Position numbers and translations under genes: made by a program. From Pseudomonas sp. PDM18 (lineage in GTDB: Bacteria; Pseudomonadota; Gammaproteobacteria; Pseudomonadales; Pseudomonadaceae): 64,000 nucleotides of DNA. The stretch spans positions 310,001 through 374,000 of the forward strand of contig NZ_JACVBX010000002.1 in the NCBI RefSeq assembly GCF_014852585.1, in the 5' to 3' direction. Below the pieces are notes generated by a model, which was not told the DNA's origin, did not search any database, and was given only the letters and a program-made list of their open reading frames with translations. Numbering within the stretch: the stretch's first letter is position 1; each line of letters starts with the position of its first letter. Below are positions 1-64,000 of this stretch, piece after piece.

Positions 1-1
1 G

Positions 2-100
2 TCGGACGAGCAGTGGCTGAACAACCTGAGCACCTCGCCGGCACAGTTCCTGCGCCGCAAGTTCATGCTGCAGGACGCGGCGGCGGGGGCGGGCTCATGA
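2..100 (+). CDS. C-terminal end of a Bat-type VWA/TPR protein (partial)
   Basis: The first 33 codons read in frame to a TGA at 98-100. The peptide starts SDEQWLNNLS and contains FLRRKF, the kind of tail found on BatB/BatC-type von Willebrand factor A plus TPR proteins encoded just before BatD. The gene is cut by the left edge of the window, so only its end is seen. Its stop overlaps the downstream BatD start (ATGA at 97-100), which indicates translational coupling in one operon. The family assignment rests on a short tail and on the neighbour. Confidence 0.6.
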   Translation, partial: SDEQWLNNLSTSPAQFLRRKFMLQDAAAGAGS

Positions 101-1419
101 CGCGCGTGTTGGCAATCCTGCTGCTGTGCCTGCCGTTGCTCGGCTTCGGCGCAGAACCCGAGGTAAAGGTTCGCGCCCAGCTGCTGCCGGGGGATTCGGT
201 GATGGTGGGCGGCACGCTCAACCTGCAGCTCGACCTGCTGGTGGACACCTGGTTCAGCCAGCCGCCGCAATTGCCGCCGCTCAAACTGGTCGACGCAGTG
301 GTCTCCGAGCCGGCCAGCGAGGCCACGCACCTCACCGAGAAGATCGGCGGCAAGACCTTCTTTGGTCTGCGCTTCCATTACCAGATCACTCCACAGTCGG
401 CGCGCGCTTTCGCTATCCCGCCGCTGGATATTCAGGTGCAGCCGGGGCAGGGCAGTGGTCCGGTGCAGGTGCACAGCCAGGCGCTGCACTTCACGGCACG
501 CCAGCCCGCCGGCGCAGGTAGCGAATCGGCGCAGCGCCTGGTGGCGAGCCGGGTGACCATCAGCCAGGAACTCACGAAGTCCCATGAACCGCTGCGTGTG
601 GGCGACAGCGTGACGCGCAAGGTGCACGTCCGCGCCGAGGGCGCACAGGCGATGCTGATTCCCGCACCGGCATTCACCGACGTCGATGGCCTGCGCCGCT
701 ACCTGCAAGCACCGACCGTGCAGCCCCTGAGCGATGGGCGTGGCGGAGTGCTGGGCGGCGAACGAATGGACGCGGTGACCTATGTGGTCACCCGCGCCGG
801 CGACTTCCAGCTTCCTGCCATCGAGTTGCCCTGGTGGTCGGCGGACAGCGGCGAAGAACATTCGGCCTCCGCCCCCGCATTGAAGCTGTCGGCCAACGGG
901 TCGGCTGTCTATGAAGCGCCTTTCTCGATCAGTGACGATCTGCGCGAACTGGGCCGCCGGGCGCAGGTGCGTATCGCCAGCCACTGGCTGGCATTGGCCG
1001 TCGCGCTGATGCTACTGGCGGCGTTTGCCTATGTGCTGCGCACCTGGGGTGGACCGTTGCGGGTAGCCGTGCTGGGCGCTGTCGAACGCCGCCGCCAGGC
1101 CTGGTGGGAGTCGCCTGCATACGCTTGGCGACAGGTCCGCCAGCAGCTCGATGGCGACCCGCCACAGGTGGGGGCGCTGTATCTGTGGCTTCGTCGGACG
1201 AACGGTTGTCGTGAAATGAGTGCAGCGATTCCTGAACGCTCCGTCAAATCCGTCAATCCTTTGCTAGCGTTTCTCAGGGGCCGTTATGGGCGCCCGGGCG
1301 CGCAGCCCGGCGCGGAGCCGGGGCAACTGATCCAGGCATTGCCGGACATCCGCCGGGAGCTGGGCACGAGCGAGCCGACGAGCTTGCCGGCCCATGCCCT
1401 CAAACCTTTGAATCCGTGA
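97..1419 (+). CDS. BatD-like membrane protein
   Basis: This is a 440-residue protein with an N-terminal signal peptide (MTRVLAILLLCLPLL, residues 1-19), a long periplasmic beta-rich region and one membrane segment near residues 293-315, followed by a cytoplasmic tail. That layout fits BatD of the MoxR/Bat (aerotolerance) operons, where it is thought to work with VWA proteins and a MoxR ATPase at the inner membrane. I chose the ATG at 97 because it overlaps the upstream stop and opens directly with the signal peptide. An in-frame ATG at 13 would add a low-complexity Gly run read in the upstream gene. The exact role of BatD is not settled in any organism I know of. Confidence 0.75.
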   Translation: MTRVLAILLLCLPLLGFGAEPEVKVRAQLLPGDSVMVGGTLNLQLDLLVDTWFSQPPQLPPLKLVDAVVSEPASEATHLTEKIGGKTFFGLRFHYQITPQSARAFAIPPLDIQVQPGQGSGPVQVHSQALHFTARQPAGAGSESAQRLVASRVTISQELTKSHEPLRVGDSVTRKVHVRAEGAQAMLIPAPAFTDVDGLRRYLQAPTVQPLSDGRGGVLGGERMDAVTYVVTRAGDFQLPAIELPWWSADSGEEHSASAPALKLSANGSAVYEAPFSISDDLRELGRRAQVRIASHWLALAVALMLLAAFAYVLRTWGGPLRVAVLGAVERRRQAWWESPAYAWRQVRQQLDGDPPQVGALYLWLRRTNGCREMSAAIPERSVKSVNPLLAFLRGRYGRPGAQPGAEPGQLIQALPDIRRELGTSEPTSLPAHALKPLNP

Positions 1420-1433
1420 TCCAAGGATGTGAC

Positions 1434-2432
1434 ATGCATTCGACACTCGCTCAACCGCTGGCCCGCTGGATGCTCCTGCTGCTCCTGGGCATGCCGCTCC
1501 TGGTCCGCGCGGCAGACGCATTGCCGGCATGGAACGACGGCCCCTCGCGAGAGGCCATCGTCGCCTTTGTCGAAGCGGTGACCCAGCAGGGCGGCAAGGA
1601 CTTCGTGCCGCCGGCCGAGCGCATCGCCGTGTTCGACAATGACGGCACGCTGTGGAGCGAGCAGCCGATGTATTTCCAGGTGCTCTTCGCCCTGGACGAA
1701 GTGAAACGGCAGGCGCCGCAACACCCGGAATGGAAAGAGAAACAGCCGTTCAAGGCAGTGCTCGAGGGGGACCACAAGGCCCTGGCCGACAGCGGCATGC
1801 AGGGCATCCTGGAGATAGTCGCCGCCACCCATGCGGGCGTCAGCACCGAGGAGTTCATTGCCAATGCCCGCCGCTGGCTGGCCAGCGCCCGGCATCCGCG
1901 CAGCCACAAGCCCTACACCGAGATGGTGTTCCAGCCGATGCTGGAGCTGCTGGGTTACCTGCGTGCCAATGGCTTCAAGACCTACATCGTTTCCGGCGGC
2001 GAGGTGGCATTCATGCGCGCCTTCGCCGAAGAGGTCTACGGCATTCCGCCCGAACAGGTGATCGGCACCACGCTGGGCAGTCGCTTCGAGGATCGAGACG
2101 GTCAGCTTTCCATCCAGCGCCTGCCCAAGCTGCTGCACAACGACGACGGCCCCGGCAAGCCGGAGAGCATCGACAGCATCATTGGCCGTCGGCCGATCCT
2201 GGCCTTCGGCAACTCCGACGGCGACCTGCAGATGCTGCAATGGACCACCGCGGGCAAAGGGCTGCGCTTTGCCGGCCTGGTGCACCATACCGATGAAAAA
2301 CGCGAGTGGGCCTACGATCGGCAGAGCAAGGTCGGGCGCCTGGACAATGCGCTCGACATGGCCAAGAGCAAGGACTGGGTAGTAGTGGACATGGCAAGGG
2401 AGTGGAAGCGGATCTATCCGTTCGACCAATAG
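1434..2432 (+). CDS. Secreted HAD-superfamily phosphatase
   Basis: This 332-residue protein carries a signal peptide (hydrophobic residues 12-26, LVRAADA cleavage region) and then a HAD core. Motif I is FDNDGT at residues 67-72, with nucleophile D68 and general acid D70. A YIVSGG motif II and a GNSDGD motif near residues 263-268 complete the site. It is probably a periplasmic phosphomonoesterase. I chose the ATG at 1434 because a good AAGGA ribosome site lies about 7 bases upstream. A GTG at 1416 overlapping the batD stop would put extra residues before the signal peptide. It lies directly between batD and an arylsulfatase, so it may share their transcript. The substrate is unknown. Confidence 0.75.
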   Translation: MHSTLAQPLARWMLLLLLGMPLLVRAADALPAWNDGPSREAIVAFVEAVTQQGGKDFVPPAERIAVFDNDGTLWSEQPMYFQVLFALDEVKRQAPQHPEWKEKQPFKAVLEGDHKALADSGMQGILEIVAATHAGVSTEEFIANARRWLASARHPRSHKPYTEMVFQPMLELLGYLRANGFKTYIVSGGEVAFMRAFAEEVYGIPPEQVIGTTLGSRFEDRDGQLSIQRLPKLLHNDDGPGKPESIDSIIGRRPILAFGNSDGDLQMLQWTTAGKGLRFAGLVHHTDEKREWAYDRQSKVGRLDNALDMAKSKDWVVVDMAREWKRIYPFDQ

Positions 2433-2542
2433 CAAGCCAGCAAGCAAAACCGCAGGGACACGGGGATTTCCAGCCAGGTAGTCGGCATCTCCAGTGAACG
2501 CAGTCGTGGCAAACGACCAGTAACTGGAATGGAGAAATACCA

Positions 2543-4117
2543 ATGAAGCGCACGGGAAGATGGATATCGCGGTTCGCCCTGGCGGCGACGGCGATAATGG
2601 GATGCTCGGTTGCCAGTGCGGCGGACAAGCCGAACATCCTGGTGATATTCGGCGACGATATCGGCCAGACCAACATCAGTGCCTACGCCTTCGGCGTGGT
2701 CGGCTACCAGACGCCGAACATCGACCGCATCGCCAAGGAAGGCATGATGTTCACCGACTATTACGCGGAGAACAGCTGCACCGCAGGCCGCTCCACCTTC
2801 ATTACCGGCCAGTCGATCCTGCGCACCGGCCTTTCGAAGGTGGGTATGCCGGGCGTTCCGGTTGGCCTGCAGGACCGCGATGTCACTATTGCCCAGGCGC
2901 TCAAGGCTCACGGTTACGCCACCGGCCAATTCGGCAAGAACCACCTGGGCGACAAGGACGAGTACCTGCCGACCAAGCATGGCTTCGACGAGTTCTTCGG
3001 CAACCTGTATCACCTCAACGCCGAGGAAGAGCCCGAGCGCCCTTACTGGCCCAAGGATGACCCGGACTTCGTCAAGGCTGCCTCACCGCGCGGGGTGATC
3101 CACTCCACCGCCGATGGCAAGATCGAGGACACCGGCGCCCTGACCAGCAAACGCATGGAAACCATCGACGACGATACCACCCAGGCCGCGATCAACTTCA
3201 TGGACAAACAGGTGAAGGCGGACAAGCCGTTCTTCGTCTGGATGAACACCACTCGCATGCACGCCTTCACCCACGTCCGCGAGTCCATGCAGGGGCAGAG
3301 CGGCATGCCGGGCAACGACTACGCCGACGGCATGCTCGAGCACGACGGCGACGTCGGCAAGCTGCTCAAGGCGGTGGATGACCTGAAGATCGCCGACAAC
3401 ACCATCGTCGTCTACACCACCGATAACGGGCCGAACCAGTGGTCCTGGCCGGATGCGGCAACCACCCCGTTCCGTAACGAGAAGAACTCCAACTGGGAGG
3501 GCGCCTACCGGGTGCCGGCGATGATCCGCTGGCCGAACCACATCAAGCCGGGCAGCGTCTCCACGCAGATGTTCTCCGGGCTGGACTGGTTCCCAACCCT
3601 GCTGGCTGCGATTGGCGACACCGACATCAAGGAGCGTCTGCTCAAGGGTGCCGACGTAGGTGGCAAGAGCTACAAGGTGCACCTGGACGGCTACAACCAG
3701 CTCGATTACCTGACCGGCAAGACCGACAAGAGCGCGCGCAAGGAGTTCTACTACTTCAACGACGAGGCCGAGCTGGTGGGCATGCGCTTCGACAACTGGA
3801 AGATCGTCTGGTGCGAGCAGCGCGCCCCTGGCGGCCTGCAGGTCTGGAGCGAGCCCTTCACCTGCCTGCGCGTACCCAAGCTGTTCAACCTGCGCATGGA
3901 CCCCTACGAGCGGGCGGACGTGGTCTCCGATCAGTACTACGACTGGCTGACCAAGAACGACTACCTGCTGTTCCAGGGCACACGCAAGGCGGCGGCCTTC
4001 CTGCAGACCTTTGTCGATTATCCGCCGAGCCAACGCCCGGCCAGCTTCAGCATCGACCAGATCCGCAAGGATGTGGATGCGAAGATCGAAGCGAAGATGA
4101 AGCAGGGCGCCAAGTAG
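2543..4117 (+). CDS. Arylsulfatase (type I, formylglycine-dependent)
   Basis: The 524-residue protein has a signal peptide (cleavage likely after ASA, residue 26), so it should act in the periplasm. The alkaline-phosphatase-like sulfatase fold is marked by metal-binding D38-D39 (FGDDI) and by the C79-T80-A81-G82-R83 motif followed by STFITGQ. The motif is the C-x-[PAS]-x-R sequence whose Cys is oxidised to formylglycine, here the less usual Ala variant. A TDNGPNQ motif near residue 295 supplies further metal ligands. The start has a GGAG site 9 bases upstream. It should hydrolyse sulfate esters to free sulfate. No formylglycine-generating enzyme gene is in the window. The gene follows the HAD phosphatase and ends in a strong terminator. 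Confidence 0.85.
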   Translation: MKRTGRWISRFALAATAIMGCSVASAADKPNILVIFGDDIGQTNISAYAFGVVGYQTPNIDRIAKEGMMFTDYYAENSCTAGRSTFITGQSILRTGLSKVGMPGVPVGLQDRDVTIAQALKAHGYATGQFGKNHLGDKDEYLPTKHGFDEFFGNLYHLNAEEEPERPYWPKDDPDFVKAASPRGVIHSTADGKIEDTGALTSKRMETIDDDTTQAAINFMDKQVKADKPFFVWMNTTRMHAFTHVRESMQGQSGMPGNDYADGMLEHDGDVGKLLKAVDDLKIADNTIVVYTTDNGPNQWSWPDAATTPFRNEKNSNWEGAYRVPAMIRWPNHIKPGSVSTQMFSGLDWFPTLLAAIGDTDIKERLLKGADVGGKSYKVHLDGYNQLDYLTGKTDKSARKEFYYFNDEAELVGMRFDNWKIVWCEQRAPGGLQVWSEPFTCLRVPKLFNLRMDPYERADVVSDQYYDWLTKNDYLLFQGTRKAAAFLQTFVDYPPSQRPASFSIDQIRKDVDAKIEAKMKQGAK

Positions 4118-4159
4118 TGAGTGGTAGCCGGGGCGCCTGTAACGAGGCGCCTTTCCCGT

Positions 4160-4195
4160 CCCCCGCGACAGCCTGGCTGTCGCGGGGGCTTTACT
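4160..4195 (+). terminator. Rho-independent terminator after the arylsulfatase
   Basis: A perfect 13-bp stem (4160-4172 with 4176-4188) encloses a 3-base loop and is followed by CTTTACT. It sits 42 bases after the sulfatase stop and should end the Bat/HAD/sulfatase transcript. Confidence 0.8.
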
Positions 4196-4214
4196 GTCAG
4201 ACAAGGTTGTTTCG

Positions 4215-6752
4215 ATGCCCTCAGCGGTCAGCTCGTCCCCGATGAACACCCGTCGCGTCAAACCGACCCAGTTGCGCTCGCAGCCAGGACTCGCAGCCTG
4301 GGTGCCGGCACTGCTGCTGTTCGCTTCGGGCGGGTCGGCGTTGATCTTTCAGGTGTTGTGGGTCAAGCAGCTCTCCCTGGTGGTGGGGGTGGAGGTGTAT
4401 GCCGTCACCACCGCAATCAGTGCCTTCTTCGCCGGGCTGGCCCTGGGCGGGTTGGCTTTCGGCCGTCTCGCGGATCACCTGGAGCGACCACTGCGGCTGT
4501 ACGCCGGTCTCGAGTTCCTGGTGGCGGTGCTGGCCGTAGCCGCCACCGTCGCGCTGGTCAATGCCGCCAGCGCCTTTGCTTTCCTGGAAGACGCCTTCGG
4601 CGCCCTGGCCTGGGCGTTGCCGTTCGTTCTGGTCGGCGTGCCGGCGTTCTTCATGGGCGGCACGCTACCGGTGCTGGTGCGCGCGCTGGAACCCGCCGAA
4701 GGCCAGATGGGCCGCGCCGGCGGTGGCCTGTATGCGGCCAACACCGCAGGCGCGATCGCCGGCACACTGCTGGCTGCCTTCGTGCTGTTGCCCTGGCTGG
4801 GTGTGCTGGGCAGCGCCTGTGCGGCGGGTGTGTTCAACCTGTTCGCTGCTGGCGGGGCATTGCTGATTCGCCAGCAGGCGGCACGGACCCAGACGCAGGA
4901 TGCACCGGCAGCCGGCCCGCGCAGCAGCGCGGCACGCCTGGCCATAGCGCTTTACTGCGTTGCCGGTGGGGTTGCGCTGGGGTACGAGGTGGTCTGGACG
5001 CAATCCATCGTCCAGTTCATGAGCACTCGCACCTTCGCTTTCGCCGTGGTCCTGGCCACCTACCTCTGCGGGCTGGTACTGGGCAGCGCCCTGTATGCCC
5101 GGCGCGCCGACCGCATCCGTGATCCCTGGGGCCTGTTCGGTCTGCTCATCGCCGCGGCGGGGCTGCTGGCCATTGCGCAGATCGCAGGTCTCGGAACTTG
5201 GCTGATCGGCCTGCAGACCCGAGTCGAATGGCTGGTGATGCAAGTCGGCGGCAGCGAGCTGGCGGGGATGTGCGCGCGCTTCGCGGTAGCGGCGTTGTGT
5301 GTGGTGTTCCTGCCGACGACCCTGCTGGGCGCCGCTTTCCCCATCGCCCTCCGGCTGTCGGTTGATCGAAACCATGTGGGCCGCGATGTTGGCGTCGTGG
5401 TGGCGCTCAACACCCTGGGCGGCATCGTCGGGGTCATCCTGACCGGCTTCATTCTCGTCCCTGGGCTGGGGCTGGTGCGCACGCTGGCGGTGCTCGGGAC
5501 GCTGGCCGCCGCCATCGGCCTGCTGGCCGTCTGGCGCGGCGAAGGTATGAGCAGGAGGCTGCGCATTGGCGTCGTCGCCGTGGCGGTGCTTGCCGTGGCA
5601 ATCGGCGCCCTGACGCCGCCGCGGCACCTGGCCGAGCTGATGCCGGGGGCACGCAATGGGCGGATCGGCTTCTATGCCGAAGGCCGCGGCGGCACCGTGG
5701 CGGTCATCGAGCAGGGCAGGGGCGACAACCGCTTCAACCGCCTTTACATCCAGGGTGTCTCCAACACCGGCGATGCCATGCCGTCGCTGCGCTACATGCG
5801 CCTCCAGGCGCTGCTGCCGCTGCTGATTCACAATGGCGAGCCGCGCTCTGCGCTGGTGATCGGTTTCGGCACCGGCATCACTGCCGGCGCCATGCTGCGC
5901 TACCGTGACCTGCAGCATCCGGTGGTGGCCGAGTTGCTGCCCGAAGTGCTGGCCGCGGCGCCGAGCTTCAAGGGTAACTTCGACGCCATCCACGATCCGC
6001 GCCTGGACATCCGCCTGCGCGATGGTCGCCGCGAGCTGCTGCGCAGCGCCGAGCGTTACGACATGATCACCCTGGAGCCGCCGCCTCCCTCAGCCGCCGG
6101 GGTGGTCAACCTGTATTCCCGCGACTTCTACCAGTTGGCCGCTGCACGCCTGGAGGAGGGCGGGGTGGTCGCCCAGTGGCTGCCGCTGCCGACGCAGAAC
6201 GACGAGGAAAGCCGCTCGCTGGTGCGCAGCTTCATCGACGTCTTCCCCTACGCGACGCTGTGGACTACCGAGTTCCACGAGATGCTGCTGGTGGGCTCGC
6301 CGCAGCCGCTGCACCTGGACGTGACGACCATCCGCCAGCGCTTCGAACAACCGGAAGTTGCCGCCGCGCTGGGGGAGGTGGGAGTCGATTCGGTCGAAGC
6401 GCTGCTGGCCACCTGGGTCACCGACCGGGCGGGACTGGAGCGTTACGCCGGCGATGCGCTGCCGGTGACGGACGATCACCCGCGCATCGAATACGCGCCC
6501 TGGGTTCGTCCGAAGGAGATTGCCCGCGTGCTGCCGACCCTGCTCGCCCTGCGCACGGCGCCCCCGCTTGAGAACGCCCTGCCATCGGTCCGGGCATCGG
6601 TCAACGATGGCTGGCGGAGGCTGCGACAGTTCTACGACCTCAGTCTGCACGCCTACCGAGGCGACCGCGAGGCCTGGGCGCGCGATGCTAGGCAGGTGGC
6701 TCTGGAGGATGGCGACAACCCCTACTATCGGTGGTTCCTGGGCGCTCCCTGA
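4215..6752 (+). CDS. Fused MFS-like membrane domain / spermidine-synthase-like protein
   Basis: This 845-residue protein has a polytopic N-terminal part with about a dozen hydrophobic segments over residues 20-460. A soluble C-terminal part resembles the Rossmann fold of aminopropyltransferases, with a VIGFGTG nucleotide-binding loop near residue 549. At the position of the catalytic Asp region of SpeE (DSSDP-like) it reads TLEPPPPS, so classical spermidine synthase activity is doubtful. It is probably an inner-membrane protein with an S-adenosyl-type nucleotide-binding domain of unknown role. An alternative start at 4242 is possible. The gene stands after a terminator and so likely has its own promoter. 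Confidence 0.75.
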   Translation: MPSAVSSSPMNTRRVKPTQLRSQPGLAAWVPALLLFASGGSALIFQVLWVKQLSLVVGVEVYAVTTAISAFFAGLALGGLAFGRLADHLERPLRLYAGLEFLVAVLAVAATVALVNAASAFAFLEDAFGALAWALPFVLVGVPAFFMGGTLPVLVRALEPAEGQMGRAGGGLYAANTAGAIAGTLLAAFVLLPWLGVLGSACAAGVFNLFAAGGALLIRQQAARTQTQDAPAAGPRSSAARLAIALYCVAGGVALGYEVVWTQSIVQFMSTRTFAFAVVLATYLCGLVLGSALYARRADRIRDPWGLFGLLIAAAGLLAIAQIAGLGTWLIGLQTRVEWLVMQVGGSELAGMCARFAVAALCVVFLPTTLLGAAFPIALRLSVDRNHVGRDVGVVVALNTLGGIVGVILTGFILVPGLGLVRTLAVLGTLAAAIGLLAVWRGEGMSRRLRIGVVAVAVLAVAIGALTPPRHLAELMPGARNGRIGFYAEGRGGTVAVIEQGRGDNRFNRLYIQGVSNTGDAMPSLRYMRLQALLPLLIHNGEPRSALVIGFGTGITAGAMLRYRDLQHPVVAELLPEVLAAAPSFKGNFDAIHDPRLDIRLRDGRRELLRSAERYDMITLEPPPPSAAGVVNLYSRDFYQLAAARLEEGGVVAQWLPLPTQNDEESRSLVRSFIDVFPYATLWTTEFHEMLLVGSPQPLHLDVTTIRQRFEQPEVAAALGEVGVDSVEALLATWVTDRAGLERYAGDALPVTDDHPRIEYAPWVRPKEIARVLPTLLALRTAPPLENALPSVRASVNDGWRRLRQFYDLSLHAYRGDREAWARDARQVALEDGDNPYYRWFLGAP

Positions 6753-6897
6753 GTGCCTGAAACCTGCGGGTCACAACGCCGCCGCCGCAGGGGCGCGAGC
6801 GATCCATCGGACATGCCTTGGGCGAAATCCGGTTACCCTAGGCGACACCTGCGCCCGTCACTGGCGCCGGTCGATGCGTTACAGGAGATAACATTCG

Positions 6898-8871
6898 ATG
6901 GAGACTTCTTCCCGCCCCCGCAGTACCCTCAATCCGCCGGTTTTCTATACCAGTGCCGTCCTGATCTTCATTCTGGTGCTCTACGCCGTGGCCTTCCAGG
7001 AGCAGGCCCAGGCGCAGTTCGAGAGGGTCCAGCAATGGATAGTTGTCAACGCCAGCTGGTTCTACATCCTCGCCGTGGCGCTGATTCTGATCAGCGTGGT
7101 GTTCCTCGCGATCAGCCGCTATGGCGATATCAAGCTCGGCCCCGACCACAGCGAGCCGGAGTACCGCAGCAGCAGCTGGTTCGCCATGCTGTTTTCCGCC
7201 GGCATGGGCATCGGCCTGATGTTCTTCGGTGTCGCCGAGCCGGTCATGCACTTCACCAGCCCGCCGGTGGGTGAGGCGGGTACCGTTGCTGCCGCGCGCG
7301 AGGCGATGAAGATCACCTTCTTTCACTGGGGGCTGCACGCCTGGGCGATATACGCCATCGTCGGCCTGATCCTGGCGTACTTCAGCTTCCGCAAGGGGTT
7401 GCCGCTGACCCTGCGTTCGGCGCTCTACCCGTTGATTGGTGAGCGCATCTATGGGCCTATCGGCCACGCCGTGGACGTCTTCGCCATCATTGGCACCGTG
7501 TTCGGCGTCGCCACGTCGCTAGGCTACGGGGTGTTACAGATCAACAGTGGTTTCCACCACCTGTTCGGCCTGCCGGTGAACTCCACCGTGCAAATCATCC
7601 TCATCACGGTTACCTGTGGCCTGGCCACGCTCTCGGTCGCCAGCGGCCTGGACAAGGGCATCCGCATCCTCTCCGAGCTGAACCTGGCGCTGGCCGTGAT
7701 CCTCATGCTCTTCGTGCTGCTGCTCGGGCCGACCGTCTTCCTGCTGCAGACCTACGTGCAGAACACTGGCGCCTACCTGTCGGACATCGTCAACAAGACC
7801 TTCAACCTCTACGCCTATCAGCCGACCGACTGGATTGGTGGCTGGACCTTGCTCTACTGGGGCTGGTGGCTCTCCTGGTCGCCTTTCGTGGGCCTGTTCA
7901 TCGCGCGCATCTCGCGCGGCAGGACAATCCGCGAATTCGTCTGCGGCGTGCTCTTCGTTCCGGCCGGCTTCACCCTGCTGTGGATGACGGTGTTCGGCGA
8001 TTCCGCCATCCACATGATCCTCAATGAAGGCGTGCGTGACCTAGCGACCGTCGTCGACCAGGATAGCTCGCTGGCTCTCTTCGCCTTCCTGGAGCACTTC
8101 CCGCTGTCGGGGGTGATTTCCCTGGTGGCGGTGCTGATGGTGATAGTGTTCTTCGTGACATCCGCCGACTCCGGCGCACTGGTGGTGGATATGCTGGCCT
8201 CCTCGGGCCATTCGCATTCACCGCTGTGGCAACGTATTTTCTGGTCGGTGAGCATCGGTGTGGTCGCCGTGGCGCTGCTGTTGGCCAACGGCCTCAAAGC
8301 TTTGCAGACGGCGACCATCGCCAGCGCGCTCCCGTTCTCTGTCATCCTGCTGGCATCGATCTGGGGATTGTTCCGCGCGCTGAATCTGGACGCCACGCGA
8401 CGCGGCCTGCGCAACCAGGCTTTGCCTGCACCGCGCCATGCACCCCATCACGAAGGCGGCTGGCAGCGCCGTCTGCGCAGCATCGCCATGAAGCCACGTC
8501 GCTCCCATGTCACCCGCTTCATCAGCGAAGTGGTCCGCCCGGCCTGCGAGGAAGTGGCGGCAGAACTGCGCAAGCAGGGTCAAGATGTCACCGTAGTGGA
8601 GTTGGATGATGGCCGTGTCAGCCTCGATCTCTCACCTTCAGGTGAGGCGCACTTCCGCTATGAGGTTCGCCCGCGAGCCTTTACCAGCCCGAGCTTCGTG
8701 ATGCTCGACGACAGCGATGGCGGCGAGGCCCGCAAGTACTTCCGCGCCGAGGTGCACCTGCGCGAGGGTGGCCAGGATTACGACATCATGGGCTGGAGCC
8801 GGGACGACGTGATTGCCGACATCCTGGATCAGTACGAGCGGCATTTGCATTATCTGCATGTTGTGCGTTGA
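6898..8871 (+). CDS. betT: BCCT-family high-affinity choline transporter
   Basis: This 657-residue protein has the twelve-helix BCCT core. The signature region around YWGWWLSWSPFVG (residues 319-331) carries the Trp-rich substrate site of choline/betaine carriers. A soluble C-terminal extension of roughly 140 residues, typical of osmosensing BetT proteins, follows the last helix. It should import choline, probably with protons, for conversion to glycine betaine as an osmoprotectant or carbon source. An AGGAG-type ribosome site lies about 10 bases before the ATG. The betIBA genes are not in the window. The 240 bases after the stop hold no gene I can support. Confidence 0.9.
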   Translation: METSSRPRSTLNPPVFYTSAVLIFILVLYAVAFQEQAQAQFERVQQWIVVNASWFYILAVALILISVVFLAISRYGDIKLGPDHSEPEYRSSSWFAMLFSAGMGIGLMFFGVAEPVMHFTSPPVGEAGTVAAAREAMKITFFHWGLHAWAIYAIVGLILAYFSFRKGLPLTLRSALYPLIGERIYGPIGHAVDVFAIIGTVFGVATSLGYGVLQINSGFHHLFGLPVNSTVQIILITVTCGLATLSVASGLDKGIRILSELNLALAVILMLFVLLLGPTVFLLQTYVQNTGAYLSDIVNKTFNLYAYQPTDWIGGWTLLYWGWWLSWSPFVGLFIARISRGRTIREFVCGVLFVPAGFTLLWMTVFGDSAIHMILNEGVRDLATVVDQDSSLALFAFLEHFPLSGVISLVAVLMVIVFFVTSADSGALVVDMLASSGHSHSPLWQRIFWSVSIGVVAVALLLANGLKALQTATIASALPFSVILLASIWGLFRALNLDATRRGLRNQALPAPRHAPHHEGGWQRRLRSIAMKPRRSHVTRFISEVVRPACEEVAAELRKQGQDVTVVELDDGRVSLDLSPSGEAHFRYEVRPRAFTSPSFVMLDDSDGGEARKYFRAEVHLREGGQDYDIMGWSRDDVIADILDQYERHLHYLHVVR

Positions 8872-9111
8872 CTCGTGTTTCCAGCCAGTGGCTACCGCAA
8901 TGATTATTGCGCCGCAGACCGCCCTTATGTCTGTGCCCACTCAGTACGGGCCAGACCATAAGGCGCTGCTTTCCTCTTACGCATCGAACCCATGGAAATT
9001 GCGTTGCGCAAGTTGAACGGTGTCAGAAAAGTCGGTCATCCCGATAGATGATTCTGTAGGACGTTGATCCGCTCGGTTAAACTTCAAGTCCCTCTATCCG
9101 GAAAACCCTGA

Positions 9112-9375
9112 ATGAACCAAGTCGAAGATCTCGAGCGGCAGATGCGCGAAGCGCTGGGCGTGGCTCCGAAGAAAGTGAAAACCACTCGAGAAGCCAGTAA
9201 CCCCATGCGGGGCTATCTGATTGTCCTCAGCGTGCGGGCAGAAAGTGGGCCCGCGTTTCGTTTCGAGTATCGTTCGCGTTCGCTGAGCCGCACCGAGGCG
9301 ATCCTCGAAGCAGAGAAGGCAGCGCGCGGCGCAGGCTACAAGCCGTGGGCCCTGCTGGATGCAGTCGAAGCCTGA
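9112..9375 (+). CDS. Small conserved hypothetical protein
   Basis: This 87-residue soluble protein has a charged start (MNQVEDLERQM) and a compact alpha/beta-looking body ending YKPWALLDAVEA. There is no signal peptide or membrane segment. I do not recognise a family with certainty. Codon use matches the neighbours. The ribosome site is weak (GGAAAA). It stands alone between betT and gacA. The following 235 bases contain a GCCGTC/GACGGC hairpin (about 9426-9441) without a T-run and no gene I can see. Confidence 0.6.
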   Translation: MNQVEDLERQMREALGVAPKKVKTTREASNPMRGYLIVLSVRAESGPAFRFEYRSRSLSRTEAILEAEKAARGAGYKPWALLDAVEA

Positions 9376-9610
9376 ATTCCACCTGTATTAGTCGATCCTC
9401 CCTGGCAGAGAACTCCCCGGTACGGCCGTCCTAGACGGCCCGGCAGGCATCTGTCAGCATCTATCCCGCCTGCGCTGCATTTCTCTGGCGCTTGCATTTT
9501 GGCGAACCGCTTCCAAGCTAGGTCGTAGAGCCGCTTTCTGTTAAGGTTCGACAATTGTTCGGAGTCTCTTTTCGGGGGCTCGCCATTCCATTCTGCTCAA
9601 GGGGTGCTGC

Positions 9611-10255
9611 GTGATTAAGGTGCTGGTGGTCGATGATCACGATCTGGTGCGCACCGGAATTACCCGCATGCTGGCTGATATCGACGGCCTGCAGGTCGTC
9701 GGGCAGGCCGACTCCGGTGAGCGTGGATTGCAGCTGGCGCGCGAGCTCAAGCCCGATGTTGTGCTGATGGACGTGAAGATGCCCGGCATCGGCGGCCTGG
9801 AAGCCACCCGAAAACTGCTGCGCAGCCAGCCCGACGTGCGCGTCGTGGTGGTGACGGTGTGCGAAGAGGATCCGTTCCCGACTCGCTTGATGCAGGCTGG
9901 CGCGGCCGGCTATCTCACCAAGGGTGCGGCCTTGGACGAGATGGTCCAGGCGATTCGCCAGGTGTTCGCCGGCCAACGTTATATCAGCCCGCAGATCGCC
10001 CAGAACCTTGCGCTGAAATCCTTCGAACCGGAAAGAAACGCATCACCGTTCGACATGCTATCCGAGCGCGAGATCCAGATCGCGCTGATGATTGCCAACT
10101 GCCACAAGGTGCAGAGCATCTCGGACAAGCTGTGTCTCTCGCCCAAGACCGTGAATACCTACCGCTACCGCATCTTCGAGAAGCTCTCGATCACCAGTGA
10201 CGTCGAACTGGCGTTGCTGGCTGTCCGGCACGGCATGGTCGACGCCAGCAACTGA
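9611..10255 (+). CDS. gacA: Response regulator GacA
   Basis: This 214-residue NarL/FixJ-type regulator has receiver-domain residues D8, D9 and phospho-acceptor D54 ([10 protein letters not shown]). A LuxR-type helix-turn-helix lies around residues 150-200 ([24 protein letters not shown]). GacA is phosphorylated by the sensor GacS. In pseudomonads it drives transcription of the small RNAs RsmY and RsmZ, which titrate RsmA and control secondary metabolism and biofilm. The start is GTG, with AAGGGG about 6 bases upstream. uvrC begins only 2 bases after the stop, the conserved gacA-uvrC arrangement of gamma-proteobacteria. Confidence 0.97.
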
Positions 10256-10257
10256 TC

Positions 10258-12084
10258 ATGGCGCAATTGTTCGATTCGGCGGCTTTCCTGGCCACCTGCA
10301 GTGGGCGGCCGGGCGTTTATCGCATGTTCGACGCCGAGGCCAAGTTGCTGTACGTCGGCAAGGCGAAGGATCTCAAGAAGCGCCTCTCCAGTTATTTCCG
10401 CAAGTCCGGCCTGGCCCCGAAGACGGCTGCCCTGGTGGCGAAGATCGCCCAGGTCGAAATGACCATCACCGCCAACGAGACCGAGGCGCTGCTGCTCGAG
10501 CAGACGTTGATCAAGGAATGGCGGCCGCCCTACAACATCCTGCTGCGCGACGATAAGTCGTATCCCTACGTCTTCCTGTCGAGCGAGGACCCTTTCCCGC
10601 GCCTGACCATCCATCGTGGTGCAAAGAAGGCCAAGGGGCGTTACTTCGGTCCGTACCCGAGCGCTGGCGCCATTCGCGAAAGCCTTGCGCTGCTGCAGAA
10701 GGCCTTCTTCGTGCGTCAGTGCGAGGACAGCTACTACCGCAATCGCACGCGTCCTTGTCTGCAGTACCAGATCAAACGCTGCAAGGCGCCTTGTGTCGGG
10801 CTGGTGAGCGAGGAGGAATACGCCGAAGACGTGCGCCACTCGATCATGTTCCTCGACGGGCGCAGCAATGTACTGGCGGAAGAGTTGTCCACCAGTATGG
10901 AGCAGGCGGCGATGCGCCTGGACTTCGAGAAGGCCGCGGAGCTGCGTGACCAGGTTCAGATCCTGCGCCGCGTGCAGGATCAGCAGAGCATGGAGTTCGG
11001 CACGGGCAACGTCGATGTTGTAGCAGCCATCGTCACTCCAGGTGGCGCCTGCGTGCACCTGATCAGCGTGCGCGGCGGGCGGGTCCTGGGCAGCAAGAAC
11101 TTCTTCCCGCAGGTGGCGATCGAGGAGGAGGTAGGCGACGTTCTGCTGGCCTTCCTCGGGCAGTACTACCTCAGCCATCACGAGCGCGATCTCCCGAACG
11201 AGTTGATCGTCAACGCTGTGCACGAAGACTTCCCGATCCTGGCTTCGGCCATCGAGGAGTCCCGTGGCCGTCTGCTGGAAATCACCCCACGGGTCCGTGG
11301 CACTCGTGCGCGCTGGCAACAGCTGGCAGTGACCAACGCCGAGCAGGCGCTGGCCGCCCGCCTCGCGAACCGCCAGCACATGGCCGCGCGCTTCGAGGCG
11401 CTGGGAGAGGCACTGGATCTTCCCGAGCCGCCGCAGCGGCTCGAATGCTTCGACATCAGTCACTCCAGTGGCGAAGCGACTGTGGCCTCCTGCGTGGTCT
11501 TCGGCCCGGAAGGTGCGCTGAAGTCGGACTATCGCCGCTTTAATATCGAAGGCATCACCGGTGGTGACGATTACGCCGCGATGCACCAGGCGCTGACCCG
11601 CCGCTTCAGCCGCTTGAAGGAAGGCGAGGGCAAGATGCCTGACATTCTTCTGGTGGATGGCGGCAAAGGACAGCTGGCGATGGCCCAGGAAGTGCTTCAG
11701 GAACTGGCAGTGGTCGGGTTGACTTTGCTTGGCGTCGCCAAGGGTGTCACTCGCAAGCCTGGTCTGGAGACGCTGTACCTGAATGACGCCGAACATGAAT
11801 TCACCTTGCCCGCTGACTCGCCCGCGCTGCACCTGATCCAGCAGATCCGCGACGAGGCACACCGTTTTGCGATCACTGGCCACCGTGCTCGGCGCGGCAA
11901 GGCTCGTCGCACCTCGACATTAGAAGACGTCGCTGGCGTCGGTCCCAAGCGCCGCCGTGACCTGCTCAAGCATTTCGGCGGGTTGCAGGAGCTGGGCAGA
12001 GCCAGTATCGATGAAATTGCCAAAGCCCCCGGTATCAGCAAAAAGCTGGCAGAGCAGATTTATGCTGCACTGCACAGCGAGTAG
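10258..12084 (+). CDS. uvrC: UvrABC excinuclease subunit C
   Basis: This 608-residue protein makes both incisions in nucleotide-excision repair. The N-terminal GIY-YIG nuclease ([19 protein letters not shown], residues 16-40) makes the 3' cut. A Cys cluster ([13 protein letters not shown], about residue 165) and a UVR domain that binds UvrB (about residues 203-238) follow. The RNase H-like endonuclease for the 5' cut contains ECFDISH. Tandem helix-hairpin-helix motifs ([18 protein letters not shown]) close the protein. Its length is normal for the family. It lies 2 bases after gacA and is probably cotranscribed. Confidence 0.98.
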
Positions 12085-12117
12085 AATGCCGGCTCAACTC
12101 GCAGACCCTCCGACCCG

Positions 12118-12678
12118 ATGAATATCCCGAACCTGCTCACACTGCTCCGCGTTCTGCTCATTCCGATCTTCATCCTGCTGTTCTATCTCCCGTTCCCGGC
12201 CAGCCACCTGGCTGCGAGCGCCGTGTTCGCCCTTGCCGCCGCCACTGACTGGCTGGATGGCTACCTGGCGCGTCGGCTGGGGCAGAGCACGCCCTTCGGC
12301 GCCTTCCTCGACCCGGTGGCTGACAAGCTGATGGTCGCCACTGCGCTGGTGCTGCTGGTGGAAGAGCACGCGAACCTCTGGCTGACGCTGCCGGCCGCCA
12401 TCATCATTGGTCGCGAGATCGTGGTCTCGGCGCTGCGTGAGTGGATGGCGGAGATTGGGGCGAGGGCACATGTCGCCGTGTCCAGCCTGGGCAAGTGGAA
12501 GACCGCGGCCCAGATGGTGGCGCTGGTGATTCTCCTGGCCAACCCGCCGCTGATGACTTTCTGGGTACTGGTTGGCTATGCACTGCTGATTGTTGCCGCC
12601 ATCCTCACCCTGTGGTCGATGCTGCACTATCTGGTAGCGGCCTGGCCTCACCTGAACACGACCCCAAAAGAGAAATAA
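12118..12678 (+). CDS. pgsA: CDP-diacylglycerol-glycerol-3-phosphate 3-phosphatidyltransferase
   Basis: This 186-residue inner-membrane enzyme makes phosphatidylglycerophosphate, the committed step to phosphatidylglycerol and cardiolipin. The CDP-alcohol phosphotransferase signature is complete: D44, D47-G48, A51-R52, G61, D65 and D69 with the canonical spacing. Several hydrophobic segments span the rest. It follows uvrC by 33 bases, as in other Pseudomonas genomes, and may be the last gene of the gacA-uvrC-pgsA unit. Confidence 0.97.
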
Positions 12679-12697
12679 GTATTTTTGAATCAAGGAG

Positions 12698-12725
12698 TTG
12701 ACAGGCATTTCCAAATCGTTAGAAT
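12698..12725 (+). promoter_or_regulatory. Sigma-70 promoter of the tRNA-Gly/tRNA-Cys unit
   Basis: A consensus TTGACA (12698-12703) is separated by 16 bases from TAGAAT (12720-12725). The first tRNA starts 21 bases after the -10 box, a normal distance for a stable-RNA promoter. Confidence 0.8.
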
Positions 12726-12746
12726 GGCGCCCGTCAACACGACAAC

Positions 12747-12822
<76 letters not shown>

Positions 12823-12857
12823 GATTTTGATGATTCGCTTTGAGTCATCCGTGTCAT

Positions 12858-12931
12858 GGCTGAGTAGCAGAGTGGTTATGCACCGGATTGCAAATCCGTG
12901 AACGCCGGTTCGATTCCGACCTCAGCCTCCA
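12858..12931 (+). tRNA. tRNA-Cys (anticodon GCA)
   Basis: This 74-base gene includes an encoded CCA. The acceptor stem GGCTGAG pairs with CTCAGCC, the anticodon loop TTGCAAA holds GCA at 12890-12892, and the T-loop reads GTTCGATTCC. It lies 35 bases after tRNA-Gly on the same transcript. Confidence 0.97.
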
Positions 12932-12935
12932 ATAG

Positions 12936-12973
12936 AAAAGCCCTGTAAATCGAAGATTTACAGGGCTTTTTCT
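12936..12973 (+). terminator. Terminator of the tRNA-Gly/Cys transcript
   Basis: A perfect 16-bp stem (12936-12951 with 12955-12970) with a GAA loop is followed by a T-run. It begins 5 bases after the CCA of tRNA-Cys. Confidence 0.93.
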
Positions 12974-13010
12974 TTAATAGCCCGCTGCAGGGATTGCGAG
13001 TTTCAGCAAC

Positions 13011-13038
13011 TTGCGCAGGGGGAGTGGGGCTGTATATA
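13011..13038 (+). promoter_or_regulatory. Probable promoter of tRNA-Leu
   Basis: TTGCGC (13011-13016) lies 16 bases before TATATA (13033-13038), about 50 bases upstream of tRNA-Leu. The upstream terminator separates this gene from the other two tRNAs, so a separate promoter is expected. Confidence 0.5.
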
Positions 13039-13088
13039 GTCCAGCCCTTTCCGGGCTTGCACCTGGAAACACTGCAACGCGCGCTGCC

Positions 13089-13174
13089 GCCCGGATGGCG
13101 AAATCGGTAGACGCAGGAGACTTAAAATCTCTCGCCCTTTGGGCGTGCCGGTTCGAGTCCGGCTCCGGGCACCA
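13089..13174 (+). tRNA. tRNA-Leu (anticodon TAA)
   Basis: This 86-base class II tRNA has a variable arm (TCGCCCTTTGGGCG), acceptor stem GCCCGGA/TCCGGGC and an encoded CCA. The anticodon TAA sits at 13123-13125 in the loop CTTAAAA. It reads UUA codons. Confidence 0.96.
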
Positions 13175-13240
13175 TCTTCGTCTTTCCCGATTCGTTGCAG
13201 ATCGCATTTCCGAATCGAGGCGAGCACGTCAAAAAGTAGA

Positions 13241-13267
13241 AACCCGGCCAAGGCCGGGTTTTTTTAT
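13241..13267 (+). terminator. Terminator after tRNA-Leu
   Basis: A 9-bp stem (13241-13249 with 13252-13260) is followed by a run of T. The stem also starts with AA on the other strand, so it may help end the convergent gene that stops at 13279. Confidence 0.88.
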
Positions 13268-13278
13268 TTCTCGCCTAT

Positions 13279-13644
13279 TCAGGCTCCGATATTGGCTATC
13301 GAGCGCAACTTCGCGCCAGCCTTTACGATGCGGCGCTGACGCAGCGGCCCGGCGCTCTCGTAGAAGTTCTGCAGCGGGACCTCTTCCTTGAAGTGGTCGG
13401 CATCGCGCTCCTGTAGCGGACCGTACTCAGTCGCGAGATCGCGGCGAATGCGGCTAACCAGGCTGGTCAGCAGCTCTTCATTGCGTTGCTCTTCCTGACG
13501 CACCACACGACAGGCGATGTGTTCGCCCGCATCTTTGCTCAGTGTCATGATCAGATTGCCGTCCGGTCGAGCCGTGAAGCTCACTTCGAAATCGGAGAAG
13601 ACCTGGCAAAGGTATTGGGTGGCAGGCAGACGGTCGATTGGCAT
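13279..13644 (-). CDS. Conserved Pseudomonas protein, probably DUF3509 family
   Basis: This 121-residue soluble protein has an F-x-V-S-F-x-A-R-P-D-G-N start region. A central stretch with QRNEELLTSLVSRIRRDLA resembles the short DUF3509 proteins common in Pseudomonas. No catalytic motif is visible. The ATG at 13644 has GAGG about 8 bases upstream. Its leader lies in a short AT-rich stretch (13700-13750), which probably holds its promoter. The family assignment is from memory of the pattern and is moderate. Confidence 0.6.
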   Translation of the reverse strand: MPIDRLPATQYLCQVFSDFEVSFTARPDGNLIMTLSKDAGEHIACRVVRQEEQRNEELLTSLVSRIRRDLATEYGPLQERDADHFKEEVPLQNFYESAGPLRQRRIVKAGAKLRSIANIGA

Positions 13645-13822
13645 GGTGTCGTCCTCGGCAATGAATGGGAGATCCTTCTCCTTTCATTGCAGGGTGCATA
13701 CCAATCTGGATTAAATAAAAAATAATTTAAAATCAAATACTTAGATTTTTATCCCGCCTCGCTTCTCGTGCATCTTGCATAGCGGGGTGCTAATGCCGTG
13801 GCATTTTGCACGGCTGGTGGTT

Positions 13823-13987
13823 TCAATGCGGGATTGGGTGGTGCCGCGAGGAATCGGCTTTCGCTTTGTGCTTGGGCTTCTGCAAGCGAGCCCGACGCAT
13901 CGGTACGCGAAGGATGGCCCACAGCGTAACCACTGCCAGCAGGACCCAGCCGAAAATCATGAGCGTGACGAACGTGCCTGGATTCAT
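13823..13987 (-). CDS. Small single-span membrane protein
   Basis: This 54-residue protein starts MNPGTFVTLM, has one strongly hydrophobic segment (residues 4-24, with IFGWVLLAVVTLWAIL) and a Lys/Arg-rich C-terminal tail, which suggests an N-out, C-in inner-membrane peptide. I chose the start because a GAGG site lies about 8 bases upstream. An earlier in-frame ATG at 14077 would add a Gly/Arg-rich head with no sense. It faces away from the SOS-box gene, and its start is 125 bases from that box. The function is unknown. Confidence 0.5.
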   Translation of the reverse strand: MNPGTFVTLMIFGWVLLAVVTLWAILRVPMRRARLQKPKHKAKADSSRHHPIPH

Positions 13988-14111
13988 ATCGATATCCTCA
14001 CCCCTCCCTAAGGGTAGTCCACCGTCATCGGTGCGCTGTCCTTTCGGTTGATCGGCATTTCTTCCTGGAGGTTCCATTCAATGGCTTGTCGAATCGACGG
14101 CTATCTGTTAT

Positions 14112-14127
14112 CTGTATGGATATACAG
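14112..14127 (+). promoter_or_regulatory. LexA (SOS) box
   Basis: CTGTATGGATATACAG matches the consensus CTGTAT-N4-ATACAG at every fixed position. It lies 16 bases upstream of the start of the UmuD-like gene, which is therefore expected to be repressed by LexA and induced by DNA damage. Confidence 0.88.
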
Positions 14128-14143
14128 TATTCGGAGAAGGTTC

Positions 14144-14509
14144 ATGCAGCAAGCCATTCTGGAAGTCCGAGATGTCGTGCAGCCTGGCGGAGTCACCCGC
14201 GCTGCGTCTTTCCATACCTACATAGTCCGTGCATGTGGCGAAGGCATGACGCAGGCGGGTATTCACGACTGCGATCTGTTGTTGGTCGACCGCTCCGAGC
14301 TGGCGGCTCCCGGTCAGATTGTGGTGGCCGCACTGAACGGTGAGGCGCTTATCCGTCGCCTGGCTATTGTGGACGGTTCGTTCGCTCTGCAGGCAGCTAG
14401 CGATCTATATCCGACGCTGAAAGTCGAGGAGGGCGATGAGCTCTCAATATGGGGAGTGGTGCGCCAGCGGCTTTCCGGAAGCGACGTTGCGCAGGGCGCC
14501 AGAGCGTAG
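14144..14509 (+). CDS. UmuD/S24-like protein lacking both catalytic residues
   Basis: The 121 residues align along their whole length with the C-terminal S24 domain of UmuD/LexA (TYIVRACG, DLLLVDR, GQIVVAALNGE, FGVV-like WGVV). The nucleophile Ser of the G-D-S-M motif is Gly34 (CGEGM), and the general-base Lys of VK-[KR]-L is Arg71 (LIRRL). The cleavable N-terminal arm of UmuD is also missing. It should therefore not self-cleave, but it could keep the dimer fold. The ATG at 14144 has a GGAGAAGG site. A perfect SOS box lies just upstream. No umuC/dinB partner is adjacent. Confidence 0.8.
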   Translation: MQQAILEVRDVVQPGGVTRAASFHTYIVRACGEGMTQAGIHDCDLLLVDRSELAAPGQIVVAALNGEALIRRLAIVDGSFALQAASDLYPTLKVEEGDELSIWGVVRQRLSGSDVAQGARA

Positions 14510-14714
14510 AGTTGGGGCGAGTTGGAGCAGGATGCTGACCATTTGCCAGTAACTTCGAGAACTAAATCGGGGCAGTGATGGTCAGATGCGGGTGCCACTA
14601 GTTTCGCAAGTCTCCACAAGAGTCGTGCAGCTTGCAATCCGGGGCATTGTAAGGCGGGCGCAGCCTGATTAGACTGCGCGCAACTCGCACCCCTGTCCCT
14701 CTCGAAGGACTCCC

Positions 14715-15554
14715 ATGATCAAGAAATGTCTGTTCCCGGCCGCCGGCTACGGTACCCGCTTCCTCCCGGCCACCAAGGCCATGCCCAAGGAAATGCTGCC
14801 GGTGGTGAACAAGCCGCTGATCCAGTACGCCGTTGAAGAGGCACTGGAAGCCGGTCTCGGTGAAATCGGTATCGTCACTGGCCGCGGCAAGCGCTCCCTC
14901 GAAGACCACTTCGACATCAGCTACGAGCTGGAGCACCAGATTCGCAACACCGACAAGGAAAAGTACCTGGTCGGTATTCGTCGCCTGATCGACGAATGCA
15001 CCTTCTCCTACACCCGTCAGGTCGAGATGAAAGGCCTGGGTCACGCTATCCTGACCGGCCGCCCGCTGATCGGTGACGAACCCTTCGCCGTTGTGCTGGC
15101 GGACGACCTGTGCCTGAACCTCGAAGGCGACAGCGTCCTCAAGCAGATGGTCAAGCTTTACAACCAGTTCCGCTGCTCCATCGTGGCGATCCAGGAAGTG
15201 CCGCCGGAAGAGACCAACAAGTACGGCGTGATCGCCGGCGAGATGATCCGCGACGACATCTATCGCGTGAACACCATGGTCGAGAAGCCGAAGCCCGAAG
15301 ACGCCCCGTCGAACCTGGCGATCATCGGTCGCTACATCCTGACTCCGGATATCTTCGACCTGATCGAGCAGACCGAGCCGGGCAAGGGCGGTGAAATTCA
15401 GATCACTGACGCCCTGATGAAGCAGGCCCAGGACGGCTGCGTGCTGGCCTACAAGTTCAAGGGCAAGCGTTTCGACTGTGGTAGCGCCGAGGGTTATATC
15501 GAGGCGACAAACTTCTGCTACGAACACCTCTACAAGACTGGCAAGGCCTGGTAA
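14715..15554 (+). CDS. galU: UTP-glucose-1-phosphate uridylyltransferase
   Basis: This 279-residue cytoplasmic enzyme makes UDP-glucose for LPS core, exopolysaccharide and glucan synthesis. The nucleotide-binding loop FPAAGYGTRFLPATKAMPKE (residues 7-26) and catalytic/UTP-binding elements (GLGHAI, ADDL, VEKPKP) are intact, and the length is normal. GAAGGA lies about 8 bases before the ATG. From memory, galU, a VOC protein, gor and a symporter gene are neighbours in P. aeruginosa too. Confidence 0.97.
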   Translation: MIKKCLFPAAGYGTRFLPATKAMPKEMLPVVNKPLIQYAVEEALEAGLGEIGIVTGRGKRSLEDHFDISYELEHQIRNTDKEKYLVGIRRLIDECTFSYTRQVEMKGLGHAILTGRPLIGDEPFAVVLADDLCLNLEGDSVLKQMVKLYNQFRCSIVAIQEVPPEETNKYGVIAGEMIRDDIYRVNTMVEKPKPEDAPSNLAIIGRYILTPDIFDLIEQTEPGKGGEIQITDALMKQAQDGCVLAYKFKGKRFDCGSAEGYIEATNFCYEHLYKTGKAW

Positions 15555-15578
15555 GTCCGGACCTTTCCACTCTTCGGG

Positions 15579-15607
15579 AAAGCCACCTTCGGGTGGCTTT
15601 TTCGTTT
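15579..15607 (+). terminator. Terminator after galU
   Basis: AAAGCCACC and GGTGGCTTT form a 9-bp stem around a stable TTCG tetraloop, followed by T-rich sequence. It ends galU, and the A-run on the other side may also serve the convergent VOC gene. Confidence 0.88.
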
Positions 15608-15614
15608 TTCCGGC

Positions 15615-16046
15615 CTACATCGAGCGTGGAATCGGCATCGCCTCCGAGCCGGGCCCGAGCGGCTGGCCGTAGCTGAACTCGATGTAGTTGCCGGCTGGGT
15701 CGCGTAGGCCGCAGTAATAGCCTACGGGGTAGGGCTCTTCCCTTGGTGCCCAGACCAGGCAGCCGGCAATGTCGGCATCCTTGGCGATGCGGTCGACCTC
15801 ATCTCGGGTGTCCACGGCGAAGCCGAAGTGGCTGTAATCATCGCTTGCCAGATGGCGTTGCTGCCCGCCGGGCATGACGACGAAAATGAAGCTGTGCTCC
15901 TTGCCCGGTTCCGCCATCCAGACGATGCGCGAGCCCTTGCCGTCGCGCTCGTGGATCACGCGCATGCCGCAGAATCGCTCGTAGAACGCAACGCAGGCTT
16001 CCAGGTCGGGCACGTGCAGGGCCAGGTGGGTCAGGGTCGGGCGCAT
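15615..16046 (-). CDS. VOC/glyoxalase-family protein
   Basis: This 143-residue protein has the vicinal-oxygen-chelate fold: a HLALHVPDLEACVAFYERF start and metal-ligand positions at His8, a central HFGFAVD segment, and Glu in NYIEFSYG. It resembles lactoylglutathione lyases and ring-cleaving dioxygenases. The substrate cannot be told from sequence. It has a strong GGAGG ribosome site and is divergent from gor, whose glutathione-related function makes a glutathione-linked role attractive but unproven. Confidence 0.8.
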   Translation of the reverse strand: MRPTLTHLALHVPDLEACVAFYERFCGMRVIHERDGKGSRIVWMAEPGKEHSFIFVVMPGGQQRHLASDDYSHFGFAVDTRDEVDRIAKDADIAGCLVWAPREEPYPVGYYCGLRDPAGNYIEFSYGQPLGPGSEAMPIPRSM

Positions 16047-16134
16047 GGCGATACCTCCTTCGGGACCGGCAGTTGGCAGGATAGGTTAGGCGCCATGAGG
16101 TATGCTGCCCGACATATCCAAGCGGAGAACCATG

Positions 16135-17493
16135 ATGTCTTTCGATTTTGACCTGTTCGTCATCGGTGCGGGTTCCGGCGGTGTGCGCGCCGCGCGCTTC
16201 GCTGCAGGCTATGGCGCCAAGGTGGCTGTGGCGGAAAGCCGCTACCTGGGCGGCACCTGCGTCAATGTCGGTTGCGTACCGAAGAAACTGCTGGTGTACG
16301 GGGCGCACTTCCATGAGGACTTCGAGCAGGCAGCCGGATTCGGCTGGACCTTGGGCGAAGCGAGCTTCGACTGGAAGACCCTGATTGCCAACAAAAATCG
16401 CGAAATTCATCGGCTCAATGGCATCTACCGCAACCTGCTGGTGAACAGTGGCGTGTCCCTGCTGGAAGGCCATGCAACGCTGCGGGACGCGCACACCGTG
16501 GAAGTCGACGGGCAACGCTTCAGCGCCAAGCACATCCTCATTGCTACCGGCGGCTGGCCGCAGGTTCCGGACATTCCCGGCAAGGAACACGCTATCACCT
16601 CAAACGAAGCCTTCTTCCTAGAGTCGCTGCCGAGCCGGGTGCTGGTGGTCGGCGGAGGTTACATTGCGGTGGAGTTTGCCGGCATCTTCCATGGTCTGGG
16701 CGCACAAACCTCGCTGCTGTACCGCAATGAGCTGTTCCTGCGTGGCTTTGACCGCAGCGTGCGTGAGCACCTGCGCGATGAGCTGACCAGGAAGGGGCTG
16801 GACCTGCAATTCAATAGCGATATAGCGCGCATCGACAAGCAGGCAGACGGCACCCTGGCCGCCACCCTCAAGGATGGTCGTGTGCTGGAGGCGGATTGTG
16901 TGTTCTACGCCACTGGCCGCCGACCGCAGCTGGACAACCTGGGCTTGGAGAGCGTCTCCGTGGAGTTGGACGACCGCGGTTACGTGAAAGTGGATGAGGC
17001 TTATGGCACGAGCGAGCCGTCGATCCACGCCATCGGCGATGTGATCGGCCGCGTGCAACTGACCCCTGTGGCGCTGGCCGAAGGCATGGCGCTGGCGCGC
17101 AAGCTGTTCCGTCCGGAGGAGTATCGTCCGGTGGACTACAAACTGATCCCCACCGCGGTATTCAGCCTGCCGAACATTGGTACCGTTGGCCTCACTGAAG
17201 ACGAAGCGCGCAGCGCCGGGCACAAGGTGAAAGTCTTCGAGAGCCGCTTCCGGCCGATGAAGCTGACGCTCACTGAAAGCCAGGAGCGGACTCTGATGAA
17301 GTTGATCGTCGATGCCGATAGCGACAAGGTGCTGGGATGCCATATGGTGGGCCCGGATGCCGGGGAGATGCTCCAGGGCATCGCCGTTGCGCTGAAGGCC
17401 GGGGCGACCAAGCGGGTGTTCGATGAAACCATCGGCATCCACCCGACGGCTGCCGAGGAATTCGTCACCATGCGCACGCCAGTCGGCGCCTGA
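16135..17493 (+). CDS. gor: Glutathione-disulfide reductase
   Basis: This 452-residue flavoprotein reduces glutathione disulfide with NADPH. It has FAD-binding GAGSGG (residues 11-16), the redox disulfide C42-VNVG-C47, an NADPH-binding [10 protein letters not shown] motif and the active-site His in HPTAAEEF near residue 436. The length is that of the family. Two ATGs lie side by side at 16132 and 16135. The second is better spaced (7 bases) from GGAG and gives MSFDFDLF. Confidence 0.94.
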
Positions 17494-17508
17494 CGGCGAG
17501 GCAGCAAT

Positions 17509-17540
17509 AAAAAAGCCGGTGCAGATGCACCGGCTTTTTT
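17509..17540. terminator. Bidirectional terminator between gor and the symporter gene
   Basis: A perfect 15-bp stem (17509-17523 with 17526-17540) has an A-run on its 5' side and a T-run on its 3' side, so it can terminate both convergent genes. Confidence 0.93.
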
Positions 17541-17555
17541 ATGGGCGTCAGGTCG

Positions 17556-18554
17556 TCAGCTACTGCGTTCCAGCGAGGCGTGGCTGTCTTCCTGGCGCTG
17601 CGCGTAGCGCTGGGCGAGCACGGCGCAGACCATCAGCTGGATCTGGTGGAACAGCATCAGCGGCAGCAGGATCACACCGACCGTGCTGCTGGCGAACAGC
17701 ACCGAGGCCATGGGCACGCCGGTGGCCAGGCTCTTCTTCGAGCCGCAGAAGACGATGGTGATGCGGTCTTCCAGGGAGAAGCCCAGGTAGCGGCCGAGAA
17801 GGTTGGTGGCGATCAGCGCCAGGGCCAGCAGTACGCAGCAGGCAACGACCAGGCCGGCCAGGGCGGGCAGCGGGATCTGGTGCCAGAGGCCCTGGATCAC
17901 GGCGGCACTGAAGGCGGTGTAGACCACCAGCAGGATCGAGCCCTGGTCGACGTATTTCAGCACCGGCTTGTTGCGCTCCACCCAGGCGCCGATCCAAGTG
18001 CGCAGCAGTTGGCCTGCCACAAAGGGCACCAGCAGTTGCAGGGTGATCTTGCCGATGGCGTCGAGGGTCGATATGCCGGTGTCGCCGTGGGCGCCGATCA
18101 ACAGTTGCACCAGCAGTGGCGTCAGGAACACACCCATCAGGCTGGAGGCTGAGGCGCTGCAGATCGCGGCGGGCACGTTGCCGCGCGCCAGCGAGGTGAA
18201 GGCAATCGACGACTGCACGGTGGCGGGCAGGGCACAGAGGTAGAGCATGCCCAGGTACAGGTCGGGGGTCACCAGCGGCGACAGCGCCGGTTTGAGCGCC
18301 ATGCCGAGGATCGGGAAGAGAATAAAGGTGCAGGCGAACACCAGTAGGTGCAGGCGCCAGTGGGTGGCGCCGGCGATGATCGCCTGGCGCGACAGCTTCG
18401 CACCGTGGAGGAAGAACAGCAGCGCGATGCCCAGGTTGGTGATCCAGCCGAAGATCACGGCAGCGGTGCCTTCGCAGGGCAGCAGGCTGGCAACGGTCAC
18501 GGTGGCGATCAGCGCCAGGGTGAAGTTGTCGGGGAGCAGGCGTGGGCGAGCCAT
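17556..18554 (-). CDS. Bile acid:sodium symporter-family membrane protein
   Basis: This 332-residue inner-membrane protein has about ten hydrophobic helices and BASS/YfeH-like features: ALPATVQSSIAF in the middle and FCGSKKSLATGVPMA near residue 280, the crossover motifs of the sodium-binding core. It probably transports an organic anion with sodium. The substrate is unknown. I chose the start at 18554 (MARPRLL, with GAGAG upstream) over the ATG at 18569, which lacks a ribosome site. Confidence 0.85.
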   Translation of the reverse strand: MARPRLLPDNFTLALIATVTVASLLPCEGTAAVIFGWITNLGIALLFFLHGAKLSRQAIIAGATHWRLHLLVFACTFILFPILGMALKPALSPLVTPDLYLGMLYLCALPATVQSSIAFTSLARGNVPAAICSASASSLMGVFLTPLLVQLLIGAHGDTGISTLDAIGKITLQLLVPFVAGQLLRTWIGAWVERNKPVLKYVDQGSILLVVYTAFSAAVIQGLWHQIPLPALAGLVVACCVLLALALIATNLLGRYLGFSLEDRITIVFCGSKKSLATGVPMASVLFASSTVGVILLPLMLFHQIQLMVCAVLAQRYAQRQEDSHASLERSS

Positions 18555-18652
18555 GGGCACATCTCTCATCGTTGTTGTGTGTGAAAGACCGCTAGGGTCA
18601 GGTTCGCACTCTAAGCCCGGGAGGATGTGCCGGCTAGCGCCAGAAAGTCAGC

Positions 18653-18988
18653 TTATGTCGCTGAAAGGACAGTTTCTGCGCCTTGCACGTGCAGATCGAC
18701 GGAGCACACGCTGACCATGCCGCGCATGCGCTGCGCGATTACCTCGGCGCGGTAGCGTGGCAGGGTGTTCACCCGCAGGGCTATGTCCATCCAGTCCTCC
18801 CGGCGCGAGGACTCGACCTCGGCCGGGATGTGGCCCTGGAGCGCGAACTGGTTCAGCAGACGGCAGAGGATGTCGGCATCGATCTCAGAACGGATCAGGT
18901 AGCGCACGTCGGCGGCCGCTTCGGTGGGAACCGGACGGTCCTGTTGATCCAGGGATAATTCGACGAGATGGAGTGCGGGGAGCGTCAT
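18653..18988 (-). CDS. Conserved hypothetical protein with a possible ACT-like fold
   Basis: This 111-residue cytoplasmic protein starts MTLPALHLVEL. The stretch from RYLIRSEIDADILCRLLNQFALQ to RMRGMVSVCSVDL has the beta-alpha-beta-beta-alpha-beta rhythm of ACT domains such as IlvH, but no ligand motif is clear. An upstream in-frame ATG would add a poorly folding Arg-rich leader. The ribosome site is weak. It is divergent from an Lrp-type regulator, which may control it. Confidence 0.6.
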   Translation of the reverse strand: MTLPALHLVELSLDQQDRPVPTEAAADVRYLIRSEIDADILCRLLNQFALQGHIPAEVESSRREDWMDIALRVNTLPRYRAEVIAQRMRGMVSVCSVDLHVQGAETVLSAT

Positions 18989-19120
18989 GACGGCTGGCCG
19001 ATACAGGGGGAGTGAGGGATATTCTGCGGCCCGTGCCGAGGATTTATTTGCCTTTTTTTGTCTATTAGGCGGAAATCTGTGCATTAATGATTCTTTTAAT
19101 TTATCTGTGCAGAATCATCT

Positions 19121-19594
19121 ATGCCCATTTCGCTGGATGCTCATGACCGCAAGATCCTCGCCCTGCTGCAGGAGGAGGCCACTCTTTCCACGGCGGAGAT
19201 CGCCGAACGTATCGGCCTGTCCCAGTCACCGTGCTGGCGGCGGATTCAGCGGTTGAAGGAGGAAGGGGTGATCCGCAAGCAGGTGACCCTGCTGGATCGC
19301 AAGAAGATCGGCCTGAATACCCAGATATTCGCCCAGGTGAAGCTCAACGCCCACGGGCGCAATCACCTGACGGATTTCGCACAGGCCATGGAGGCATTTC
19401 CCGAGGTGCTGGAGTGCCATGTCCTGATGGGCGCCGTGGACTTCATGCTGCGCATCGTCACGGAAGATGTGGAGGCGTATGAGCGCTTCTTCTTCGAACG
19501 GCTGTCCCAGGTGCCGGGGGTCCAGGAGATCAACTCCATTGTGGCGCTCTCGGAGATCAAGTCCACCACCACGTTGCCGCTGCCGCGCGGCTGA
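19121..19594 (+). CDS. Lrp/AsnC-family transcriptional regulator
   Basis: This 157-residue regulator has an N-terminal winged helix (LDAHDRKILALLQ, then TAEIAERIGLSQSPCWRRIQRL, residues 5-47). A RAM (Lrp ligand-binding) domain follows, with HVLMGAVDFMLRIV. Such proteins form octamers and sense amino acids. It is transcribed away from the ACT-like gene. A GGGCGC/GCGCCC hairpin without a T-run lies just after the stop. Confidence 0.93.
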   Translation: MPISLDAHDRKILALLQEEATLSTAEIAERIGLSQSPCWRRIQRLKEEGVIRKQVTLLDRKKIGLNTQIFAQVKLNAHGRNHLTDFAQAMEAFPEVLECHVLMGAVDFMLRIVTEDVEAYERFFFERLSQVPGVQEINSIVALSEIKSTTTLPLPRG

Positions 19595-19625
19595 AGGGCG
19601 CCGGGGAGGCCAGCGCCCGGGGCGG

Positions 19626-20132
19626 TCAGGCGCCGCCCAGGTAGTCCATCTTGCCGACTTCCACGCCATTGTGGCGGAGGATGTCGTAGGCCGTGGTGAT
19701 GTGGAAATAGAAGTTCGGGTTGACGAAGCCCAGTAGGAAGTCCGAGCCCTTGAAGCTGACTTCGCGGGTGCGCAGCTTCAGTTCGATGGTGCGGTTTTCG
19801 GCGCCTTCGAATTGCTCGGGCTTGAGGGTCTTGAGGAACTCGATGGTCTTGGCGATGCGCGTCTGCAGTTGGTCGAAGGTGGTTTCGTCATCGGCGTAGC
19901 TCGGCACATCTACGCCGGCCAGACGCGCGCCAGCGCCCTTGGCGGAGTCGGAGGCGATCTGCACCTGGCGAGCCAGGGCGAACATGTCCGGAGCGAGGCG
20001 GGCGTTGATAAGGACGGAAGGGTCGATGGACTTGGCTTGAGCGTGCTCGGCAGCCTTGGTGAGGATCACCGAGAGGTTGCCGAGCATGCGGATGAAGACG
20101 GGAACGGAAGCCTGGTAGATCGAGAGGGACAT
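19626..20132 (-). CDS. DUF1993-family protein
   Basis: This 168-residue helical soluble protein matches the DUF1993 pattern: SLSIYQASVPVFIRMLGNLSVIL at the start, RLAPDMFALARQVQIASD in the middle and NFYFHITTAYDILRHNGV near the end. This is a DinB-like four-helix-bundle fold. Biochemical function is unknown. It is a single gene convergent with the Lrp regulator. Confidence 0.85.
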   Translation of the reverse strand: MSLSIYQASVPVFIRMLGNLSVILTKAAEHAQAKSIDPSVLINARLAPDMFALARQVQIASDSAKGAGARLAGVDVPSYADDETTFDQLQTRIAKTIEFLKTLKPEQFEGAENRTIELKLRTREVSFKGSDFLLGFVNPNFYFHITTAYDILRHNGVEVGKMDYLGGA

Positions 20133-20221
20133 GCTGCGTACTCCAGACAGATAAAGGTGGGGCTCGTCACGCGGGACGGCTGTCGGAGTCTACTGCTGGC
20201 GTTTGCGGCTGTCGCCAGGCT

Positions 20222-20935
20222 TCAGCGCCTGGCCACTTTCGGCGTCGGGCAGCGGTCGGTTTCGATCGGGCCGACATAGGGGTTGCCCCAGCCCATCACG
20301 CAGCCAACCATCTGGTTTCGCTGCCGCTCCCAGGCTTCCACCGGGTACTGCTTGCTCCAGGCGGTGAACAGCTGGCGGTCCTGGTTGGATAGTCTCAGGC
20401 CGTAGCGGTCGCTCATGTAGAAGTAGGTGCGGGCGATCATGCCGCGAATCTGCGCGCGGGGCATGGCCTTGCGCGCCTTGAAGTCCACCACCATCGGGCA
20501 GGCGCCGTACTGCGAGGGCTTCTGCTGCAGCCAGCCGAAGCTGAAGTTGTTCCGATCACCGTTGACCTCTCCGATGCTCGGCACCAGGTTGTGCAGGTCG
20601 GCCTCGGCCTTCTGGTACACCCGGTCATTGCGCGAGCAGTTCTTGCGCCCGCCGCTCTGCCAGCACTGGCGCTGATGGCCGATCACCCAGGCGGGGACGA
20701 TGTGTTCCCACTCGATGCGCGAAGCCCGGTTTGCATTCTTGCGGGGGGTGTAGCCGCAGCTCTTCAGGTCGACCTTGGTGCCGTTGTAGCGGCAGCCGCA
20801 ATAGAACTCTACTGATTGGCGGGCGTAGAGCTTGCGTCCGACCTTCTTGGCTTCTTCGAAGGTGCGCGGGGCGGCAGCGGTGGCGATAGTGGGGATGGTG
20901 AGGATCAGCAGCAGGGTCAGGCAGCGTCCGAACAT
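20222..20935 (-). CDS. endA: Periplasmic/secreted endonuclease I
   Basis: This 237-residue protein has a signal peptide (LTLLLILTIPTIATAAA) and then the endonuclease I (Dns/EndA) domain. The catalytic His lies in EWEHIVPAW, with metal-binding Asn in EVNGDRNNFSFG and many Cys (YCGCRY, CGY, RQCW, NCSR) for disulfides. It degrades double-stranded DNA outside the cytoplasm. AAGGAA lies 7 bases before the ATG at 20935. An upstream in-frame extension would precede the signal peptide and is unlikely. Confidence 0.88.
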   Translation of the reverse strand: MFGRCLTLLLILTIPTIATAAAPRTFEEAKKVGRKLYARQSVEFYCGCRYNGTKVDLKSCGYTPRKNANRASRIEWEHIVPAWVIGHQRQCWQSGGRKNCSRNDRVYQKAEADLHNLVPSIGEVNGDRNNFSFGWLQQKPSQYGACPMVVDFKARKAMPRAQIRGMIARTYFYMSDRYGLRLSNQDRQLFTAWSKQYPVEAWERQRNQMVGCVMGWGNPYVGPIETDRCPTPKVARR

Positions 20936-21381
20936 GAGGCGTTCCTTACGAAAGTCGCTGCATCTTACTGATTGAGAAAGAAATGCCAATCGTGGCAATG
21001 GAATGGCAAGGGGTGGCTTGCCCAGACGTAGGCGTTGGTTGGGCCACCGCGCCATGTGCCCGCTGGGAACGCTTCGCAACAGGTCTTCGTCATCTAATAA
21101 AAAACTTTAGGATATCTATTTATCATATTGTTTTTAAAGGGAAAAATATTCTATAAAAAGCTTTAAGAGTCGGCGCTATCAGCTTGATTCAGGTGAAGAA
21201 TGAAGCAGTCTCGAGGGGCTTGCCGCCGAGCACCACCCTGATGAGGCTGTTTCGTACTTATGACGTGATAATAATGCTGTAACTAGCTGATCTATAAGAA
21301 TTTAGATTGAGTTGATGCATGGCTCTGCAGCGAGCGGCAAGGCTTGGTAAGCTGGAGCCTTTCCATCATCGGGATATCGCC
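20936..21381. other. 446-base intergenic region with an AT-rich core
   Basis: I see no gene here. Positions about 21093-21310 are strikingly AT-rich for this genome, with poly-A/T stretches such as GGGAAAAATATTCTATAAAA. That suits promoters for endA (leftward) and the small secreted protein (rightward), and would suit MvaT/H-NS binding. Confidence 0.5.
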
Positions 21382-21747
21382 ATGATCGGTCTCAGAATCC
21401 TCGGGGCCATCGCCTGTTGTGCCCTGGCGCTTCCCGTCTACGCGCAGCAGTTTTCCACGCAGGAAAGGCAGTCCCAGCAGAACTACCAGGGTCAGCCGCA
21501 ATGGCAGCAGTCGCCGCCAGTGATCCAGCGCATCTACATCAGCCCGGGTGCGAGCGGAAGCGTGGAGAGCTCTTCCAGCTGGCAGCGCAATGACGGTTAT
21601 GGTGGTGTTCGGGTACCTCGCAGCTACGGCGAGACACGCTCGGGCACTGTGATCATCGACCAGGGCAGCGGCGGCATCCGGCAGAGCATCGAATACCCCA
21701 ACGGCTCGGTCTATCCGCGCGGTAATGGCTATTACCAGCAGCAGTAG
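21382..21747 (+). CDS. Small Gln/Ser-rich secreted protein
   Basis: The 121 residues start with a signal peptide (MIGLRILGAIACCALALPVYA). A low-complexity body rich in Gln, Ser, Gly and Tyr follows (SSSSWQRNDGYGG, ending GNGYYQQQ), with no Cys after cleavage. It is probably periplasmic or exported. I do not recognise a family. An earlier ATG at 21319 would precede the signal peptide. It lies convergent to a 61-residue gene. Confidence 0.6.
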   Translation: MIGLRILGAIACCALALPVYAQQFSTQERQSQQNYQGQPQWQQSPPVIQRIYISPGASGSVESSSSWQRNDGYGGVRVPRSYGETRSGTVIIDQGSGGIRQSIEYPNGSVYPRGNGYYQQQ

Positions 21748-21753
21748 GCCGGA

Positions 21754-21939
21754 TCAGTCGATCAGGTCGTCGCGGGTCAGGCGGGATTTGCGCAGGCCGC
21801 CGTGGCTGTAGAACAGCCCGGTATCGCCGCGCCAGTGGAAGAGTGTGGCGAGAAACGCGGAACTGACCCGGCCCACATCCCAGCTACGGAGTTTGCGGTA
21901 GGCCCAGAGCCAGCTGTCATCGGAAGAAGGGGCGCTCAT
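21754..21939 (-). CDS. Small conserved hypothetical protein
   Basis: The 61 residues (MSAPSSDDSWLWAYRKLRSW start, LTRDDLID end) are soluble, with a WHRGD-like centre. AAGGA lies about 8 bases upstream of the ATG, which is good support for a real gene. The function is unknown. Only 6 bases separate its stop from that of the convergent secreted-protein gene. Confidence 0.5.
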   Translation of the reverse strand: MSAPSSDDSWLWAYRKLRSWDVGRVSSAFLATLFHWRGDTGLFYSHGGLRKSRLTRDDLID

Positions 21940-22051
21940 GGAATCGTCCTTGATTCGGCAAGCGGAAAAAGTGCATGGGACATTAGTGCGCCGGGTGGGC
22001 CTTCGCAAGTCGCTGCTCCCGCAATTGTGACCTGCGAAAAAGCTCGCCTGC

Positions 22052-22366
22052 TCAGGCGGTGCTGACCGCCTTCGATTCCTCGACGTACTCCTTCAGCCAG
22101 CGCAGGACTTCCACGGCATCCCAGCGGCTGGGATCGAACATGGCGTAGGCCTGGCCCTGGTAACCCACTACATCCAGCGGCCGGTGGTAGCCGGCGCGCT
22201 GCATCAGGGCCTCGATTTCCGCAAAGCACGCGTTGAAGTGGGTGCGGCTGAAGGGCGTCTTGCCCTCTGTGACCAATCCCTCCAGCAGCAGTTCCGACAC
22301 GGCCTCGCTGACTTCATCGATGGCCATGTGGTTCACGGTGTATTTCAGCTGATGGATGCTCACCAT
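22052..22366 (-). CDS. Conserved hypothetical protein, possibly SOS-controlled
   Basis: This 104-residue soluble protein starts MVSIHQLKYTVNHMAIDEVS and ends YVEESKAVSTA, with a mostly helical N-terminal half. GAGGAG lies about 6 bases before the ATG. I do not recognise the family. A LexA-like palindrome lies about 108 bases upstream in the region it shares with a divergent lipoprotein gene, so it may be damage-inducible. Confidence 0.6.
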   Translation of the reverse strand: MVSIHQLKYTVNHMAIDEVSEAVSELLLEGLVTEGKTPFSRTHFNACFAEIEALMQRAGYHRPLDVVGYQGQAYAMFDPSRWDAVEVLRWLKEYVEESKAVSTA

Positions 22367-22473
22367 CGCTTGCTCCTCAATGGGGTTCTGGCCCATGCCC
22401 TGTGATTCGAGGTGATCGACGTAGCCAATGGACTGTGGCCTTTCGTCGAGGTTTAAAAAATTTTCGCAAAATA

Positions 22474-22489
22474 CTGTATGCATGAACAG
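22474..22489. promoter_or_regulatory. Probable LexA-like box
   Basis: CTGTATGCATGAACAG keeps the CTG-N10-CAG frame and the full left half site. It is extended to TACTGT...ACAGTA, with two mismatches in the inner right half. It lies between divergent genes starting at 22366 (minus) and 22589 (plus). Confidence 0.55.
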
Positions 22490-22588
22490 TATTTTCTCCT
22501 AGTATCACTCTCGCGGTCTGACAGAAACCCTGAAGTGCCCGTCGCCACTGGCCCGGCGCGCACTTATCTGAGAACAGGAGCAATGGCG

Positions 22589-22969
22589 ATGCTGCAGAAA
22601 CTGATGCTTTGCGCAGGTGTGGCGATGCTGGCGGGCTGTGCCCAGCCCCAGGCGGACGTCCCGCGTGCCAATGGTGCCTACCTCATCATTGAGGGCAAGG
22701 AGGCCTGGGCCGTGCTCGTGGCCGACGGCAAGCGCATCGAGGAGCGCGGCACGGTGCGCGACGCCATCCGTCTACCGAAGGAGCGCTCGGCGATTGCTGC
22801 CAGCTACGTGATTGACACGCCCAACTGCGGTCGCCTGCAATGGCTGACCGAAGGCGAGGGTGACTCCACCGTGCGCCTGTCCGCGCGGGGCGCAGCGGAC
22901 GATCTGTCGAGCTGCCAGATCAGCGATGGGCTCAGCCGCATCTGGACCGCGCTGGACTATTCGAGCTGA
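22589..22969 (+). CDS. Small putative lipoprotein
   Basis: This 126-residue protein has a type II signal peptide ending in the lipobox LAGC (Cys17), so it should be lipid-anchored at the periplasmic side. The mature part has a predicted beta-rich fold and two further Cys (NCGRLQ, SSCQIS) that could form a disulfide. I chose the second of two close ATGs (22583 and 22589) because it is properly spaced from AGGAG. The function is unknown. Confidence 0.65.
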   Translation: MLQKLMLCAGVAMLAGCAQPQADVPRANGAYLIIEGKEAWAVLVADGKRIEERGTVRDAIRLPKERSAIAASYVIDTPNCGRLQWLTEGEGDSTVRLSARGAADDLSSCQISDGLSRIWTALDYSS

Positions 22970-23086
22970 GTTACAGTCTCCGGACAATGTGATCTCCCAC
23001 AAAATGTTTCGGCCGGTCCTCTCTTCACGTTTTTTTCACACCCGGGAGCAGAGGATGAAAACAGCTAAGGGATTAGCTCCCCATCG

Positions 23087-23115
23087 AAAAGCCCGCTTGA
23101 TTGCGGGCTTTTTAT
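23087..23115 (+). terminator. Terminator before the CoA-transferase gene
   Basis: AAAAGCCCGC pairs with GCGGGCTTTT (10 bp) around a 6-base loop, with further T residues. It ends the lipoprotein transcript about 120 bases after its stop. Confidence 0.8.
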
Positions 23116-23194
23116 TGCCTGTCGACCAAGGTTGGCTCGCCCGCCTGACGCTGCGCAGCTAAGGTGAAACTCCAAGGAAAAGGCGGAGATAGAG

Positions 23195-24580
23195 ATGCAG
23201 CGCGTTCTTGCAGAGCGACTTTGGATTGCCCTGGGCGGTCAGGCCGAACGCCTGAGTCACCTGGCCTTTCGCAGCGAAGGCTCCCTGCCTTCGGCTTTCT
23301 TCGTCACCGAATTGGCCGCCGCCAGCATCGCCAGCGCGGGGCTCGCGCTGGGCGAGTGGCTGGAGCCGGACTCCGGTGCCGCCACGTCCCTGGTCGTGGA
23401 CCGCCGGCTGGCTTCCTTCTGGTTCTCCACTTCCTTGCGCGCCCAGGGCTGGACTCCTCCCGACCTGTGGGACGCCATCGCCGGCAACTACCGCACCCGC
23501 GACGGTTGGGTTCGCCTGCACACCAATGCCCCGCATCACCGCGCCGCTGCCCTTCGGGTGCTCGGTACCGAGAATGATCGTGATCGGGTCGCAGACGCCG
23601 TGGCGAATTGGGATGCGGGCGAACTGGAGCTGGCGATCGTGAAGGAAGGCGGTTGTGCGGCCGAGATGCGCTCCTGGGACGCCTGGAAACAGCACCCGCA
23701 AGGCCTCGCCGTTGCCCGCGAGCCGCTGGTATTGCGCGATCTCCAGCTGGTGTCCGCGCCTTCTCTGGATATCGAGATCGACCGCGAGCGCCCATTGGCC
23801 GGATTGCGCGTGCTGGACCTGACCCGAGTGCTGGCCGGGCCGATTGCCACACGCTTTCTTGCCGGCTTTGGCGCCGAGGTCCTGCGCATCGATCCGCCGG
23901 ATTGGGATGAGCCTGGCGTGGTGCCGGAAGTCACCCTGGGCAAGCACTGCGCGCGCCTGGACCTGCGCCAACCAGCGGATCGCGAGCGCTTTCAGGCGCT
24001 GCTCGCGAGCGCTGACGTAGTGGTACACGGCTATCGGACCGATGCCCTGGATCGCCTTGGGTTCGGTGCCGATGTACGGCGGACCATTGCGCCGGGGCTG
24101 GTGGATGTCAGTCTGAACGCTTATGGCTGGTCAGGCCCCTGGAGCGAAAGGCGTGGTTTCGACAGCCTGGTGCAGATGAGCAGCGGCATCGCCGAGGCGG
24201 GGCGTGTCTGGCGGGGCGAAGACAAGCCCGTACCCTTGCCGGTGCAGGCGCTCGATCACGCCACCGGCTACCTGATCGCGGCCGCCGCCTTGCGCGGCTT
24301 GGCCGAGCGCCGGCGCAGTGGCCGTGGCAGCCGTTGGCGGTTATCGCTGGCGCGCACGGCGCAATGCCTGCTGGAGGCTGGAGTTTCGTCGGTGGGTTCG
24401 CTGGAGCTGGCGGCGGAGACAACCGCCGATCTGGCACCGGGCATCGAGACAACGCCCTGGGGGCACGCGCGGCGCCTGCGTCCGCCGCTGCAGGTCGCGG
24501 GCTCGCCGCTCTACTGGGAGCTGCCGGCCTCCGAGCTGGGCTCGGCGCCGGCAACCTGGCAGCCGGTCAGGCCCGACTGA
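23195..24580 (+). CDS. CaiB/BaiF family III CoA-transferase
   Basis: This 461-residue protein has the family signature LDLTRVLAGPIATRFLAGFGAEVLRID in its second half. RRGFDSLVQMSSGIA near residue 327 is the region where CoA contacts and catalysis occur. The first about 190 residues look like a diverged second CaiB-type domain. It should move CoA between carboxylic acids, but the substrates are unknown. The gene overlaps the convergent flavin reductase gene by 14 bases at their 3' ends. Confidence 0.8.
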   Translation: MQRVLAERLWIALGGQAERLSHLAFRSEGSLPSAFFVTELAAASIASAGLALGEWLEPDSGAATSLVVDRRLASFWFSTSLRAQGWTPPDLWDAIAGNYRTRDGWVRLHTNAPHHRAAALRVLGTENDRDRVADAVANWDAGELELAIVKEGGCAAEMRSWDAWKQHPQGLAVAREPLVLRDLQLVSAPSLDIEIDRERPLAGLRVLDLTRVLAGPIATRFLAGFGAEVLRIDPPDWDEPGVVPEVTLGKHCARLDLRQPADRERFQALLASADVVVHGYRTDALDRLGFGADVRRTIAPGLVDVSLNAYGWSGPWSERRGFDSLVQMSSGIAEAGRVWRGEDKPVPLPVQALDHATGYLIAAAALRGLAERRRSGRGSRWRLSLARTAQCLLEAGVSSVGSLELAAETTADLAPGIETTPWGHARRLRPPLQVAGSPLYWELPASELGSAPATWQPVRPD

Positions 24581-25133
24581 CCTGGAACGCCTCGCCGGTG
24601 GCGAAGAAGGCGCCGCCGGCCTGGTAATGAATGGTGCGCAGCTCGTCGCTGGGGAAGTGCCAGCGGCCATTGGAGAAGGCGCGCTCATCCGCATAGGCGG
24701 CGACTACTTCGGCGATGAACAGGTCGTACTTCTCCTGGTTGTGTGGCTCGCTGATCACCTTGCACTCCAGGTAGGCGACGCAGCCATCGACGATCGGCGC
24801 CTCGACCTGCTTCGCACGGGAAGTGCGAATGTCCAGCTGCTCGAACTTGTTGCCCTCGCCACCGTTGCTCGAGCCAACCGCCAGGGTCAGCTCAGCCTGC
24901 TGGCGCGTCGGCAGCTGGATGACGAAGGCGGCCGAGCCTTCCACCAGATGGCGCGACCAGGTGTTGCGGTCGAGCACCAGCATCAGCTTGGGCGGATCGA
25001 AATCCAGCGGCATGACCCAAGCGGCGGCCATGACATTGGCGACACCTTCGTGCTCGCTGGTGACTATGGTGCTCGGGCCGTGGTTGAGCAGCAGGTAGGC
25101 CTTGTTCAGCGGCACGTCTTTCAGGTGGTTCAT
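24567..25133 (-). CDS. Flavin reductase-like FMN-binding protein
   Basis: This 188-residue protein of the flavin-reductase split-barrel family has STIVTSEHEGVANVMAAAWVMPLDFDPP near the start and a GGEGNKFE segment. Relatives reduce FMN with NAD(P)H or bind FMN as redox proteins. The partner is unknown. A GAGG site lies about 9 bases before the ATG. It is followed upstream by a bestrophin-like gene in the same direction. Confidence 0.8.
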   Translation of the reverse strand: MNHLKDVPLNKAYLLLNHGPSTIVTSEHEGVANVMAAAWVMPLDFDPPKLMLVLDRNTWSRHLVEGSAAFVIQLPTRQQAELTLAVGSSNGGEGNKFEQLDIRTSRAKQVEAPIVDGCVAYLECKVISEPHNQEKYDLFIAEVVAAYADERAFSNGRWHFPSDELRTIHYQAGGAFFATGEAFQVSRA

Positions 25134-25154
25134 TCAGATGTCCTCAAGTCCGGA

Positions 25155-26072
25155 TCAGAGCAGCAGGCCGTCCACCGGCTTCAGCGGCTCAGGTAGGTCG
25201 GTTTCACCGAAGATTTCCAGCACGGCGATTTCCATGTTGCGGCTCATGGCGTCCAGCGGCAGGTCGTTGGGTTGGGTATCGAAAGGGTCGGCGATCTGGT
25301 CGCCCAGTGCATCCAGCCCGAAGAAGGTGTAGGCCAGCACGCACACCGCCAGCGGGGTGAACCAGCCGATACTGTCCACCAGGCAGAACGGGAGCAGGAA
25401 GCAATAGACGTGCACGATGCGGTGCAGCATCAGGATGTACGGGTAGGGGATCGGCGTGTTGCGGATGCGCTCGCAGCCGCCCAGTACGTACGACAGGCGA
25501 ATCATCTGCTGGTCGATGGCGGCCAGGGTGATGTCGCTGGCGCCGCTGGCACGGCCACGGTCGGCGAAGCGCTGGCCGAGGCTGGCGAGCAGGACGTTGG
25601 TCGGGCTGCGGCTGGTGGCCAGGGCGCTAGCTTCCTCACCCATCAGGCGGCGCACATCGTCGCTTTGCGGGATGCCGCGCAGTTGGTCTCGAAGGGCGTA
25701 GGTGAAGGCGATCAGCTGATTACCTAACTGATGACGGCTTTCGCTGTCCAGGTCTGGCAGCAGCGTACGGGTCTGTCGCGCCAGGTTGCGGGTCACTATC
25801 AGTAGTTCGCCCCAGAGCGTGCGCGCTTCCCAGAAACGCTGGTAGGCGACGTTGTTGCGAAAGCCCAGGAAGATCGCCAGCGTCAGGCCCCAGAGGGTGA
25901 AGGGCGTGGAGGTGATGATCACCTTGTAGTGGTAGAGCGTGCCGTGGGTGGCCACCACCAGCGAGCTGAGCAGCACCGTGTAGAGCACCTTGCGCCAGAT
26001 GGCCGGGATGATCGATCCCTTGAGGGAGAACAGCAGGACCCAGAGTGTCGGGCTTTGCGGGCGGAGGATCAT
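25155..26072 (-). CDS. Bestrophin-family anion channel-like protein
   Basis: This 305-residue membrane protein starts MILRPQSPTLWVLL. It has the bestrophin/UPF0187 pattern: a first helix with KVLYTVLLSSLVV, then FLGFRNNVAYQRFWEARTLWGELL at about residue 70, where the conserved Arg/Trp elements lie, and a second helical pair with GWFTPLAVCVLAYTFFGLDALGDQI. Bacterial homologues form pentameric channels. The start has no strong ribosome site. It lies 21 bases upstream of the flavin reductase gene and is probably cotranscribed. Confidence 0.85.
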   Translation of the reverse strand: MILRPQSPTLWVLLFSLKGSIIPAIWRKVLYTVLLSSLVVATHGTLYHYKVIITSTPFTLWGLTLAIFLGFRNNVAYQRFWEARTLWGELLIVTRNLARQTRTLLPDLDSESRHQLGNQLIAFTYALRDQLRGIPQSDDVRRLMGEEASALATSRSPTNVLLASLGQRFADRGRASGASDITLAAIDQQMIRLSYVLGGCERIRNTPIPYPYILMLHRIVHVYCFLLPFCLVDSIGWFTPLAVCVLAYTFFGLDALGDQIADPFDTQPNDLPLDAMSRNMEIAVLEIFGETDLPEPLKPVDGLLL

Positions 26073-26136
26073 CGGGCGGCATCCGGTGGGGCGGAGCGCG
26101 CATGATAGCCGAGATGGGTGGGTTGCTGGGGCAGGT

Positions 26137-26207
26137 GTAGGAGCGGACTCCGTCCGCGATAGGTTCGCATCGCGCCGGAGACCATCGCGGACGGAGTCCG
26201 CTCCTAC
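26137..26207. repeat. REPIN-type inverted repeat, core variant 2
   Basis: Two 23-base arms in perfect inverted orientation (26137-26159 and 26185-26207) begin GTAGGAGCGGACTCC and end CCGCGA. They have the same ends as the other REP copies here but a different central palindrome. It lies between the bestrophin and mmsB genes. Confidence 0.85.
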
Positions 26208-26215
26208 GCAGGGTT

Positions 26216-27091
26216 TCAGCTCTGTTCGTAGAGTTTCACGATTGCCGAGAAGTCCAGCTGGCCGTTGCCCTGGTTGCTGAAGGTCTGGAACAGCTGCTGG
26301 GCCAGCGCGCCGAGCAGCACGGGTTGGCGCACCTGGCGCGCGGCCTCGCTGGCCAGGCCGAGGTCCTTGAGCATCAGATCGGTGCCGAAACCGCCGCTGT
26401 AGCCACGAGTTGCCGGGGCGCCGGTGAGCGGGTTGTTGACTTCCGAGCTCCAGCAGCGGCCGCTGGAAGTGTTGATGATGCCGGCCAGCACCTGCGCGTC
26501 CATCCCCAGTTTCACGCCCAGGGACATGGCTTCCGCCACGCCGATCATCGAGATGCCCAGCAGCAGGTTGTTCGCTACCTTGGCCACCTGTCCGTTGCCG
26601 GCGCCACCGCAATGCACGATGTTCTTGCCCATGGCCGCCAGCACCGTGCGGGCGCGCTCGAAATCGGCCTGCTCGCCGCCGACCATGAAGGTCAGGGTGC
26701 CCGCGGCGGCGCCAGCGGTGCCGCCGGAAACTGGCGCATCGAGCATCGGGTTGCCATGGGCGAGGGCGGCAGTGCTGACCTCGCGGGCGTTCAGCGGGTC
26801 GATGGTGGACGAGTCGATCAGCAGCACGCCGGGTTGCACGTTGGCCAGCAGGCCGTCGTCACCGAGGAAGACCTGCTTCACGTGGGCGGCGGCGGGCAGC
26901 ATGGTGATGATCACCTCGACATCGTCGCGCGCCACTTCGGCGGGGGATGCCAGGGCGCGGGCGCCGAGGTCGACGGCCGCTTCCACGGCCTTGGCGGAGA
27001 GATCGAAGACGCTCAGGTCGAAGCCGGCCTTGAGCAGGTTGGCGGCCATGGGGCCGCCCATGTTGCCGAGTCCGATGAAGCCGATGCGCAT
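26216..27091 (-). CDS. mmsB: 3-hydroxyisobutyrate dehydrogenase
   Basis: This 291-residue NAD-dependent enzyme of valine degradation oxidises 3-hydroxyisobutyrate to methylmalonate semialdehyde. The N-terminal Rossmann motif is GFIGLGNMGGPMAANL (residues 4-19). The substrate motif is DAPVSGGTAGA (about residue 118), and the catalytic Lys lies in AKVANNLLLG (about residue 169). The length is normal. It is the second gene after mmsA, separated by 140 bases that contain a stem-loop. Confidence 0.92.
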   Translation of the reverse strand: MRIGFIGLGNMGGPMAANLLKAGFDLSVFDLSAKAVEAAVDLGARALASPAEVARDDVEVIITMLPAAAHVKQVFLGDDGLLANVQPGVLLIDSSTIDPLNAREVSTAALAHGNPMLDAPVSGGTAGAAAGTLTFMVGGEQADFERARTVLAAMGKNIVHCGGAGNGQVAKVANNLLLGISMIGVAEAMSLGVKLGMDAQVLAGIINTSSGRCWSSEVNNPLTGAPATRGYSGGFGTDLMLKDLGLASEAARQVRQPVLLGALAQQLFQTFSNQGNGQLDFSAIVKLYEQS

Positions 27092-27147
27092 GGATTGATC
27101 CTCTTCTTCTTGTTCGGGGCGCCCGGTCGGGCAGGCGCGAAAGGAGG

Positions 27148-27224
27148 TGCCCGCCCGCGTGGTGCCGGGCCCGGACCAGCATCCTTGCTGAAGTCCGGGG
27201 CGGCTCGGGGCGAGCGGGCGGGCA
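27148..27224 (-). promoter_or_regulatory. Intercistronic stem-loop between mmsA and mmsB
   Basis: Arms TGCCCGCCCGC (27148-27158) and GCGGGCGGGCA (27214-27224) pair perfectly over 11 bp, with smaller GC-rich hairpins inside. There is no T-run, so it is more likely an mRNA stability or processing element than a terminator. Confidence 0.5.
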
Positions 27225-27231
27225 GGCTGAC

Positions 27232-28740
<1,509 letters not shown>

Positions 28741-28820
28741 CGGGGTTCTCCCAGCCTGAAGGCTTTCTTGTTGTCTGGAACGATCCTAGCAGTGCATTTT
28801 TGATGTGCTCAATGGGGTGA

Positions 28821-28849
28821 TCTGCAAGTATGCTCTGCGTTTTTGCAGA
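28821..28849. promoter_or_regulatory. Candidate LysR operator between mmsA and its divergent regulator
   Basis: TCTGCAA (28821-28827) and TTGCAGA (28843-28849) form a dyad, and ATGCTC/ATGCTCC repeats lie beside it. It sits 23 bases before the regulator's start in the 131-base divergent promoter region. Confidence 0.4.
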
Positions 28850-28871
28850 CATGCTCCGCGCCGAGGCAGTT

Positions 28872-29771
28872 ATGGACTGGGACAACCTGCGGTTTTTCCT
28901 CGAGCTTTCCCGTGCTGGCAAGCTGACCGTCGCCGCGCGACGCCTGGGCGTCGACCACACTACCGTCGCCCGCCGCCTGCAGGCGCTGGAGAAGAGCATC
29001 GGCGCCCAACTGCTGGTGCGCGAGCCCGCCGGTTACCGACTGACCGAGGCCGGCCACGGCTTGTTGCCCCAGGCCGAGGCCATGGAAAGTGCCTGCAAGG
29101 TCATCGAGAAACGCCTGGCCGGCGCCGAGGACAACCTCTCCGGCAAGGTGCGCATCGGCGCCACCGAAGGTTACGGCTCGACGCTGTTGACCTCGCAACT
29201 GGTGGAGTTGAACCGCCGCCACCCGCACCTGGGAGTGGACCTGCTGGCGGTGCCGCGCGCACTGCAACTGTCGCGCCACGAGGCAGACATCGTCATCACC
29301 CTGGAGCGCCCCGGCCGCGGGCCGTACATCATTACCCGGCTGACCGATTACGTGCTGCGCCTCTACGCGTCGAAGGACTACCTCGCCGAGCGTGGGCCGA
29401 TCCGCAATCGGGACGACCTGCGTGAGCACGCCCTGGTGGGTTATGTCGACGACCTGCTCTACAGCAAGGAGTTGCAGTACCTCGACGAGATCGGTCGGCC
29501 GCTGCATATGGCGCTGCGCTGCACCAGTATTCTCGCCCAGCAGCGCGCGGTGGCGGAGGGCGCCGGGCTGGCGATCCTGCCGGCGTTCGCGGCAGCCGAA
29601 GACCCGTCGCTACAGCCGGTTCTGGCGGGAGAAATCGAATTCGTGCGGACCTTCTGGATGCTGATGCCGACCGAGCTCAAGGACATCGCGCGGATGCGCA
29701 CGACCTGGGATTTCCTGCGTGAGAAAGCGGAGGGAAGCCAGGATGTGCTGATGGGGCGAACCAACCTGTAG
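28872..29771 (+). CDS. LysR-family regulator, probably of mmsAB
   Basis: This 299-residue protein has an N-terminal winged helix (WDNLRFFLELSRAGKLTVAARRL, DHTTVARRLQALEKSIGAQLL) and a periplasmic-binding-protein-like effector domain. Divergent orientation to mmsA suggests it controls valine catabolism. In P. aeruginosa mmsAB is instead under an AraC-type MmsR, as I recall. I chose the ATG at 28872 over an upstream one at 28830 because the HTH then starts at the usual place. Its TAG stop lies inside a REPIN arm. Confidence 0.88.
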   Translation: MDWDNLRFFLELSRAGKLTVAARRLGVDHTTVARRLQALEKSIGAQLLVREPAGYRLTEAGHGLLPQAEAMESACKVIEKRLAGAEDNLSGKVRIGATEGYGSTLLTSQLVELNRRHPHLGVDLLAVPRALQLSRHEADIVITLERPGRGPYIITRLTDYVLRLYASKDYLAERGPIRNRDDLREHALVGYVDDLLYSKELQYLDEIGRPLHMALRCTSILAQQRAVAEGAGLAILPAFAAAEDPSLQPVLAGEIEFVRTFWMLMPTELKDIARMRTTWDFLREKAEGSQDVLMGRTNL

Positions 29772-29845
29772 GAGCGAGCTTGCTCGCGAACAAATTCACC
29801 GGCAGCTCAGGCGTCAAGCGGGTTCGCGAGCAAGCTCGCTCCTAC
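29768..29845. repeat. REPIN (two inverted REP copies), core variant 1
   Basis: The arms 29768-29790 and 29823-29845 are perfect inverted copies starting GTAGGAGCGAGCTTGCTCGC. The left arm supplies the stop codon of the preceding LysR gene. Confidence 0.92.
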
Positions 29846-29885
29846 AAGGTAATACCAGCGCCGGAGTTTGCCCTCTCCACCGGAA

Positions 29886-29911
29886 TGAAAAAGGGCGGCC
29901 AATCGGCCGCC
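29886..29911 (-). terminator. Terminator of the YebC-family gene
   Basis: Read on the minus strand, GGCGGCC pairs with GGCCGCC around a 4-base loop and is followed by CTTTTTC. It lies 25 bases past the stop at 29936. Confidence 0.8.
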
Positions 29912-29935
29912 GTTTCTGTCTTGCTCCAGCCCGAC

Positions 29936-30637
29936 TTACGCCAGACCGACGTAGAGGTTCTGAACGTCGTCGTTGCCGTCAAGGGCATCGAGGAAGGCTT
30001 CGACTTCCTCCAGCTCCGCGTCGGACAGGCTCACCGGGTTCTTCGCCTTGTAGCCGAGCTTGGCCGAGGCGACGGTGAAGCCGTGCTCGGGCAGGGCGCG
30101 GCAGACGGTGTCCAGGTCGGTGGAGTCGGTGAGGAACAGGGTGTCGCCTTCTTCCTCGCCCGGCTCGAAGTCCTGGGCGCCGGCTTCGATGGCGGCCAGC
30201 TCCGGGTCGGCGTCAGCGCTGGCCGGGGTGGCCTCGACCAGACCCAGGTAATCGAAGTCCCAGGATACCGAGCCGGAAGCGCCCAGCTGGCCCTTGCGGA
30301 ACAGCACGCGGATTTCCGCGATGGTGCGGTTTACGTTGTCGGTCAGGCACTCGACGATCACCGGCACGCGGTGCGGGGCGAAGCCTTCGTAGACCACGCG
30401 CTCGAAGGTGGCGGCGCCGTCCAGGAGGCCGGCGCCTTTCTTGATGGCGCGCTCCAGGGTGTCGCGCGGCATCGAGGCCTTCTTGGCCTGCTCGACGACC
30501 AGGCGCAGTTTCGGGTTCATGTCCGGGTCGGCGCCGTTGCGCGCGGCGATCATGATTTCCTTCGACAGTTTGCCGAAGATGCGGCCCTTGGCGTTGGCGG
30601 CGACTTCTTTATGTTTGGCTTTCCACTGGGCGCCCAT
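29936..30637 (-). CDS. YebC/PmpR-family regulator or translation factor
   Basis: This 233-residue protein has the family start [28 protein letters not shown] and the conserved YEGFAP and [31 protein letters not shown] motifs. YebC proteins have been described both as DNA-binding regulators (PmpR of P. aeruginosa) and as factors that help ribosomes at proline-rich stretches. This copy looks like the YeeN-type paralogue rather than the ruvC-linked one. An AGAG site supports the ATG at 30637. It is a single gene with its own terminator. Confidence 0.85.
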
Positions 30638-30712
30638 AGTGATCTCTTGCTGGCGGTTGCTGATGGGCGGCAAGTCTAAGGCCTCGCGCGGCCGCTGGCG
30701 ATATCCGCTGGA

Positions 30713-31132
30713 TCAGCGCGGGACCGCGAACACCGCACTGGCCTGCGCCACCACCTTGTCGCCCACCGACAGCAGCGCATTGGCGAAGGCCATCTGCCGG
30801 CCGCGCCGGCTGTGCAGCAGGCGGATGCTCAGCCAGTCGCCGACCTGGGCACCGGAGACGTAGTCCAGGGTCAGGCTGGCGGTCACCAGCGGCTGCGGTG
30901 GCTGGCTGGAGAAGGCCATGGCGTAACCCATGCCGATGTCCGCCAGGGTCGCGAGGATGCCGCCATGCACGCCGCCGCGGCTGTTGGTGTGGCGTTCGTC
31001 CAGCAGCAGGCCCAGCTCCAGTGAGTCACCTTCGCCGCGCACCAGAAATGGGCCAAGCAGATCGAGCAACGGGTTGCGCCGCTGCAGCGGCTGGAAGCCT
31101 TCGGGGTAGTCCAGATCGGCGAGTGCGTTCAT
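30713..31132 (-). CDS. PaaI-type hotdog-fold thioesterase
   Basis: This 139-residue protein has the hotdog-fold pattern HTNSRGGVHGGILATLADIGMGYAM, where the Gly-rich loop and Asp bind the acyl-CoA thioester. It probably hydrolyses an acyl-CoA. Its ATG overlaps the stop of the sigma-factor gene by 4 bases (ATGA at 31129-31132), so the two are coupled in translation. The substrate is unknown. Confidence 0.85.
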   Translation of the reverse strand: MNALADLDYPEGFQPLQRRNPLLDLLGPFLVRGEGDSLELGLLLDERHTNSRGGVHGGILATLADIGMGYAMAFSSQPPQPLVTASLTLDYVSGAQVGDWLSIRLLHSRRGRQMAFANALLSVGDKVVAQASAVFAVPR

Positions 31133-31929
31133 TGCCAGTCTCCGGTGTGCTGCTGCAGTACGGCGCGAACGGTTTCGATGACCCGATGCGGGACGCGGTA
31201 ATCGGGGTGGGCGCGGAACACCGCCGCGGCATCGGCCAGGCGGGTGAGGGCGAGCAGCTCGCTCTCGGCCTCGCGGGTGTCGCTAGCGCCAGGCGGCAGC
31301 GCGAGGGCCTGGCGCTCGCAGGAACAGGCGGCGTGCGCGTTGACCAGCCCGCAGTGCTGCTGCATGAACTCATCCAGCCGCTGGCGTGCCCGTGACAGGC
31401 GCTTGCGGTAGGCCGCCGGCTCGATCTCCAACACTGCGGCTGCCGTCTCCGAATCCAGTCCGAAGGCGATGTTGAGCACGTAGGCCAGACGCTGCTCGCG
31501 CTCCAGGCACATCAGCATGCCTTGGGTGCAGGCCAGGGCGATGCGCTCGGCGGCCAGCTTGTCGGCCGGTTCCAGTGGGCGTTCATTGGCTTCTGCCAGG
31601 CGCAGGCCGAGGTCGAGTTTGTCCGCCAGGGCTTCCAGCGACACGGTAGGTGTCTCGCGGACCTTGGTACGCGCAGTCAGCAATGCGTTGCTGGCGATGC
31701 GGAAGGCCCAGGTGGAGAACTGGCTATCGCCGCGAAAGCTGGCGAGGTGCGTGGTGATGCGCAGGAGGATTTCCTGGCTGGCGTCCTGGGCGTCTTCCCG
31801 GCGGCCGAGCATGCGCAGGGCGAGGTTGTAGACCGGTGCTTGCAGGGCAAGCAGCAACGCGTCGAGGGCGGCGGGGTCGCCTTGCTGGGCGCGTTGCAGT
31901 TGCTGCAGGTCGGTGGCGGGAAATTTCAC
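31129..31929 (-). CDS. ECF-like sigma-70 family RNA polymerase sigma factor
   Basis: This 266-residue protein has region 2 (LRMLGRREDAQDASQEILLRI and FSTWAFRIASNAL) and region 4 (EREQRLAYVLNIAFGLDSETAAAVLEI, YRKRLSRARQRL). An added C-terminal segment contains NAHAACSCERQ, a Cys cluster that could bind metal or sense redox. I chose GTG at 31929 because AGGAG lies 7 bases upstream and region 2 then starts normally. No anti-sigma gene is adjacent. The next gene is a thioesterase in overlap. Confidence 0.8.
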   Translation of the reverse strand: MKFPATDLQQLQRAQQGDPAALDALLLALQAPVYNLALRMLGRREDAQDASQEILLRITTHLASFRGDSQFSTWAFRIASNALLTARTKVRETPTVSLEALADKLDLGLRLAEANERPLEPADKLAAERIALACTQGMLMCLEREQRLAYVLNIAFGLDSETAAAVLEIEPAAYRKRLSRARQRLDEFMQQHCGLVNAHAACSCERQALALPPGASDTREAESELLALTRLADAAAVFRAHPDYRVPHRVIETVRAVLQQHTGDWQ

Positions 31930-32043
31930 GGCGTGCTCCTGACGTGCCGGACGAAATGTCGGCTGTTCTTCCTTGGACTCGGCCCCGCTGAATTTTGTGA
32001 CTGTCAGACCCTCCAGGCCGCAAAAACATGCCTGGAAATTCTG

Positions 32044-32135
32044 GTAGGCGCGAGCTCGCTCGCGAATGGACTTGCAGGCAGCCAGGGCGCCTGGGCGGTT
32101 CGCGAGCAAGGACTGGGCGTCCCCCTCGGTCCTAC
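32044..32135. repeat. Asymmetric REPIN with one variant arm
   Basis: The left arm 32044-32066 is the common type (GTAGGCGCGAGCTCGCTCGC). The right arm 32099-32135 has the same ends but a longer core with GGGCGTCCCCCTCGGTCC in place of the short palindrome. Confidence 0.8.
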
Positions 32136-32151
32136 AGAAGGGCGGTGGACT

Positions 32152-33540
32152 TCAACCCTGGGCGGATAAGAAGGTGTAAAGCCGCTCATCCAGCGAGTGC
32201 GCAACGTTGAAGCGCATCCACGGCACGCTGCGACCGTCGGGCATGAACAGTTGGCCGGGGAACAGCAGGATCTTCGCCTCCTTGGCGCGGCCGGCGAGCA
32301 GGGTAGCATCGTCCACCGCGCGGTGCCGGGCCCAGAGGAACAAGCCGGCGCGGGGTTCGTGGAAGATTTCCAGGCCGGCAGCTTCCAGGCGCCGCGCCAC
32401 GCTGTCGTGGGCTTCGCCGAGCTGGTCGCGCAACTGGCGCACGTGCTTGCGGTGGCGGCCCTGCAGGAGGATGTCCAGGGCCAGGGTTTCGGTCAGTTCC
32501 GAGCTAGTCAGGCCGCTGACCATCTTCAGCGGCACCAGTTCCTCGATCAGCTCGGGATGCGCGGCGATGAAGCCGGTGCGCAGCGCCGGTGCGATGACCT
32601 TGGACAGGCTGCTGATATAGATCACCCGCGCCAGCTGGTCGAGGTTGGCCAGCAACAGTTGGCCGGCGGGGTCGAGGTCGGCATAGATGTCGTTCTCGAC
32701 GATGAGAAAATCGTACTTCTCGGCCAGTTGCAGCAAGCGGTGCGCAGCGGCCAGTGACAGGCTGCCACCGGTGGGACTCTGCAGGCGCGCCTGGGTGAAG
32801 TAGACCTTGGGGCGGTGCTCGCGGGCCAGTTGCTCAAGTCGATCGAGATCCAGCCCGTCGGCGCTCCGAGGCACGCCCATCAGCTGCGCGCCCTGCAGGC
32901 GCAGGTTGAGGAATAGGTTGTGGTAGCCGGGCTCGTCGACCAGCACCGGATCGCCACGCTGCACCAGGTAGCGCACGGTCAGGTCCAGCGCCTGGCTGGC
33001 GCCAGCGGTCAGCAGGATCTGCTCGGGGCTGGCGGCCACGCCCGCATCGCCCAGGCGGTCGGCCAGCTTGCCGCGCAGCTTGGGGTTGCCCTTGCTGTGA
33101 CCGTAGTTGCCGAACTGCGTCGGCTCTTCCCGCGCCAGGCTGCGCAGCCCCCGCAGCAGGCCTTCGCCATCGAGCCAGTGCTCGGGCAGCAGGCCGACGC
33201 CGGGGCGCAGCTCCATGCCCAGTGGCTGGAAAACCTTGTGCAGCAGCAGGTGCGCATCGAAGTCGAATTCGGTGGGTGCCGCATTGCTGGCGCTGTCTTC
33301 GATCAGCGGGCCGCGCACGTAGAAGCCGGCATTGGGCACCGCGTTCAGGCAGCCGCGCGCCACCAGCCGGTCGTAGGCCTCGACCACGGTGAAGTGGCTG
33401 ACGCCATTGGCCTGGGCGAACTTGCGGATCGAGGGCAGCTTGGCGCCGGGGCGCAGGCGCTGCTCGTCGATGGCCTGGGCGATGCCTTCGACGATCTGGG
33501 TGACCAGGGGAATGTCCGAGGTGGGGTCGAGCAACAGCAT
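32152..33540 (-). CDS. MocR-type GntR/aminotransferase regulator
   Basis: The 462-residue protein joins an N-terminal GntR winged helix (LPSIRKFAQANGVSHFTVVEAYDRLVARG, residues 35-63) to a fold-type I aminotransferase domain. The PLP-binding Lys is in YISSLSKVIAPALRTGF. MocR regulators such as PdxR and GabR use PLP to sense amino compounds or the vitamin itself. The start is uncertain: MLLLDPTSD at 33540 begins just before the HTH, and an ATG at 33600 is also open. It is divergent from the class II aldolase gene and may control it. Confidence 0.87.
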   Translation of the reverse strand: MLLLDPTSDIPLVTQIVEGIAQAIDEQRLRPGAKLPSIRKFAQANGVSHFTVVEAYDRLVARGCLNAVPNAGFYVRGPLIEDSASNAAPTEFDFDAHLLLHKVFQPLGMELRPGVGLLPEHWLDGEGLLRGLRSLAREEPTQFGNYGHSKGNPKLRGKLADRLGDAGVAASPEQILLTAGASQALDLTVRYLVQRGDPVLVDEPGYHNLFLNLRLQGAQLMGVPRSADGLDLDRLEQLAREHRPKVYFTQARLQSPTGGSLSLAAAHRLLQLAEKYDFLIVENDIYADLDPAGQLLLANLDQLARVIYISSLSKVIAPALRTGFIAAHPELIEELVPLKMVSGLTSSELTETLALDILLQGRHRKHVRQLRDQLGEAHDSVARRLEAAGLEIFHEPRAGLFLWARHRAVDDATLLAGRAKEAKILLFPGQLFMPDGRSVPWMRFNVAHSLDERLYTFLSAQG

Positions 33541-33735
33541 CCGGAGGTCCGATTCTTGGGTGGGTGAGCGACGGGCAATCTGTACAGGTCCGCGGACCAT
33601 AACAGCACTGCAATTTCTGCGTTGTCCCTGTGCATGGTGCGGGCGGGGCGTGGCCAGCACACTCGGTCACGTGAAGCGGCAAACCGCCGCAGCGCCTGAA
33701 TAAGAACCCCCCAACAAGAACAGGGACAGCCCGTC

Positions 33736-34509
33736 ATGCGTGACACAGCTTACAACATCGATCCGTCGAGCATTTCCGCCGAAGAGTGGCAGGCGCGCTG
33801 CGACCTCGCCGCGCTGTACCGGCTGATCGCGCACTTCCGCTGGACCGACCACATCGACACCCATATCTCCGCGCGGGTGCCGGGCGAGCCGGGCCACTAC
33901 CTGATCAACCGCTATGGCGTAATGTTCCATGAAATGCGCGCCTCCGACCTGGTGAAGGTCGACCATGCGGGCGACGTCATCGACCCGCGCTTCGGCCCGA
34001 AAAGCGTCAACCGCGCCGGCTTCAACATCCATTCCGCGGTGCACGCCGCCCGCGAGGATGTGGCCTGCGTGATCCACACCCACACCGCCGCCGGCATCGC
34101 CGTGTCCGCCCAGGAAGACGGCCTGCTGCCGATCAGCCAGCACGCGCTGAAGTTCTACAACCGCCTGGGCTACCACGACTACGAAGGCATCGCCCTGGAC
34201 CCGGACGAGCGCTCGCGGCTGGTCAACGACCTGGGCGGCCACATGGTGATGATCCTGCGCAACCACGGCCTGCTGGCTACCGGGCGCTGCATTGCCGAGG
34301 CCTTCAATCAGATCTACTTCCTCGAGCGCGCCTGCCAGGCGCAGGTCCAGGCGTTGGCCGGTGGCCGCCAGCTGCGTTACCCCCCGCACGCCGTGTGCGA
34401 ACGCGTTGCCATGCAGGAAGAGGAGGCGCTGGTCGACGGCCTGCACCTGCTGGCCTGGGAATCGGCCCTGCGCCTGATCGAGGACGGTGAGGCCGCCTAC
34501 CGCAGTTAA
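33736..34509 (+). CDS. Class II aldolase/adducin-family protein
   Basis: This 257-residue protein has the zinc-binding pattern of the family: HTHTAAGIAVSAQEDGLLP with His118 and His120, and NHGLLATG with a third His near residue 177. Relatives cleave or epimerise sugar phosphates (fuculose, ribulose 5-phosphate) or act on other hydroxy-keto acids. The substrate cannot be told here. It sits between a divergent MocR regulator and an orphan binding protein. Confidence 0.87.
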   Translation: MRDTAYNIDPSSISAEEWQARCDLAALYRLIAHFRWTDHIDTHISARVPGEPGHYLINRYGVMFHEMRASDLVKVDHAGDVIDPRFGPKSVNRAGFNIHSAVHAAREDVACVIHTHTAAGIAVSAQEDGLLPISQHALKFYNRLGYHDYEGIALDPDERSRLVNDLGGHMVMILRNHGLLATGRCIAEAFNQIYFLERACQAQVQALAGGRQLRYPPHAVCERVAMQEEEALVDGLHLLAWESALRLIEDGEAAYRS

Positions 34510-34610
34510 TGGCAATAGGCGTGCCTGACCCTGTTACCGTGCCTCGGTCCGCAGAGACCGGGCCCCTGCGTGCTTGAACCATCTGCCAACAACAAAGCCA
34601 AGAGGTGGAA

Positions 34611-35639
34611 ATGAAAAACCCGATTCTGGGAGCCCTGTTCATGGGCGTGGCGTCCGGCGCCATGGCTGCTGACCTGACGGTGATCTCCTTCGGTGGCATC
34701 AGCAAGGACGTACAGACCGAAGCCTTCTACAAACCCTTTGAAAAGAAGGAAGGCATGAAGGTGATCGCCGGCGAGTACAACGGCGAAATGGGCAAGATCA
34801 AGGCCATGGTCGACACCGGCGGCGTCAACTGGGACGTCGTCCAGGTAGAAGGCCCGGAGCTGCTGCGCGGCTGCGAAGAAGGCCTGTTCGAACAGCTCGA
34901 CCCGGCGATCCTCGGCAAGGCCGAAGATTATGTGCCCGGCACCCTCTCCGACTGCGGCGCCGGCCTGCTGGTCTGGTCGATGGCCATGGTCTATGACGGT
35001 AAACGCCTCGCAAACGGCCCGACCGGCTGGACGGATTTCTGGGACACGAAGAAATTCCCCGGCAAGCGTTCCCTGCGCAAGGGCGCCAAGTACACGCTGG
35101 AAATCGCCCTGCTGGCCGACGGTGTGAAGAAGGAAGACCTGTACAAGGTGCTGTCCACCAAGGAAGGCGTGGACCGCGCCTTCAGGAAGCTCGATGAGAT
35201 CAAACCGTCGATCCAGTGGTGGGAGTCCGGCGCGCAGCCGATGCAGTTCCTCGCCAGCGGTGACGTGGTCATGAGCACTGCCTACAACGGCCGCGCCTTC
35301 GCTGCGCAGGAAGAGGGCGTGCCGATGAAGGTAGTGTGGAACGGCAGCCTGTATGCCATCGACTCCTGGGCGATCCCCAAGGGCAGCCCGAACAAGAAGG
35401 CCGCCGAGGATTTCATCGCTTTCTCGCTGTCGCCCGAGCAGCAGAAGATCCACACGGTGAAGCTGGGCTATGGCTCGGTAAACCTGGGGACGAACAAGCT
35501 GATCGACCCGAAGCTGATCGAGCGCTTGAACACGGCGCCGGCGAACCTGGAACAGGCCGTACCCGTGAATTTCGAGTTCTGGGTGGACCACGGCGAAGAC
35601 CTGGAACAGCGCTTCAACGCCTGGGCGGCGAAGGGCTGA
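34611..35639 (+). CDS. Polyamine-type ABC transporter substrate-binding protein, no partner genes
   Basis: This 342-residue periplasmic protein has a signal peptide (ALFMGVASGAMAA) and the PotD/PotF-like pattern: LTVISFGGISKDVQTEAFYKPFEKK at the start, WDVVQVEGPELLRGCEEGLFEQLD, and WAIPKGSPNKKAAEDFIAFSLSPEQQ near the end. Relatives bind putrescine, spermidine or other cationic solutes. No permease or ATPase gene follows, so it must borrow a transporter or act as a sensor. The ATG at 34611 has AGAGGTGG close upstream. Confidence 0.85.
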   Translation: MKNPILGALFMGVASGAMAADLTVISFGGISKDVQTEAFYKPFEKKEGMKVIAGEYNGEMGKIKAMVDTGGVNWDVVQVEGPELLRGCEEGLFEQLDPAILGKAEDYVPGTLSDCGAGLLVWSMAMVYDGKRLANGPTGWTDFWDTKKFPGKRSLRKGAKYTLEIALLADGVKKEDLYKVLSTKEGVDRAFRKLDEIKPSIQWWESGAQPMQFLASGDVVMSTAYNGRAFAAQEEGVPMKVVWNGSLYAIDSWAIPKGSPNKKAAEDFIAFSLSPEQQKIHTVKLGYGSVNLGTNKLIDPKLIERLNTAPANLEQAVPVNFEFWVDHGEDLEQRFNAWAAKG

Positions 35640-35852
35640 TCGACGCTTCAGCGCGGGTGGCGACACCCGCTTGATCCAATCGCCGACTCGGCTCGTCCCT
35701 GCCAGGAATCGTGTTCCCCGGCAGGGACGGGCCCTGTCTGCGTCAGGCATCCGACAGGGTAAAACCTCGGCGAGGAAGACTCCGGCGCGTATCGCAACAG
35801 TCGATACGGTAAGCTGCGCACCTTTGCCAGCGTTCCATCCGGAGAACGATCC

Positions 35853-36758
35853 ATGGAAGACCTCAACACCCTCTATTACTTCACCCAGGTGGTGGAGCAG
35901 GGTGGCTTCGCCGCTGCCGGCCGCGCGCTGGACATCCCCAAGTCCAAGCTCAGCCGGCGCATCGCCCAGCTGGAGGAACGCCTCGGCGTTCGTCTACTAC
36001 ACCGCACCAGCCGGCACTGCTCGCTGACCGAGATCGGCCAGGAGTACTACCAGCGCTGCGTGGCCATGCGCGTCGAGGCGGAAGGGGCGTCCGAGGTCAT
36101 CGAGCGCAACCGCGCCGAGCCGCGCGGACTGGTGCGGCTGGCCTGCCCGACGACGCTGCTCAACTCCTGGGTCGGGCCGATGCTCACCCGCTACATGCTC
36201 AAGTACCCGCTGGTCGAGCTGTTCATCGAGAGCACCAACCGCCGCGTCGACCTGCTTCACGAGGGTTTCGACATTGCTCTGCGGGTGCGCTTCCCGCCGC
36301 TGGAGAACACCGACATGGTGATGAAGGTGCTGGGCAACAGCACCCAGTGCCTGGTGGGGCGTCCGGACTTCCTCGAACGCATGAGCGGCGACAGCTCGCC
36401 CCTGGGCTTCGGCCAACTGCCCAGCCTGCACTGGGGCAGCATGCAGCGCGAGTATCAGTGGGAGCTGTTCAACGAGGAGGGCGAGCGCCTGCTCATCTCG
36501 CACAAGCCGCGCATGGTCACCGACGACCTGCTGGCCCTGCGCAATGCCGTGATCGCTGGCGTTGGCATCGCCCACGTACCGCGCGTGGCGGTGCGCGAGG
36601 ACCTGGCCGCCGGCCGGCTGGTCGAGCTGCTGCCGGGCTGGTCGCCCAAGTGCGGCATCGTCCACGCGATCTTCCCTTCGCGCCGTGGCCTGCTGCCCTC
36701 GGTGCGCACGCTGATCGACTTCCTCGCCGAGGAATTCAGCAACAGCGACATGGCCTGA
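35853..36758 (+). CDS. LysR-family transcriptional regulator
   Basis: This 301-residue regulator has an N-terminal winged helix (EDLNTLYYFTQVVEQGGFAAAGRAL, KSKLSRRIAQLEERLGVRLLHRTSR) and an effector domain. GGAGAA lies about 8 bases before the ATG. It is followed in the same direction by an MFS efflux-type gene, 114 bases on. The inducer is unknown. The 213 bases before it contain no gene I can support. Confidence 0.92.
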   Translation: MEDLNTLYYFTQVVEQGGFAAAGRALDIPKSKLSRRIAQLEERLGVRLLHRTSRHCSLTEIGQEYYQRCVAMRVEAEGASEVIERNRAEPRGLVRLACPTTLLNSWVGPMLTRYMLKYPLVELFIESTNRRVDLLHEGFDIALRVRFPPLENTDMVMKVLGNSTQCLVGRPDFLERMSGDSSPLGFGQLPSLHWGSMQREYQWELFNEEGERLLISHKPRMVTDDLLALRNAVIAGVGIAHVPRVAVREDLAAGRLVELLPGWSPKCGIVHAIFPSRRGLLPSVRTLIDFLAEEFSNSDMA

Positions 36759-36872
36759 ACCCTCGCGCCGGCAGGCAGCGTTGCGTTTCGCGCACCGCTG
36801 TATTGCCGGCCCGACCGATTCTGCGCGGGAAGCTGCCGGCATAGGCTGGCACCACTGTTTTTCCCACAAGGA

Positions 36873-38078
36873 ATGGTCATGAATCCCGCTTCGAATTCTC
36901 TCCCGGCCGACCACGCGCAGCCAACCCTGTCCTCGGCGATGGTGGTGCTGCTCGCGTTCTGCTGCGGCGCAGTGGTCGCCAACCTCTACTACGCGCAACC
37001 CATCGTCGAGCTGATCGCCCCGGCGATTGGCCTCTCCACCGAAAACGCCAGCCTGATCGTCTCGCTGACCCAGTTCGGCTATGCCATCGGCCTGCTGTTC
37101 CTGGTGCCGCTGGCGGACCTGCTGGAAAGCCGCAAGCTGGTGATCGGCTTCACCCTGGCCGTGGCGCTGTGCCTGGCCGGCGCCGGGCTGGCGAATTCGC
37201 CGTCGGTGCTGCTGGCCTGCGCGCTGCTGATCGGACTGACCTCGGTGGCAGTGCAGATCCTCGTGCCGCTGGCCGCGCACCTGGCGCCGGAGGAGGCCCG
37301 TGGCCGTGTGGTGGGCAACATCATGGGCGGCCTGTTGCTCGGCATCCTGCTGTCGCGGCCGGTGTCCAGCCTGGTGGCAGAGGTCTTCGGCTGGCGCGGA
37401 GTGTTCCTTGCGGCGTCCGTGCTGATGCTGGTGATCGCGCTGGTGATGGCGGTGGCGCTGCCGCGCCGTGTGCCGGCTCACAGCGCGACCTACCCGCAGC
37501 TGATCGGCTCGGTGTTCTCTCTGGCGCGGCGCTACGCCGTGCTGCGCGAACGTGCGCTCTACCAGGGCCTGCTGTTCGCCGCGTTCAGCGCCTTCTGGAC
37601 CATCGCGCCCATCGAGCTGATCCGCCACCATGGCTTCAGCCAGACCCAGGTCGCGCTATTCGCCCTGGTCGGCGCGGTCGGTGCGGTCGCCGCGCCCATC
37701 GCCGGGCGGCTGGCCGATGCCGGGCATACCTTCAAGGGCACCCTGGTGGCGCTGCTGCTGGCGCCGTTCGCCCTGTTGCTCGGCGCGCTGCCCGGTGCGG
37801 GGTTCTTCTGGCTGGTGGTGTGCGCGGTGCTGCTGGATTTCGCCGTGCAGCTGAACATGGTGCTCGGCCAGCGCGAGGTGTACGCCCTCGACCCGCACAG
37901 CCGTGCGCGCCTGAACGCGGTGTACATGACCAGCATCTTCGTCGGCGGTGCGCTCGGTTCGCTGGTCGCCAGCCCGCTCTACGAAGCCGTCAGCTGGACG
38001 CCGTTCGCCATCGGCGCGGCGGTAATCCCGACCATCGCCACCTTGCTCTTCCTGCTGCGCGGCGACAGCCACGCCTGA
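36873..38078 (+). CDS. MFS transporter
   Basis: This 401-residue protein has about twelve hydrophobic helices. MFS loop motifs are present at LLFLVPLADLLESRKLVIG (between helices 2 and 3) and GRLADAGHTFKG (between helices 8 and 9). The set resembles sugar-efflux or drug-efflux carriers of the YnfM type. It lies between two LysR genes in the same direction. The substrate is unknown. Confidence 0.88.
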   Translation: MVMNPASNSLPADHAQPTLSSAMVVLLAFCCGAVVANLYYAQPIVELIAPAIGLSTENASLIVSLTQFGYAIGLLFLVPLADLLESRKLVIGFTLAVALCLAGAGLANSPSVLLACALLIGLTSVAVQILVPLAAHLAPEEARGRVVGNIMGGLLLGILLSRPVSSLVAEVFGWRGVFLAASVLMLVIALVMAVALPRRVPAHSATYPQLIGSVFSLARRYAVLRERALYQGLLFAAFSAFWTIAPIELIRHHGFSQTQVALFALVGAVGAVAAPIAGRLADAGHTFKGTLVALLLAPFALLLGALPGAGFFWLVVCAVLLDFAVQLNMVLGQREVYALDPHSRARLNAVYMTSIFVGGALGSLVASPLYEAVSWTPFAIGAAVIPTIATLLFLLRGDSHA

Positions 38079-38151
38079 GAGCACAGGCGTGCAAGGCGAG
38101 CGCAGGGGTGATTGGGTACACTCCCGGGTTTCCCGCTCCCGGAGTGCCGCC

Positions 38152-39054
38152 ATGGACAAACTGCAGGCCCTGTCGATGTTCGTCGAGACCGTCCGCTGCG
38201 GTGGCTACTCGGCGGCGGCCCGCAAGCTTGGCGTGGCGACTTCTTCGGTGACCCGCCAGGTAGCGGCGCTGGAGGCGGAACTGGGCGCTACGCTGCTCAA
38301 CCGCACCACCCGCCACAGCAGCCCGACCCTCGCCGGGCAGGCTTACTACGACAAGGCCGTGGAAATCCTCGAGGCGCTGGTGGAGGCCGACGGCCTGGTC
38401 AGCGACCGTGGCCGCGAGGCGAAAGGGCGGTTGCGCGTCAGCGTGCCGGTGGAGTTCGGTCGCCGGGTCATCGCCCCGCACCTGGGGCGCCTGCTGGCGC
38501 GATACCCTGAGCTGGAGGTCAGCCTGTCCCTCAGCGACCAGATCACCGACCTGCCGAAACAGCAGATCGATCTCTCCGTGCGCCTGGGTTCGAGCCTCAC
38601 CAGCGACGACATCATCAGCCGTCCCATCGGCCAGTTCCAACGCTGGCTGGTGGCGAGTCCCGACTACCTGCAGCGCGCCGGCAAACCGGCTCATCCGCTG
38701 GAACTGATGGAGCACCAGTGCCTGCGCTTCGACTACGGCGGCGCGCACCTGACCTGGACCTGCAGCGACGGCCAGGACACCTGGCCGCTCAACGTGCAGG
38801 GCCGCTTGCAGAGCAATAACGCCGACGTGCTGCGCGAGACCGCGCTGGCCGGCGGCGGTATTGCGCTGCTGTCGGACTGGTTGGTGGCCGAGGACGTCCG
38901 CGCCGGGCGACTGGTGCGCCTGCTCCCTGAGTACGACTCATACCCCGGGAACACATCCGGCGTCATCAACGTGCTCTATCCGCCGAGTCTGCGCGAATCC
39001 AGCCGCATCCGCGTGTTCGTCGCCTTCCTCGAGGAGTTGATGGCGGCTCAGTGA
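38152..39054 (+). CDS. LysR-family transcriptional regulator
   Basis: This 300-residue protein has an N-terminal winged helix (DKLQALSMFVETVRCGGYSAAARKLG, TSSVTRQVAALEAELGATLLNRTTR) and an effector domain. GGAG precedes the ATG at 38152. Its 3' end overlaps the convergent EmrB-type gene by 7 bases. It could regulate the MFS gene just upstream or the facing efflux operon, but sequence alone does not say. Confidence 0.92.
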   Translation: MDKLQALSMFVETVRCGGYSAAARKLGVATSSVTRQVAALEAELGATLLNRTTRHSSPTLAGQAYYDKAVEILEALVEADGLVSDRGREAKGRLRVSVPVEFGRRVIAPHLGRLLARYPELEVSLSLSDQITDLPKQQIDLSVRLGSSLTSDDIISRPIGQFQRWLVASPDYLQRAGKPAHPLELMEHQCLRFDYGGAHLTWTCSDGQDTWPLNVQGRLQSNNADVLRETALAGGGIALLSDWLVAEDVRAGRLVRLLPEYDSYPGNTSGVINVLYPPSLRESSRIRVFVAFLEELMAAQ

Positions 39055-40640
39055 CTGTCCGCGCTGGGCTGCGGGGGCGGGGCTATCTTGCGCATCAGTG
39101 GCACCAGCAGCAGCGTCACCGCGAAGCACGCGCCGACCAGCAGGAAGGCGTCGGCGAAGGTCAGTGTCTGCGCCTCGCGCCAGGTCATGTCCCACAGGTG
39201 TTTGAGCGCCTGCTGCGAGGGTTCGCCATTCAACTCCATGGACGGCGCGAGCCAGTGGTTGAGCGCTTCGTTGCCGCTGTTCAGGTGCTCGGCCAGGCGC
39301 AGGAAGTGCAGGTTGGCGCGGTCGTTGAGCACCGTGGCGCAGGCGGCGATGCCGATGGCGCCGCCCAGGTTGCGCATCAGGTTGAACAGCCCGGAGGCGA
39401 GTTTCAGGCGTTCCGGCGGCAGTGAGCCCAGTGCCAGCGTCACGGTGGGCGCCACGCAGAATTGCTGCGCCATGCCGCGCAGGGCCTGCGGGAACATCAA
39501 CTGGGCCGCGCCCCAGTCGTGGGTCAGCGGGGCGAATTCATACATCGACAGGGTGAACATCACCATGCCCAGCAACAGTATCCAGCGCAGGTCGACGCGC
39601 CGGGCGAGGGCGGCGTAGAGCGGGATGCTCATGATCTGGAAGATGCCCGTGGAGAAGATCGCCAGGCCGATGTCCAGCGCGCCATAGCCGCGCACCCGGC
39701 CGAGGAACAGCGGAGTCAGGTAGATGGTGGCGAAGATGCCGATGCCGGTGACGAAGCTGAACAGGCAGCCGAGGGCGAAGTTGCGTTCCTTCAGGGCGCG
39801 CAGGTCAACGATGGGGTGCGCGGCGGTCAGGCTGCGGTAGATGAAGGCGATGCCGCATAGTGCGGAAATCCACGCGGTGGCGACTATTGTGTCGTCGCTG
39901 AACCAGTTCCAGCGCGGGCCTTCCTCCAGGGTGTATTCCAGGCAGCCGAGGAACAGCGCCATCAGCACGATGGCGGGATAGTCGGCGCCCTTGAGCAGCG
40001 ACAGGTCGGGCTTGTCGATGCGCACCATGATCGGCACCACGATGGCGACGAACAGCCCCGGCACCAGGTTGATGTAGAACAGCCAGGGCCAGGAGGAGAT
40101 GTCGGTGATCCAGCCGCCGACCACCGGCCCGAGGGTCGGCGCGAGGGAAGCGATGGCGCCGATGGTGGCCGCGACTATCACCCGCTGCTTGCCGTCGAAA
40201 TAGAGGAAGCCGGTGGTGAACACCATGGGGATCATCGAGCCACCGAGGAAGCCCTGCAACGCACGGAAGGCGATCATGCTCTGGATGTTCCAGGCCATGG
40301 CGCAGAGCAGGCTGGTGAGAGTGAAGCCCAGCGCCGAGGCTGCGAACAACCAGCGCGTGGAGAGCACCTTGGACAGCCAGCCGGAGAGCGGGATGACGAT
40401 GATCTCGGCGATCAGGTAGCTGGTCTGCACCCAGGCCAGCTCATCGGCGCCGGCCGATAGCCCGCCGCCGATGTCGCGCAGCGAGGCGGAGACGATCTGG
40501 ATGTCCAGCAGGGCGATGAACATGCCCAGGCACATGCAGGCGAAGGAGATGACCTTGCGGCCGGTGGACAGGCTTTTCACCGGCACCACTTCGCTGTTCC
40601 AGTGCCTCTGAATCCAGCGCGTGCTGGCGGAAAGGTTCAC
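39048..40640 (-). CDS. EmrB-type DHA2-family MFS drug efflux pump
   Basis: This 530-residue inner-membrane protein has about 14 helices and EmrB features: LDIQIVSASLRDIGGGL in helix 1, WVQTSYLIAEIIVIPLSGWL, and GFLGGSMIPMVFTTGF at the motif C region. It exports hydrophobic drugs with the adaptor encoded just upstream and an outer-membrane TolC-type channel. It starts with GTG at 40640, which overlaps the stop of the adaptor gene (GTGA), so translation is coupled. No TolC gene is in this operon. Confidence 0.9.
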   Translation of the reverse strand: MNLSASTRWIQRHWNSEVVPVKSLSTGRKVISFACMCLGMFIALLDIQIVSASLRDIGGGLSAGADELAWVQTSYLIAEIIVIPLSGWLSKVLSTRWLFAASALGFTLTSLLCAMAWNIQSMIAFRALQGFLGGSMIPMVFTTGFLYFDGKQRVIVAATIGAIASLAPTLGPVVGGWITDISSWPWLFYINLVPGLFVAIVVPIMVRIDKPDLSLLKGADYPAIVLMALFLGCLEYTLEEGPRWNWFSDDTIVATAWISALCGIAFIYRSLTAAHPIVDLRALKERNFALGCLFSFVTGIGIFATIYLTPLFLGRVRGYGALDIGLAIFSTGIFQIMSIPLYAALARRVDLRWILLLGMVMFTLSMYEFAPLTHDWGAAQLMFPQALRGMAQQFCVAPTVTLALGSLPPERLKLASGLFNLMRNLGGAIGIAACATVLNDRANLHFLRLAEHLNSGNEALNHWLAPSMELNGEPSQQALKHLWDMTWREAQTLTFADAFLLVGACFAVTLLLVPLMRKIAPPPQPSADSH

Positions 40641-41764
40641 GGCCGAGTGCCCTGGGCGAGGCGCTGGTCGGCGTCGCCATGCTCGTGGGCACGGGTGTCC
40701 ACTTCCACCAGTACGGAAAGTCCGGGGCGCAGGTCGCCGAGGTGGCCGTCGGCATCGTCCAGGTGCACGCGCACCGGCACGCGCTGGACGATCTTGGTGA
40801 AGTTGCCGGTGGCGTTCTCCGGCGGGAGGATGCTGAACTGCGCGCCGGTGGCCGGGGCGAGGCTGTCCAGGTGACCGTGGAAGACCTTGCCGGGCAGGAT
40901 GTCGGCCTCGATGGTGACCGCCTGGCCGGGATGCATGCGCGCCAGCTGGTCTTCCTTGAAGTTGGCGTCGACCCACAGGCCCTGTGCGGGCACCACGGCG
41001 AGCAATTGGGTACCGGCGGCGACGTAGCTGCCGACCCGCGCGCGGCGGTTGCCGATGTAGCCGTCCACCGGGGCGCGCAGTTCGGTGTAACTGAGGTCCA
41101 GGCGCGCCAGGTCGCGGGCGGCGACGGCCTGCTCCAGCGCGGCCTGGGCCTGCTGGCGCTGGCTGTGGATCACGTCGAGCTGGCGGCGCGCGGCGAGCAG
41201 GCTGGCGCGGGCCTTGTCGCTGTTGGCGCGGGCGGATTTGAAGCTGGCGTCGGCGCGCTGTGCGGCCTCTACCGACACGGCGTTGGTGCGCACCAGGGTC
41301 GCGTAGCGGCGCTGATCGTCGCGGGTGCGCACTTCCTCGGCGGCGGCTGCGTCGATCTCCGCCTGGCTCTGGCGGATCAGCGCATCCTGCAGCGAGGCCT
41401 GAGCGTCGACATTCCCCAGCGCCGCTTCCTCGGCATGTACGGCGCCTTCGGCCTTGGCCAGGGCGGCACGGTAGTCGCGGTCGTCAATGCGAGCGAGCAG
41501 GTCGCCGGCATGCACCTTCTGGTTGTCGCTGACCTTCAACTCGGCGATGTAGCCGGCCACGCGCGGGCTGATGACGGTGACGTCGCCGCCGACATACGCA
41601 TCGTCAGTCTTCTCCAGGAAGCGCCCGTCGAGCCACCAGTGCCCGGCATAGGCGCCTGCGCCAAGGATGGCCGCCGTGGCGATGGCCAGCTTGAGCGCCT
41701 TGCGGGATTTCGGTTTGGCCGTGTCGACGGCTGGCGTGGCGGGGAGGGTGACGGGCTGGTTCAT
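40637..41764 (-). CDS. EmrA/HlyD-type membrane fusion protein
   Basis: This 375-residue adaptor has one N-terminal membrane helix (LKLAIATAAILGAGAYAG), a biotinyl-lipoyl-like barrel (TVISPRVAGYIAELKVSDNQKVHAGDLLARID), a coiled-coil hairpin rich in Ala/Glu/Arg and a second half-barrel (LRAPVDGYIGNRRARVGSYVAAG). It links the MFS pump to an outer-membrane channel. GAGG lies about 6 bases before the ATG. It follows the HxlR gene by 11 bases. Confidence 0.9.
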   Translation of the reverse strand: MNQPVTLPATPAVDTAKPKSRKALKLAIATAAILGAGAYAGHWWLDGRFLEKTDDAYVGGDVTVISPRVAGYIAELKVSDNQKVHAGDLLARIDDRDYRAALAKAEGAVHAEEAALGNVDAQASLQDALIRQSQAEIDAAAAEEVRTRDDQRRYATLVRTNAVSVEAAQRADASFKSARANSDKARASLLAARRQLDVIHSQRQQAQAALEQAVAARDLARLDLSYTELRAPVDGYIGNRRARVGSYVAAGTQLLAVVPAQGLWVDANFKEDQLARMHPGQAVTIEADILPGKVFHGHLDSLAPATGAQFSILPPENATGNFTKIVQRVPVRVHLDDADGHLGDLRPGLSVLVEVDTRAHEHGDADQRLAQGTRP

Positions 41765-41775
41765 GGTGGCCTCGC

Positions 41776-42276
41776 TCAGGCGTGATCGGCTTGGGGAATG
41801 TTCTGGGGATCGGCTTGCGGGAAGACGGGGACGAGTCGGTCGCCCTCGCGGCGGTGAATCTGGTGGTGCGGGCCGATGGGCTCGCCGCTGTCGGCATCCA
41901 CCAGGGCGATACGCACCTGTCGGCCGCTGCGGGTGTCCACCAGTTCTGCCGCGGTGGCCATGCCGGCGTGACGCTTGCCCCATTCCAGCAGGGTCAGCAG
42001 CACCGGGCGCAGGTCGCGGCCGCGCTCGGTGAGCAGGTAGTCGAAGCGCGGCGGGTGATCGTTGTATTGCCGACGCTGCAGCAGGCCGCTGTCCACCAGG
42101 GCGCGCAGGCGGCGGGTGAGTACGTTGCTGGCAATGCCCAATCGTGCGAGGAACTGGTCGAAGCGGGTGGAGCCGTAGAAGGCTTCGCGCAGGATGAGCA
42201 CGTTCCAGCTGTCGCCGATCAGGTCCAGCGCCTGGGCGACTGGGCAGGGCAGGTGGTCGAAGCTGGTTCTGCGCAT
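41776..42276 (-). CDS. HxlR-family regulator of the efflux operon
   Basis: The 166-residue protein has the HxlR winged helix: CPVAQALDLIGDSWNVLILREAFYG and FDQFLARLGIASNVLTRRLRALVDSGLL. HxlR proteins such as YodB often sense electrophiles through Cys; here a single N-terminal Cys is present in the HLPCPVA segment. AGAGG lies about 6 bases before the ATG at 42276. It is first in an operon with the EmrA- and EmrB-like genes, so it is probably their local repressor. Confidence 0.88.
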   Translation of the reverse strand: MRRTSFDHLPCPVAQALDLIGDSWNVLILREAFYGSTRFDQFLARLGIASNVLTRRLRALVDSGLLQRRQYNDHPPRFDYLLTERGRDLRPVLLTLLEWGKRHAGMATAAELVDTRSGRQVRIALVDADSGEPIGPHHQIHRREGDRLVPVFPQADPQNIPQADHA

Positions 42277-42616
42277 GGTTGGACCTCTTTGCATTAATAT
42301 CGTCATCTAATCGAGCCGCCTTGTTACGGGGCCTGGCGAGGCGACAGGCAAGGTCTGGTCGGAAAGAATTATGGTTGTAATCTAAATGGGTCACTTGCTT
42401 TGCGCAAGTGACTCTTTGCGGCCGGGAAGGAGCAGGGGATGAACGGCGTACCGGGTGAACTTGGGGCCGGCGAACTGTTTGCCCGATCCTGCGGAACTTG
42501 TCCGCTGAAGTTCAGGGAAAGTTACCAGGGCGTACTGTTCGTATATCTCGCGAAGTGGCCAGGATAATTATCCGGTAAATGGTCTGGAACGGCTGTTCCA
42601 TCACTTTCCTTCGGGC

Positions 42617-42643
42617 AAAAAAAGGCCGCCTGGGGAGGCGGCC
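42617..42643 (-). terminator. Minus-strand terminator with no gene in front of it
   Basis: On the minus strand GGCCGCC pairs with GGCGGCC around a 6-base loop and is followed by seven T. No minus-strand gene lies between it and the rightward porin gene at 42916, so it must end a short RNA or attenuate the HxlR operon. Confidence 0.8.
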
Positions 42644-42740
42644 AAACCAAAGGATGATGAAGTGGAGCAATCCTCCGGACGCTCTGGAGCGGGCATCCGG
42701 GACTCATGTTCTTCATCGGGGCGCAAGCTTAACGGCCAGA
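42617..42740 (-). ncRNA. Candidate small RNA or attenuator leader
   Basis: Upstream of the terminator a stem forms from CCGGA (42675-42679) with TCCGG (42696-42700) and CGCTC (42680-42684) with GAGCG (42687-42691). An alternative pairing of GGAG (42664-42667) with CTCC (42673-42676) excludes its base. The structured segment and terminator together look like a short regulatory RNA. The 5' end is not defined. It matches no RNA family I recognise. Confidence 0.4.
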
Positions 42741-42915
42741 GGAGTAAATGCTGAATCATTCGTCTCGATATCAACTATCGATAAGGCTGGTTGGAGAGCG
42801 CGGCACTGGATTGTTATCTCTTCGCTCGCTCTGCCTATGGCGGGGGAAACATAAGAAAGTTGTTCAGCATTCAATCGATATACCTGCCAAGACAAGACCA
42901 ACAAAGGGGTAGCAG

Positions 42916-44256
42916 ATGTCCGCGTTCCGTCTTTCCGTGCTCGGTGCCTGTGTCAGCGCATCGCTCGCCGGCATTCCGTTCCAACTGGCGCAAGCCGCCG
43001 CCGTGTCCGACCAATCCGAAGCCACCGGCTTCATCGAAGGCAGCACCGCCTCGCTGCTGATGCGCAACTACTACTACAACAGTGACCGCAAGTCCGGAGA
43101 CCGGGACCGCAAGGACTGGACCCAGGGCTTCTCGCTGAACTACAGCTCCGGCTTCACCCAGGGCACCGTCGGCTTCGGCGTCGAGGCCTTCGGCAACTGG
43201 GGCATCCGCCTGGATGGCGGCGCCGGTACCTCCGGCACCGGCAACCTGCCGGTGCGTGACGACGGCTCGCCGGAAAGCGAGTACGGCCGCGCCGGCGGTG
43301 CGGTGAAGTTGCGCGTGTCGAAGACCGAGCTGCGCTGGGGCGACCTGCAGCCCACCGCGCCGGTGTTCGCCGCTGGCGGCACCCGACTGTTCCCGCAGAC
43401 CGCCACCGGCTTCAACGTGCTGAGCAGCGAAATCGAAGGGCTGGACCTGGACGGCGGCCACTTCACCGGCGGCAACGGCCCGGTGACTACCAACGGCGAC
43501 CATGGCATCTGGGCCTCCTATGCCAACGTCGAGGCCAGCAGCATCGACTACGTGGGTGGCAAGTACGCGGTCAACGACACGCTGAACTTCTCGCTGTATG
43601 CGTCCAAACTCGAAGACGTGTGGCGCCAGTACTACGGCAACGCCAACTACACGCTGCCGCTGGCGGATGACCAGTCGCTGAACTTCGACTTCAACCTCTA
43701 CCGCACCAACGATGACGGCAGCGCCAAGGCCGGTGAGATCAGCAACACCACCTGGTCCGCCGCCGCCGCGTACACCTTCCTCACCGCGCACACCCTGACA
43801 CTGGCCTACCAGAAGGTCCACGGCGACACGCCGTTCGACTACGTGGCCTTCGGCGTCAACGGCCCCGGCGACACCGGCGACTCGATCTTCCTCGCCAACT
43901 CCATCCAGTATTCGGACTTCAACGGTCCGGAGGAGAAGTCCTGGCAACTGCGCTATGACCTGGCAATGGCTACCTACGGCATCCCCGGCCTGAGCTTCAT
44001 GGCCCGCTATGTCAACGGTCATGGCATCGACGGCACGAAAATGGCCGCCGACAGCCAGTACCGCGGCTATGGCTATGGCGAGGACGGCAAGCACCACGAG
44101 ACCAACCTGGAGGCCAAATATGTGGTGCAGTCCGGGCCGGCGAAGGATCTTTCCTTCCGCTTGCGCGAGGCGATCCACCGGGGCAATGCCGACCAGGCCG
44201 AAGGCGACGTCAATGAGTTCCGCCTGATCGTCGACTACCCGCTGTCGATCCTCTAA
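42916..44256 (+). CDS. OprD-family outer-membrane porin
   Basis: The 446-residue protein has a signal peptide (cleaved after about residue 28, QLAQAA) and the OprD pattern: GFIEGSTASLLMRNYYYNSD at the start of the barrel, GYGYGEDGKHHETNLEAKYVVQSGPAKDLSFRLR near the end, and a final strand NEFRLIVDYPLSIL. It forms an 18-stranded specific channel in the outer membrane. OprD relatives take up amino acids, aromatic or other carboxylic acids. Which solute this one prefers cannot be read from the sequence. Confidence 0.93.
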   Translation: MSAFRLSVLGACVSASLAGIPFQLAQAAAVSDQSEATGFIEGSTASLLMRNYYYNSDRKSGDRDRKDWTQGFSLNYSSGFTQGTVGFGVEAFGNWGIRLDGGAGTSGTGNLPVRDDGSPESEYGRAGGAVKLRVSKTELRWGDLQPTAPVFAAGGTRLFPQTATGFNVLSSEIEGLDLDGGHFTGGNGPVTTNGDHGIWASYANVEASSIDYVGGKYAVNDTLNFSLYASKLEDVWRQYYGNANYTLPLADDQSLNFDFNLYRTNDDGSAKAGEISNTTWSAAAAYTFLTAHTLTLAYQKVHGDTPFDYVAFGVNGPGDTGDSIFLANSIQYSDFNGPEEKSWQLRYDLAMATYGIPGLSFMARYVNGHGIDGTKMAADSQYRGYGYGEDGKHHETNLEAKYVVQSGPAKDLSFRLREAIHRGNADQAEGDVNEFRLIVDYPLSIL

Positions 44257-44413
44257 CGCCAAGGCTGGTGGGGGCCGCTGCCATTCCGTACGGCGGATAA
44301 CCTGTTCCAGGTCATGCGCCCTACGGATTGCGGCCCCGCGCTGTCGCGAATGCTGGAATGAGTGGACGGGGCGCTACAATCGGCGCTCCGTGTCCGTTTC
44401 GCGAGAAGAGTCG

Positions 44414-45058
44414 ATGTCCGAAGAAGAGCGCAGCACGCAACTGATCGATGGCCCGGTGGGCAAGCTGCAGTTGCTGATCGATCGGCCGGGTGTGCCGCTG
44501 CGGGGCATGGTGCTGATCAGCCACCCGCAGCCGCTGCTTGGCGGCAGCCCGAAACACCGCGTACCGCTGACTCTATCGCGCAAGCTCTGTGGCGCCGGTT
44601 GGATGACCGTGCGGCCGAGCTTCCGTGGCGTGGATGGCAGCGAAGGCGAGTACGCCGAAGGCATCGGCGAGGCGCAGGACATGCTCGCGGTGATTGCGCA
44701 CCTGCGCAGCGAGTATCCCGGCCTGCCGTTGGCGCTGGTGGGCTTTTCCTTCGGCGCCTATGTGTTCGCCCGCGTGGCCGGCGAATTGTCTCCGCCTGCG
44801 CAGGCCATCGCGCTGATGGGCCTGCCGGTGGGCACTGTGCCGGGTGGCCGCGACTACGAGGCGCAGGAGTTGCCGGTTGACTGCCTGCTGCTGCACGGCG
44901 AGGCGGACGAAATGGCGCCGCTGGCCAACCTGCTGGACTGGGCGCGCCCGGCGCAGCGTGAGGTGGTGCTCTACGCCGGCGCCGATCACTTCTTCAAGGG
45001 ATGCCTGGAGCGTGCGGTCGAACGCGTACTCGAGCACCTGTCCCAGGCGATCAGTTGA
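44414..45058 (+). CDS. Alpha/beta hydrolase
   Basis: This 214-residue cytoplasmic protein has the nucleophile elbow VGFSFGAYV (Ser near residue 112), an Asp in LLLHGEADEMAP and a His in GADHFF, giving a complete triad. It belongs to the short alpha/beta hydrolases of the YqiA/Tex30-like group with early HPQPLLGGS motif. GAGAAGAG precedes the ATG at 44414. A GTG at 44390 is also open. Its 3' end overlaps the convergent DUF971 gene by 8 bases. The substrate is unknown. Confidence 0.82.
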   Translation: MSEEERSTQLIDGPVGKLQLLIDRPGVPLRGMVLISHPQPLLGGSPKHRVPLTLSRKLCGAGWMTVRPSFRGVDGSEGEYAEGIGEAQDMLAVIAHLRSEYPGLPLALVGFSFGAYVFARVAGELSPPAQAIALMGLPVGTVPGGRDYEAQELPVDCLLLHGEADEMAPLANLLDWARPAQREVVLYAGADHFFKGCLERAVERVLEHLSQAIS

Positions 45059-45329
45059 GCGCCCTGAGATAGGCCCAGGGGTAGATGCCGCGGTCGTGGC
45101 CATCGTCGAACACCAGCTGTACGCCATAGCCCTGCAGGTTAAATTCCTGCAGGACGACGCCGGCCGAGACGAGGTCAATGCGCCCCTGCAGCCGCGCCAT
45201 CCGGCACTGCGAGCAGGGGCAGGCGCCGCGCAGGCGGGCGAAGGCGATGCACTGTTCGACGCCGTCGTCCCAGCGGATACGCAGCTCTCCATCGACGCTG
45301 GAACGATGCAGCGCGACCGGGGTGTTCAT
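45051..45329 (-). CDS. DUF971 (gamma-butyrobetaine hydroxylase N-terminal-like) protein
   Basis: This 92-residue protein has the DUF971 pattern: LRIRWDDGVEQCIAFARLRGACPCSQCR with a C-x-C-x2-C cluster that could bind zinc or an Fe-S centre, and GIYPWAYLRAL at the end. In eukaryotic gamma-butyrobetaine hydroxylase this domain sits before a dioxygenase. As a free-standing protein it has been linked to Fe-S assembly. Its ATG overlaps the HEAT gene stop, so it is the last member of the ABC operon. Confidence 0.85.
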   Translation of the reverse strand: MNTPVALHRSSVDGELRIRWDDGVEQCIAFARLRGACPCSQCRMARLQGRIDLVSAGVVLQEFNLQGYGVQLVFDDGHDRGIYPWAYLRALN

Positions 45330-46297
45330 GCCGATTGCCCGAGTTGTGCCAGCGCGATGCGCACGGCCTTGCGGACTTCCGGGTCGCCGTCATGCTCGGC
45401 GCTGCGCAGGGCGTCGATGGCATCGCCGCTGCCCAGCTCGCCCAGGGCCAGCGCCGCCTCCTTGCGCAGGTTGCTGATGCCATGGCCGAGCACGACCTTC
45501 AGGCCGTCCAGCGCCGGCAGGTAGCGCAGCTTGCCCAGCGAGCGTGCTGCGCGCAGGCGCACCTGCCAGAAGTCGTCTTCCAGTGCCTGCACCAGCGCAT
45601 CACCGGCTCCCGGCAGGGCCAGCTTGCCGAGGGTGCCGGCGGCTTCCTCGCGCACCTGCCAGGCTGGGTCGAGCAGCGCCGCCTGCAAGGCTGGCAGCAC
45701 GCTGGCGTCGATGGCCAGGCCGAGGGCGCCGGCCGCCGCGCGGCGGACTTCGGCGTCCGGGTCGTCGCGGGTCAGGCGTGCCAGGTGCGGCAGGGCGTCG
45801 GTGCGCTTGAGCCAGCCGAGGATGCCCACGGCTTCGCGGCGCACGCCGGCGTCGCTGTCGTCCAGCGCCGTCAGGGCCGGTTCGGCGGCGTCTTCCAGGC
45901 GCAGTTCGCGCAGGGCGCGCAGGGCGCTTCGGCGGACGAAAATGTCGGCATGACTCGCCCATGGCAACAGGCGCACGCCAGCTTCGGCGGTCTTCAGCTC
46001 GCTCAGGCTCTGCGCGGCGGCTTCGCGCACGTCTTCCTCCGTGTCGGCCAGGGCCTGGCAGAGCGCGTCCACCACCTCGGGCTCTTCCCAGGCTTCCAGC
46101 AGGCGCGCAGCCTCGGCGCGGACGCTGGCGGCATCGTCATGGTTCAGCGCATGGGCCAGCCAGGGCAGGCCATCGGGCTCTTCCAGGTCGGCCAGCTCGA
46201 TCAGCGCGATGCGGCGCACGCCGGCGTCGGCGTCCTGCAGGCGCGGTTGCAGGTCGAGGATGTCGGGGTTGTCGGTGCTCACATTGAAGGTAGTCAT
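45326..46297 (-). CDS. HEAT-repeat protein
   Basis: This 323-residue protein is built of about nine or ten HEAT units of 30-32 residues, each with a pattern such as DAGVRREAVGILGWLKRTDALPHL or DPEVRKAVRIALAQLG. These helical superhelices bind partner proteins. The best known bacterial relatives are phycobilisome-lyase-type scaffolds. It overlaps the ABC ATPase gene upstream and the DUF971 gene downstream by 4 bases each, so its product is made together with the transporter. Its role here is unknown. Confidence 0.88.
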   Translation of the reverse strand: MTTFNVSTDNPDILDLQPRLQDADAGVRRIALIELADLEEPDGLPWLAHALNHDDAASVRAEAARLLEAWEEPEVVDALCQALADTEEDVREAAAQSLSELKTAEAGVRLLPWASHADIFVRRSALRALRELRLEDAAEPALTALDDSDAGVRREAVGILGWLKRTDALPHLARLTRDDPDAEVRRAAAGALGLAIDASVLPALQAALLDPAWQVREEAAGTLGKLALPGAGDALVQALEDDFWQVRLRAARSLGKLRYLPALDGLKVVLGHGISNLRKEAALALGELGSGDAIDALRSAEHDGDPEVRKAVRIALAQLGQSA

Positions 46298-47142
46298 ATG
46301 GCGAATCGTGGTATCCGTTGTTGGGTGGGCAGGCCCAGGGGTGTCAGGCGTGGCAGCTGGCGGCCGTCTTCGTGGCGCAGCAGTTCCAGGCAGTGGCGCT
46401 TGAGCCGGGAGAACTCAGGCGTGGTGAGCAGGTCGGCGTGGCGGGGGCGCGGGAAGTCGAGGCGGATGTCTTCGAGGATGCGCCCGGGGCGCGGGCTCAT
46501 CACCAGGATGCGGTCGGCGAGGAACAGCGCCTCGTCGATGTCGTGGGTGATGAACAGCACACTGGTGCGCAGGCGCGTCCAGATATCCAGCAGCAGCTCC
46601 TGCATCATCATCCGCGTCTGCGCGTCGAGGGCGCCGAAGGGTTCGTCCATCAGCAGCAGACGCGGCTGGTTGATCAGCACGCGAGCGATCTCCACACGCT
46701 GCTGCATGCCGCCGGAGAGCTGCGACGGCCAGCGATGGGCGAAGCCGTCCAGGCCCACCAGCCGGAGTATTTCATCCGCCTGGCGATGGCGCTCGGCGCG
46801 AGGCACGCCGCGCATCTTCAGGCCGAAGGCGACGTTGTCGCGCACCCGCCGCCAGGGCAGCAGGGTGTGGTGCTGGAACACCATGCCGCGCTCGGGGGAG
46901 GGGCCAGCGACGGCTTGGCCGTCCACTTCCAGCAGGCCGGCGCTGGGCGTCAGGTGCCCGGCCAGGGCGCCGAGCAGAGTGGACTTGCCGCAGCCGGAGG
47001 GGCCGAGCACGCAGACGAACTCGCCGGGCTCGATGGAAAAACTCAGCGACTGCACGGCCTCGAAGGCATCGCGGCCGCTGCCCAGGTGGATCGACAGACC
47101 GTCGACGCGCACCCGCCCGGGCGCGCTGGCGGGCAGGGTCAT
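46294..47142 (-). CDS. Sulfonate/taurine-type ABC transporter ATP-binding protein
   Basis: This 282-residue ATPase has Walker A GPSGCGKST (residues 41-49), Q-loop FQHHTLLPW, signature LSGGMQQR and Walker B LLLMDEPFGALD, the standard set of SsuB/TauB-like importers. It powers the permease encoded just upstream. GGAGG lies about 7 bases before the ATG at 47142, which overlaps the permease stop (ATGA). Confidence 0.92.
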   Translation of the reverse strand: MTLPASAPGRVRVDGLSIHLGSGRDAFEAVQSLSFSIEPGEFVCVLGPSGCGKSTLLGALAGHLTPSAGLLEVDGQAVAGPSPERGMVFQHHTLLPWRRVRDNVAFGLKMRGVPRAERHRQADEILRLVGLDGFAHRWPSQLSGGMQQRVEIARVLINQPRLLLMDEPFGALDAQTRMMMQELLLDIWTRLRTSVLFITHDIDEALFLADRILVMSPRPGRILEDIRLDFPRPRHADLLTTPEFSRLKRHCLELLRHEDGRQLPRLTPLGLPTQQRIPRFAI

Positions 47143-47927
47143 GGCTTGCCTCCGGCCTGGCGCTGCCAGGGCGTGACCAGGGTGCCGAGCTGGCGTACTA
47201 GCAGGCTGCTGGCCATGCCGAGCATGCCGATCAGCAGCATGCCGACGACGATGTCGGGGTAGTTCTGCAAGGTGTAGGACTCCCACGTGTAGTAGCCGAT
47301 GCCCCATTGCCCGGAGATCATCTCGGCGGTCACCAGGCAGAACCACGAGGTGCCCATGCCGATGGCGAGGCCCGTGACGATGCTCGGCGCGGCGCCCGGC
47401 AGCACCACTTCACGCAGCAGCGCCAGGCGGCTGGCGCCGAGGCTGCGGGCGGAGGCGAGCAGGCGCGGGTCGACCGCTTCGACGCCGTGGATGGTGTTGA
47501 GCAGGATGGGGAACAGCGCGCCGGTGAAGGTGATGAAGATCATCGACAGCTCGGAACTGGGGAACATCAGGATCGCCAGCGGAATCCACGCCACCGCCGG
47601 GATCGGCCGCAGCACTTCCAGTGGCGGCAGCAGGCTGTCGCGCGCCCAGCGGCCGCGGCCGATGACCAGCCCGAGGAGGATGCCGGCGAAAGCCGCCAGC
47701 AGGTAGCCGGCGAGCACCCGCAGCAGGCTGCTGCCCAGGTGGCGGCCGAGCTTGCTCGATTGCGCGAGGTGCCAGGCGGCATCGAGCACGTCACGCGGGC
47801 CGGGCACGTTGGCGAAGGTGACCACGCCGAGGTTCACGTGGCGCGCGCTGAGCACCTGCCAGAGCGCGAGGCAGACCAGCACTGAGGCCAGGCGCAGGCT
47901 CCAGCGAGTGAGGGTGGTGGTGTTCAT
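47139..47927 (-). CDS. Sulfonate/taurine-type ABC transporter permease
   Basis: This 262-residue inner-membrane protein has about six helices and the EAA-type cytoplasmic loop ASARSLGASRLALLREVVLPGAAPSIVTGLAIG that contacts the ATPase. It resembles SsuC/TauC. It follows the binding-protein gene by 51 bases and overlaps the ATPase gene by 4. Confidence 0.93.
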   Translation of the reverse strand: MNTTTLTRWSLRLASVLVCLALWQVLSARHVNLGVVTFANVPGPRDVLDAAWHLAQSSKLGRHLGSSLLRVLAGYLLAAFAGILLGLVIGRGRWARDSLLPPLEVLRPIPAVAWIPLAILMFPSSELSMIFITFTGALFPILLNTIHGVEAVDPRLLASARSLGASRLALLREVVLPGAAPSIVTGLAIGMGTSWFCLVTAEMISGQWGIGYYTWESYTLQNYPDIVVGMLLIGMLGMASSLLVRQLGTLVTPWQRQAGGKP

Positions 47928-47978
47928 CGGCTCGTCTCCGCCAGCACCGGCGCGCAGGCGCCGGGGCTGGTCCTCGAT

Positions 47979-49385
47979 TCAGCGGCTGGCCACGGCCTGC
48001 TGGCTGGCGGCGGCGAAGTCGGCGACTTCTCCGCCATGCTGGCGGGCGAAGGCAGCGGCCTGTTCACGCAGCAGGAAGGCGTCCAGCGCGCCATCCTTGC
48101 CGCGCACGAACCACGCCTGCCCGGCGAGCAGCTTGATGCCGCTGTCGCTGGCCTGGGCGTACACCGCGCGGATGTCCTTGCCCTGTTGCTTGAGTTCGGC
48201 CAGCTGGCCCAGCGCCTCCTTGGCAGTCGCGTAGCTGCGCACCTTCGGCTCGCCACGCACCCAGATCTGCGCGACCTTGCGGGTATCGGTGATCGGCTTG
48301 TTGGTCAGAGCGTCATTGCCCAGCAGCGGCTGCTGCGCGTAGTTCTTCAGCGCTTGGTCGTAGTCGGCGCCGGCGGCCTTGAAGGCCTCGCGAATGTAAC
48401 GATCGTCGACGAACTGCTCGACGTTCAGCCCGCGGTCGGCCTTCTTCAGCAGCTTCAGGGTGTCGATGGCGGTGGCCACGGCCTGGCGGTATTCCGGTTT
48501 CCAGGTCAGGTCGCGGGTCTGCAGGCCCAGCGGGCCGTGGAACAGGTAGTTCACCTCGGCGGGAATGCCGGCGACCTTCTCGATCAGCTCGCTGTATTTC
48601 TCAGGCTCCTTGGCGAGCAGTTGGTTGGCCTCAAAGGTCGCGCGCAGGTAGGCCTCGACGATTTCCGGGTACTTCTGCGCGTAGTCGGCTTCCACCAGCG
48701 CACCGTGGAAGGTCGGCGCCTTGGCCTGGGAGCCATCGTAGATCTTGCGGGCGATGCCACGGCTTTCGAACAGCTCGGCGAAGGGTACGAAGTCGGCGTG
48801 GGCGGCGATCTTGTTGGCCTGCAGCGCGGAGCCGGCGACTTCCGGCGGCTGCGCGATGATGGTGACGTCCTTCTCCGGGTCCCAGCCTTGCGCGGCGATG
48901 GCGCGCAGCAGCAGGCCGTGGGCAGTGGAGGCGAAGGGCACGGAGATGGTCTGGCCCTTGAGTTCGGCCAGCGACTGCACCTTGGACGCGGCGGGGACGA
49001 CGATGCCGTTGCCGCTGCCTTCGATGCTGCCCGAGAGCACGCTGATGAACAGGCTGCGCTTGCCGGCGGCCTCGTGGGCGACGCCGTTGAGCGAGCCGGG
49101 GAAGTCGGCCATGGCGCCGAAGTCGAGCTTGCCGGCAAGCATCTCGTTGGTCAGCGGCGCGCCGCTGGTGAAGTTCTTCCACTGCACGTCGTACTGCGCG
49201 TCCTTGTACTGGCCGTCGTGGGGCAGGTACTTATCGAGCAGGCCGAGTTCTCGGATCAGCAGGCCGCCGGCGGCGCAGTTGATGGTGGTGTCCTGCGTGC
49301 CGATGGCGACGCGGATCGTTTCCGAATGGGCGGAAAGACTGGCAATGGCGAGCGCGAGGCCGGCCAGGGTGGTGCGCAAGGTCAT
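47979..49385 (-). CDS. ABC substrate-binding protein with a NosL-like C-terminal domain
   Basis: This 468-residue periplasmic protein has a signal peptide (LALAIASLSAHS). An SsuA/TauA-like binding domain covers about residues 22-350 (IRVAIGTQDTTINCAAGGLLIRELGLL, LDFGAMADFPGSL, TISVPFASTAHGLLLRAIAAQGW). An extra 110 residues follow. From about 360 they read like a NosL fold: YAQASDSGIKLLAGQAWFVRGKDGALDAFLL and QHGGEVADFAAA. Sulfonate-binding proteins normally end near 320-350 residues. Position next to asfA/asfB matches the AsfC-type binding protein described in P. putida S-313. The added domain may bind metal or a second ligand; that is inference. Confidence 0.82.
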   Translation of the reverse strand: MTLRTTLAGLALAIASLSAHSETIRVAIGTQDTTINCAAGGLLIRELGLLDKYLPHDGQYKDAQYDVQWKNFTSGAPLTNEMLAGKLDFGAMADFPGSLNGVAHEAAGKRSLFISVLSGSIEGSGNGIVVPAASKVQSLAELKGQTISVPFASTAHGLLLRAIAAQGWDPEKDVTIIAQPPEVAGSALQANKIAAHADFVPFAELFESRGIARKIYDGSQAKAPTFHGALVEADYAQKYPEIVEAYLRATFEANQLLAKEPEKYSELIEKVAGIPAEVNYLFHGPLGLQTRDLTWKPEYRQAVATAIDTLKLLKKADRGLNVEQFVDDRYIREAFKAAGADYDQALKNYAQQPLLGNDALTNKPITDTRKVAQIWVRGEPKVRSYATAKEALGQLAELKQQGKDIRAVYAQASDSGIKLLAGQAWFVRGKDGALDAFLLREQAAAFARQHGGEVADFAAASQQAVASR

Positions 49386-49509
49386 GGGTGTTCCCCTCGA
49401 ATCATCAGTGTTGGAATCGTCTCCGCCGCAGGCCTTGCGGTGGGAAACGAGGGGCGGTGCATCAGGCGTCCGGCGGTGGGTCCGGATGGCGTTTCTTATT
49501 GGGTGCTTC

Positions 49510-49575
49510 GTAGGAGCGAGCTTGCTCGCGAACAGCTCTCTGCCGGCCCTGGTTCGCGAGCAAGCTCGCTCCTAC
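49510..49575. repeat. REPIN, core variant 1
   Basis: The arms 49510-49532 and 49553-49575 are perfect inverted REP copies with the GAGCTTGCTC core and a 20-base loop. It sits between the binding-protein gene and asfB. Confidence 0.92.
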
Positions 49576-49596
49576 AAGAGCAGCGGCGCTACGGGT

Positions 49597-49842
49597 TCAA
49601 CGCAGCAGGTACGGAATCTCGACCCGCACGGCGCCGGTCGGGCAGTCCTTCTCGCAGGGCATGCAGTACCAGCATTCGTCGAAGGCCATGTAGGCCTTCT
49701 GGGTGGCGGGGTTGATCGCTAGCAGGTCCATCGGGCAGACCTCGACACAGACGGTGCAGCCCTTGTCGGCGATGCACTTGTCTTCGTCCACGGTCACCGG
49801 GGCGCTGGAGCGGAAGAAGATTTCCTGGGGTTGGTAGGCCAT
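49597..49842 (-). CDS. asfB: AsfB-like 2x[4Fe-4S] ferredoxin
   Basis: This 81-residue ferredoxin has two cluster motifs: C-x5-C-x2-C-x3-CP (CIADKGCTVCVEVCP) and C-x2-C-x2-C-x3-CP (CWYCMPCEKDCP). The pair is of the AprB type found with adenylylsulfate-reductase-like flavoproteins. It follows the AsfA-like gene, as asfB does in the P. putida arylsulfonate locus, where it is needed for desulfonation. It should pass electrons between AsfA and an oxygenase. GAGG lies upstream. Confidence 0.82.
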   Translation of the reverse strand: MAYQPQEIFFRSSAPVTVDEDKCIADKGCTVCVEVCPMDLLAINPATQKAYMAFDECWYCMPCEKDCPTGAVRVEIPYLLR

Positions 49843-49936
49843 TGCACGCGGTCCTCATGGTGTTGCTTGCCGGCCGTCTTGGCGGTCGGCTGATTCTGTT
49901 CGGTGTTTCCGGGGTGGTACTGGTGCTCGGGGTCTT

Positions 49937-50074
49937 CCCTCACCCTAACCCTCTCCCAGAGGGAGAGGGGACTGTCCTGAGCGGTGAAGAAATCGGCGCT
50001 CGCCGGCTGACGACATTGTCGCCCTTCGCGCCGAACGACCCCCACTCCCTCTGGGAGAGGGCTGGGGTGAGGGG
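49937..50074. repeat. CCCTCACC-type dispersed inverted repeat
   Basis: CCCTCACCCTAACCCTCTCC at the left and GGAGAGGGCTGGGGTGAGGGG at the right are imperfect inverted copies. A short CCCAGAGGG hairpin lies inside. It fills the gap between asfA and asfB. Two relatives lie at 53756 and 58989. Confidence 0.75.
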
Positions 50075-50093
50075 CTCCTCGGCGAACGACCCA

Positions 50094-51845
50094 CTATGCC
50101 GCCTCGCTCTTCACCCGCAGCTTCTCGTAAGCCTGCTGCTCATCCTCATCCAGGGCGATCACATAAGGCTCGATGGGCTTCTTGAAGCTGGTCATCGCGC
50201 CGTCGTCGCCCTTCTTCAGGTGCGCATGGCAGAACCATTCGGCATCGTTGCGCAGCGGGTAGTCGACGCGGTGGTGGTACAGGCCCCAGCGGCTCTCGGT
50301 GCGGAACAGCGAGGCGCGGGCGGCCATCTCGGCGCAGTCGCGGATCACGCTGACTTCCATGGCGCGCATCAGCTCGTGGGGATTGTTGGCTTTCATCTGG
50401 TCGAGGTCGCGGGCGATCTCGGCGAAGCGCTGCAGGCCGATCTCCATCTTCTTGGTCACCTTGGGCGGCTGCAGGTAGTCGTTGACCATCCGCCGCAGCT
50501 TGTACTCGACCTGCGCCGGCGGCAGGCCATGCTCGCGCTTGAGCGGGGCAAAGACGCGTTCGCGCTCGCGCTCGACCTGGACTGCATCGACTTCGCTGAA
50601 CTCGCGCCCGACGACGTACTGCGCGGCGTTGGTGCCGGCGAACCAGCCGTAGGTGAAGGCCCCGAGCATGTAGTTGTGCGGCACGGCGGCCATGTCGCCG
50701 GCCGAGTACAGGCCCCTGACGCTGGTCTCGGCCTTCTCGTTGACCCACACGCCGGAGGCCGAATGCCCGGAGCAGAAGCCGATCTCGGAGATGTGCATCT
50801 CCACCATCTGCTGGCGGTAGTCGGTGCCGCGCCCGGCGTGGAATTGGCCGCGGCTGGGGCGTTCGTTGCTGTGGAGGATTTCCTCGATGGTCTGGATGGT
50901 TTCCTCGGCCAAATGGTCGAGCTTGAGGAACACCGGCCCGTTGCCGCCTTCGAGTTCCTGATGGAACTCCCACATCATCTGGCCGCTCCAGTAGTCGCAC
51001 TCGATGAAGCGCTCGCCCTTGTTGTTGGCGGTGTAGCCGCCCAGCGGGCCGGTGACGTAGGCGCAGGCCGGCCCGTTGTAGTCCTTGATCAGCGGGTTGA
51101 TCTGGAAGCACTCCAGGTTAGAGAGCTCCGCCCCCGCGTGGTAGGCCATGGCATAGCCGTCGCCGGCATTGGTGGGGTTCTCGTAGGTGCCCATCAGGTA
51201 GCCGGACGAGGGCAGGCCCAGGCGGCCGGCGGCGCCGCAGGCGAGGACCACGGCCTTGGCGCGGATCACCTGGAACTGCGCGGTACGGCAGTCGAAGCCG
51301 AGCAGGCCGTTGACCGCGCCTTCTTCGTCGGTGAGCAGGCGGGTCACCACCAGGCGGTTGGTGATCTCGATGCGGGCGCGCTTGAGCTGGCGGTACAGCA
51401 CCTTCTTGATGTCGTGGCCCTCGGGCATGGGCAGCACGTAGGCGCCCATGTGGTGGACCTTCTTCACCGCGTAGTCGCCGACCTCGTCCTTCTCGAACTT
51501 CACGCCCCAGCGGTCCAGTTGCTGCAGGGTCTCGAAGCTGTGGGTGGCATAGGCGTAGACCGCCGCCTGGTTGACGATGCCATCGTTGGCGACGGTGATT
51601 TCCTTGGTGTACTGCTCAGGCGTGGCGTGGCCGGGAATGATGGCGTTGTTCAGCCCGTCCATGCCCATGCTGATGGCGCCGCTGCGCTTGACGTTGGCCT
51701 TGTCCACCAGCAGCACGCGCAGCTCGCGGTTGGCTTCCTTGGCCTTGATCGCCGCCATGGGGCCGGCGGTGCCGCCGCCGATCACCACGATGTCGTAGGC
51801 GAGTTCCTTTTCCTCGGGGATCTGGGAGAGATCGAACTGGGTCAT
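50094..51845 (-). CDS. asfA: AsfA-like FAD-dependent reductase
   Basis: This 583-residue flavoprotein of the fumarate-reductase/adenylylsulfate-reductase family has the FAD motif IVVIGGGTAGPMAAIKAKE (residues 19-37). SGAISMGMDGLNNA, a PEGHDIKKVLYRQL segment and VRGLYSAGDMAAVPHNYMLGAFTYGWFAG cover the flavin and active-site region. It resembles AsfA of P. putida S-313, which with the AsfB ferredoxin is needed for desulfonation of aromatic sulfonates. It lacks a signal peptide and is cytoplasmic. Its ATG overlaps the stop of the GntR gene (ATGA), so regulator and enzyme are translated together. The gene differs from the known asf locus in having a GntR, not LysR, next to it. Confidence 0.82.
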   Translation of the reverse strand: MTQFDLSQIPEEKELAYDIVVIGGGTAGPMAAIKAKEANRELRVLLVDKANVKRSGAISMGMDGLNNAIIPGHATPEQYTKEITVANDGIVNQAAVYAYATHSFETLQQLDRWGVKFEKDEVGDYAVKKVHHMGAYVLPMPEGHDIKKVLYRQLKRARIEITNRLVVTRLLTDEEGAVNGLLGFDCRTAQFQVIRAKAVVLACGAAGRLGLPSSGYLMGTYENPTNAGDGYAMAYHAGAELSNLECFQINPLIKDYNGPACAYVTGPLGGYTANNKGERFIECDYWSGQMMWEFHQELEGGNGPVFLKLDHLAEETIQTIEEILHSNERPSRGQFHAGRGTDYRQQMVEMHISEIGFCSGHSASGVWVNEKAETSVRGLYSAGDMAAVPHNYMLGAFTYGWFAGTNAAQYVVGREFSEVDAVQVERERERVFAPLKREHGLPPAQVEYKLRRMVNDYLQPPKVTKKMEIGLQRFAEIARDLDQMKANNPHELMRAMEVSVIRDCAEMAARASLFRTESRWGLYHHRVDYPLRNDAEWFCHAHLKKGDDGAMTSFKKPIEPYVIALDEDEQQAYEKLRVKSEAA

Positions 51846-52591
51846 TGGTGCGGTCCCTTGTGGCGGTCGATGCGCAGGCGGTACTGGAAGGCGTCGCCGC
51901 GGTAGTAAAGGTGTTCGTAGTCCAGCGGTGCGCCGTCGGCGGTGTGGGTCAGGCGTTCGATGCGCATCACCGGCGAGCCTTCTTCCACCTCCAGCGCGCG
52001 GGCCAGTTCGGCATCGGCGAGGATGGCGTCGATGGCGAGGTCGGCATGGCCCAGGGGCAGGGCGCAGTCGTTCTCCAGGATCAGGAAGATGTCGCGGCTG
52101 ACCAGGTCGGCCTTTTCCAGCCGCTTGCCAACGGCCTCCGGCAGCCAGGTGATTTCCAGCGACACCAGCTCGCGGTTGACCAGGCGGGCACGCTTGATCT
52201 GCACCACGTTCTCGCCCTCGGCGACTTGCAGACGGGCGGCAACCTGGGCGTTGGCGGGCACGGTCTTGAAGCTGCGCAGGCGGTTGATCACCTCGTAGCC
52301 GCGCTGGGTCATGGATTCGCCCAGGCCTTGCAGGGTGCTGACGTTCTGGAAGGCCTTGGGCTTGGCGACGAAGGTGCCCTTGCCGTGAATCTTGAAGATC
52401 AGCCCTTCCTTCTGCAGGTCGCCCAGCGCCTGGCGCACGGTAATCCGGCTGACCTCGAAGGCCTTGCCCAACTCGGCCTCGGACGGCATGCGGCTGAGCG
52501 GCGGATAGGTGCCGTCGAGGATGCGCGTGCGGAGGATTTCCTTCAGCTGGCTGTACAGGGGAACGGGGGAGAGGGGGAGTAGTTCGGCCAT
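51842..52591 (-). CDS. GntR/HutC-family regulator (UTRA domain)
   Basis: This 249-residue protein has an N-terminal GntR winged helix (PLYSQLKEILRTRILDGTYPPLSRMPSEAELGKAFEVSRITVRQAL) and a C-terminal UTRA effector domain with LVNRELVSLEITWLP and YEHLYYRGDAFQYRLRI. HutC-type regulators are usually repressors released by a small metabolite. It overlaps asfA and has a 16-base palindrome 4 bases before its start, so it probably represses itself and asfAB until a sulfonate-related ligand is bound. Confidence 0.92.
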   Translation of the reverse strand: MAELLPLSPVPLYSQLKEILRTRILDGTYPPLSRMPSEAELGKAFEVSRITVRQALGDLQKEGLIFKIHGKGTFVAKPKAFQNVSTLQGLGESMTQRGYEVINRLRSFKTVPANAQVAARLQVAEGENVVQIKRARLVNRELVSLEITWLPEAVGKRLEKADLVSRDIFLILENDCALPLGHADLAIDAILADAELARALEVEEGSPVMRIERLTHTADGAPLDYEHLYYRGDAFQYRLRIDRHKGPHQ

Positions 52592-52594
52592 AGT

Positions 52595-52610
52595 TCATAA
52601 CTTGTTATGA
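52595..52610. promoter_or_regulatory. Probable GntR operator
   Basis: TCATAACTTGTTATGA is a perfect 6-bp dyad with a 4-base spacer immediately upstream of the GntR start codon, in the usual place for autoregulation. Confidence 0.65.
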
Positions 52611-52710
52611 CGAGTTGCCGAAACTATAAAAGGAATAGCTGATTCAGGACAAGAAACGATTTCGCATAAGCATAGAAAGCGTCGTCAGCAGGGGTATCTC
52701 AGGTTTTTTT

Positions 52711-52787
52711 GTAGGAGCGAGCTTGCTCGCGAACTGCCTGATGCCAGAGCGCCCGGGTAATCCGTTCGCGAGCAAGCTCGCTCCTAC
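52711..52787. repeat. REPIN, core variant 1
   Basis: The arms 52711-52733 and 52765-52787 are perfect inverted copies with the GAGCTTGCTC core. The element separates the TauD-like gene from the GntR gene. Confidence 0.92.
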
Positions 52788-52839
52788 AGGGTCAAAAGCC
52801 CTTGCGCGGAGATTTCCGCCCCATAGGGCGGACATAACC

Positions 52840-53730
52840 TCAGAACGGCCGGCTGCCAGACAGGCTGATGCGCTTCAAACGGCGCTTCTCGCTGGCCGGG
52901 AAGGCGTTGCGACCATGCAGCACGGCCTGGTTATCCCACCAGACGATGTCGCCCACCGACCATTTGTGGCTGTAGATCAACTCGGGCTTCTGCAGGTGTT
53001 CGCGCAGCCGCTCGACCAGTGCGGCCCCTTGCACGGGATCGGCACCGGGGATTTCAACCTCGGTGTGCACGGAGAGGAACAGCACGCGCTTGCCGTTTTC
53101 CGGATGGGTGCGCACCAGTGGATGCTCGGTGCCCTGGATGGGCTCGATGTCCGGGGTTCGGTAGCGCACGAAGGTGCCGTTGTAGCCGCCGCTCTTCAGG
53201 CGGATGAACGGGTTGTAGTTGATCAGGCGCAATGGGTCGATCTCGGCGCGGGTCGCCTCATCCAGTGTCTCGTAGGCGCGGGCGAGGTTGGTGAACTGGG
53301 TTTCTCCGCCGGTCCTGGGTACCTCCAGGGCGTAGAGGAAGGAGCCGGAGGAGGGCACCGGCGTCCATTGGTGGTCGACGTGGGCCGGCAGGGCGAAGTT
53401 GCCCAGTTCACCGTCCTCGGTGTTGGCCACCTTGACGATGTCCGGGGCCTTGCCGTCGGCACCGGAGGACAGCACGGGCACATCTGCCGGCGGCTGGAAC
53501 ACCGCGCCGAACAGCGTGGCGAAGCGCAGGTATTGCTGATCGTCCAGGTCCTGGTTCTTGAAGATCAGGATGTGGTGCTCGCGGTGGGCCTGCTTGATCG
53601 CCAGGATCTGTTCCGGGGTCAGCGGCTCGCGGGCGTCTAGACCACGCACTTCGGCGCCCAGCGGGGCATCGAGGGGGACGATGGCGAAGGGTTCGGGGGT
53701 GGGTTGTTGTACGGCGTTGGATTGGGTCAT
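52840..53730 (-). CDS. TauD/TfdA-family 2-oxoglutarate-dependent dioxygenase
   Basis: This 296-residue enzyme has the iron-binding facial triad: H-x-D in LPAHVDHQWTPVP and a distal His in WWDNQAVLHGRNAFP, with Arg in LKRISLSG to hold 2-oxoglutarate. TauD-type enzymes hydroxylate the carbon next to a sulfonate or sulfate ester, and the product falls apart to sulfite or sulfate. It is more distant from AtsK than expected for a duplicate, so it probably acts on another substrate. It follows atsK in the same direction, 148 bases on. Confidence 0.87.
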   Translation of the reverse strand: MTQSNAVQQPTPEPFAIVPLDAPLGAEVRGLDAREPLTPEQILAIKQAHREHHILIFKNQDLDDQQYLRFATLFGAVFQPPADVPVLSSGADGKAPDIVKVANTEDGELGNFALPAHVDHQWTPVPSSGSFLYALEVPRTGGETQFTNLARAYETLDEATRAEIDPLRLINYNPFIRLKSGGYNGTFVRYRTPDIEPIQGTEHPLVRTHPENGKRVLFLSVHTEVEIPGADPVQGAALVERLREHLQKPELIYSHKWSVGDIVWWDNQAVLHGRNAFPASEKRRLKRISLSGSRPF

Positions 53731-53755
53731 CTCGAGAATCCTGAGTTTGGGGCTT

Positions 53756-53864
53756 CCCTCACCCCAACCCTCTCCCGGAGGGAGAGGGGGCAGTCCGATG
53801 CAGCGGGTCATCCCGTTGCGCCGATCTACTCCCTCTCCCCCTGGGAGAGGGCGGGGGTGAGGGG
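53756..53864. repeat. CCCTCACC-type dispersed inverted repeat
   Basis: CCCTCACCCCAACCCTCTCC at the left and GGGAGAGGGCGGGGGTGAGG at the right form a long imperfect stem, with a CCCGGAGGG hairpin in the left arm. It fills the gap between atsK and the TauD-like gene. Confidence 0.75.
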
Positions 53865-53878
53865 CTTTGGGGAAAGGC

Positions 53879-54784
53879 TCAAACCTTCTTGATTGTCCGG
53901 CTGCGTTGCCCATCGATACCCACCGGCACTTCGCCGCTGAGCGTCACGCGGCGCACGATGCGCGGCTGGGTGCCGTAGTCGTCGACGGCGTAGTGCTGGG
54001 TCGCGCGGTTGTCCCAGATGGCCACGTCGCCCGGCTGCCAGCGCCAGCGCACGGTGTTTTCCAGGCGGGTGACGTGGCTCTGCAGCACGGCGAACAGGTG
54101 CGCCGAGTCGTGCTGCGAGAGGCCCTTCAGGCGCTTGACGAAGTGCCCGAGCAGCAGCGTCTTCTCGCCGCTGATGGGATGCACGCGCACTACCGGGTGC
54201 TCGGTCTCGTAGACGGTGGAGGTGAACACCTTGCGGTATTCCTCCAGGCGCGCCGGGTCGACGTTCGGGCGCACGCTGGCATAGTCGTATTCGTTGCTGT
54301 GCACGGCCCAGAGCGAGTCGGCCAGCGCCTTCAGCTCCGGCGTCAGGTCGTCGTAGGCGGTGGCGGTATTGGCCCAGACGGTATCGCCGCCAGACTCCGG
54401 TGCCACCACGTTGCGCAGGATCGACGCCTTGGGATAAGCGTCGACGAAGGTCACGTCGGTGTGCCAGGAGTTGGCGCGGCGGCCCTGGGCGCCGTCCAGC
54501 TCCAGCAGGTAATGGGTGCCTTCCTGTACCGGCACGGTGGGGTGCGCCACCGGCTCGCCGAGCAGCTTGGCGAAGGCTTCCTGGCCCTGGTCGTCGAGCT
54601 GGGTCTGGCCACGGAAGAAGATCACCTTGTGCTGCACCAGCGCAGCCTGGATGGCCTCGATGGTGGCGGCGTCGAGATCGCCGGAAAGCGTGACGCCGCG
54701 AATTTCCGCGCCGATGCGGCCGGCTACCGGGTGGATGTCCAGGTGTACCAGGTCTTGCTGAATGGCTTGTGCTGCAGTGCTCAT
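53879..54784 (-). CDS. atsK: Alkylsulfatase, 2-oxoglutarate-dependent
   Basis: This 301-residue cytoplasmic dioxygenase closely resembles AtsK of P. putida S-313 as I remember it: the same length, [17 protein letters not shown] near the start, [16 protein letters not shown] with the His/Asp iron ligands, [14 protein letters not shown], and [32 protein letters not shown] with the distal His and 2-oxoglutarate-binding Arg. It opens alkyl sulfate esters such as dodecyl or 2-ethylhexyl sulfate to an aldehyde and sulfate, giving the cell sulfur. The ATG at 54784 has GAGG 8 bases upstream. It follows the TonB receptor gene by 57 bases. Confidence 0.92.
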
Positions 54785-54841
54785 CTCATCGTCCTCTTGC
54801 TGTGGCAATAGCGCCGCGCCCGGGAGCGCGGCGGATGGGGA

Positions 54842-57211
54842 TCAGAAGTCGTAACGGACCGACGCGCCCAGAGTCCGCGGCTGCCCCACCGAGGCGGTGT
54901 AGGAGCCGTTGATGCTGGCAAAGGCGGCCAGGTAGTAGTCCTTGTCGAAGGCGTTCTTCAGCCAGACCGAGGCGTCCAGCTGGCCGTCGCCGAGGTCCTT
55001 GCGCAGGCCGACGGAGAAGTTCGCCAGGCCGTAGCCGTCGATCTTCGAGAGGTCGGAGTTGTCCAGCGTGCCCTCGGCCTCGGAGCGGTAGGAGTAGCTG
55101 CCGGTCACGTACGGGCGGATGCCGTCGTCGAGGTTCCAGGCGTATTCGCCATTGAGGTTGGCGATCCATTTCGAGGCGCCGACCACGCGTTGCCCGGTGA
55201 GGTCGCAAGTGGCGGGCGCGCCGGGCTGGGTGGAGATTTCCGCCGGGCACGGGGCGTCCTTGAACGACAGGTAGGTGACATCGTTGTAGGAACCGTTGAA
55301 GTTCAGCGTCAGGCCGCGAATGGGCAGTGCGGTGGCCTCGAATTCCAGGCCGCGCGAACGCACGCTGCCGGCGTTGGAGAGCACCGAGACCAGCTGGGTC
55401 GAACCCGGCGGCTGGTACAGCGTGGTCGCCTGGTAGCCATGGATGCCGGTCCAGAAGAGGTTGGTGTTGAGTTGCAGGCGGTTGTCGAACAGGGTGGTCT
55501 TGATCCCCAGTTCGGCGTCGTTGGCGCGCTCCGGGCCGACCAGCAGGGAGTCGGCGCCGGCTGTTGGCGCACTGGCCACGGCCAGGTTCACGCCCCCGGA
55601 CTTCTCGCCGTGGGACAGCGAGGCATAACCGAGCAGGTCATCGGTGAACTGGTAGCTCAGGCTCAGCAGGGCCGAGGGCGCGAAGCTGTAGAGGCTGAGG
55701 TCGCCCGAGTCGTAGGCGCCCAACTGGTTGCGCCGAACCACTGCGCCGACGCCACTGACCGGCGCACCGCCGATCGGAGCGAAGCGCTCGACCTTGGCGT
55801 CCTTCTCCTCGTAGGTGCCGCGCAGGCCGGCGGTGAAGTCCAGCTTGTCGGTGAGGTGCCAGGTGCCCTGGGCGAACAGCGCAAAGCTGTCGGTCTCGAT
55901 CTTGCCGTTGGCCTTGGAGTAGGTGTTGTTCAGGGCGTTGAGGTTCGCCCCCAGCAGGTACGGGTCGGCCAGCGGGCCGTAGTCGGTGAAGGTCTTGTTG
56001 CCCAGGTTCTGGTTGAAGGCATAGGCGCCCAGCACGTAGTCGAAGAAGCCGCCGGTGGGCGAGGCCAGGCGGATTTCCTGGGAGAACTGGCGGTCGTGGA
56101 CTTCCACGCCGGTGTTGTTGATCGCCGAGACGTTGAGCTGCTCGTCGTTGGCCGGGGTGAAGTGCCAGTAGCGATAGGCGCTGATGGAGGTCAGCTTGTA
56201 GCCGCCGTTGAGGTTCCAGTTGGCCTCCACCGAGCTGCCGCCCTGGTGCACGCTGACGTGCTGGCGGCTGTTGATGTTGACCTTGTGCCGGTCCGGATCG
56301 CGGATCGGCGAAGCGCCTACCGCGGCAGCACGCTGCCAGAAGCGGTCGGCGGCGCCATAGACCACCATGCTGCCGTTGCTCGAATCCTCCTCGTTGTAGT
56401 CGTTGATCCAGCGCAGGTCGAAATCCTCGTTGGGCTTGAACAGCAGTTGCCCGCGGATGCCCTGGCGCTCGCCGCCGTTCAGGTAGTTGTCGTCGTGGAC
56501 GTTCTTGATGTAGCCGTCGTCGCGGGTGCGGTAGGCGGACACGCGCCCGGCCAGGGTGTCGGTCAGCGCGCCGGAGACGGTGCCCTTGCCCTGGAAGTAG
56601 CCGTCCTGGCCACCGGAGACCTCGACGCTGCGCTCGGGGCTGAAGGTCGGTGCGCGGGTGCTGATGTTCAGCACGCCGGCCGTGGTGTTCTTGCCGAACA
56701 GGGTGCCTTGCGGGCCGCGCAGCAGTTCCAGCTGCTCGATGTCCAGCAGGTCGAACACCGCCATGCCTGGGCGGCCCAGGTAGACGTTGTCCAGGTAGAC
56801 CCCCGCGCTGCCTTCCAGGCCGTCGCTGGCCGGGTTGTTGCCGATGCCGCGCACGGCGATGCTCGACTGCCGCGCGTGGATGAAGGCGACGTTCACACTG
56901 GGCAGTATCTGCTGCAGGTCCTGCACCTTGTAGACGCGCTGGGTTTCCAGGGTTTCGCCGCCGACCACGGTGATCGGCGTGGGCACCTTCTGCGAATCCT
57001 CCTCGCGGCGGCGGGCGGTGACTGTCACCTTGCCCAGGGTGGCATCGGCCTTGGCCGGCGCGGCGCTGACGGGCTTGCTGGTTTCGCCGGTGGTGCTGCC
57101 GTCCTCGGCTTCCTCGGCGAATGCCGGTAGCGCGCCGCCCAGGGCCAGCAGGACGATGGCGTAGCGCAGCCGGTGGAGTTTGAAGGGGAAGGGCAAATGT
57201 CTCGAAATCAT
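54842..57211 (-). CDS. TonB-dependent outer-membrane receptor, probably for sulfate esters (SftP-like)
   Basis: This 789-residue receptor has a signal peptide (IVLLALGGALPAFA), then a plug domain with TVTARRREEDSQKVPTPITVVGG and RGIGNNPASDGLEGSAGVYLDNVYLGRPGM (residues 60-180). A 22-strand barrel ends in the outer-membrane signature VRYDF. Position directly upstream of atsK, and opposite a LysR gene, matches sftP of the P. putida S-313 ats locus, thought to bring large alkyl sulfates across the outer membrane with energy from TonB. The assignment to that substrate is inference from context. Confidence 0.86.
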   Translation of the reverse strand: MISRHLPFPFKLHRLRYAIVLLALGGALPAFAEEAEDGSTTGETSKPVSAAPAKADATLGKVTVTARRREEDSQKVPTPITVVGGETLETQRVYKVQDLQQILPSVNVAFIHARQSSIAVRGIGNNPASDGLEGSAGVYLDNVYLGRPGMAVFDLLDIEQLELLRGPQGTLFGKNTTAGVLNISTRAPTFSPERSVEVSGGQDGYFQGKGTVSGALTDTLAGRVSAYRTRDDGYIKNVHDDNYLNGGERQGIRGQLLFKPNEDFDLRWINDYNEEDSSNGSMVVYGAADRFWQRAAAVGASPIRDPDRHKVNINSRQHVSVHQGGSSVEANWNLNGGYKLTSISAYRYWHFTPANDEQLNVSAINNTGVEVHDRQFSQEIRLASPTGGFFDYVLGAYAFNQNLGNKTFTDYGPLADPYLLGANLNALNNTYSKANGKIETDSFALFAQGTWHLTDKLDFTAGLRGTYEEKDAKVERFAPIGGAPVSGVGAVVRRNQLGAYDSGDLSLYSFAPSALLSLSYQFTDDLLGYASLSHGEKSGGVNLAVASAPTAGADSLLVGPERANDAELGIKTTLFDNRLQLNTNLFWTGIHGYQATTLYQPPGSTQLVSVLSNAGSVRSRGLEFEATALPIRGLTLNFNGSYNDVTYLSFKDAPCPAEISTQPGAPATCDLTGQRVVGASKWIANLNGEYAWNLDDGIRPYVTGSYSYRSEAEGTLDNSDLSKIDGYGLANFSVGLRKDLGDGQLDASVWLKNAFDKDYYLAAFASINGSYTASVGQPRTLGASVRYDF

Positions 57212-57389
57212 GCTGTGTCCTTATCTGCCGGCGCCAATCGCGGGCAAAACGGGGCCGCGCCACGCAGCAGTGGCGAACGACGTTTTCGGTGGGGTTGAAG
57301 CGGCTTCTGCTGTCAGCGACAGCGGGACAGGCACATTCGCGAGGAAAGGAGGTGCAAGGCTGGCATCGGGCGACTCCTGGTCTGAGCTA

Positions 57390-57444
57390 TATTCTTAGTT
57401 CATAAAAGAATAGATGCTTGCTTTATTCTTCGTTGACGGAATAA
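57390..57444. promoter_or_regulatory. Two AT-rich dyads in the divergent receptor/LysR promoter region
   Basis: TATTCTT (57390-57396) with AAGAATA (57406-57412) and TTATTC (57423-57428) with GAATAA (57439-57444) form two dyads about 30 bases apart. Their placing and spacing suit LysR boxes for control of both divergent genes. The rest of the 308-base gap shows no gene. Confidence 0.5.
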
Positions 57445-57519
57445 GAGCTTGCATTTAAAACCAGCGCATACCCAGCGGCAAATGCCTTTGCCCACTATTT
57501 TCTATGCCGGAAATGCATC

Positions 57520-58440
57520 ATGGATTTGCGCCAACTCCGCTACTTCATCGCCCTCAACGAACACCGCAGCTTCGTTCGCGCCGCCGATGCCATGGGCATC
57601 ACCCAGCCAGCGTTCAGCCGCAGCATCCAGGGCCTGGAGCAGGAGCTGGGTTGCCGTCTGGTGGATCGCGGCAGCAAGGACCTGCGCCCGACCCCCGAGG
57701 GCCAGGTGGTGCTGCAGCATGCGCTGAGCCTGGTGCAGGGCGCCAATAACCTGAGCCACGCGGTGGCCCGTCTGAACAAGCTGGACTCTGGCGAGCTGCG
57801 ATTCGGCAGCGGTCCGGCGCCGGCACAGAAGCTGGTCTCCGACGCGGTGTCACGGTTCGTCCAGCGCTACCCGCGCATCCACATCCAGTTCGGCGTGGAC
57901 AACTGGGAGCGCCTGGCGCGCAGCCTCAGCCGCGAGGAGATCGAGTTCTTCGTCGCCGACATCCGCCATTTCGAAGCCGACCCGAACTTCCAGACCCGCG
58001 CGCTGAAGCCGCGCAGCGGGCTGTTCTTCTGCCGCGAGGGGCACCCGCTGCTGGCCAAGGAAAGCCTCTCCACCAACGACATGTTCGCCTATCCGCTGGC
58101 GGCTACGCTGATTCCGCCCAGCGCGAGGAAGATGCTTGCCAACCTCAGCGGCAAGATCGACATCACCACCAATGTGCAGTGCGAGGACATGGCCTCGCTG
58201 GTGCGCATCGTCGGCCAGACCGATGCCATCGGCATCGCCGTGGAGGAGGCGCTGAGCGAACCGATGGCGCGCGGAGAGCTGGTCAGGTTGCACTTTCGCA
58301 ACCTGCCGCAGAATGTCGATATTCTCCAGGCGCGCTGCGGCATCGTCACCCGCAGCGGCGACCGCCTTTCGGCGGCGGCGCGGGCGATGATCGAGTTGCT
58401 GGTGGATCTCGATGCGGGGGTGGAGAGTGAGGTGGCGTAG
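57520..58440 (+). CDS. LysR-family regulator (SftR-like)
   Basis: This 306-residue regulator has a winged helix (DLRQLRYFIALNEHRSFVRAADAMGITQPAFSRSIQGLEQELGCRLVDR, residues 2-50) and an effector domain. In P. putida S-313 the divergent LysR gene sftR controls the ats/sft genes under sulfate limitation. Orientation and neighbour here are the same, so I infer an SftR-type role. It is followed by a repeat-rich spacer. Confidence 0.86.
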   Translation: MDLRQLRYFIALNEHRSFVRAADAMGITQPAFSRSIQGLEQELGCRLVDRGSKDLRPTPEGQVVLQHALSLVQGANNLSHAVARLNKLDSGELRFGSGPAPAQKLVSDAVSRFVQRYPRIHIQFGVDNWERLARSLSREEIEFFVADIRHFEADPNFQTRALKPRSGLFFCREGHPLLAKESLSTNDMFAYPLAATLIPPSARKMLANLSGKIDITTNVQCEDMASLVRIVGQTDAIGIAVEEALSEPMARGELVRLHFRNLPQNVDILQARCGIVTRSGDRLSAAARAMIELLVDLDAGVESEVA

Positions 58441-58492
58441 AGCGTCGCTGAACCTGCTGGAGAGGGTTATGCCCGCGGTCTGCTGGCAGTGT

Positions 58493-58530
58493 TCCTGACC
58501 TCCTGACCTCCTGACCTCCTGACCTCCTGA
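58493..58530 (+). repeat. 8-bp tandem repeat
   Basis: TCCTGACC occurs four times in a row from 58493, followed by a partial fifth copy TCCTGA. It lies 53 bases after the LysR stop. Confidence 0.93.
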
Positions 58531-58690
58531 GCTGCAATTATGCTGCCTCGGGCTGGGTGTTCCAGCGCCGCTTCGGCGTACGCGCGGACTTCTGGTTTCG
58601 CCCCCTCGGGCGACCTTCTTTGGCAAACGACCCAAAGAAGGCAAAGGTCTTGCCCCAATCATCCGGTTTTTCGCTTGGGGCGAAAAATAC

Positions 58691-58799
58691 CCTCGTTGAA
58701 GCGCAGTTTAAGGGGCCCGCGTTGACGGGCCATCCCTCGCCCGACAACGCTCTCGCGACATCCATGTCGCTCAACCCCTGAAACTCCGCTTCAACGAGG
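58691..58799. repeat. Element with 19-bp inverted ends
   Basis: CCTCGTTGAAGCGCAGTTT (58691-58709) and its inverse at 58781-58799 pair with one mismatch around a 71-base loop. The loop holds a smaller GCGACA/TGTCGC hairpin. It resembles dispersed intergenic elements I have seen in other Pseudomonas genomes. Confidence 0.75.
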
Positions 58800-58884
58800 C
58801 CTCCTGAACGGGGCAGTCGGAGTGTGCGGTCATTTCCCTGGAAGACTTAAGAGTCAAAGCCAAAGCTGGATCGGTGGGCTCTTC

Positions 58885-58921
58885 GTAGGACCGAGGGGGA
58901 CGCCTGGTCCTTGCTCGCGAA
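58885..58921 (+). repeat. Lone variant REP
   Basis: GTAGGACCGAGGGGGACGCC begins this 37-base copy, which ends TTGCTCGCGAA. It matches the odd right arm of the repeat at 32044 except for two bases. No inverted partner is close, though GGCTCCTGCAGGAGC follows. Confidence 0.75.
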
Positions 58922-58988
58922 CCGCCCAACGCTGAACGGCTCCTGCAGGAGCAATTGTCCTTCCCCGTTAGCTCCGTGTTTGTGCTTC

Positions 58989-59155
58989 CCCCTCACCCCA
59001 GCCCTCTCCCTCAGGGAGAAGGGGCGGATCGTGCCGGTGGGAACCATGGTTTCATCCTGCCCCGAACGGTCCCGGAGGGAGCAGATCGTGCCGGCTGACG
59101 CTGGGGTTTCAACCGGCACCGCACAGTCGCCTCTCCCTCTGGGAGAGGGTGAGGG
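58989..59155. repeat. CCCTCACC-type dispersed inverted repeat
   Basis: CCCTCACCCCAGCCCTCTCC at the left and GGGAGAGGGTGAGGG at the right are inverted. Two internal copies of GATCGTGCCGG (about 59027 and 59084) make it longer than its relatives. Confidence 0.7.
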
Positions 59156-59186
59156 CCGATCCGAGCGCAGGAGTATCTGCTGGGAG

Positions 59187-61286
59187 CTAAAACCCACTCT
59201 CCCGCAAAGCCACCGCCAGCAATCGCGTAAACCCTTCGCCCAGCCAGCTGCGCCGGGCGCCTTCGATCTGCAGGTGGCCGCGGGTTTCGTGCAGGCCAGG
59301 TGGTGCGCCGTCGAGTTTCACCAGCACATGGAACAGCGCCGGGTTGGGCACCAGCGCCTCGCCCTGCGGATTGACGTTCAGCGGGCCGCCGTAGCGCGAG
59401 GCGAGCATCGGCTGTTCCAGCTGGCTGATGCGTGTGGTGCCGATCAGCACCACCTGGCCGTCGATGGGGTTCGGCACGCCTTCGGGATAGAAGCGCACCT
59501 GGCCGCCGTCGGTGAGACGCTGCACTTCGTCCTGTTTGACGTAGGCGTCCACCAGCCAGTGCTGCGGGTCCACCAGCACGCCGATGGGTTCGCGGGTGTT
59601 GATCCACTGGCCGGGCTTCCAGTCGGGGTTGACGTCCATCCAGCGCCCGGCGAACGGCGCTTGCAGGTTGAGGCGGGCCATCTCGTTGCGCGCGGCGCGG
59701 GCCTGCTGGTACTCCACGCCCAGGCGCTGGCGGGTAACGGCTTCCTCGGAGAGACCCGAAGGATCGGCCAGCATGCCGGCCAGGCGCCCTTGATAACCAC
59801 GAATGCTGGCCTCGCTGCCGGCCACCTTGGCGGCGATATCGGGCTCTTCCATCACCGCCAGGGTTTCGCCCTTGCTCACCTCGCCGCCGGGGCGCAGGTC
59901 GCGCAGCAGCGCGGGGAAGGGGGCGTAGACGTGCAGTTGCTGCGCCGCGCGGGCCACGCCCATGGCATGTACCTGGGTGCGCCAGGGGATGGCGAGCAGC
60001 AGAACGATGGCGCCGAGCAGCGCGAGAAACACCAGCTTGCGCCGCGGTTTCACTTCCGCGCGGCGCTGCCACCAGACCTTGAGTTCGCGCCACACGGGCT
60101 GAACGATGAACCAGCTGATTTCCACGGCGAACAGGAAGATCCCCAGCAGTTTGAAGAAGAAGTAGTAGACCGCCACGGCGATGCCGAGGAACAGCAGCAG
60201 GCGGTAGACCCAGGTACCGAAGGCGAAGGCCACCAGCGCCCGGCGCTTGCTGGTGGGGAAGTGCTCCGGCCAGGGCTCGTCCAGTCCCAGCAGGTTGCGT
60301 CTTAGCGTGGTGCGTGCGAGGGCGCCGGCGCGTTCATGCAGGTTGGGGAAGTCCAGCAGGTCGGAGAAGATGAAGTAGCCGTCGAAGCGCATGAAGGGGC
60401 TGGCGTTCAGCGCCAGCGACAGCGCCCAGCTGGTGGTCGCCAGGTACAGCAACCCGTTGCGCAAGGGACCGGGATCGGCCAGCGCCCAGCCCAGCGTCGA
60501 CAGCCCGGCCAGGCCCAGCTCGGTGATGATCCCGGCGCTGGCAATCGCCAGGCGCTGGCGGTTGCTGCGCAGCTTCCAGCTCTCGCCGGTATCGGTGTAG
60601 AGCATCGGCCACATCACCACGAAAGCGATGCCCATGTGCGCGACCTTCAAGCCCAGCCGCGTCGCCACCAGTGCGTGGCCCAGCTCGTGCAACGTCTTCG
60701 CCACCACCAGCGCGGCGGCGAAGCTGAGCAGGCCTTCGAAGGAGAAGGACTCCACCACGTCGTGGGTGAAGGTGTCCCACTGGTGCGCCACCAGCACGAT
60801 GCCGGTAAGGCTGAGCAGCAGCACCAGGATGGCCACGTACCGGTTGAACAACCAGTCGAGGCTGCCGGCGATGGCGCGCAGGAAGCGCTGCGGACGCAAC
60901 AGCGGGATGCGGAAGAACAGGTAGTGGTGCAGCCACCAGTTCCAGGTCGTCCACTGTTTGCCTTCGCTGCGCGCGGCCAGGCGCGCCAGGGCTTCGGGGC
61001 CGGGACGCAGCAGCTGGTGGTGTTCGAGGAACTGGCGGAAGCCCAGCACCTGCTCGGCATCGGGCTTGAGCGCGGTCTGCTCGGCGATCTGCTCGCTGAT
61101 CTGCCGGGGCGTCTGCTCCCAGCGCAGCAGACATTCGAACTCCAGCCAGCCGATGCGGTAGAAGCGGTTGAGCACGCTGTCCTGGATCACCCACACCGGC
61201 TCGCCATCCGGGCCGGGCGCGGCTTCGTCCAGGCGCAGATCGTCGCGTAGCGGCGGGGTGGGCAGGTCTTCGGCGGCGATGTCCAT
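59187..61286 (-). CDS. PqqD-like / M50 site-2 protease / HlyD fusion membrane protein
   Basis: The 699-residue protein has three parts. Residues about 28-95 resemble a PqqD-like winged-helix domain (VWVIQDSVLNRFYRIGWLEFECLLRW), the kind that binds peptide leaders. Residues about 150-420 are polytopic, with the zinc site H200-E201-x2-H204 (TLHELGHAL) and N294-ASP-x4-D302-G303 (NASPFMRFDG), a complete M50/site-2 protease active centre. Residues about 435-699 form a HlyD-like adaptor with barrel and hairpin (LHVYAPFPALLRDLRPGGEVSKGETLAVMEEPD). I chose the ATG at 61286; a TTG at 61298 also fits. It is the last gene of the cluster. Function is inferred, not known. Confidence 0.8.
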   Translation of the reverse strand: MDIAAEDLPTPPLRDDLRLDEAAPGPDGEPVWVIQDSVLNRFYRIGWLEFECLLRWEQTPRQISEQIAEQTALKPDAEQVLGFRQFLEHHQLLRPGPEALARLAARSEGKQWTTWNWWLHHYLFFRIPLLRPQRFLRAIAGSLDWLFNRYVAILVLLLSLTGIVLVAHQWDTFTHDVVESFSFEGLLSFAAALVVAKTLHELGHALVATRLGLKVAHMGIAFVVMWPMLYTDTGESWKLRSNRQRLAIASAGIITELGLAGLSTLGWALADPGPLRNGLLYLATTSWALSLALNASPFMRFDGYFIFSDLLDFPNLHERAGALARTTLRRNLLGLDEPWPEHFPTSKRRALVAFAFGTWVYRLLLFLGIAVAVYYFFFKLLGIFLFAVEISWFIVQPVWRELKVWWQRRAEVKPRRKLVFLALLGAIVLLLAIPWRTQVHAMGVARAAQQLHVYAPFPALLRDLRPGGEVSKGETLAVMEEPDIAAKVAGSEASIRGYQGRLAGMLADPSGLSEEAVTRQRLGVEYQQARAARNEMARLNLQAPFAGRWMDVNPDWKPGQWINTREPIGVLVDPQHWLVDAYVKQDEVQRLTDGGQVRFYPEGVPNPIDGQVVLIGTTRISQLEQPMLASRYGGPLNVNPQGEALVPNPALFHVLVKLDGAPPGLHETRGHLQIEGARRSWLGEGFTRLLAVALRESGF

Positions 61287-61291
61287 CGCTA

Positions 61292-62632
61292 CTACCAACC
61301 GGTCCAGGCGCGCAGGGATGCCAGCGGGCGGCGCAGCAGGTAGTAGCCGAGCATCACTCGCTCGCCATACAGCTTGGCCGTGCCGTGCAGGCCGAGGCGG
61401 GCATGGGGCGGGGCGTCCTGCACGCTGGCCAGCAGGCGGTAGGAGGCCACGCCTTCATCGCTGGGCTTGGCCTGGTAGCTGGTGTCGAGGATTTCCCCGT
61501 GCAGCGGGTCGAGCGGGTAGGCGGTGAGGAACAGCGCCACGGGTGCCCCCGGCTCCAGCGCGATGGCATCGGCCACCGGCAGCTGGATGCGCATACCCGG
61601 TGCCTTCGGGTCGGCGATCTGCAGGATGCGCTCGCCCGTCACCACCGGCTTGCCCAGCCAGTCGTTGGGGTCGCTGTACACGGCCACGCCGGTGCGCGGC
61701 GCGAGTACGCGGGTGCGCGCCAGTTGCGCCTGCACGGCGGCCAGTTCGGCGCGGCGCTGTCGCGAGCGGCCGTCGAGCACCGACAGTTCGCTCTTGCTCT
61801 GCGGGTTGTCGAAGGCGCGCTGGCTGGCGGCCATGAGTTCGGCGTCGGCCACGGCAACTTCCTTGGCCAGCACGTCGGCGCGACTGCGCAGGGTGGTTTC
61901 GTCCAGCTCGAAAAGAGGCGTGCCGACCTCGACGCTCTGGTTCGGGCGCACCAGCATCTTGACGATCACGCCGTCGATGGGCGAGCTGATCACCTGAGCG
62001 TTGCGTGAGACTATTTCCGCCGGCGCCAGGGCGGTCTGTCGCACCGGAATCAGCAGCAGCGCGGCCAATGCAATGACGCCGACCATTACCTGGCGCGTGC
62101 TCGGTCGCCAGTAGCGCAGGCGGGTGCGGGGCCCGAACGACGCCCAGGCGTGCGCCCAGGTCTGCCAGATGCCCTGCAGAAGCGGTTGCAGGTTGCGCGC
62201 CGGCGGCTCGTCGAGCAGGAACAGCACCAGCCCCAGGCGCTTGCCGGCGCGGTCGTGCAGCGGCACGCACCAGAGTCCGGCTGGCCACCATTCGCTCCAG
62301 CCCTCGGCGATGTCGGCGGGCGGCTCGATGGCGTCGCGGGCCAGCCAGGTGGGTGTGGCGTCGGGTAGTTGTCCGGCGACCCAGCGGCTGGCGCGTTCCA
62401 GCCAGACCAGATAGGGCGAGTCTTCCGTGGGCTTGGCCAGGCCGGACACCGCCAGCAGCTCGTTGCGCGATTCATGGCAGGCGAACACCAGCGCCTGGTG
62501 GAAACGCAGCAGCGGGAACAGGTCATTGGCGATGCTGAAAGCGAGGCCTCCGAGGGAGTCGGCCGTCAGCGCCTTGTCCCGCACATTGGCCAGGCTCAGC
62601 AGCAGCTGGGGTGGCGGCAGCAGCTCACTCAT
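61292..62632 (-). CDS. GAF-like / HlyD membrane adaptor
   Basis: This 446-residue protein has a cytoplasmic N-terminal half (residues 20-170) that reads like a GAF sensory domain: DLFPLLRFHQALVFACHESRNELLAVSGLA, then WWPAGLWCVPLHDRAGKRLGLVLFLLDE. One membrane helix (residues 181-197, VMVGVIALAALLLIPV) and a periplasmic HlyD part follow (AQVISSPIDGVIVKMLVRPNQSVEVGTPLFELDE). It overlaps the upstream adaptor gene by 8 bases and ends 5 bases before the M50 fusion start. It may couple a cytoplasmic signal to transport; that is inference. Confidence 0.8.
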   Translation of the reverse strand: MSELLPPPQLLLSLANVRDKALTADSLGGLAFSIANDLFPLLRFHQALVFACHESRNELLAVSGLAKPTEDSPYLVWLERASRWVAGQLPDATPTWLARDAIEPPADIAEGWSEWWPAGLWCVPLHDRAGKRLGLVLFLLDEPPARNLQPLLQGIWQTWAHAWASFGPRTRLRYWRPSTRQVMVGVIALAALLLIPVRQTALAPAEIVSRNAQVISSPIDGVIVKMLVRPNQSVEVGTPLFELDETTLRSRADVLAKEVAVADAELMAASQRAFDNPQSKSELSVLDGRSRQRRAELAAVQAQLARTRVLAPRTGVAVYSDPNDWLGKPVVTGERILQIADPKAPGMRIQLPVADAIALEPGAPVALFLTAYPLDPLHGEILDTSYQAKPSDEGVASYRLLASVQDAPPHARLGLHGTAKLYGERVMLGYYLLRRPLASLRAWTGW

Positions 62633-63401
62633 GGCTTTCGGGGAAGCGCGCGACCCCGCTCATGCCGGCGATCAGTTCGGGGTAGCTGGCGTCCAGCTTC
62701 GCTTCCAGCTCGACGGTTTGCGCCACGGCGTCGACCCGCGCGTTGATCACGCTGACCTTGGCCGGGTAGTGCTTGCCGGTTTCGTGGATGTCCACTTCCA
62801 GCGGCATGTCCGGGCGCAGGCTGGGCAGCATGGACGAGGGCACGTTGAGGCGGACCTTCAGCGCGCCGTCGCTGACCAGGTCGAACAGCGGCGTGCCGGC
62901 GGTCACCGTCTGGTACGGCTTGACGTAGACCTTGGCGATACGCCCGGAGAAGGGCGCATCGACCAGGCAGTAGCCGGCCTGGGCGCGGGCCAGGGTGAGG
63001 GCGCCGTCGGCCTTCTGCACTTCAGTGTTGGCCATGGCGACTTCGAGGTCGCCCACGGCATCGAGCTTGCGCAGGTTCTGCTTGGCGGCGAGGTTGGAGC
63101 GGGCCATGGTCAGTTCGGCGGCGGCGACCTTGGCGCGGGCGTTGACCTCCACGCAGTTGAGCTGGGCCAGCTCGGCGTCCTTGGCGACCTTGTCGCCCAG
63201 GCTCGCCTTGAGCGCGCCGAGGGTGCCGTTCATTTGCGCGGAAAGGGTGGTTTCCAGGTTGGACACCAGCAGCACGCGGATGGCGCCGGGGTCCTGGTTG
63301 TCCGGCAGCGGCGGCAGGCCGTCGGGGGCGTCATCGGCCAGCGCCGGCTGGAGCAACATCAGGCAGAGCGGGAGGAGCAGGTACGGCTTACTGCGCGGCA
63401 T
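62625..63401 (-). CDS. Periplasmic adaptor (HlyD/RND-type)
   Basis: This 258-residue protein has a signal peptide (YLLLPLCLMLLQPALA) and the adaptor pattern: an N-terminal half-barrel around IRVLLVSNLETTLSAQMNGTLGAL, an alpha-hairpin of about 60 residues, and a C-terminal barrel (APFSGRIAKVYVKPYQTVTAGTPLFDLVSDG). The sheet is shorter than in typical RND adaptors. AAGGA lies about 7 bases before the ATG at 63401. It overlaps the TolC-like gene by 14 bases. Confidence 0.82.
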   Translation of the reverse strand: MPRSKPYLLLPLCLMLLQPALADDAPDGLPPLPDNQDPGAIRVLLVSNLETTLSAQMNGTLGALKASLGDKVAKDAELAQLNCVEVNARAKVAAAELTMARSNLAAKQNLRKLDAVGDLEVAMANTEVQKADGALTLARAQAGYCLVDAPFSGRIAKVYVKPYQTVTAGTPLFDLVSDGALKVRLNVPSSMLPSLRPDMPLEVDIHETGKHYPAKVSVINARVDAVAQTVELEAKLDASYPELIAGMSGVARFPESHE

Positions 63402-64000
63402 TGGCGGTTCCTTCTGTGCCACTGGAGGTGCTGCTGGCGAGCAGGTTGGTACTGGTCTGTTGTTCCAGCGTGCGCTGGATTTCCCGCGCCAGGGTCTTCA
63501 CGTCGTGGTTCTCGATTTCCTTGGGCATCACCTCGAAGCCCACCGAGTTGTATAGCCGGCCCCATGCGGCCTGGGCGTCGGAGTAGGCGGCTTCGCGCTG
63601 GTAGCGCGAGAGCAGGAAGCGGCCTTCGGCGCGGATCAGCTCCAACTCGCTGCCCAGGGCGGCGCCACGGGCGGACTGGGCATAGCTGAGCAGGCTCTGG
63701 TCGACGCGCAGGCTCTCGTCGGCGAACTCCACTTCCTGCCTGGCCAGCTGATAGCGCAGCAGGCCGACGCGAACCTGGGTGAGGATGGCCATGGACAGCG
63801 CGGTGCGGCGCATGTCGTCGGTCTTTTCCTGGCTGGCCTCGGCGGCCTTGATGTCCGGGTACTGCGCCAGGCGCAGCAGGTTCATCGAGACGTTGATGCC
63901 GGTCTGGTTCCAGTCGTTGTTGTACAGGTACTTGTTGGAGTCGTACTCGTAGCCGTAGTTGAAGCTCACGTTGGGCCACAGCTGGGCCTTGGCGATCTTC
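63388..64000 (-). CDS. TolC-family outer-membrane channel (partial, runs off the right edge)
   Basis: At least 203 C-terminal residues are visible. They contain a beta-strand region (NVSFNYGYEYDSNKYLY), long Ala/Arg/Glu-rich helices of the periplasmic tunnel, and a low-complexity tail (STSSGTEGTANAAQ). The reading frame continues past 64000 upstream of an apparent internal start, so the N-terminus is cut by the window. It is the first gene seen of the export cluster. Confidence 0.8.
   Translation of the reverse strand, partial: KIAKAQLWPNVSFNYGYEYDSNKYLYNNDWNQTGINVSMNLLRLAQYPDIKAAEASQEKTDDMRRTALSMAILTQVRVGLLRYQLARQEVEFADESLRVDQSLLSYAQSARGAALGSELELIRAEGRFLLSRYQREAAYSDAQAAWGRLYNSVGFEVMPKEIENHDVKTLAREIQRTLEQQTSTNLLASSTSSGTEGTANAAQ

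Follow-up and report, generated by a model that had tools for sequence, protein, structure and literature searches.

On balance, we read five adjoining genes at the edge of the window (the whole stretch of 64,000 nucleotides that was analysed) as a system that exports one giant surface protein, which would be selected by a leader at its N-terminus. A comparison of many bacteria suggests a separate system that reads a short start tag on giant proteins and does without the usual pump. The evidence of most weight is a comparison that holds the protein domain (DUF4347) fixed: among the genomes examined, DUF4347 proteins carried the leader in 25/25 genomes with the central fusion protein of the cluster (M50F) and in 2/10 genomes without it (P=1.9e-6).

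Gene content of the locus

The window comes from contig C22 in a genome of 6.4 Mb. The initial annotation had described four overlapping export genes on the minus strand, and all four ORFs proved to be real and to overlap. Past the window edge, the TolC-type gene completes to 528 aa and overlaps by 4 bases the ORF of a giant protein, which is the first gene of the operon and lies wholly outside the window. The order is giant, TolC-type channel, short HlyD, GAF-HlyD and the RRE(PqqD)-M50-HlyD fusion, here called M50F:

59187..61298, minus strand: M50F, RRE(PqqD)-M50-HlyD fusion, 703 aa, C-terminus RESGF
61002..61262, minus strand: RRE/PqqD-fold domain at the M50F N-terminus, residues 13-99
60156..60746, minus strand: M50 (S2P) core of M50F, residues 185-381
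60675..60689, minus strand: HELGH zinc motif, M50F residues 204-208; H204, E205 and H208 invariant
60378..60407, minus strand: NASPFMRFDG, second M50 motif, M50F residues 298-307; N298 and D306 invariant
59190..60047, minus strand: HlyD/MacA-like adaptor part of M50F, residues 418-703
61292..62632, minus strand: GAF-HlyD, with an N-terminal GAF domain, one membrane segment (by eye) and a HlyD part
62625..63422, minus strand: short adaptor of HlyD type, probably starting at the ATG at 63401; by eye it begins with a Sec-like signal peptide
63388..64000, minus strand: TolC-type outer-membrane channel (OEP), running beyond the window to 64974 in the window's frame
64971-75518 in the window's frame (6972-17519 of L004), outside the window, minus strand: DUF4347/VCBS/cadherin giant, 3515 aa, proposed substrate

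An SDR gene is divergent upstream of the giant and a LysR gene is convergent downstream of M50F, so that the operon consists of five genes and contains no pump. The same absence had been noted from the window alone, and it holds beyond the edge, since the gene after the TolC-type gene encodes a giant adhesin-like protein and not an ABC or RND pump. A second copy of the short HlyD, GAF-HlyD and M50F genes was found at the edge of contig C8 of the same genome. Two more DUF4347 ORFs run off the small contigs C23 and C24, one of them adjoining a TolC end.

M50F and the adaptors

The structure model of M50F was confident (pLDDT 94.6). Its RRE resembles that of lasso-peptide B1 proteins whose structures were determined together with leader peptides, its M50 core resembles RseP, and its adaptor part resembles MacA. 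The initial annotation had proposed a PqqD-like fold at residues 28-95 and a complete M50 site, to be checked by structure prediction against PqqD and S2P folds, and the model agrees with it on both domains. By profile search and model, the N-terminal domain has the winged-helix RRE fold, with three strands and three helices. In the PDB profile search PqqD (3g2b) alone passed 0.001, and a MarR-type regulator was ranked between the RREs; hhalign against ten PqqD-type sequences gave a weak match (probability 57, E 1.1e-4). PF05402 matched 25 of 111 M50F members at E up to 0.1 (alignment A3, 111 of 112 M50F rows used) and was absent from the M50F of the window; alignment A5 took in 70 of 109 rows. 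With the whole M50F model, Foldseek returned adaptors only among the first 50 matches listed.

M50F has about seven membrane helices, and both the HExxH motif and the second N...P....DG motif lie within the membrane core. The five residues marked above were invariant in 105 M50F sequences (alignment A2, which took in 105 of 120). The M50 motifs are intact, and M50F is predicted to be a protease. Its best named relative was the daptide precursor protease NF041824 (162.2 bits over residues 35-396, cut-off 300), while NF058609 (YydH/LiaK) gave 29.5 bits at a cut-off of 225. The family search matched no ABC or C39 part in M50F.

An HlyD-type adaptor and a TolC-type channel, as found in type I secretion systems, are both present. 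The short HlyD matched RND_mfp with 107.5 bits (cut-off 94.9), and the channel matched OEP with 130.8 bits and TIGR01844 with 50.6 bits, under the cut-off of 225. The GAF-like domain earlier ascribed to the second adaptor was recovered as an N-terminal GAF fold in the structure model; a profile search against the PDB by sequence found no GAF.

The giant protein and its leader

Within its 3515 aa the giant has DUF4347, isopeptide-type, VCBS and cadherin repeats. NF045619 matched it with 337 bits and T1SS-143 repeats with 57.5 bits, under the cut-off of 66.05; no RTX family was found in it at E up to 1. The substrate had been expected as a peptide encoded outside the window. Its likely gene does lie just outside, and it encodes a very large protein whose leader is N-terminal. 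The N-terminus, MQAKYRSKLFQPVAHALALEQRILFDGAAAAAV, is not Sec-like in look and contains the leader LEQRILFDGA at residues 19-28 (consensus LEPRxxFDGA).

In relatives we found two leader cores, an FD-type, (A)LE[PQ]R[IMF][LM]FD[GA]A (38 rows), and an S-type, ExLEPR[IL]L[LFY]SAD (17 rows). At three positions the search pattern permitted only E/N, R/K and D/S, which partly builds in their invariance; the leader of L145 (LEPRILLAAD) fell outside the pattern and was counted by eye. The S-type corresponds to the NCBIfam LEPR-XLL domain NF012209, of which the window's leader is a variant (16.2 bits, under the cut-off of 17), with other leaders reaching 41.6 bits. Some proteins with LEPR-type leaders have open frames above 10,000 residues. 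By a simple hydrophobicity index, leader regions had a median of 1.4 (n=57) compared with 1.9 to 2.8 for five Sec-like starts; the index exceeded 2.0 in 5/57 leader regions, and two of the five Sec-like starts were also under 2.0. On sequence grounds, this weakens the view that the leader is a plain Sec signal.

A basic stretch precedes many leaders, and many giants of the first M50F clade (see below) end in a short FS[AE]QL motif. We rejected a membrane anchor at the C-terminus of the giants, as only 4/67 ORFs examined passed the hydrophobicity cut (L090, L107, L173 and a short ORF in L101).

Co-occurrence of M50F, its neighbours and the leader

We used the best 80 of 430 confirmed M50F loci, which came from beta-, gamma- and alphaproteobacteria, Desulfobacterota-type and Nitrospira records. 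Within 10 kb of M50F, these 80 loci contained GAF-HlyD (72/80), TolC (62/80) and the short HlyD (60/80). A large repeat or DUF4347 ORF lay within the same distance in 56/80. Gene maps of these loci showed the same gene set, at times reordered.

Among 369 class genomes, searched for both families with the same genome draw and handles, M50F occurred in 57, DUF4347 in 46 and both in 35 (odds ratio 43.5, P=1.7e-24), some of the 57 M50F assignments being fragments (e.g. G185, G153). The leader comparison given at the outset took in 35 of the 46 DUF4347 genomes (30 by loci and 5 by another fetch); G123 counts as M50F-positive there because of an M50F fragment at a contig edge, and as negative in the 2×2 table. 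Five of the eight M50F-negative genomes without a leader on the DUF4347 protein have a Sec-like start instead. DUF4347 was also present in 37/38 chosen M50F genomes, a proportion that is not unbiased because the 38 were hand-picked from the 80 loci, mostly with a repeat ORF running off the left edge. The leader was found in 29/30 fetched N-termini; the DUF4347 protein of L304 had no in-frame leader.

At E up to 2.5e-4, a limit chosen after the list was seen, the family NF012209 matched 27/369 genomes, 25 of them with M50F; at its own cut-off, 35/48 genomes had M50F, and 11 of the 13 exceptions were weak (E 0.003 to 0.05). Four genomes had a leader but no detected M50F: G213, which is 100% complete, and three others (G245, G286, G076) in which the contig ends within the leader gene. 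DUF4347 was not matched in 22/57 M50F-positive genomes, four of which have other leader proteins beside M50F (L187, L190, L196, L216).

Two M50F clades and a SecA-like ATPase

A FastTree tree of 120 M50F sequences (4 under 600 aa left out) split into groups of 92 and 28, with some long branches. A leader was found within 6 kb in 27 tree rows, and it was FD-type in 20/20 of the first clade and S-type in 7/7 of the second, which amounts to a single change of leader type on the tree.

In the second clade, 18/28 members have a SecA-motif gene of ~660 aa directly beside M50F, with frames that touch or overlap. The one such ATPase scanned matched SecA models below every cut-off, SecA2 included. Among the best-scoring matches listed, taken from a longer list (open frames of 647-837 aa), a short SecA-like ATPase occurred in 21 of 369 genomes, all with M50F (P=2.4e-19). 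Two or more SecA matches at 1e-100 were found in 22 genomes, one of which (G113, whose second match lies outside the matches listed) lacks M50F; weaker second matches in G053, G060 and G366 were all in M50F-positive genomes. Two genomes, G081 and G310, carry their SecA-like gene elsewhere than beside M50F. The window's genome had one SecA_DEAD match, with no second SecA in cluster or genome, and we saw no dedicated motor in the window's clade. With a TolC model seeded from the first clade, none of the 28 second-clade loci had a TolC gene within 10 kb of M50F, and the 9 of a second set of 42 loci with TolC near M50F were all first-clade. The SecA-like ATPase beside the fusion in the sister clade indicates that a motor is probably needed, and the initial proposal that the M50 fusion alone replaces the pump is a conjecture.

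ABC exporters and alternative routes of export

No ABC exporter was found at the window's own locus. Across the best 80 of 430 loci, an ORF with ABC-ATPase motifs lay within 10 kb in 6/80 (motif search, not family search); the four that were read had no hydrophobic window, and the remaining two, of 242 and 255 aa, are on the opposite strand. The second set of 42 loci gave one fused ABC exporter by motif search, 4.9 kb off (L216). The ABC hits in L186, L190 and L196 were rejected as exporters, being by eye of the ABC-F type with two nucleotide-binding halves. On locus reading, motif search and the hydrophobicity of the ABC ORFs, an ABC exporter in the cluster was rejected.

An ordinary type I ABC exporter from another part of the genome might instead carry the giant out, with the cluster lending adaptors and channel and M50F trimming or retaining the N-terminus, much as LapG acts on the N-terminus of LapA. 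We regard this as unlikely. The window's genome does have three LssB-type ABC exporters above cut-off, on contigs C4, C11 and C33, which would allow help in trans, and the repeats of the giant resemble those of BapA/LapF-type adhesins by the NF045619 and T1SS-143 scores above. Moreover, a LEPR-XLL giant reported from Vibrio (PMC10868602) carries RTX and serralysin domains at its C-terminus, as type I substrates do, and some LEPR-XLL proteins may use type I export. The window's giant, however, is without an RTX family. TIGR03375 (LssB-type) and TIGR01842 (PrtD-type) at 1e-100 had no match in 31/57 M50F-positive genomes, the single-contig G053 and G106 included, in a scan that scored up to 16 and 20 candidates per genome, had HlyB-type TIGR01846 outside its range and covered some incomplete genomes. 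Trimming alone would also leave unexplained the pairing of leader and M50F, the Sec-like starts where M50F is lacking and the linked SecA-like ATPase.

About as unlikely is that the leader is an unusual Sec/SRP signal, by which the giant would first pass SecYEG, with M50F and the adaptors serving only from periplasm to channel. In its favour are the association of a SecA-like ATPase with M50F in the sister clade, the Sec-like starts of DUF4347 proteins in five M50F-negative genomes and the basic stretch ahead of many leaders. On the other hand, leader regions score lower in hydrophobicity than the Sec-like starts, and the RRE should, judging from the about seven membrane helices, face the cytoplasm, in which case recognition would precede crossing. 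We consider it highly improbable that M50F is a regulatory site-2 protease or acts on a small RiPP-like peptide, with the giant a mere neighbour: its nearest named family is indeed the daptide precursor protease, but the score is well below the cut-off, leader type tracks M50F clade, and leader giants adjoin M50F in proteobacteria and Nitrospira alike.

Comparison with known systems

LapA/BapA-class giant adhesins have type I secretion systems. The proposed leader-guided export system has in common with these, and with ArtA as far as the accessible text of PMC9430717 describes it, an HlyD adaptor, a TolC channel and a giant substrate with VCBS/cadherin-type repeats in the same operon. In contrast, the M50F cluster has no ABC exporter, its adaptor is fused to RRE and M50, and the proposed signal is an N-terminal leader instead of a C-terminal one. 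If our reading is right, it would share with PCAT/C39 ABC transporters, in the portion of PMC8277102 available, the combination of leader recognition, cleavage and transport in one membrane protein; M50F differs by its M50 protease, by the lack of any matched ABC or C39 part and by a substrate of thousands of residues.

The fold of residues 13-99 is common to RiPP RREs (PqqD 3g2b, TbiB1 5v1u, TfuB1 6jx3), whereas the RRE of M50F is fused to a membrane protease-adaptor and is proposed to act on the leader of a giant protein. The M50 core is shared with the NF041824 daptide intramembrane metalloprotease and NF058609, to which M50F adds a HlyD part and a place in an export operon. LEPR-XLL (NF012209) matches the second-clade leaders, and its family name states no function. 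The second clade resembles accessory SecA2 systems in having an additional short SecA-like ATPase, here linked to M50F, HlyD and giants and, by SecA search, absent from the window's genome. The conduit resembles that of type I secretion, and the proposed reading of a leader resembles that of RiPP systems; the system lacks the ABC exporter that defines type I, and by score M50F is outside the named protease families.

Proposed mechanism and implications

We infer that leader and M50F act as tag and reader, that adaptors and TolC form the conduit and that a SecA motor takes part in at least one clade. In the cytoplasm, the RRE domain of M50F would recognise the leader (LEPRxxFDGA), and the M50 core would cleave it at the membrane. 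The chain would then pass N-terminus first through a periplasmic conduit made of the adaptor parts of M50F, GAF-HlyD and the short HlyD together with the TolC channel. A SecA-type motor may drive the inner-membrane step, via SecYEG or M50F itself; it would be the dedicated short SecA in the sister clade, whereas the window's clade would rely on housekeeping SecA or on co-translational pushing. More tentatively, and with somewhat less confidence than in the export function itself, we propose a separate Gram-negative secretion pathway in which an RRE captures a LEPR leader, an S2P-adaptor fusion cuts it, the motor is of SecA type and not an ABC protein, and TolC serves as conduit.

Proteins with LEPR-type leaders are among the largest of bacteria. 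By title and start of abstract, searches of the open-licence literature, outside which most subscription papers lie, found no account of this system or of how such giants are exported; LEPR-XLL is mentioned in two papers there. The association with M50F provides the leader with a possible reader, protease and conduit and, in one clade, a possible motor. If true, RiPP-type recognition of leaders would reach to giant proteins as well, and a TolC conduit would no longer depend, as a rule, on an ABC, RND or MFS pump.

In the second clade of the M50 fusion (the membrane protein joining RRE, M50 and HlyD parts), whose associated giant surface proteins carry S-type leaders, a short SecA-like ATPase of ~660 aa often immediately adjoins the fusion gene.

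SecA-like ATPase next to the M50 fusion, second clade: loci L215, L175, L189, L192, L195 and others

An LEPR-leader protein with an open frame of 7373 aa was seen in genome G213 (contig C57, loci L257 and L258). The M50 fusion was not detected in this complete genome; near the leader gene lie a HlyD-type gene and, as judged by eye, an RND-type gene.

The window's own genome carries another RRE-M50-HlyD cluster, at the edge of contig C8 (positions 260-4451 of L005). Two similar DUF4347 giants (L171 and L172) have reading frames that leave the small contigs C23 and C24, and one of them adjoins a TolC end. These giants are perhaps the missing part of the C8 cluster. Within the window, a TonB-dependent receptor and a TauD-type dioxygenase adjoin a LysR gene (53879-57211), and this looks like an ordinary uptake/utilisation cluster.

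Within the range L037-L116, many first-clade giants share a short conserved C-terminal motif of the ARGFSAQLRxAAQR or SFSEQLR type. Certain giants (L090, L107, L173 and L216) have a C-terminal hydrophobic stretch followed by PAWRxIDPLPxL, which may serve as a stop or anchor.
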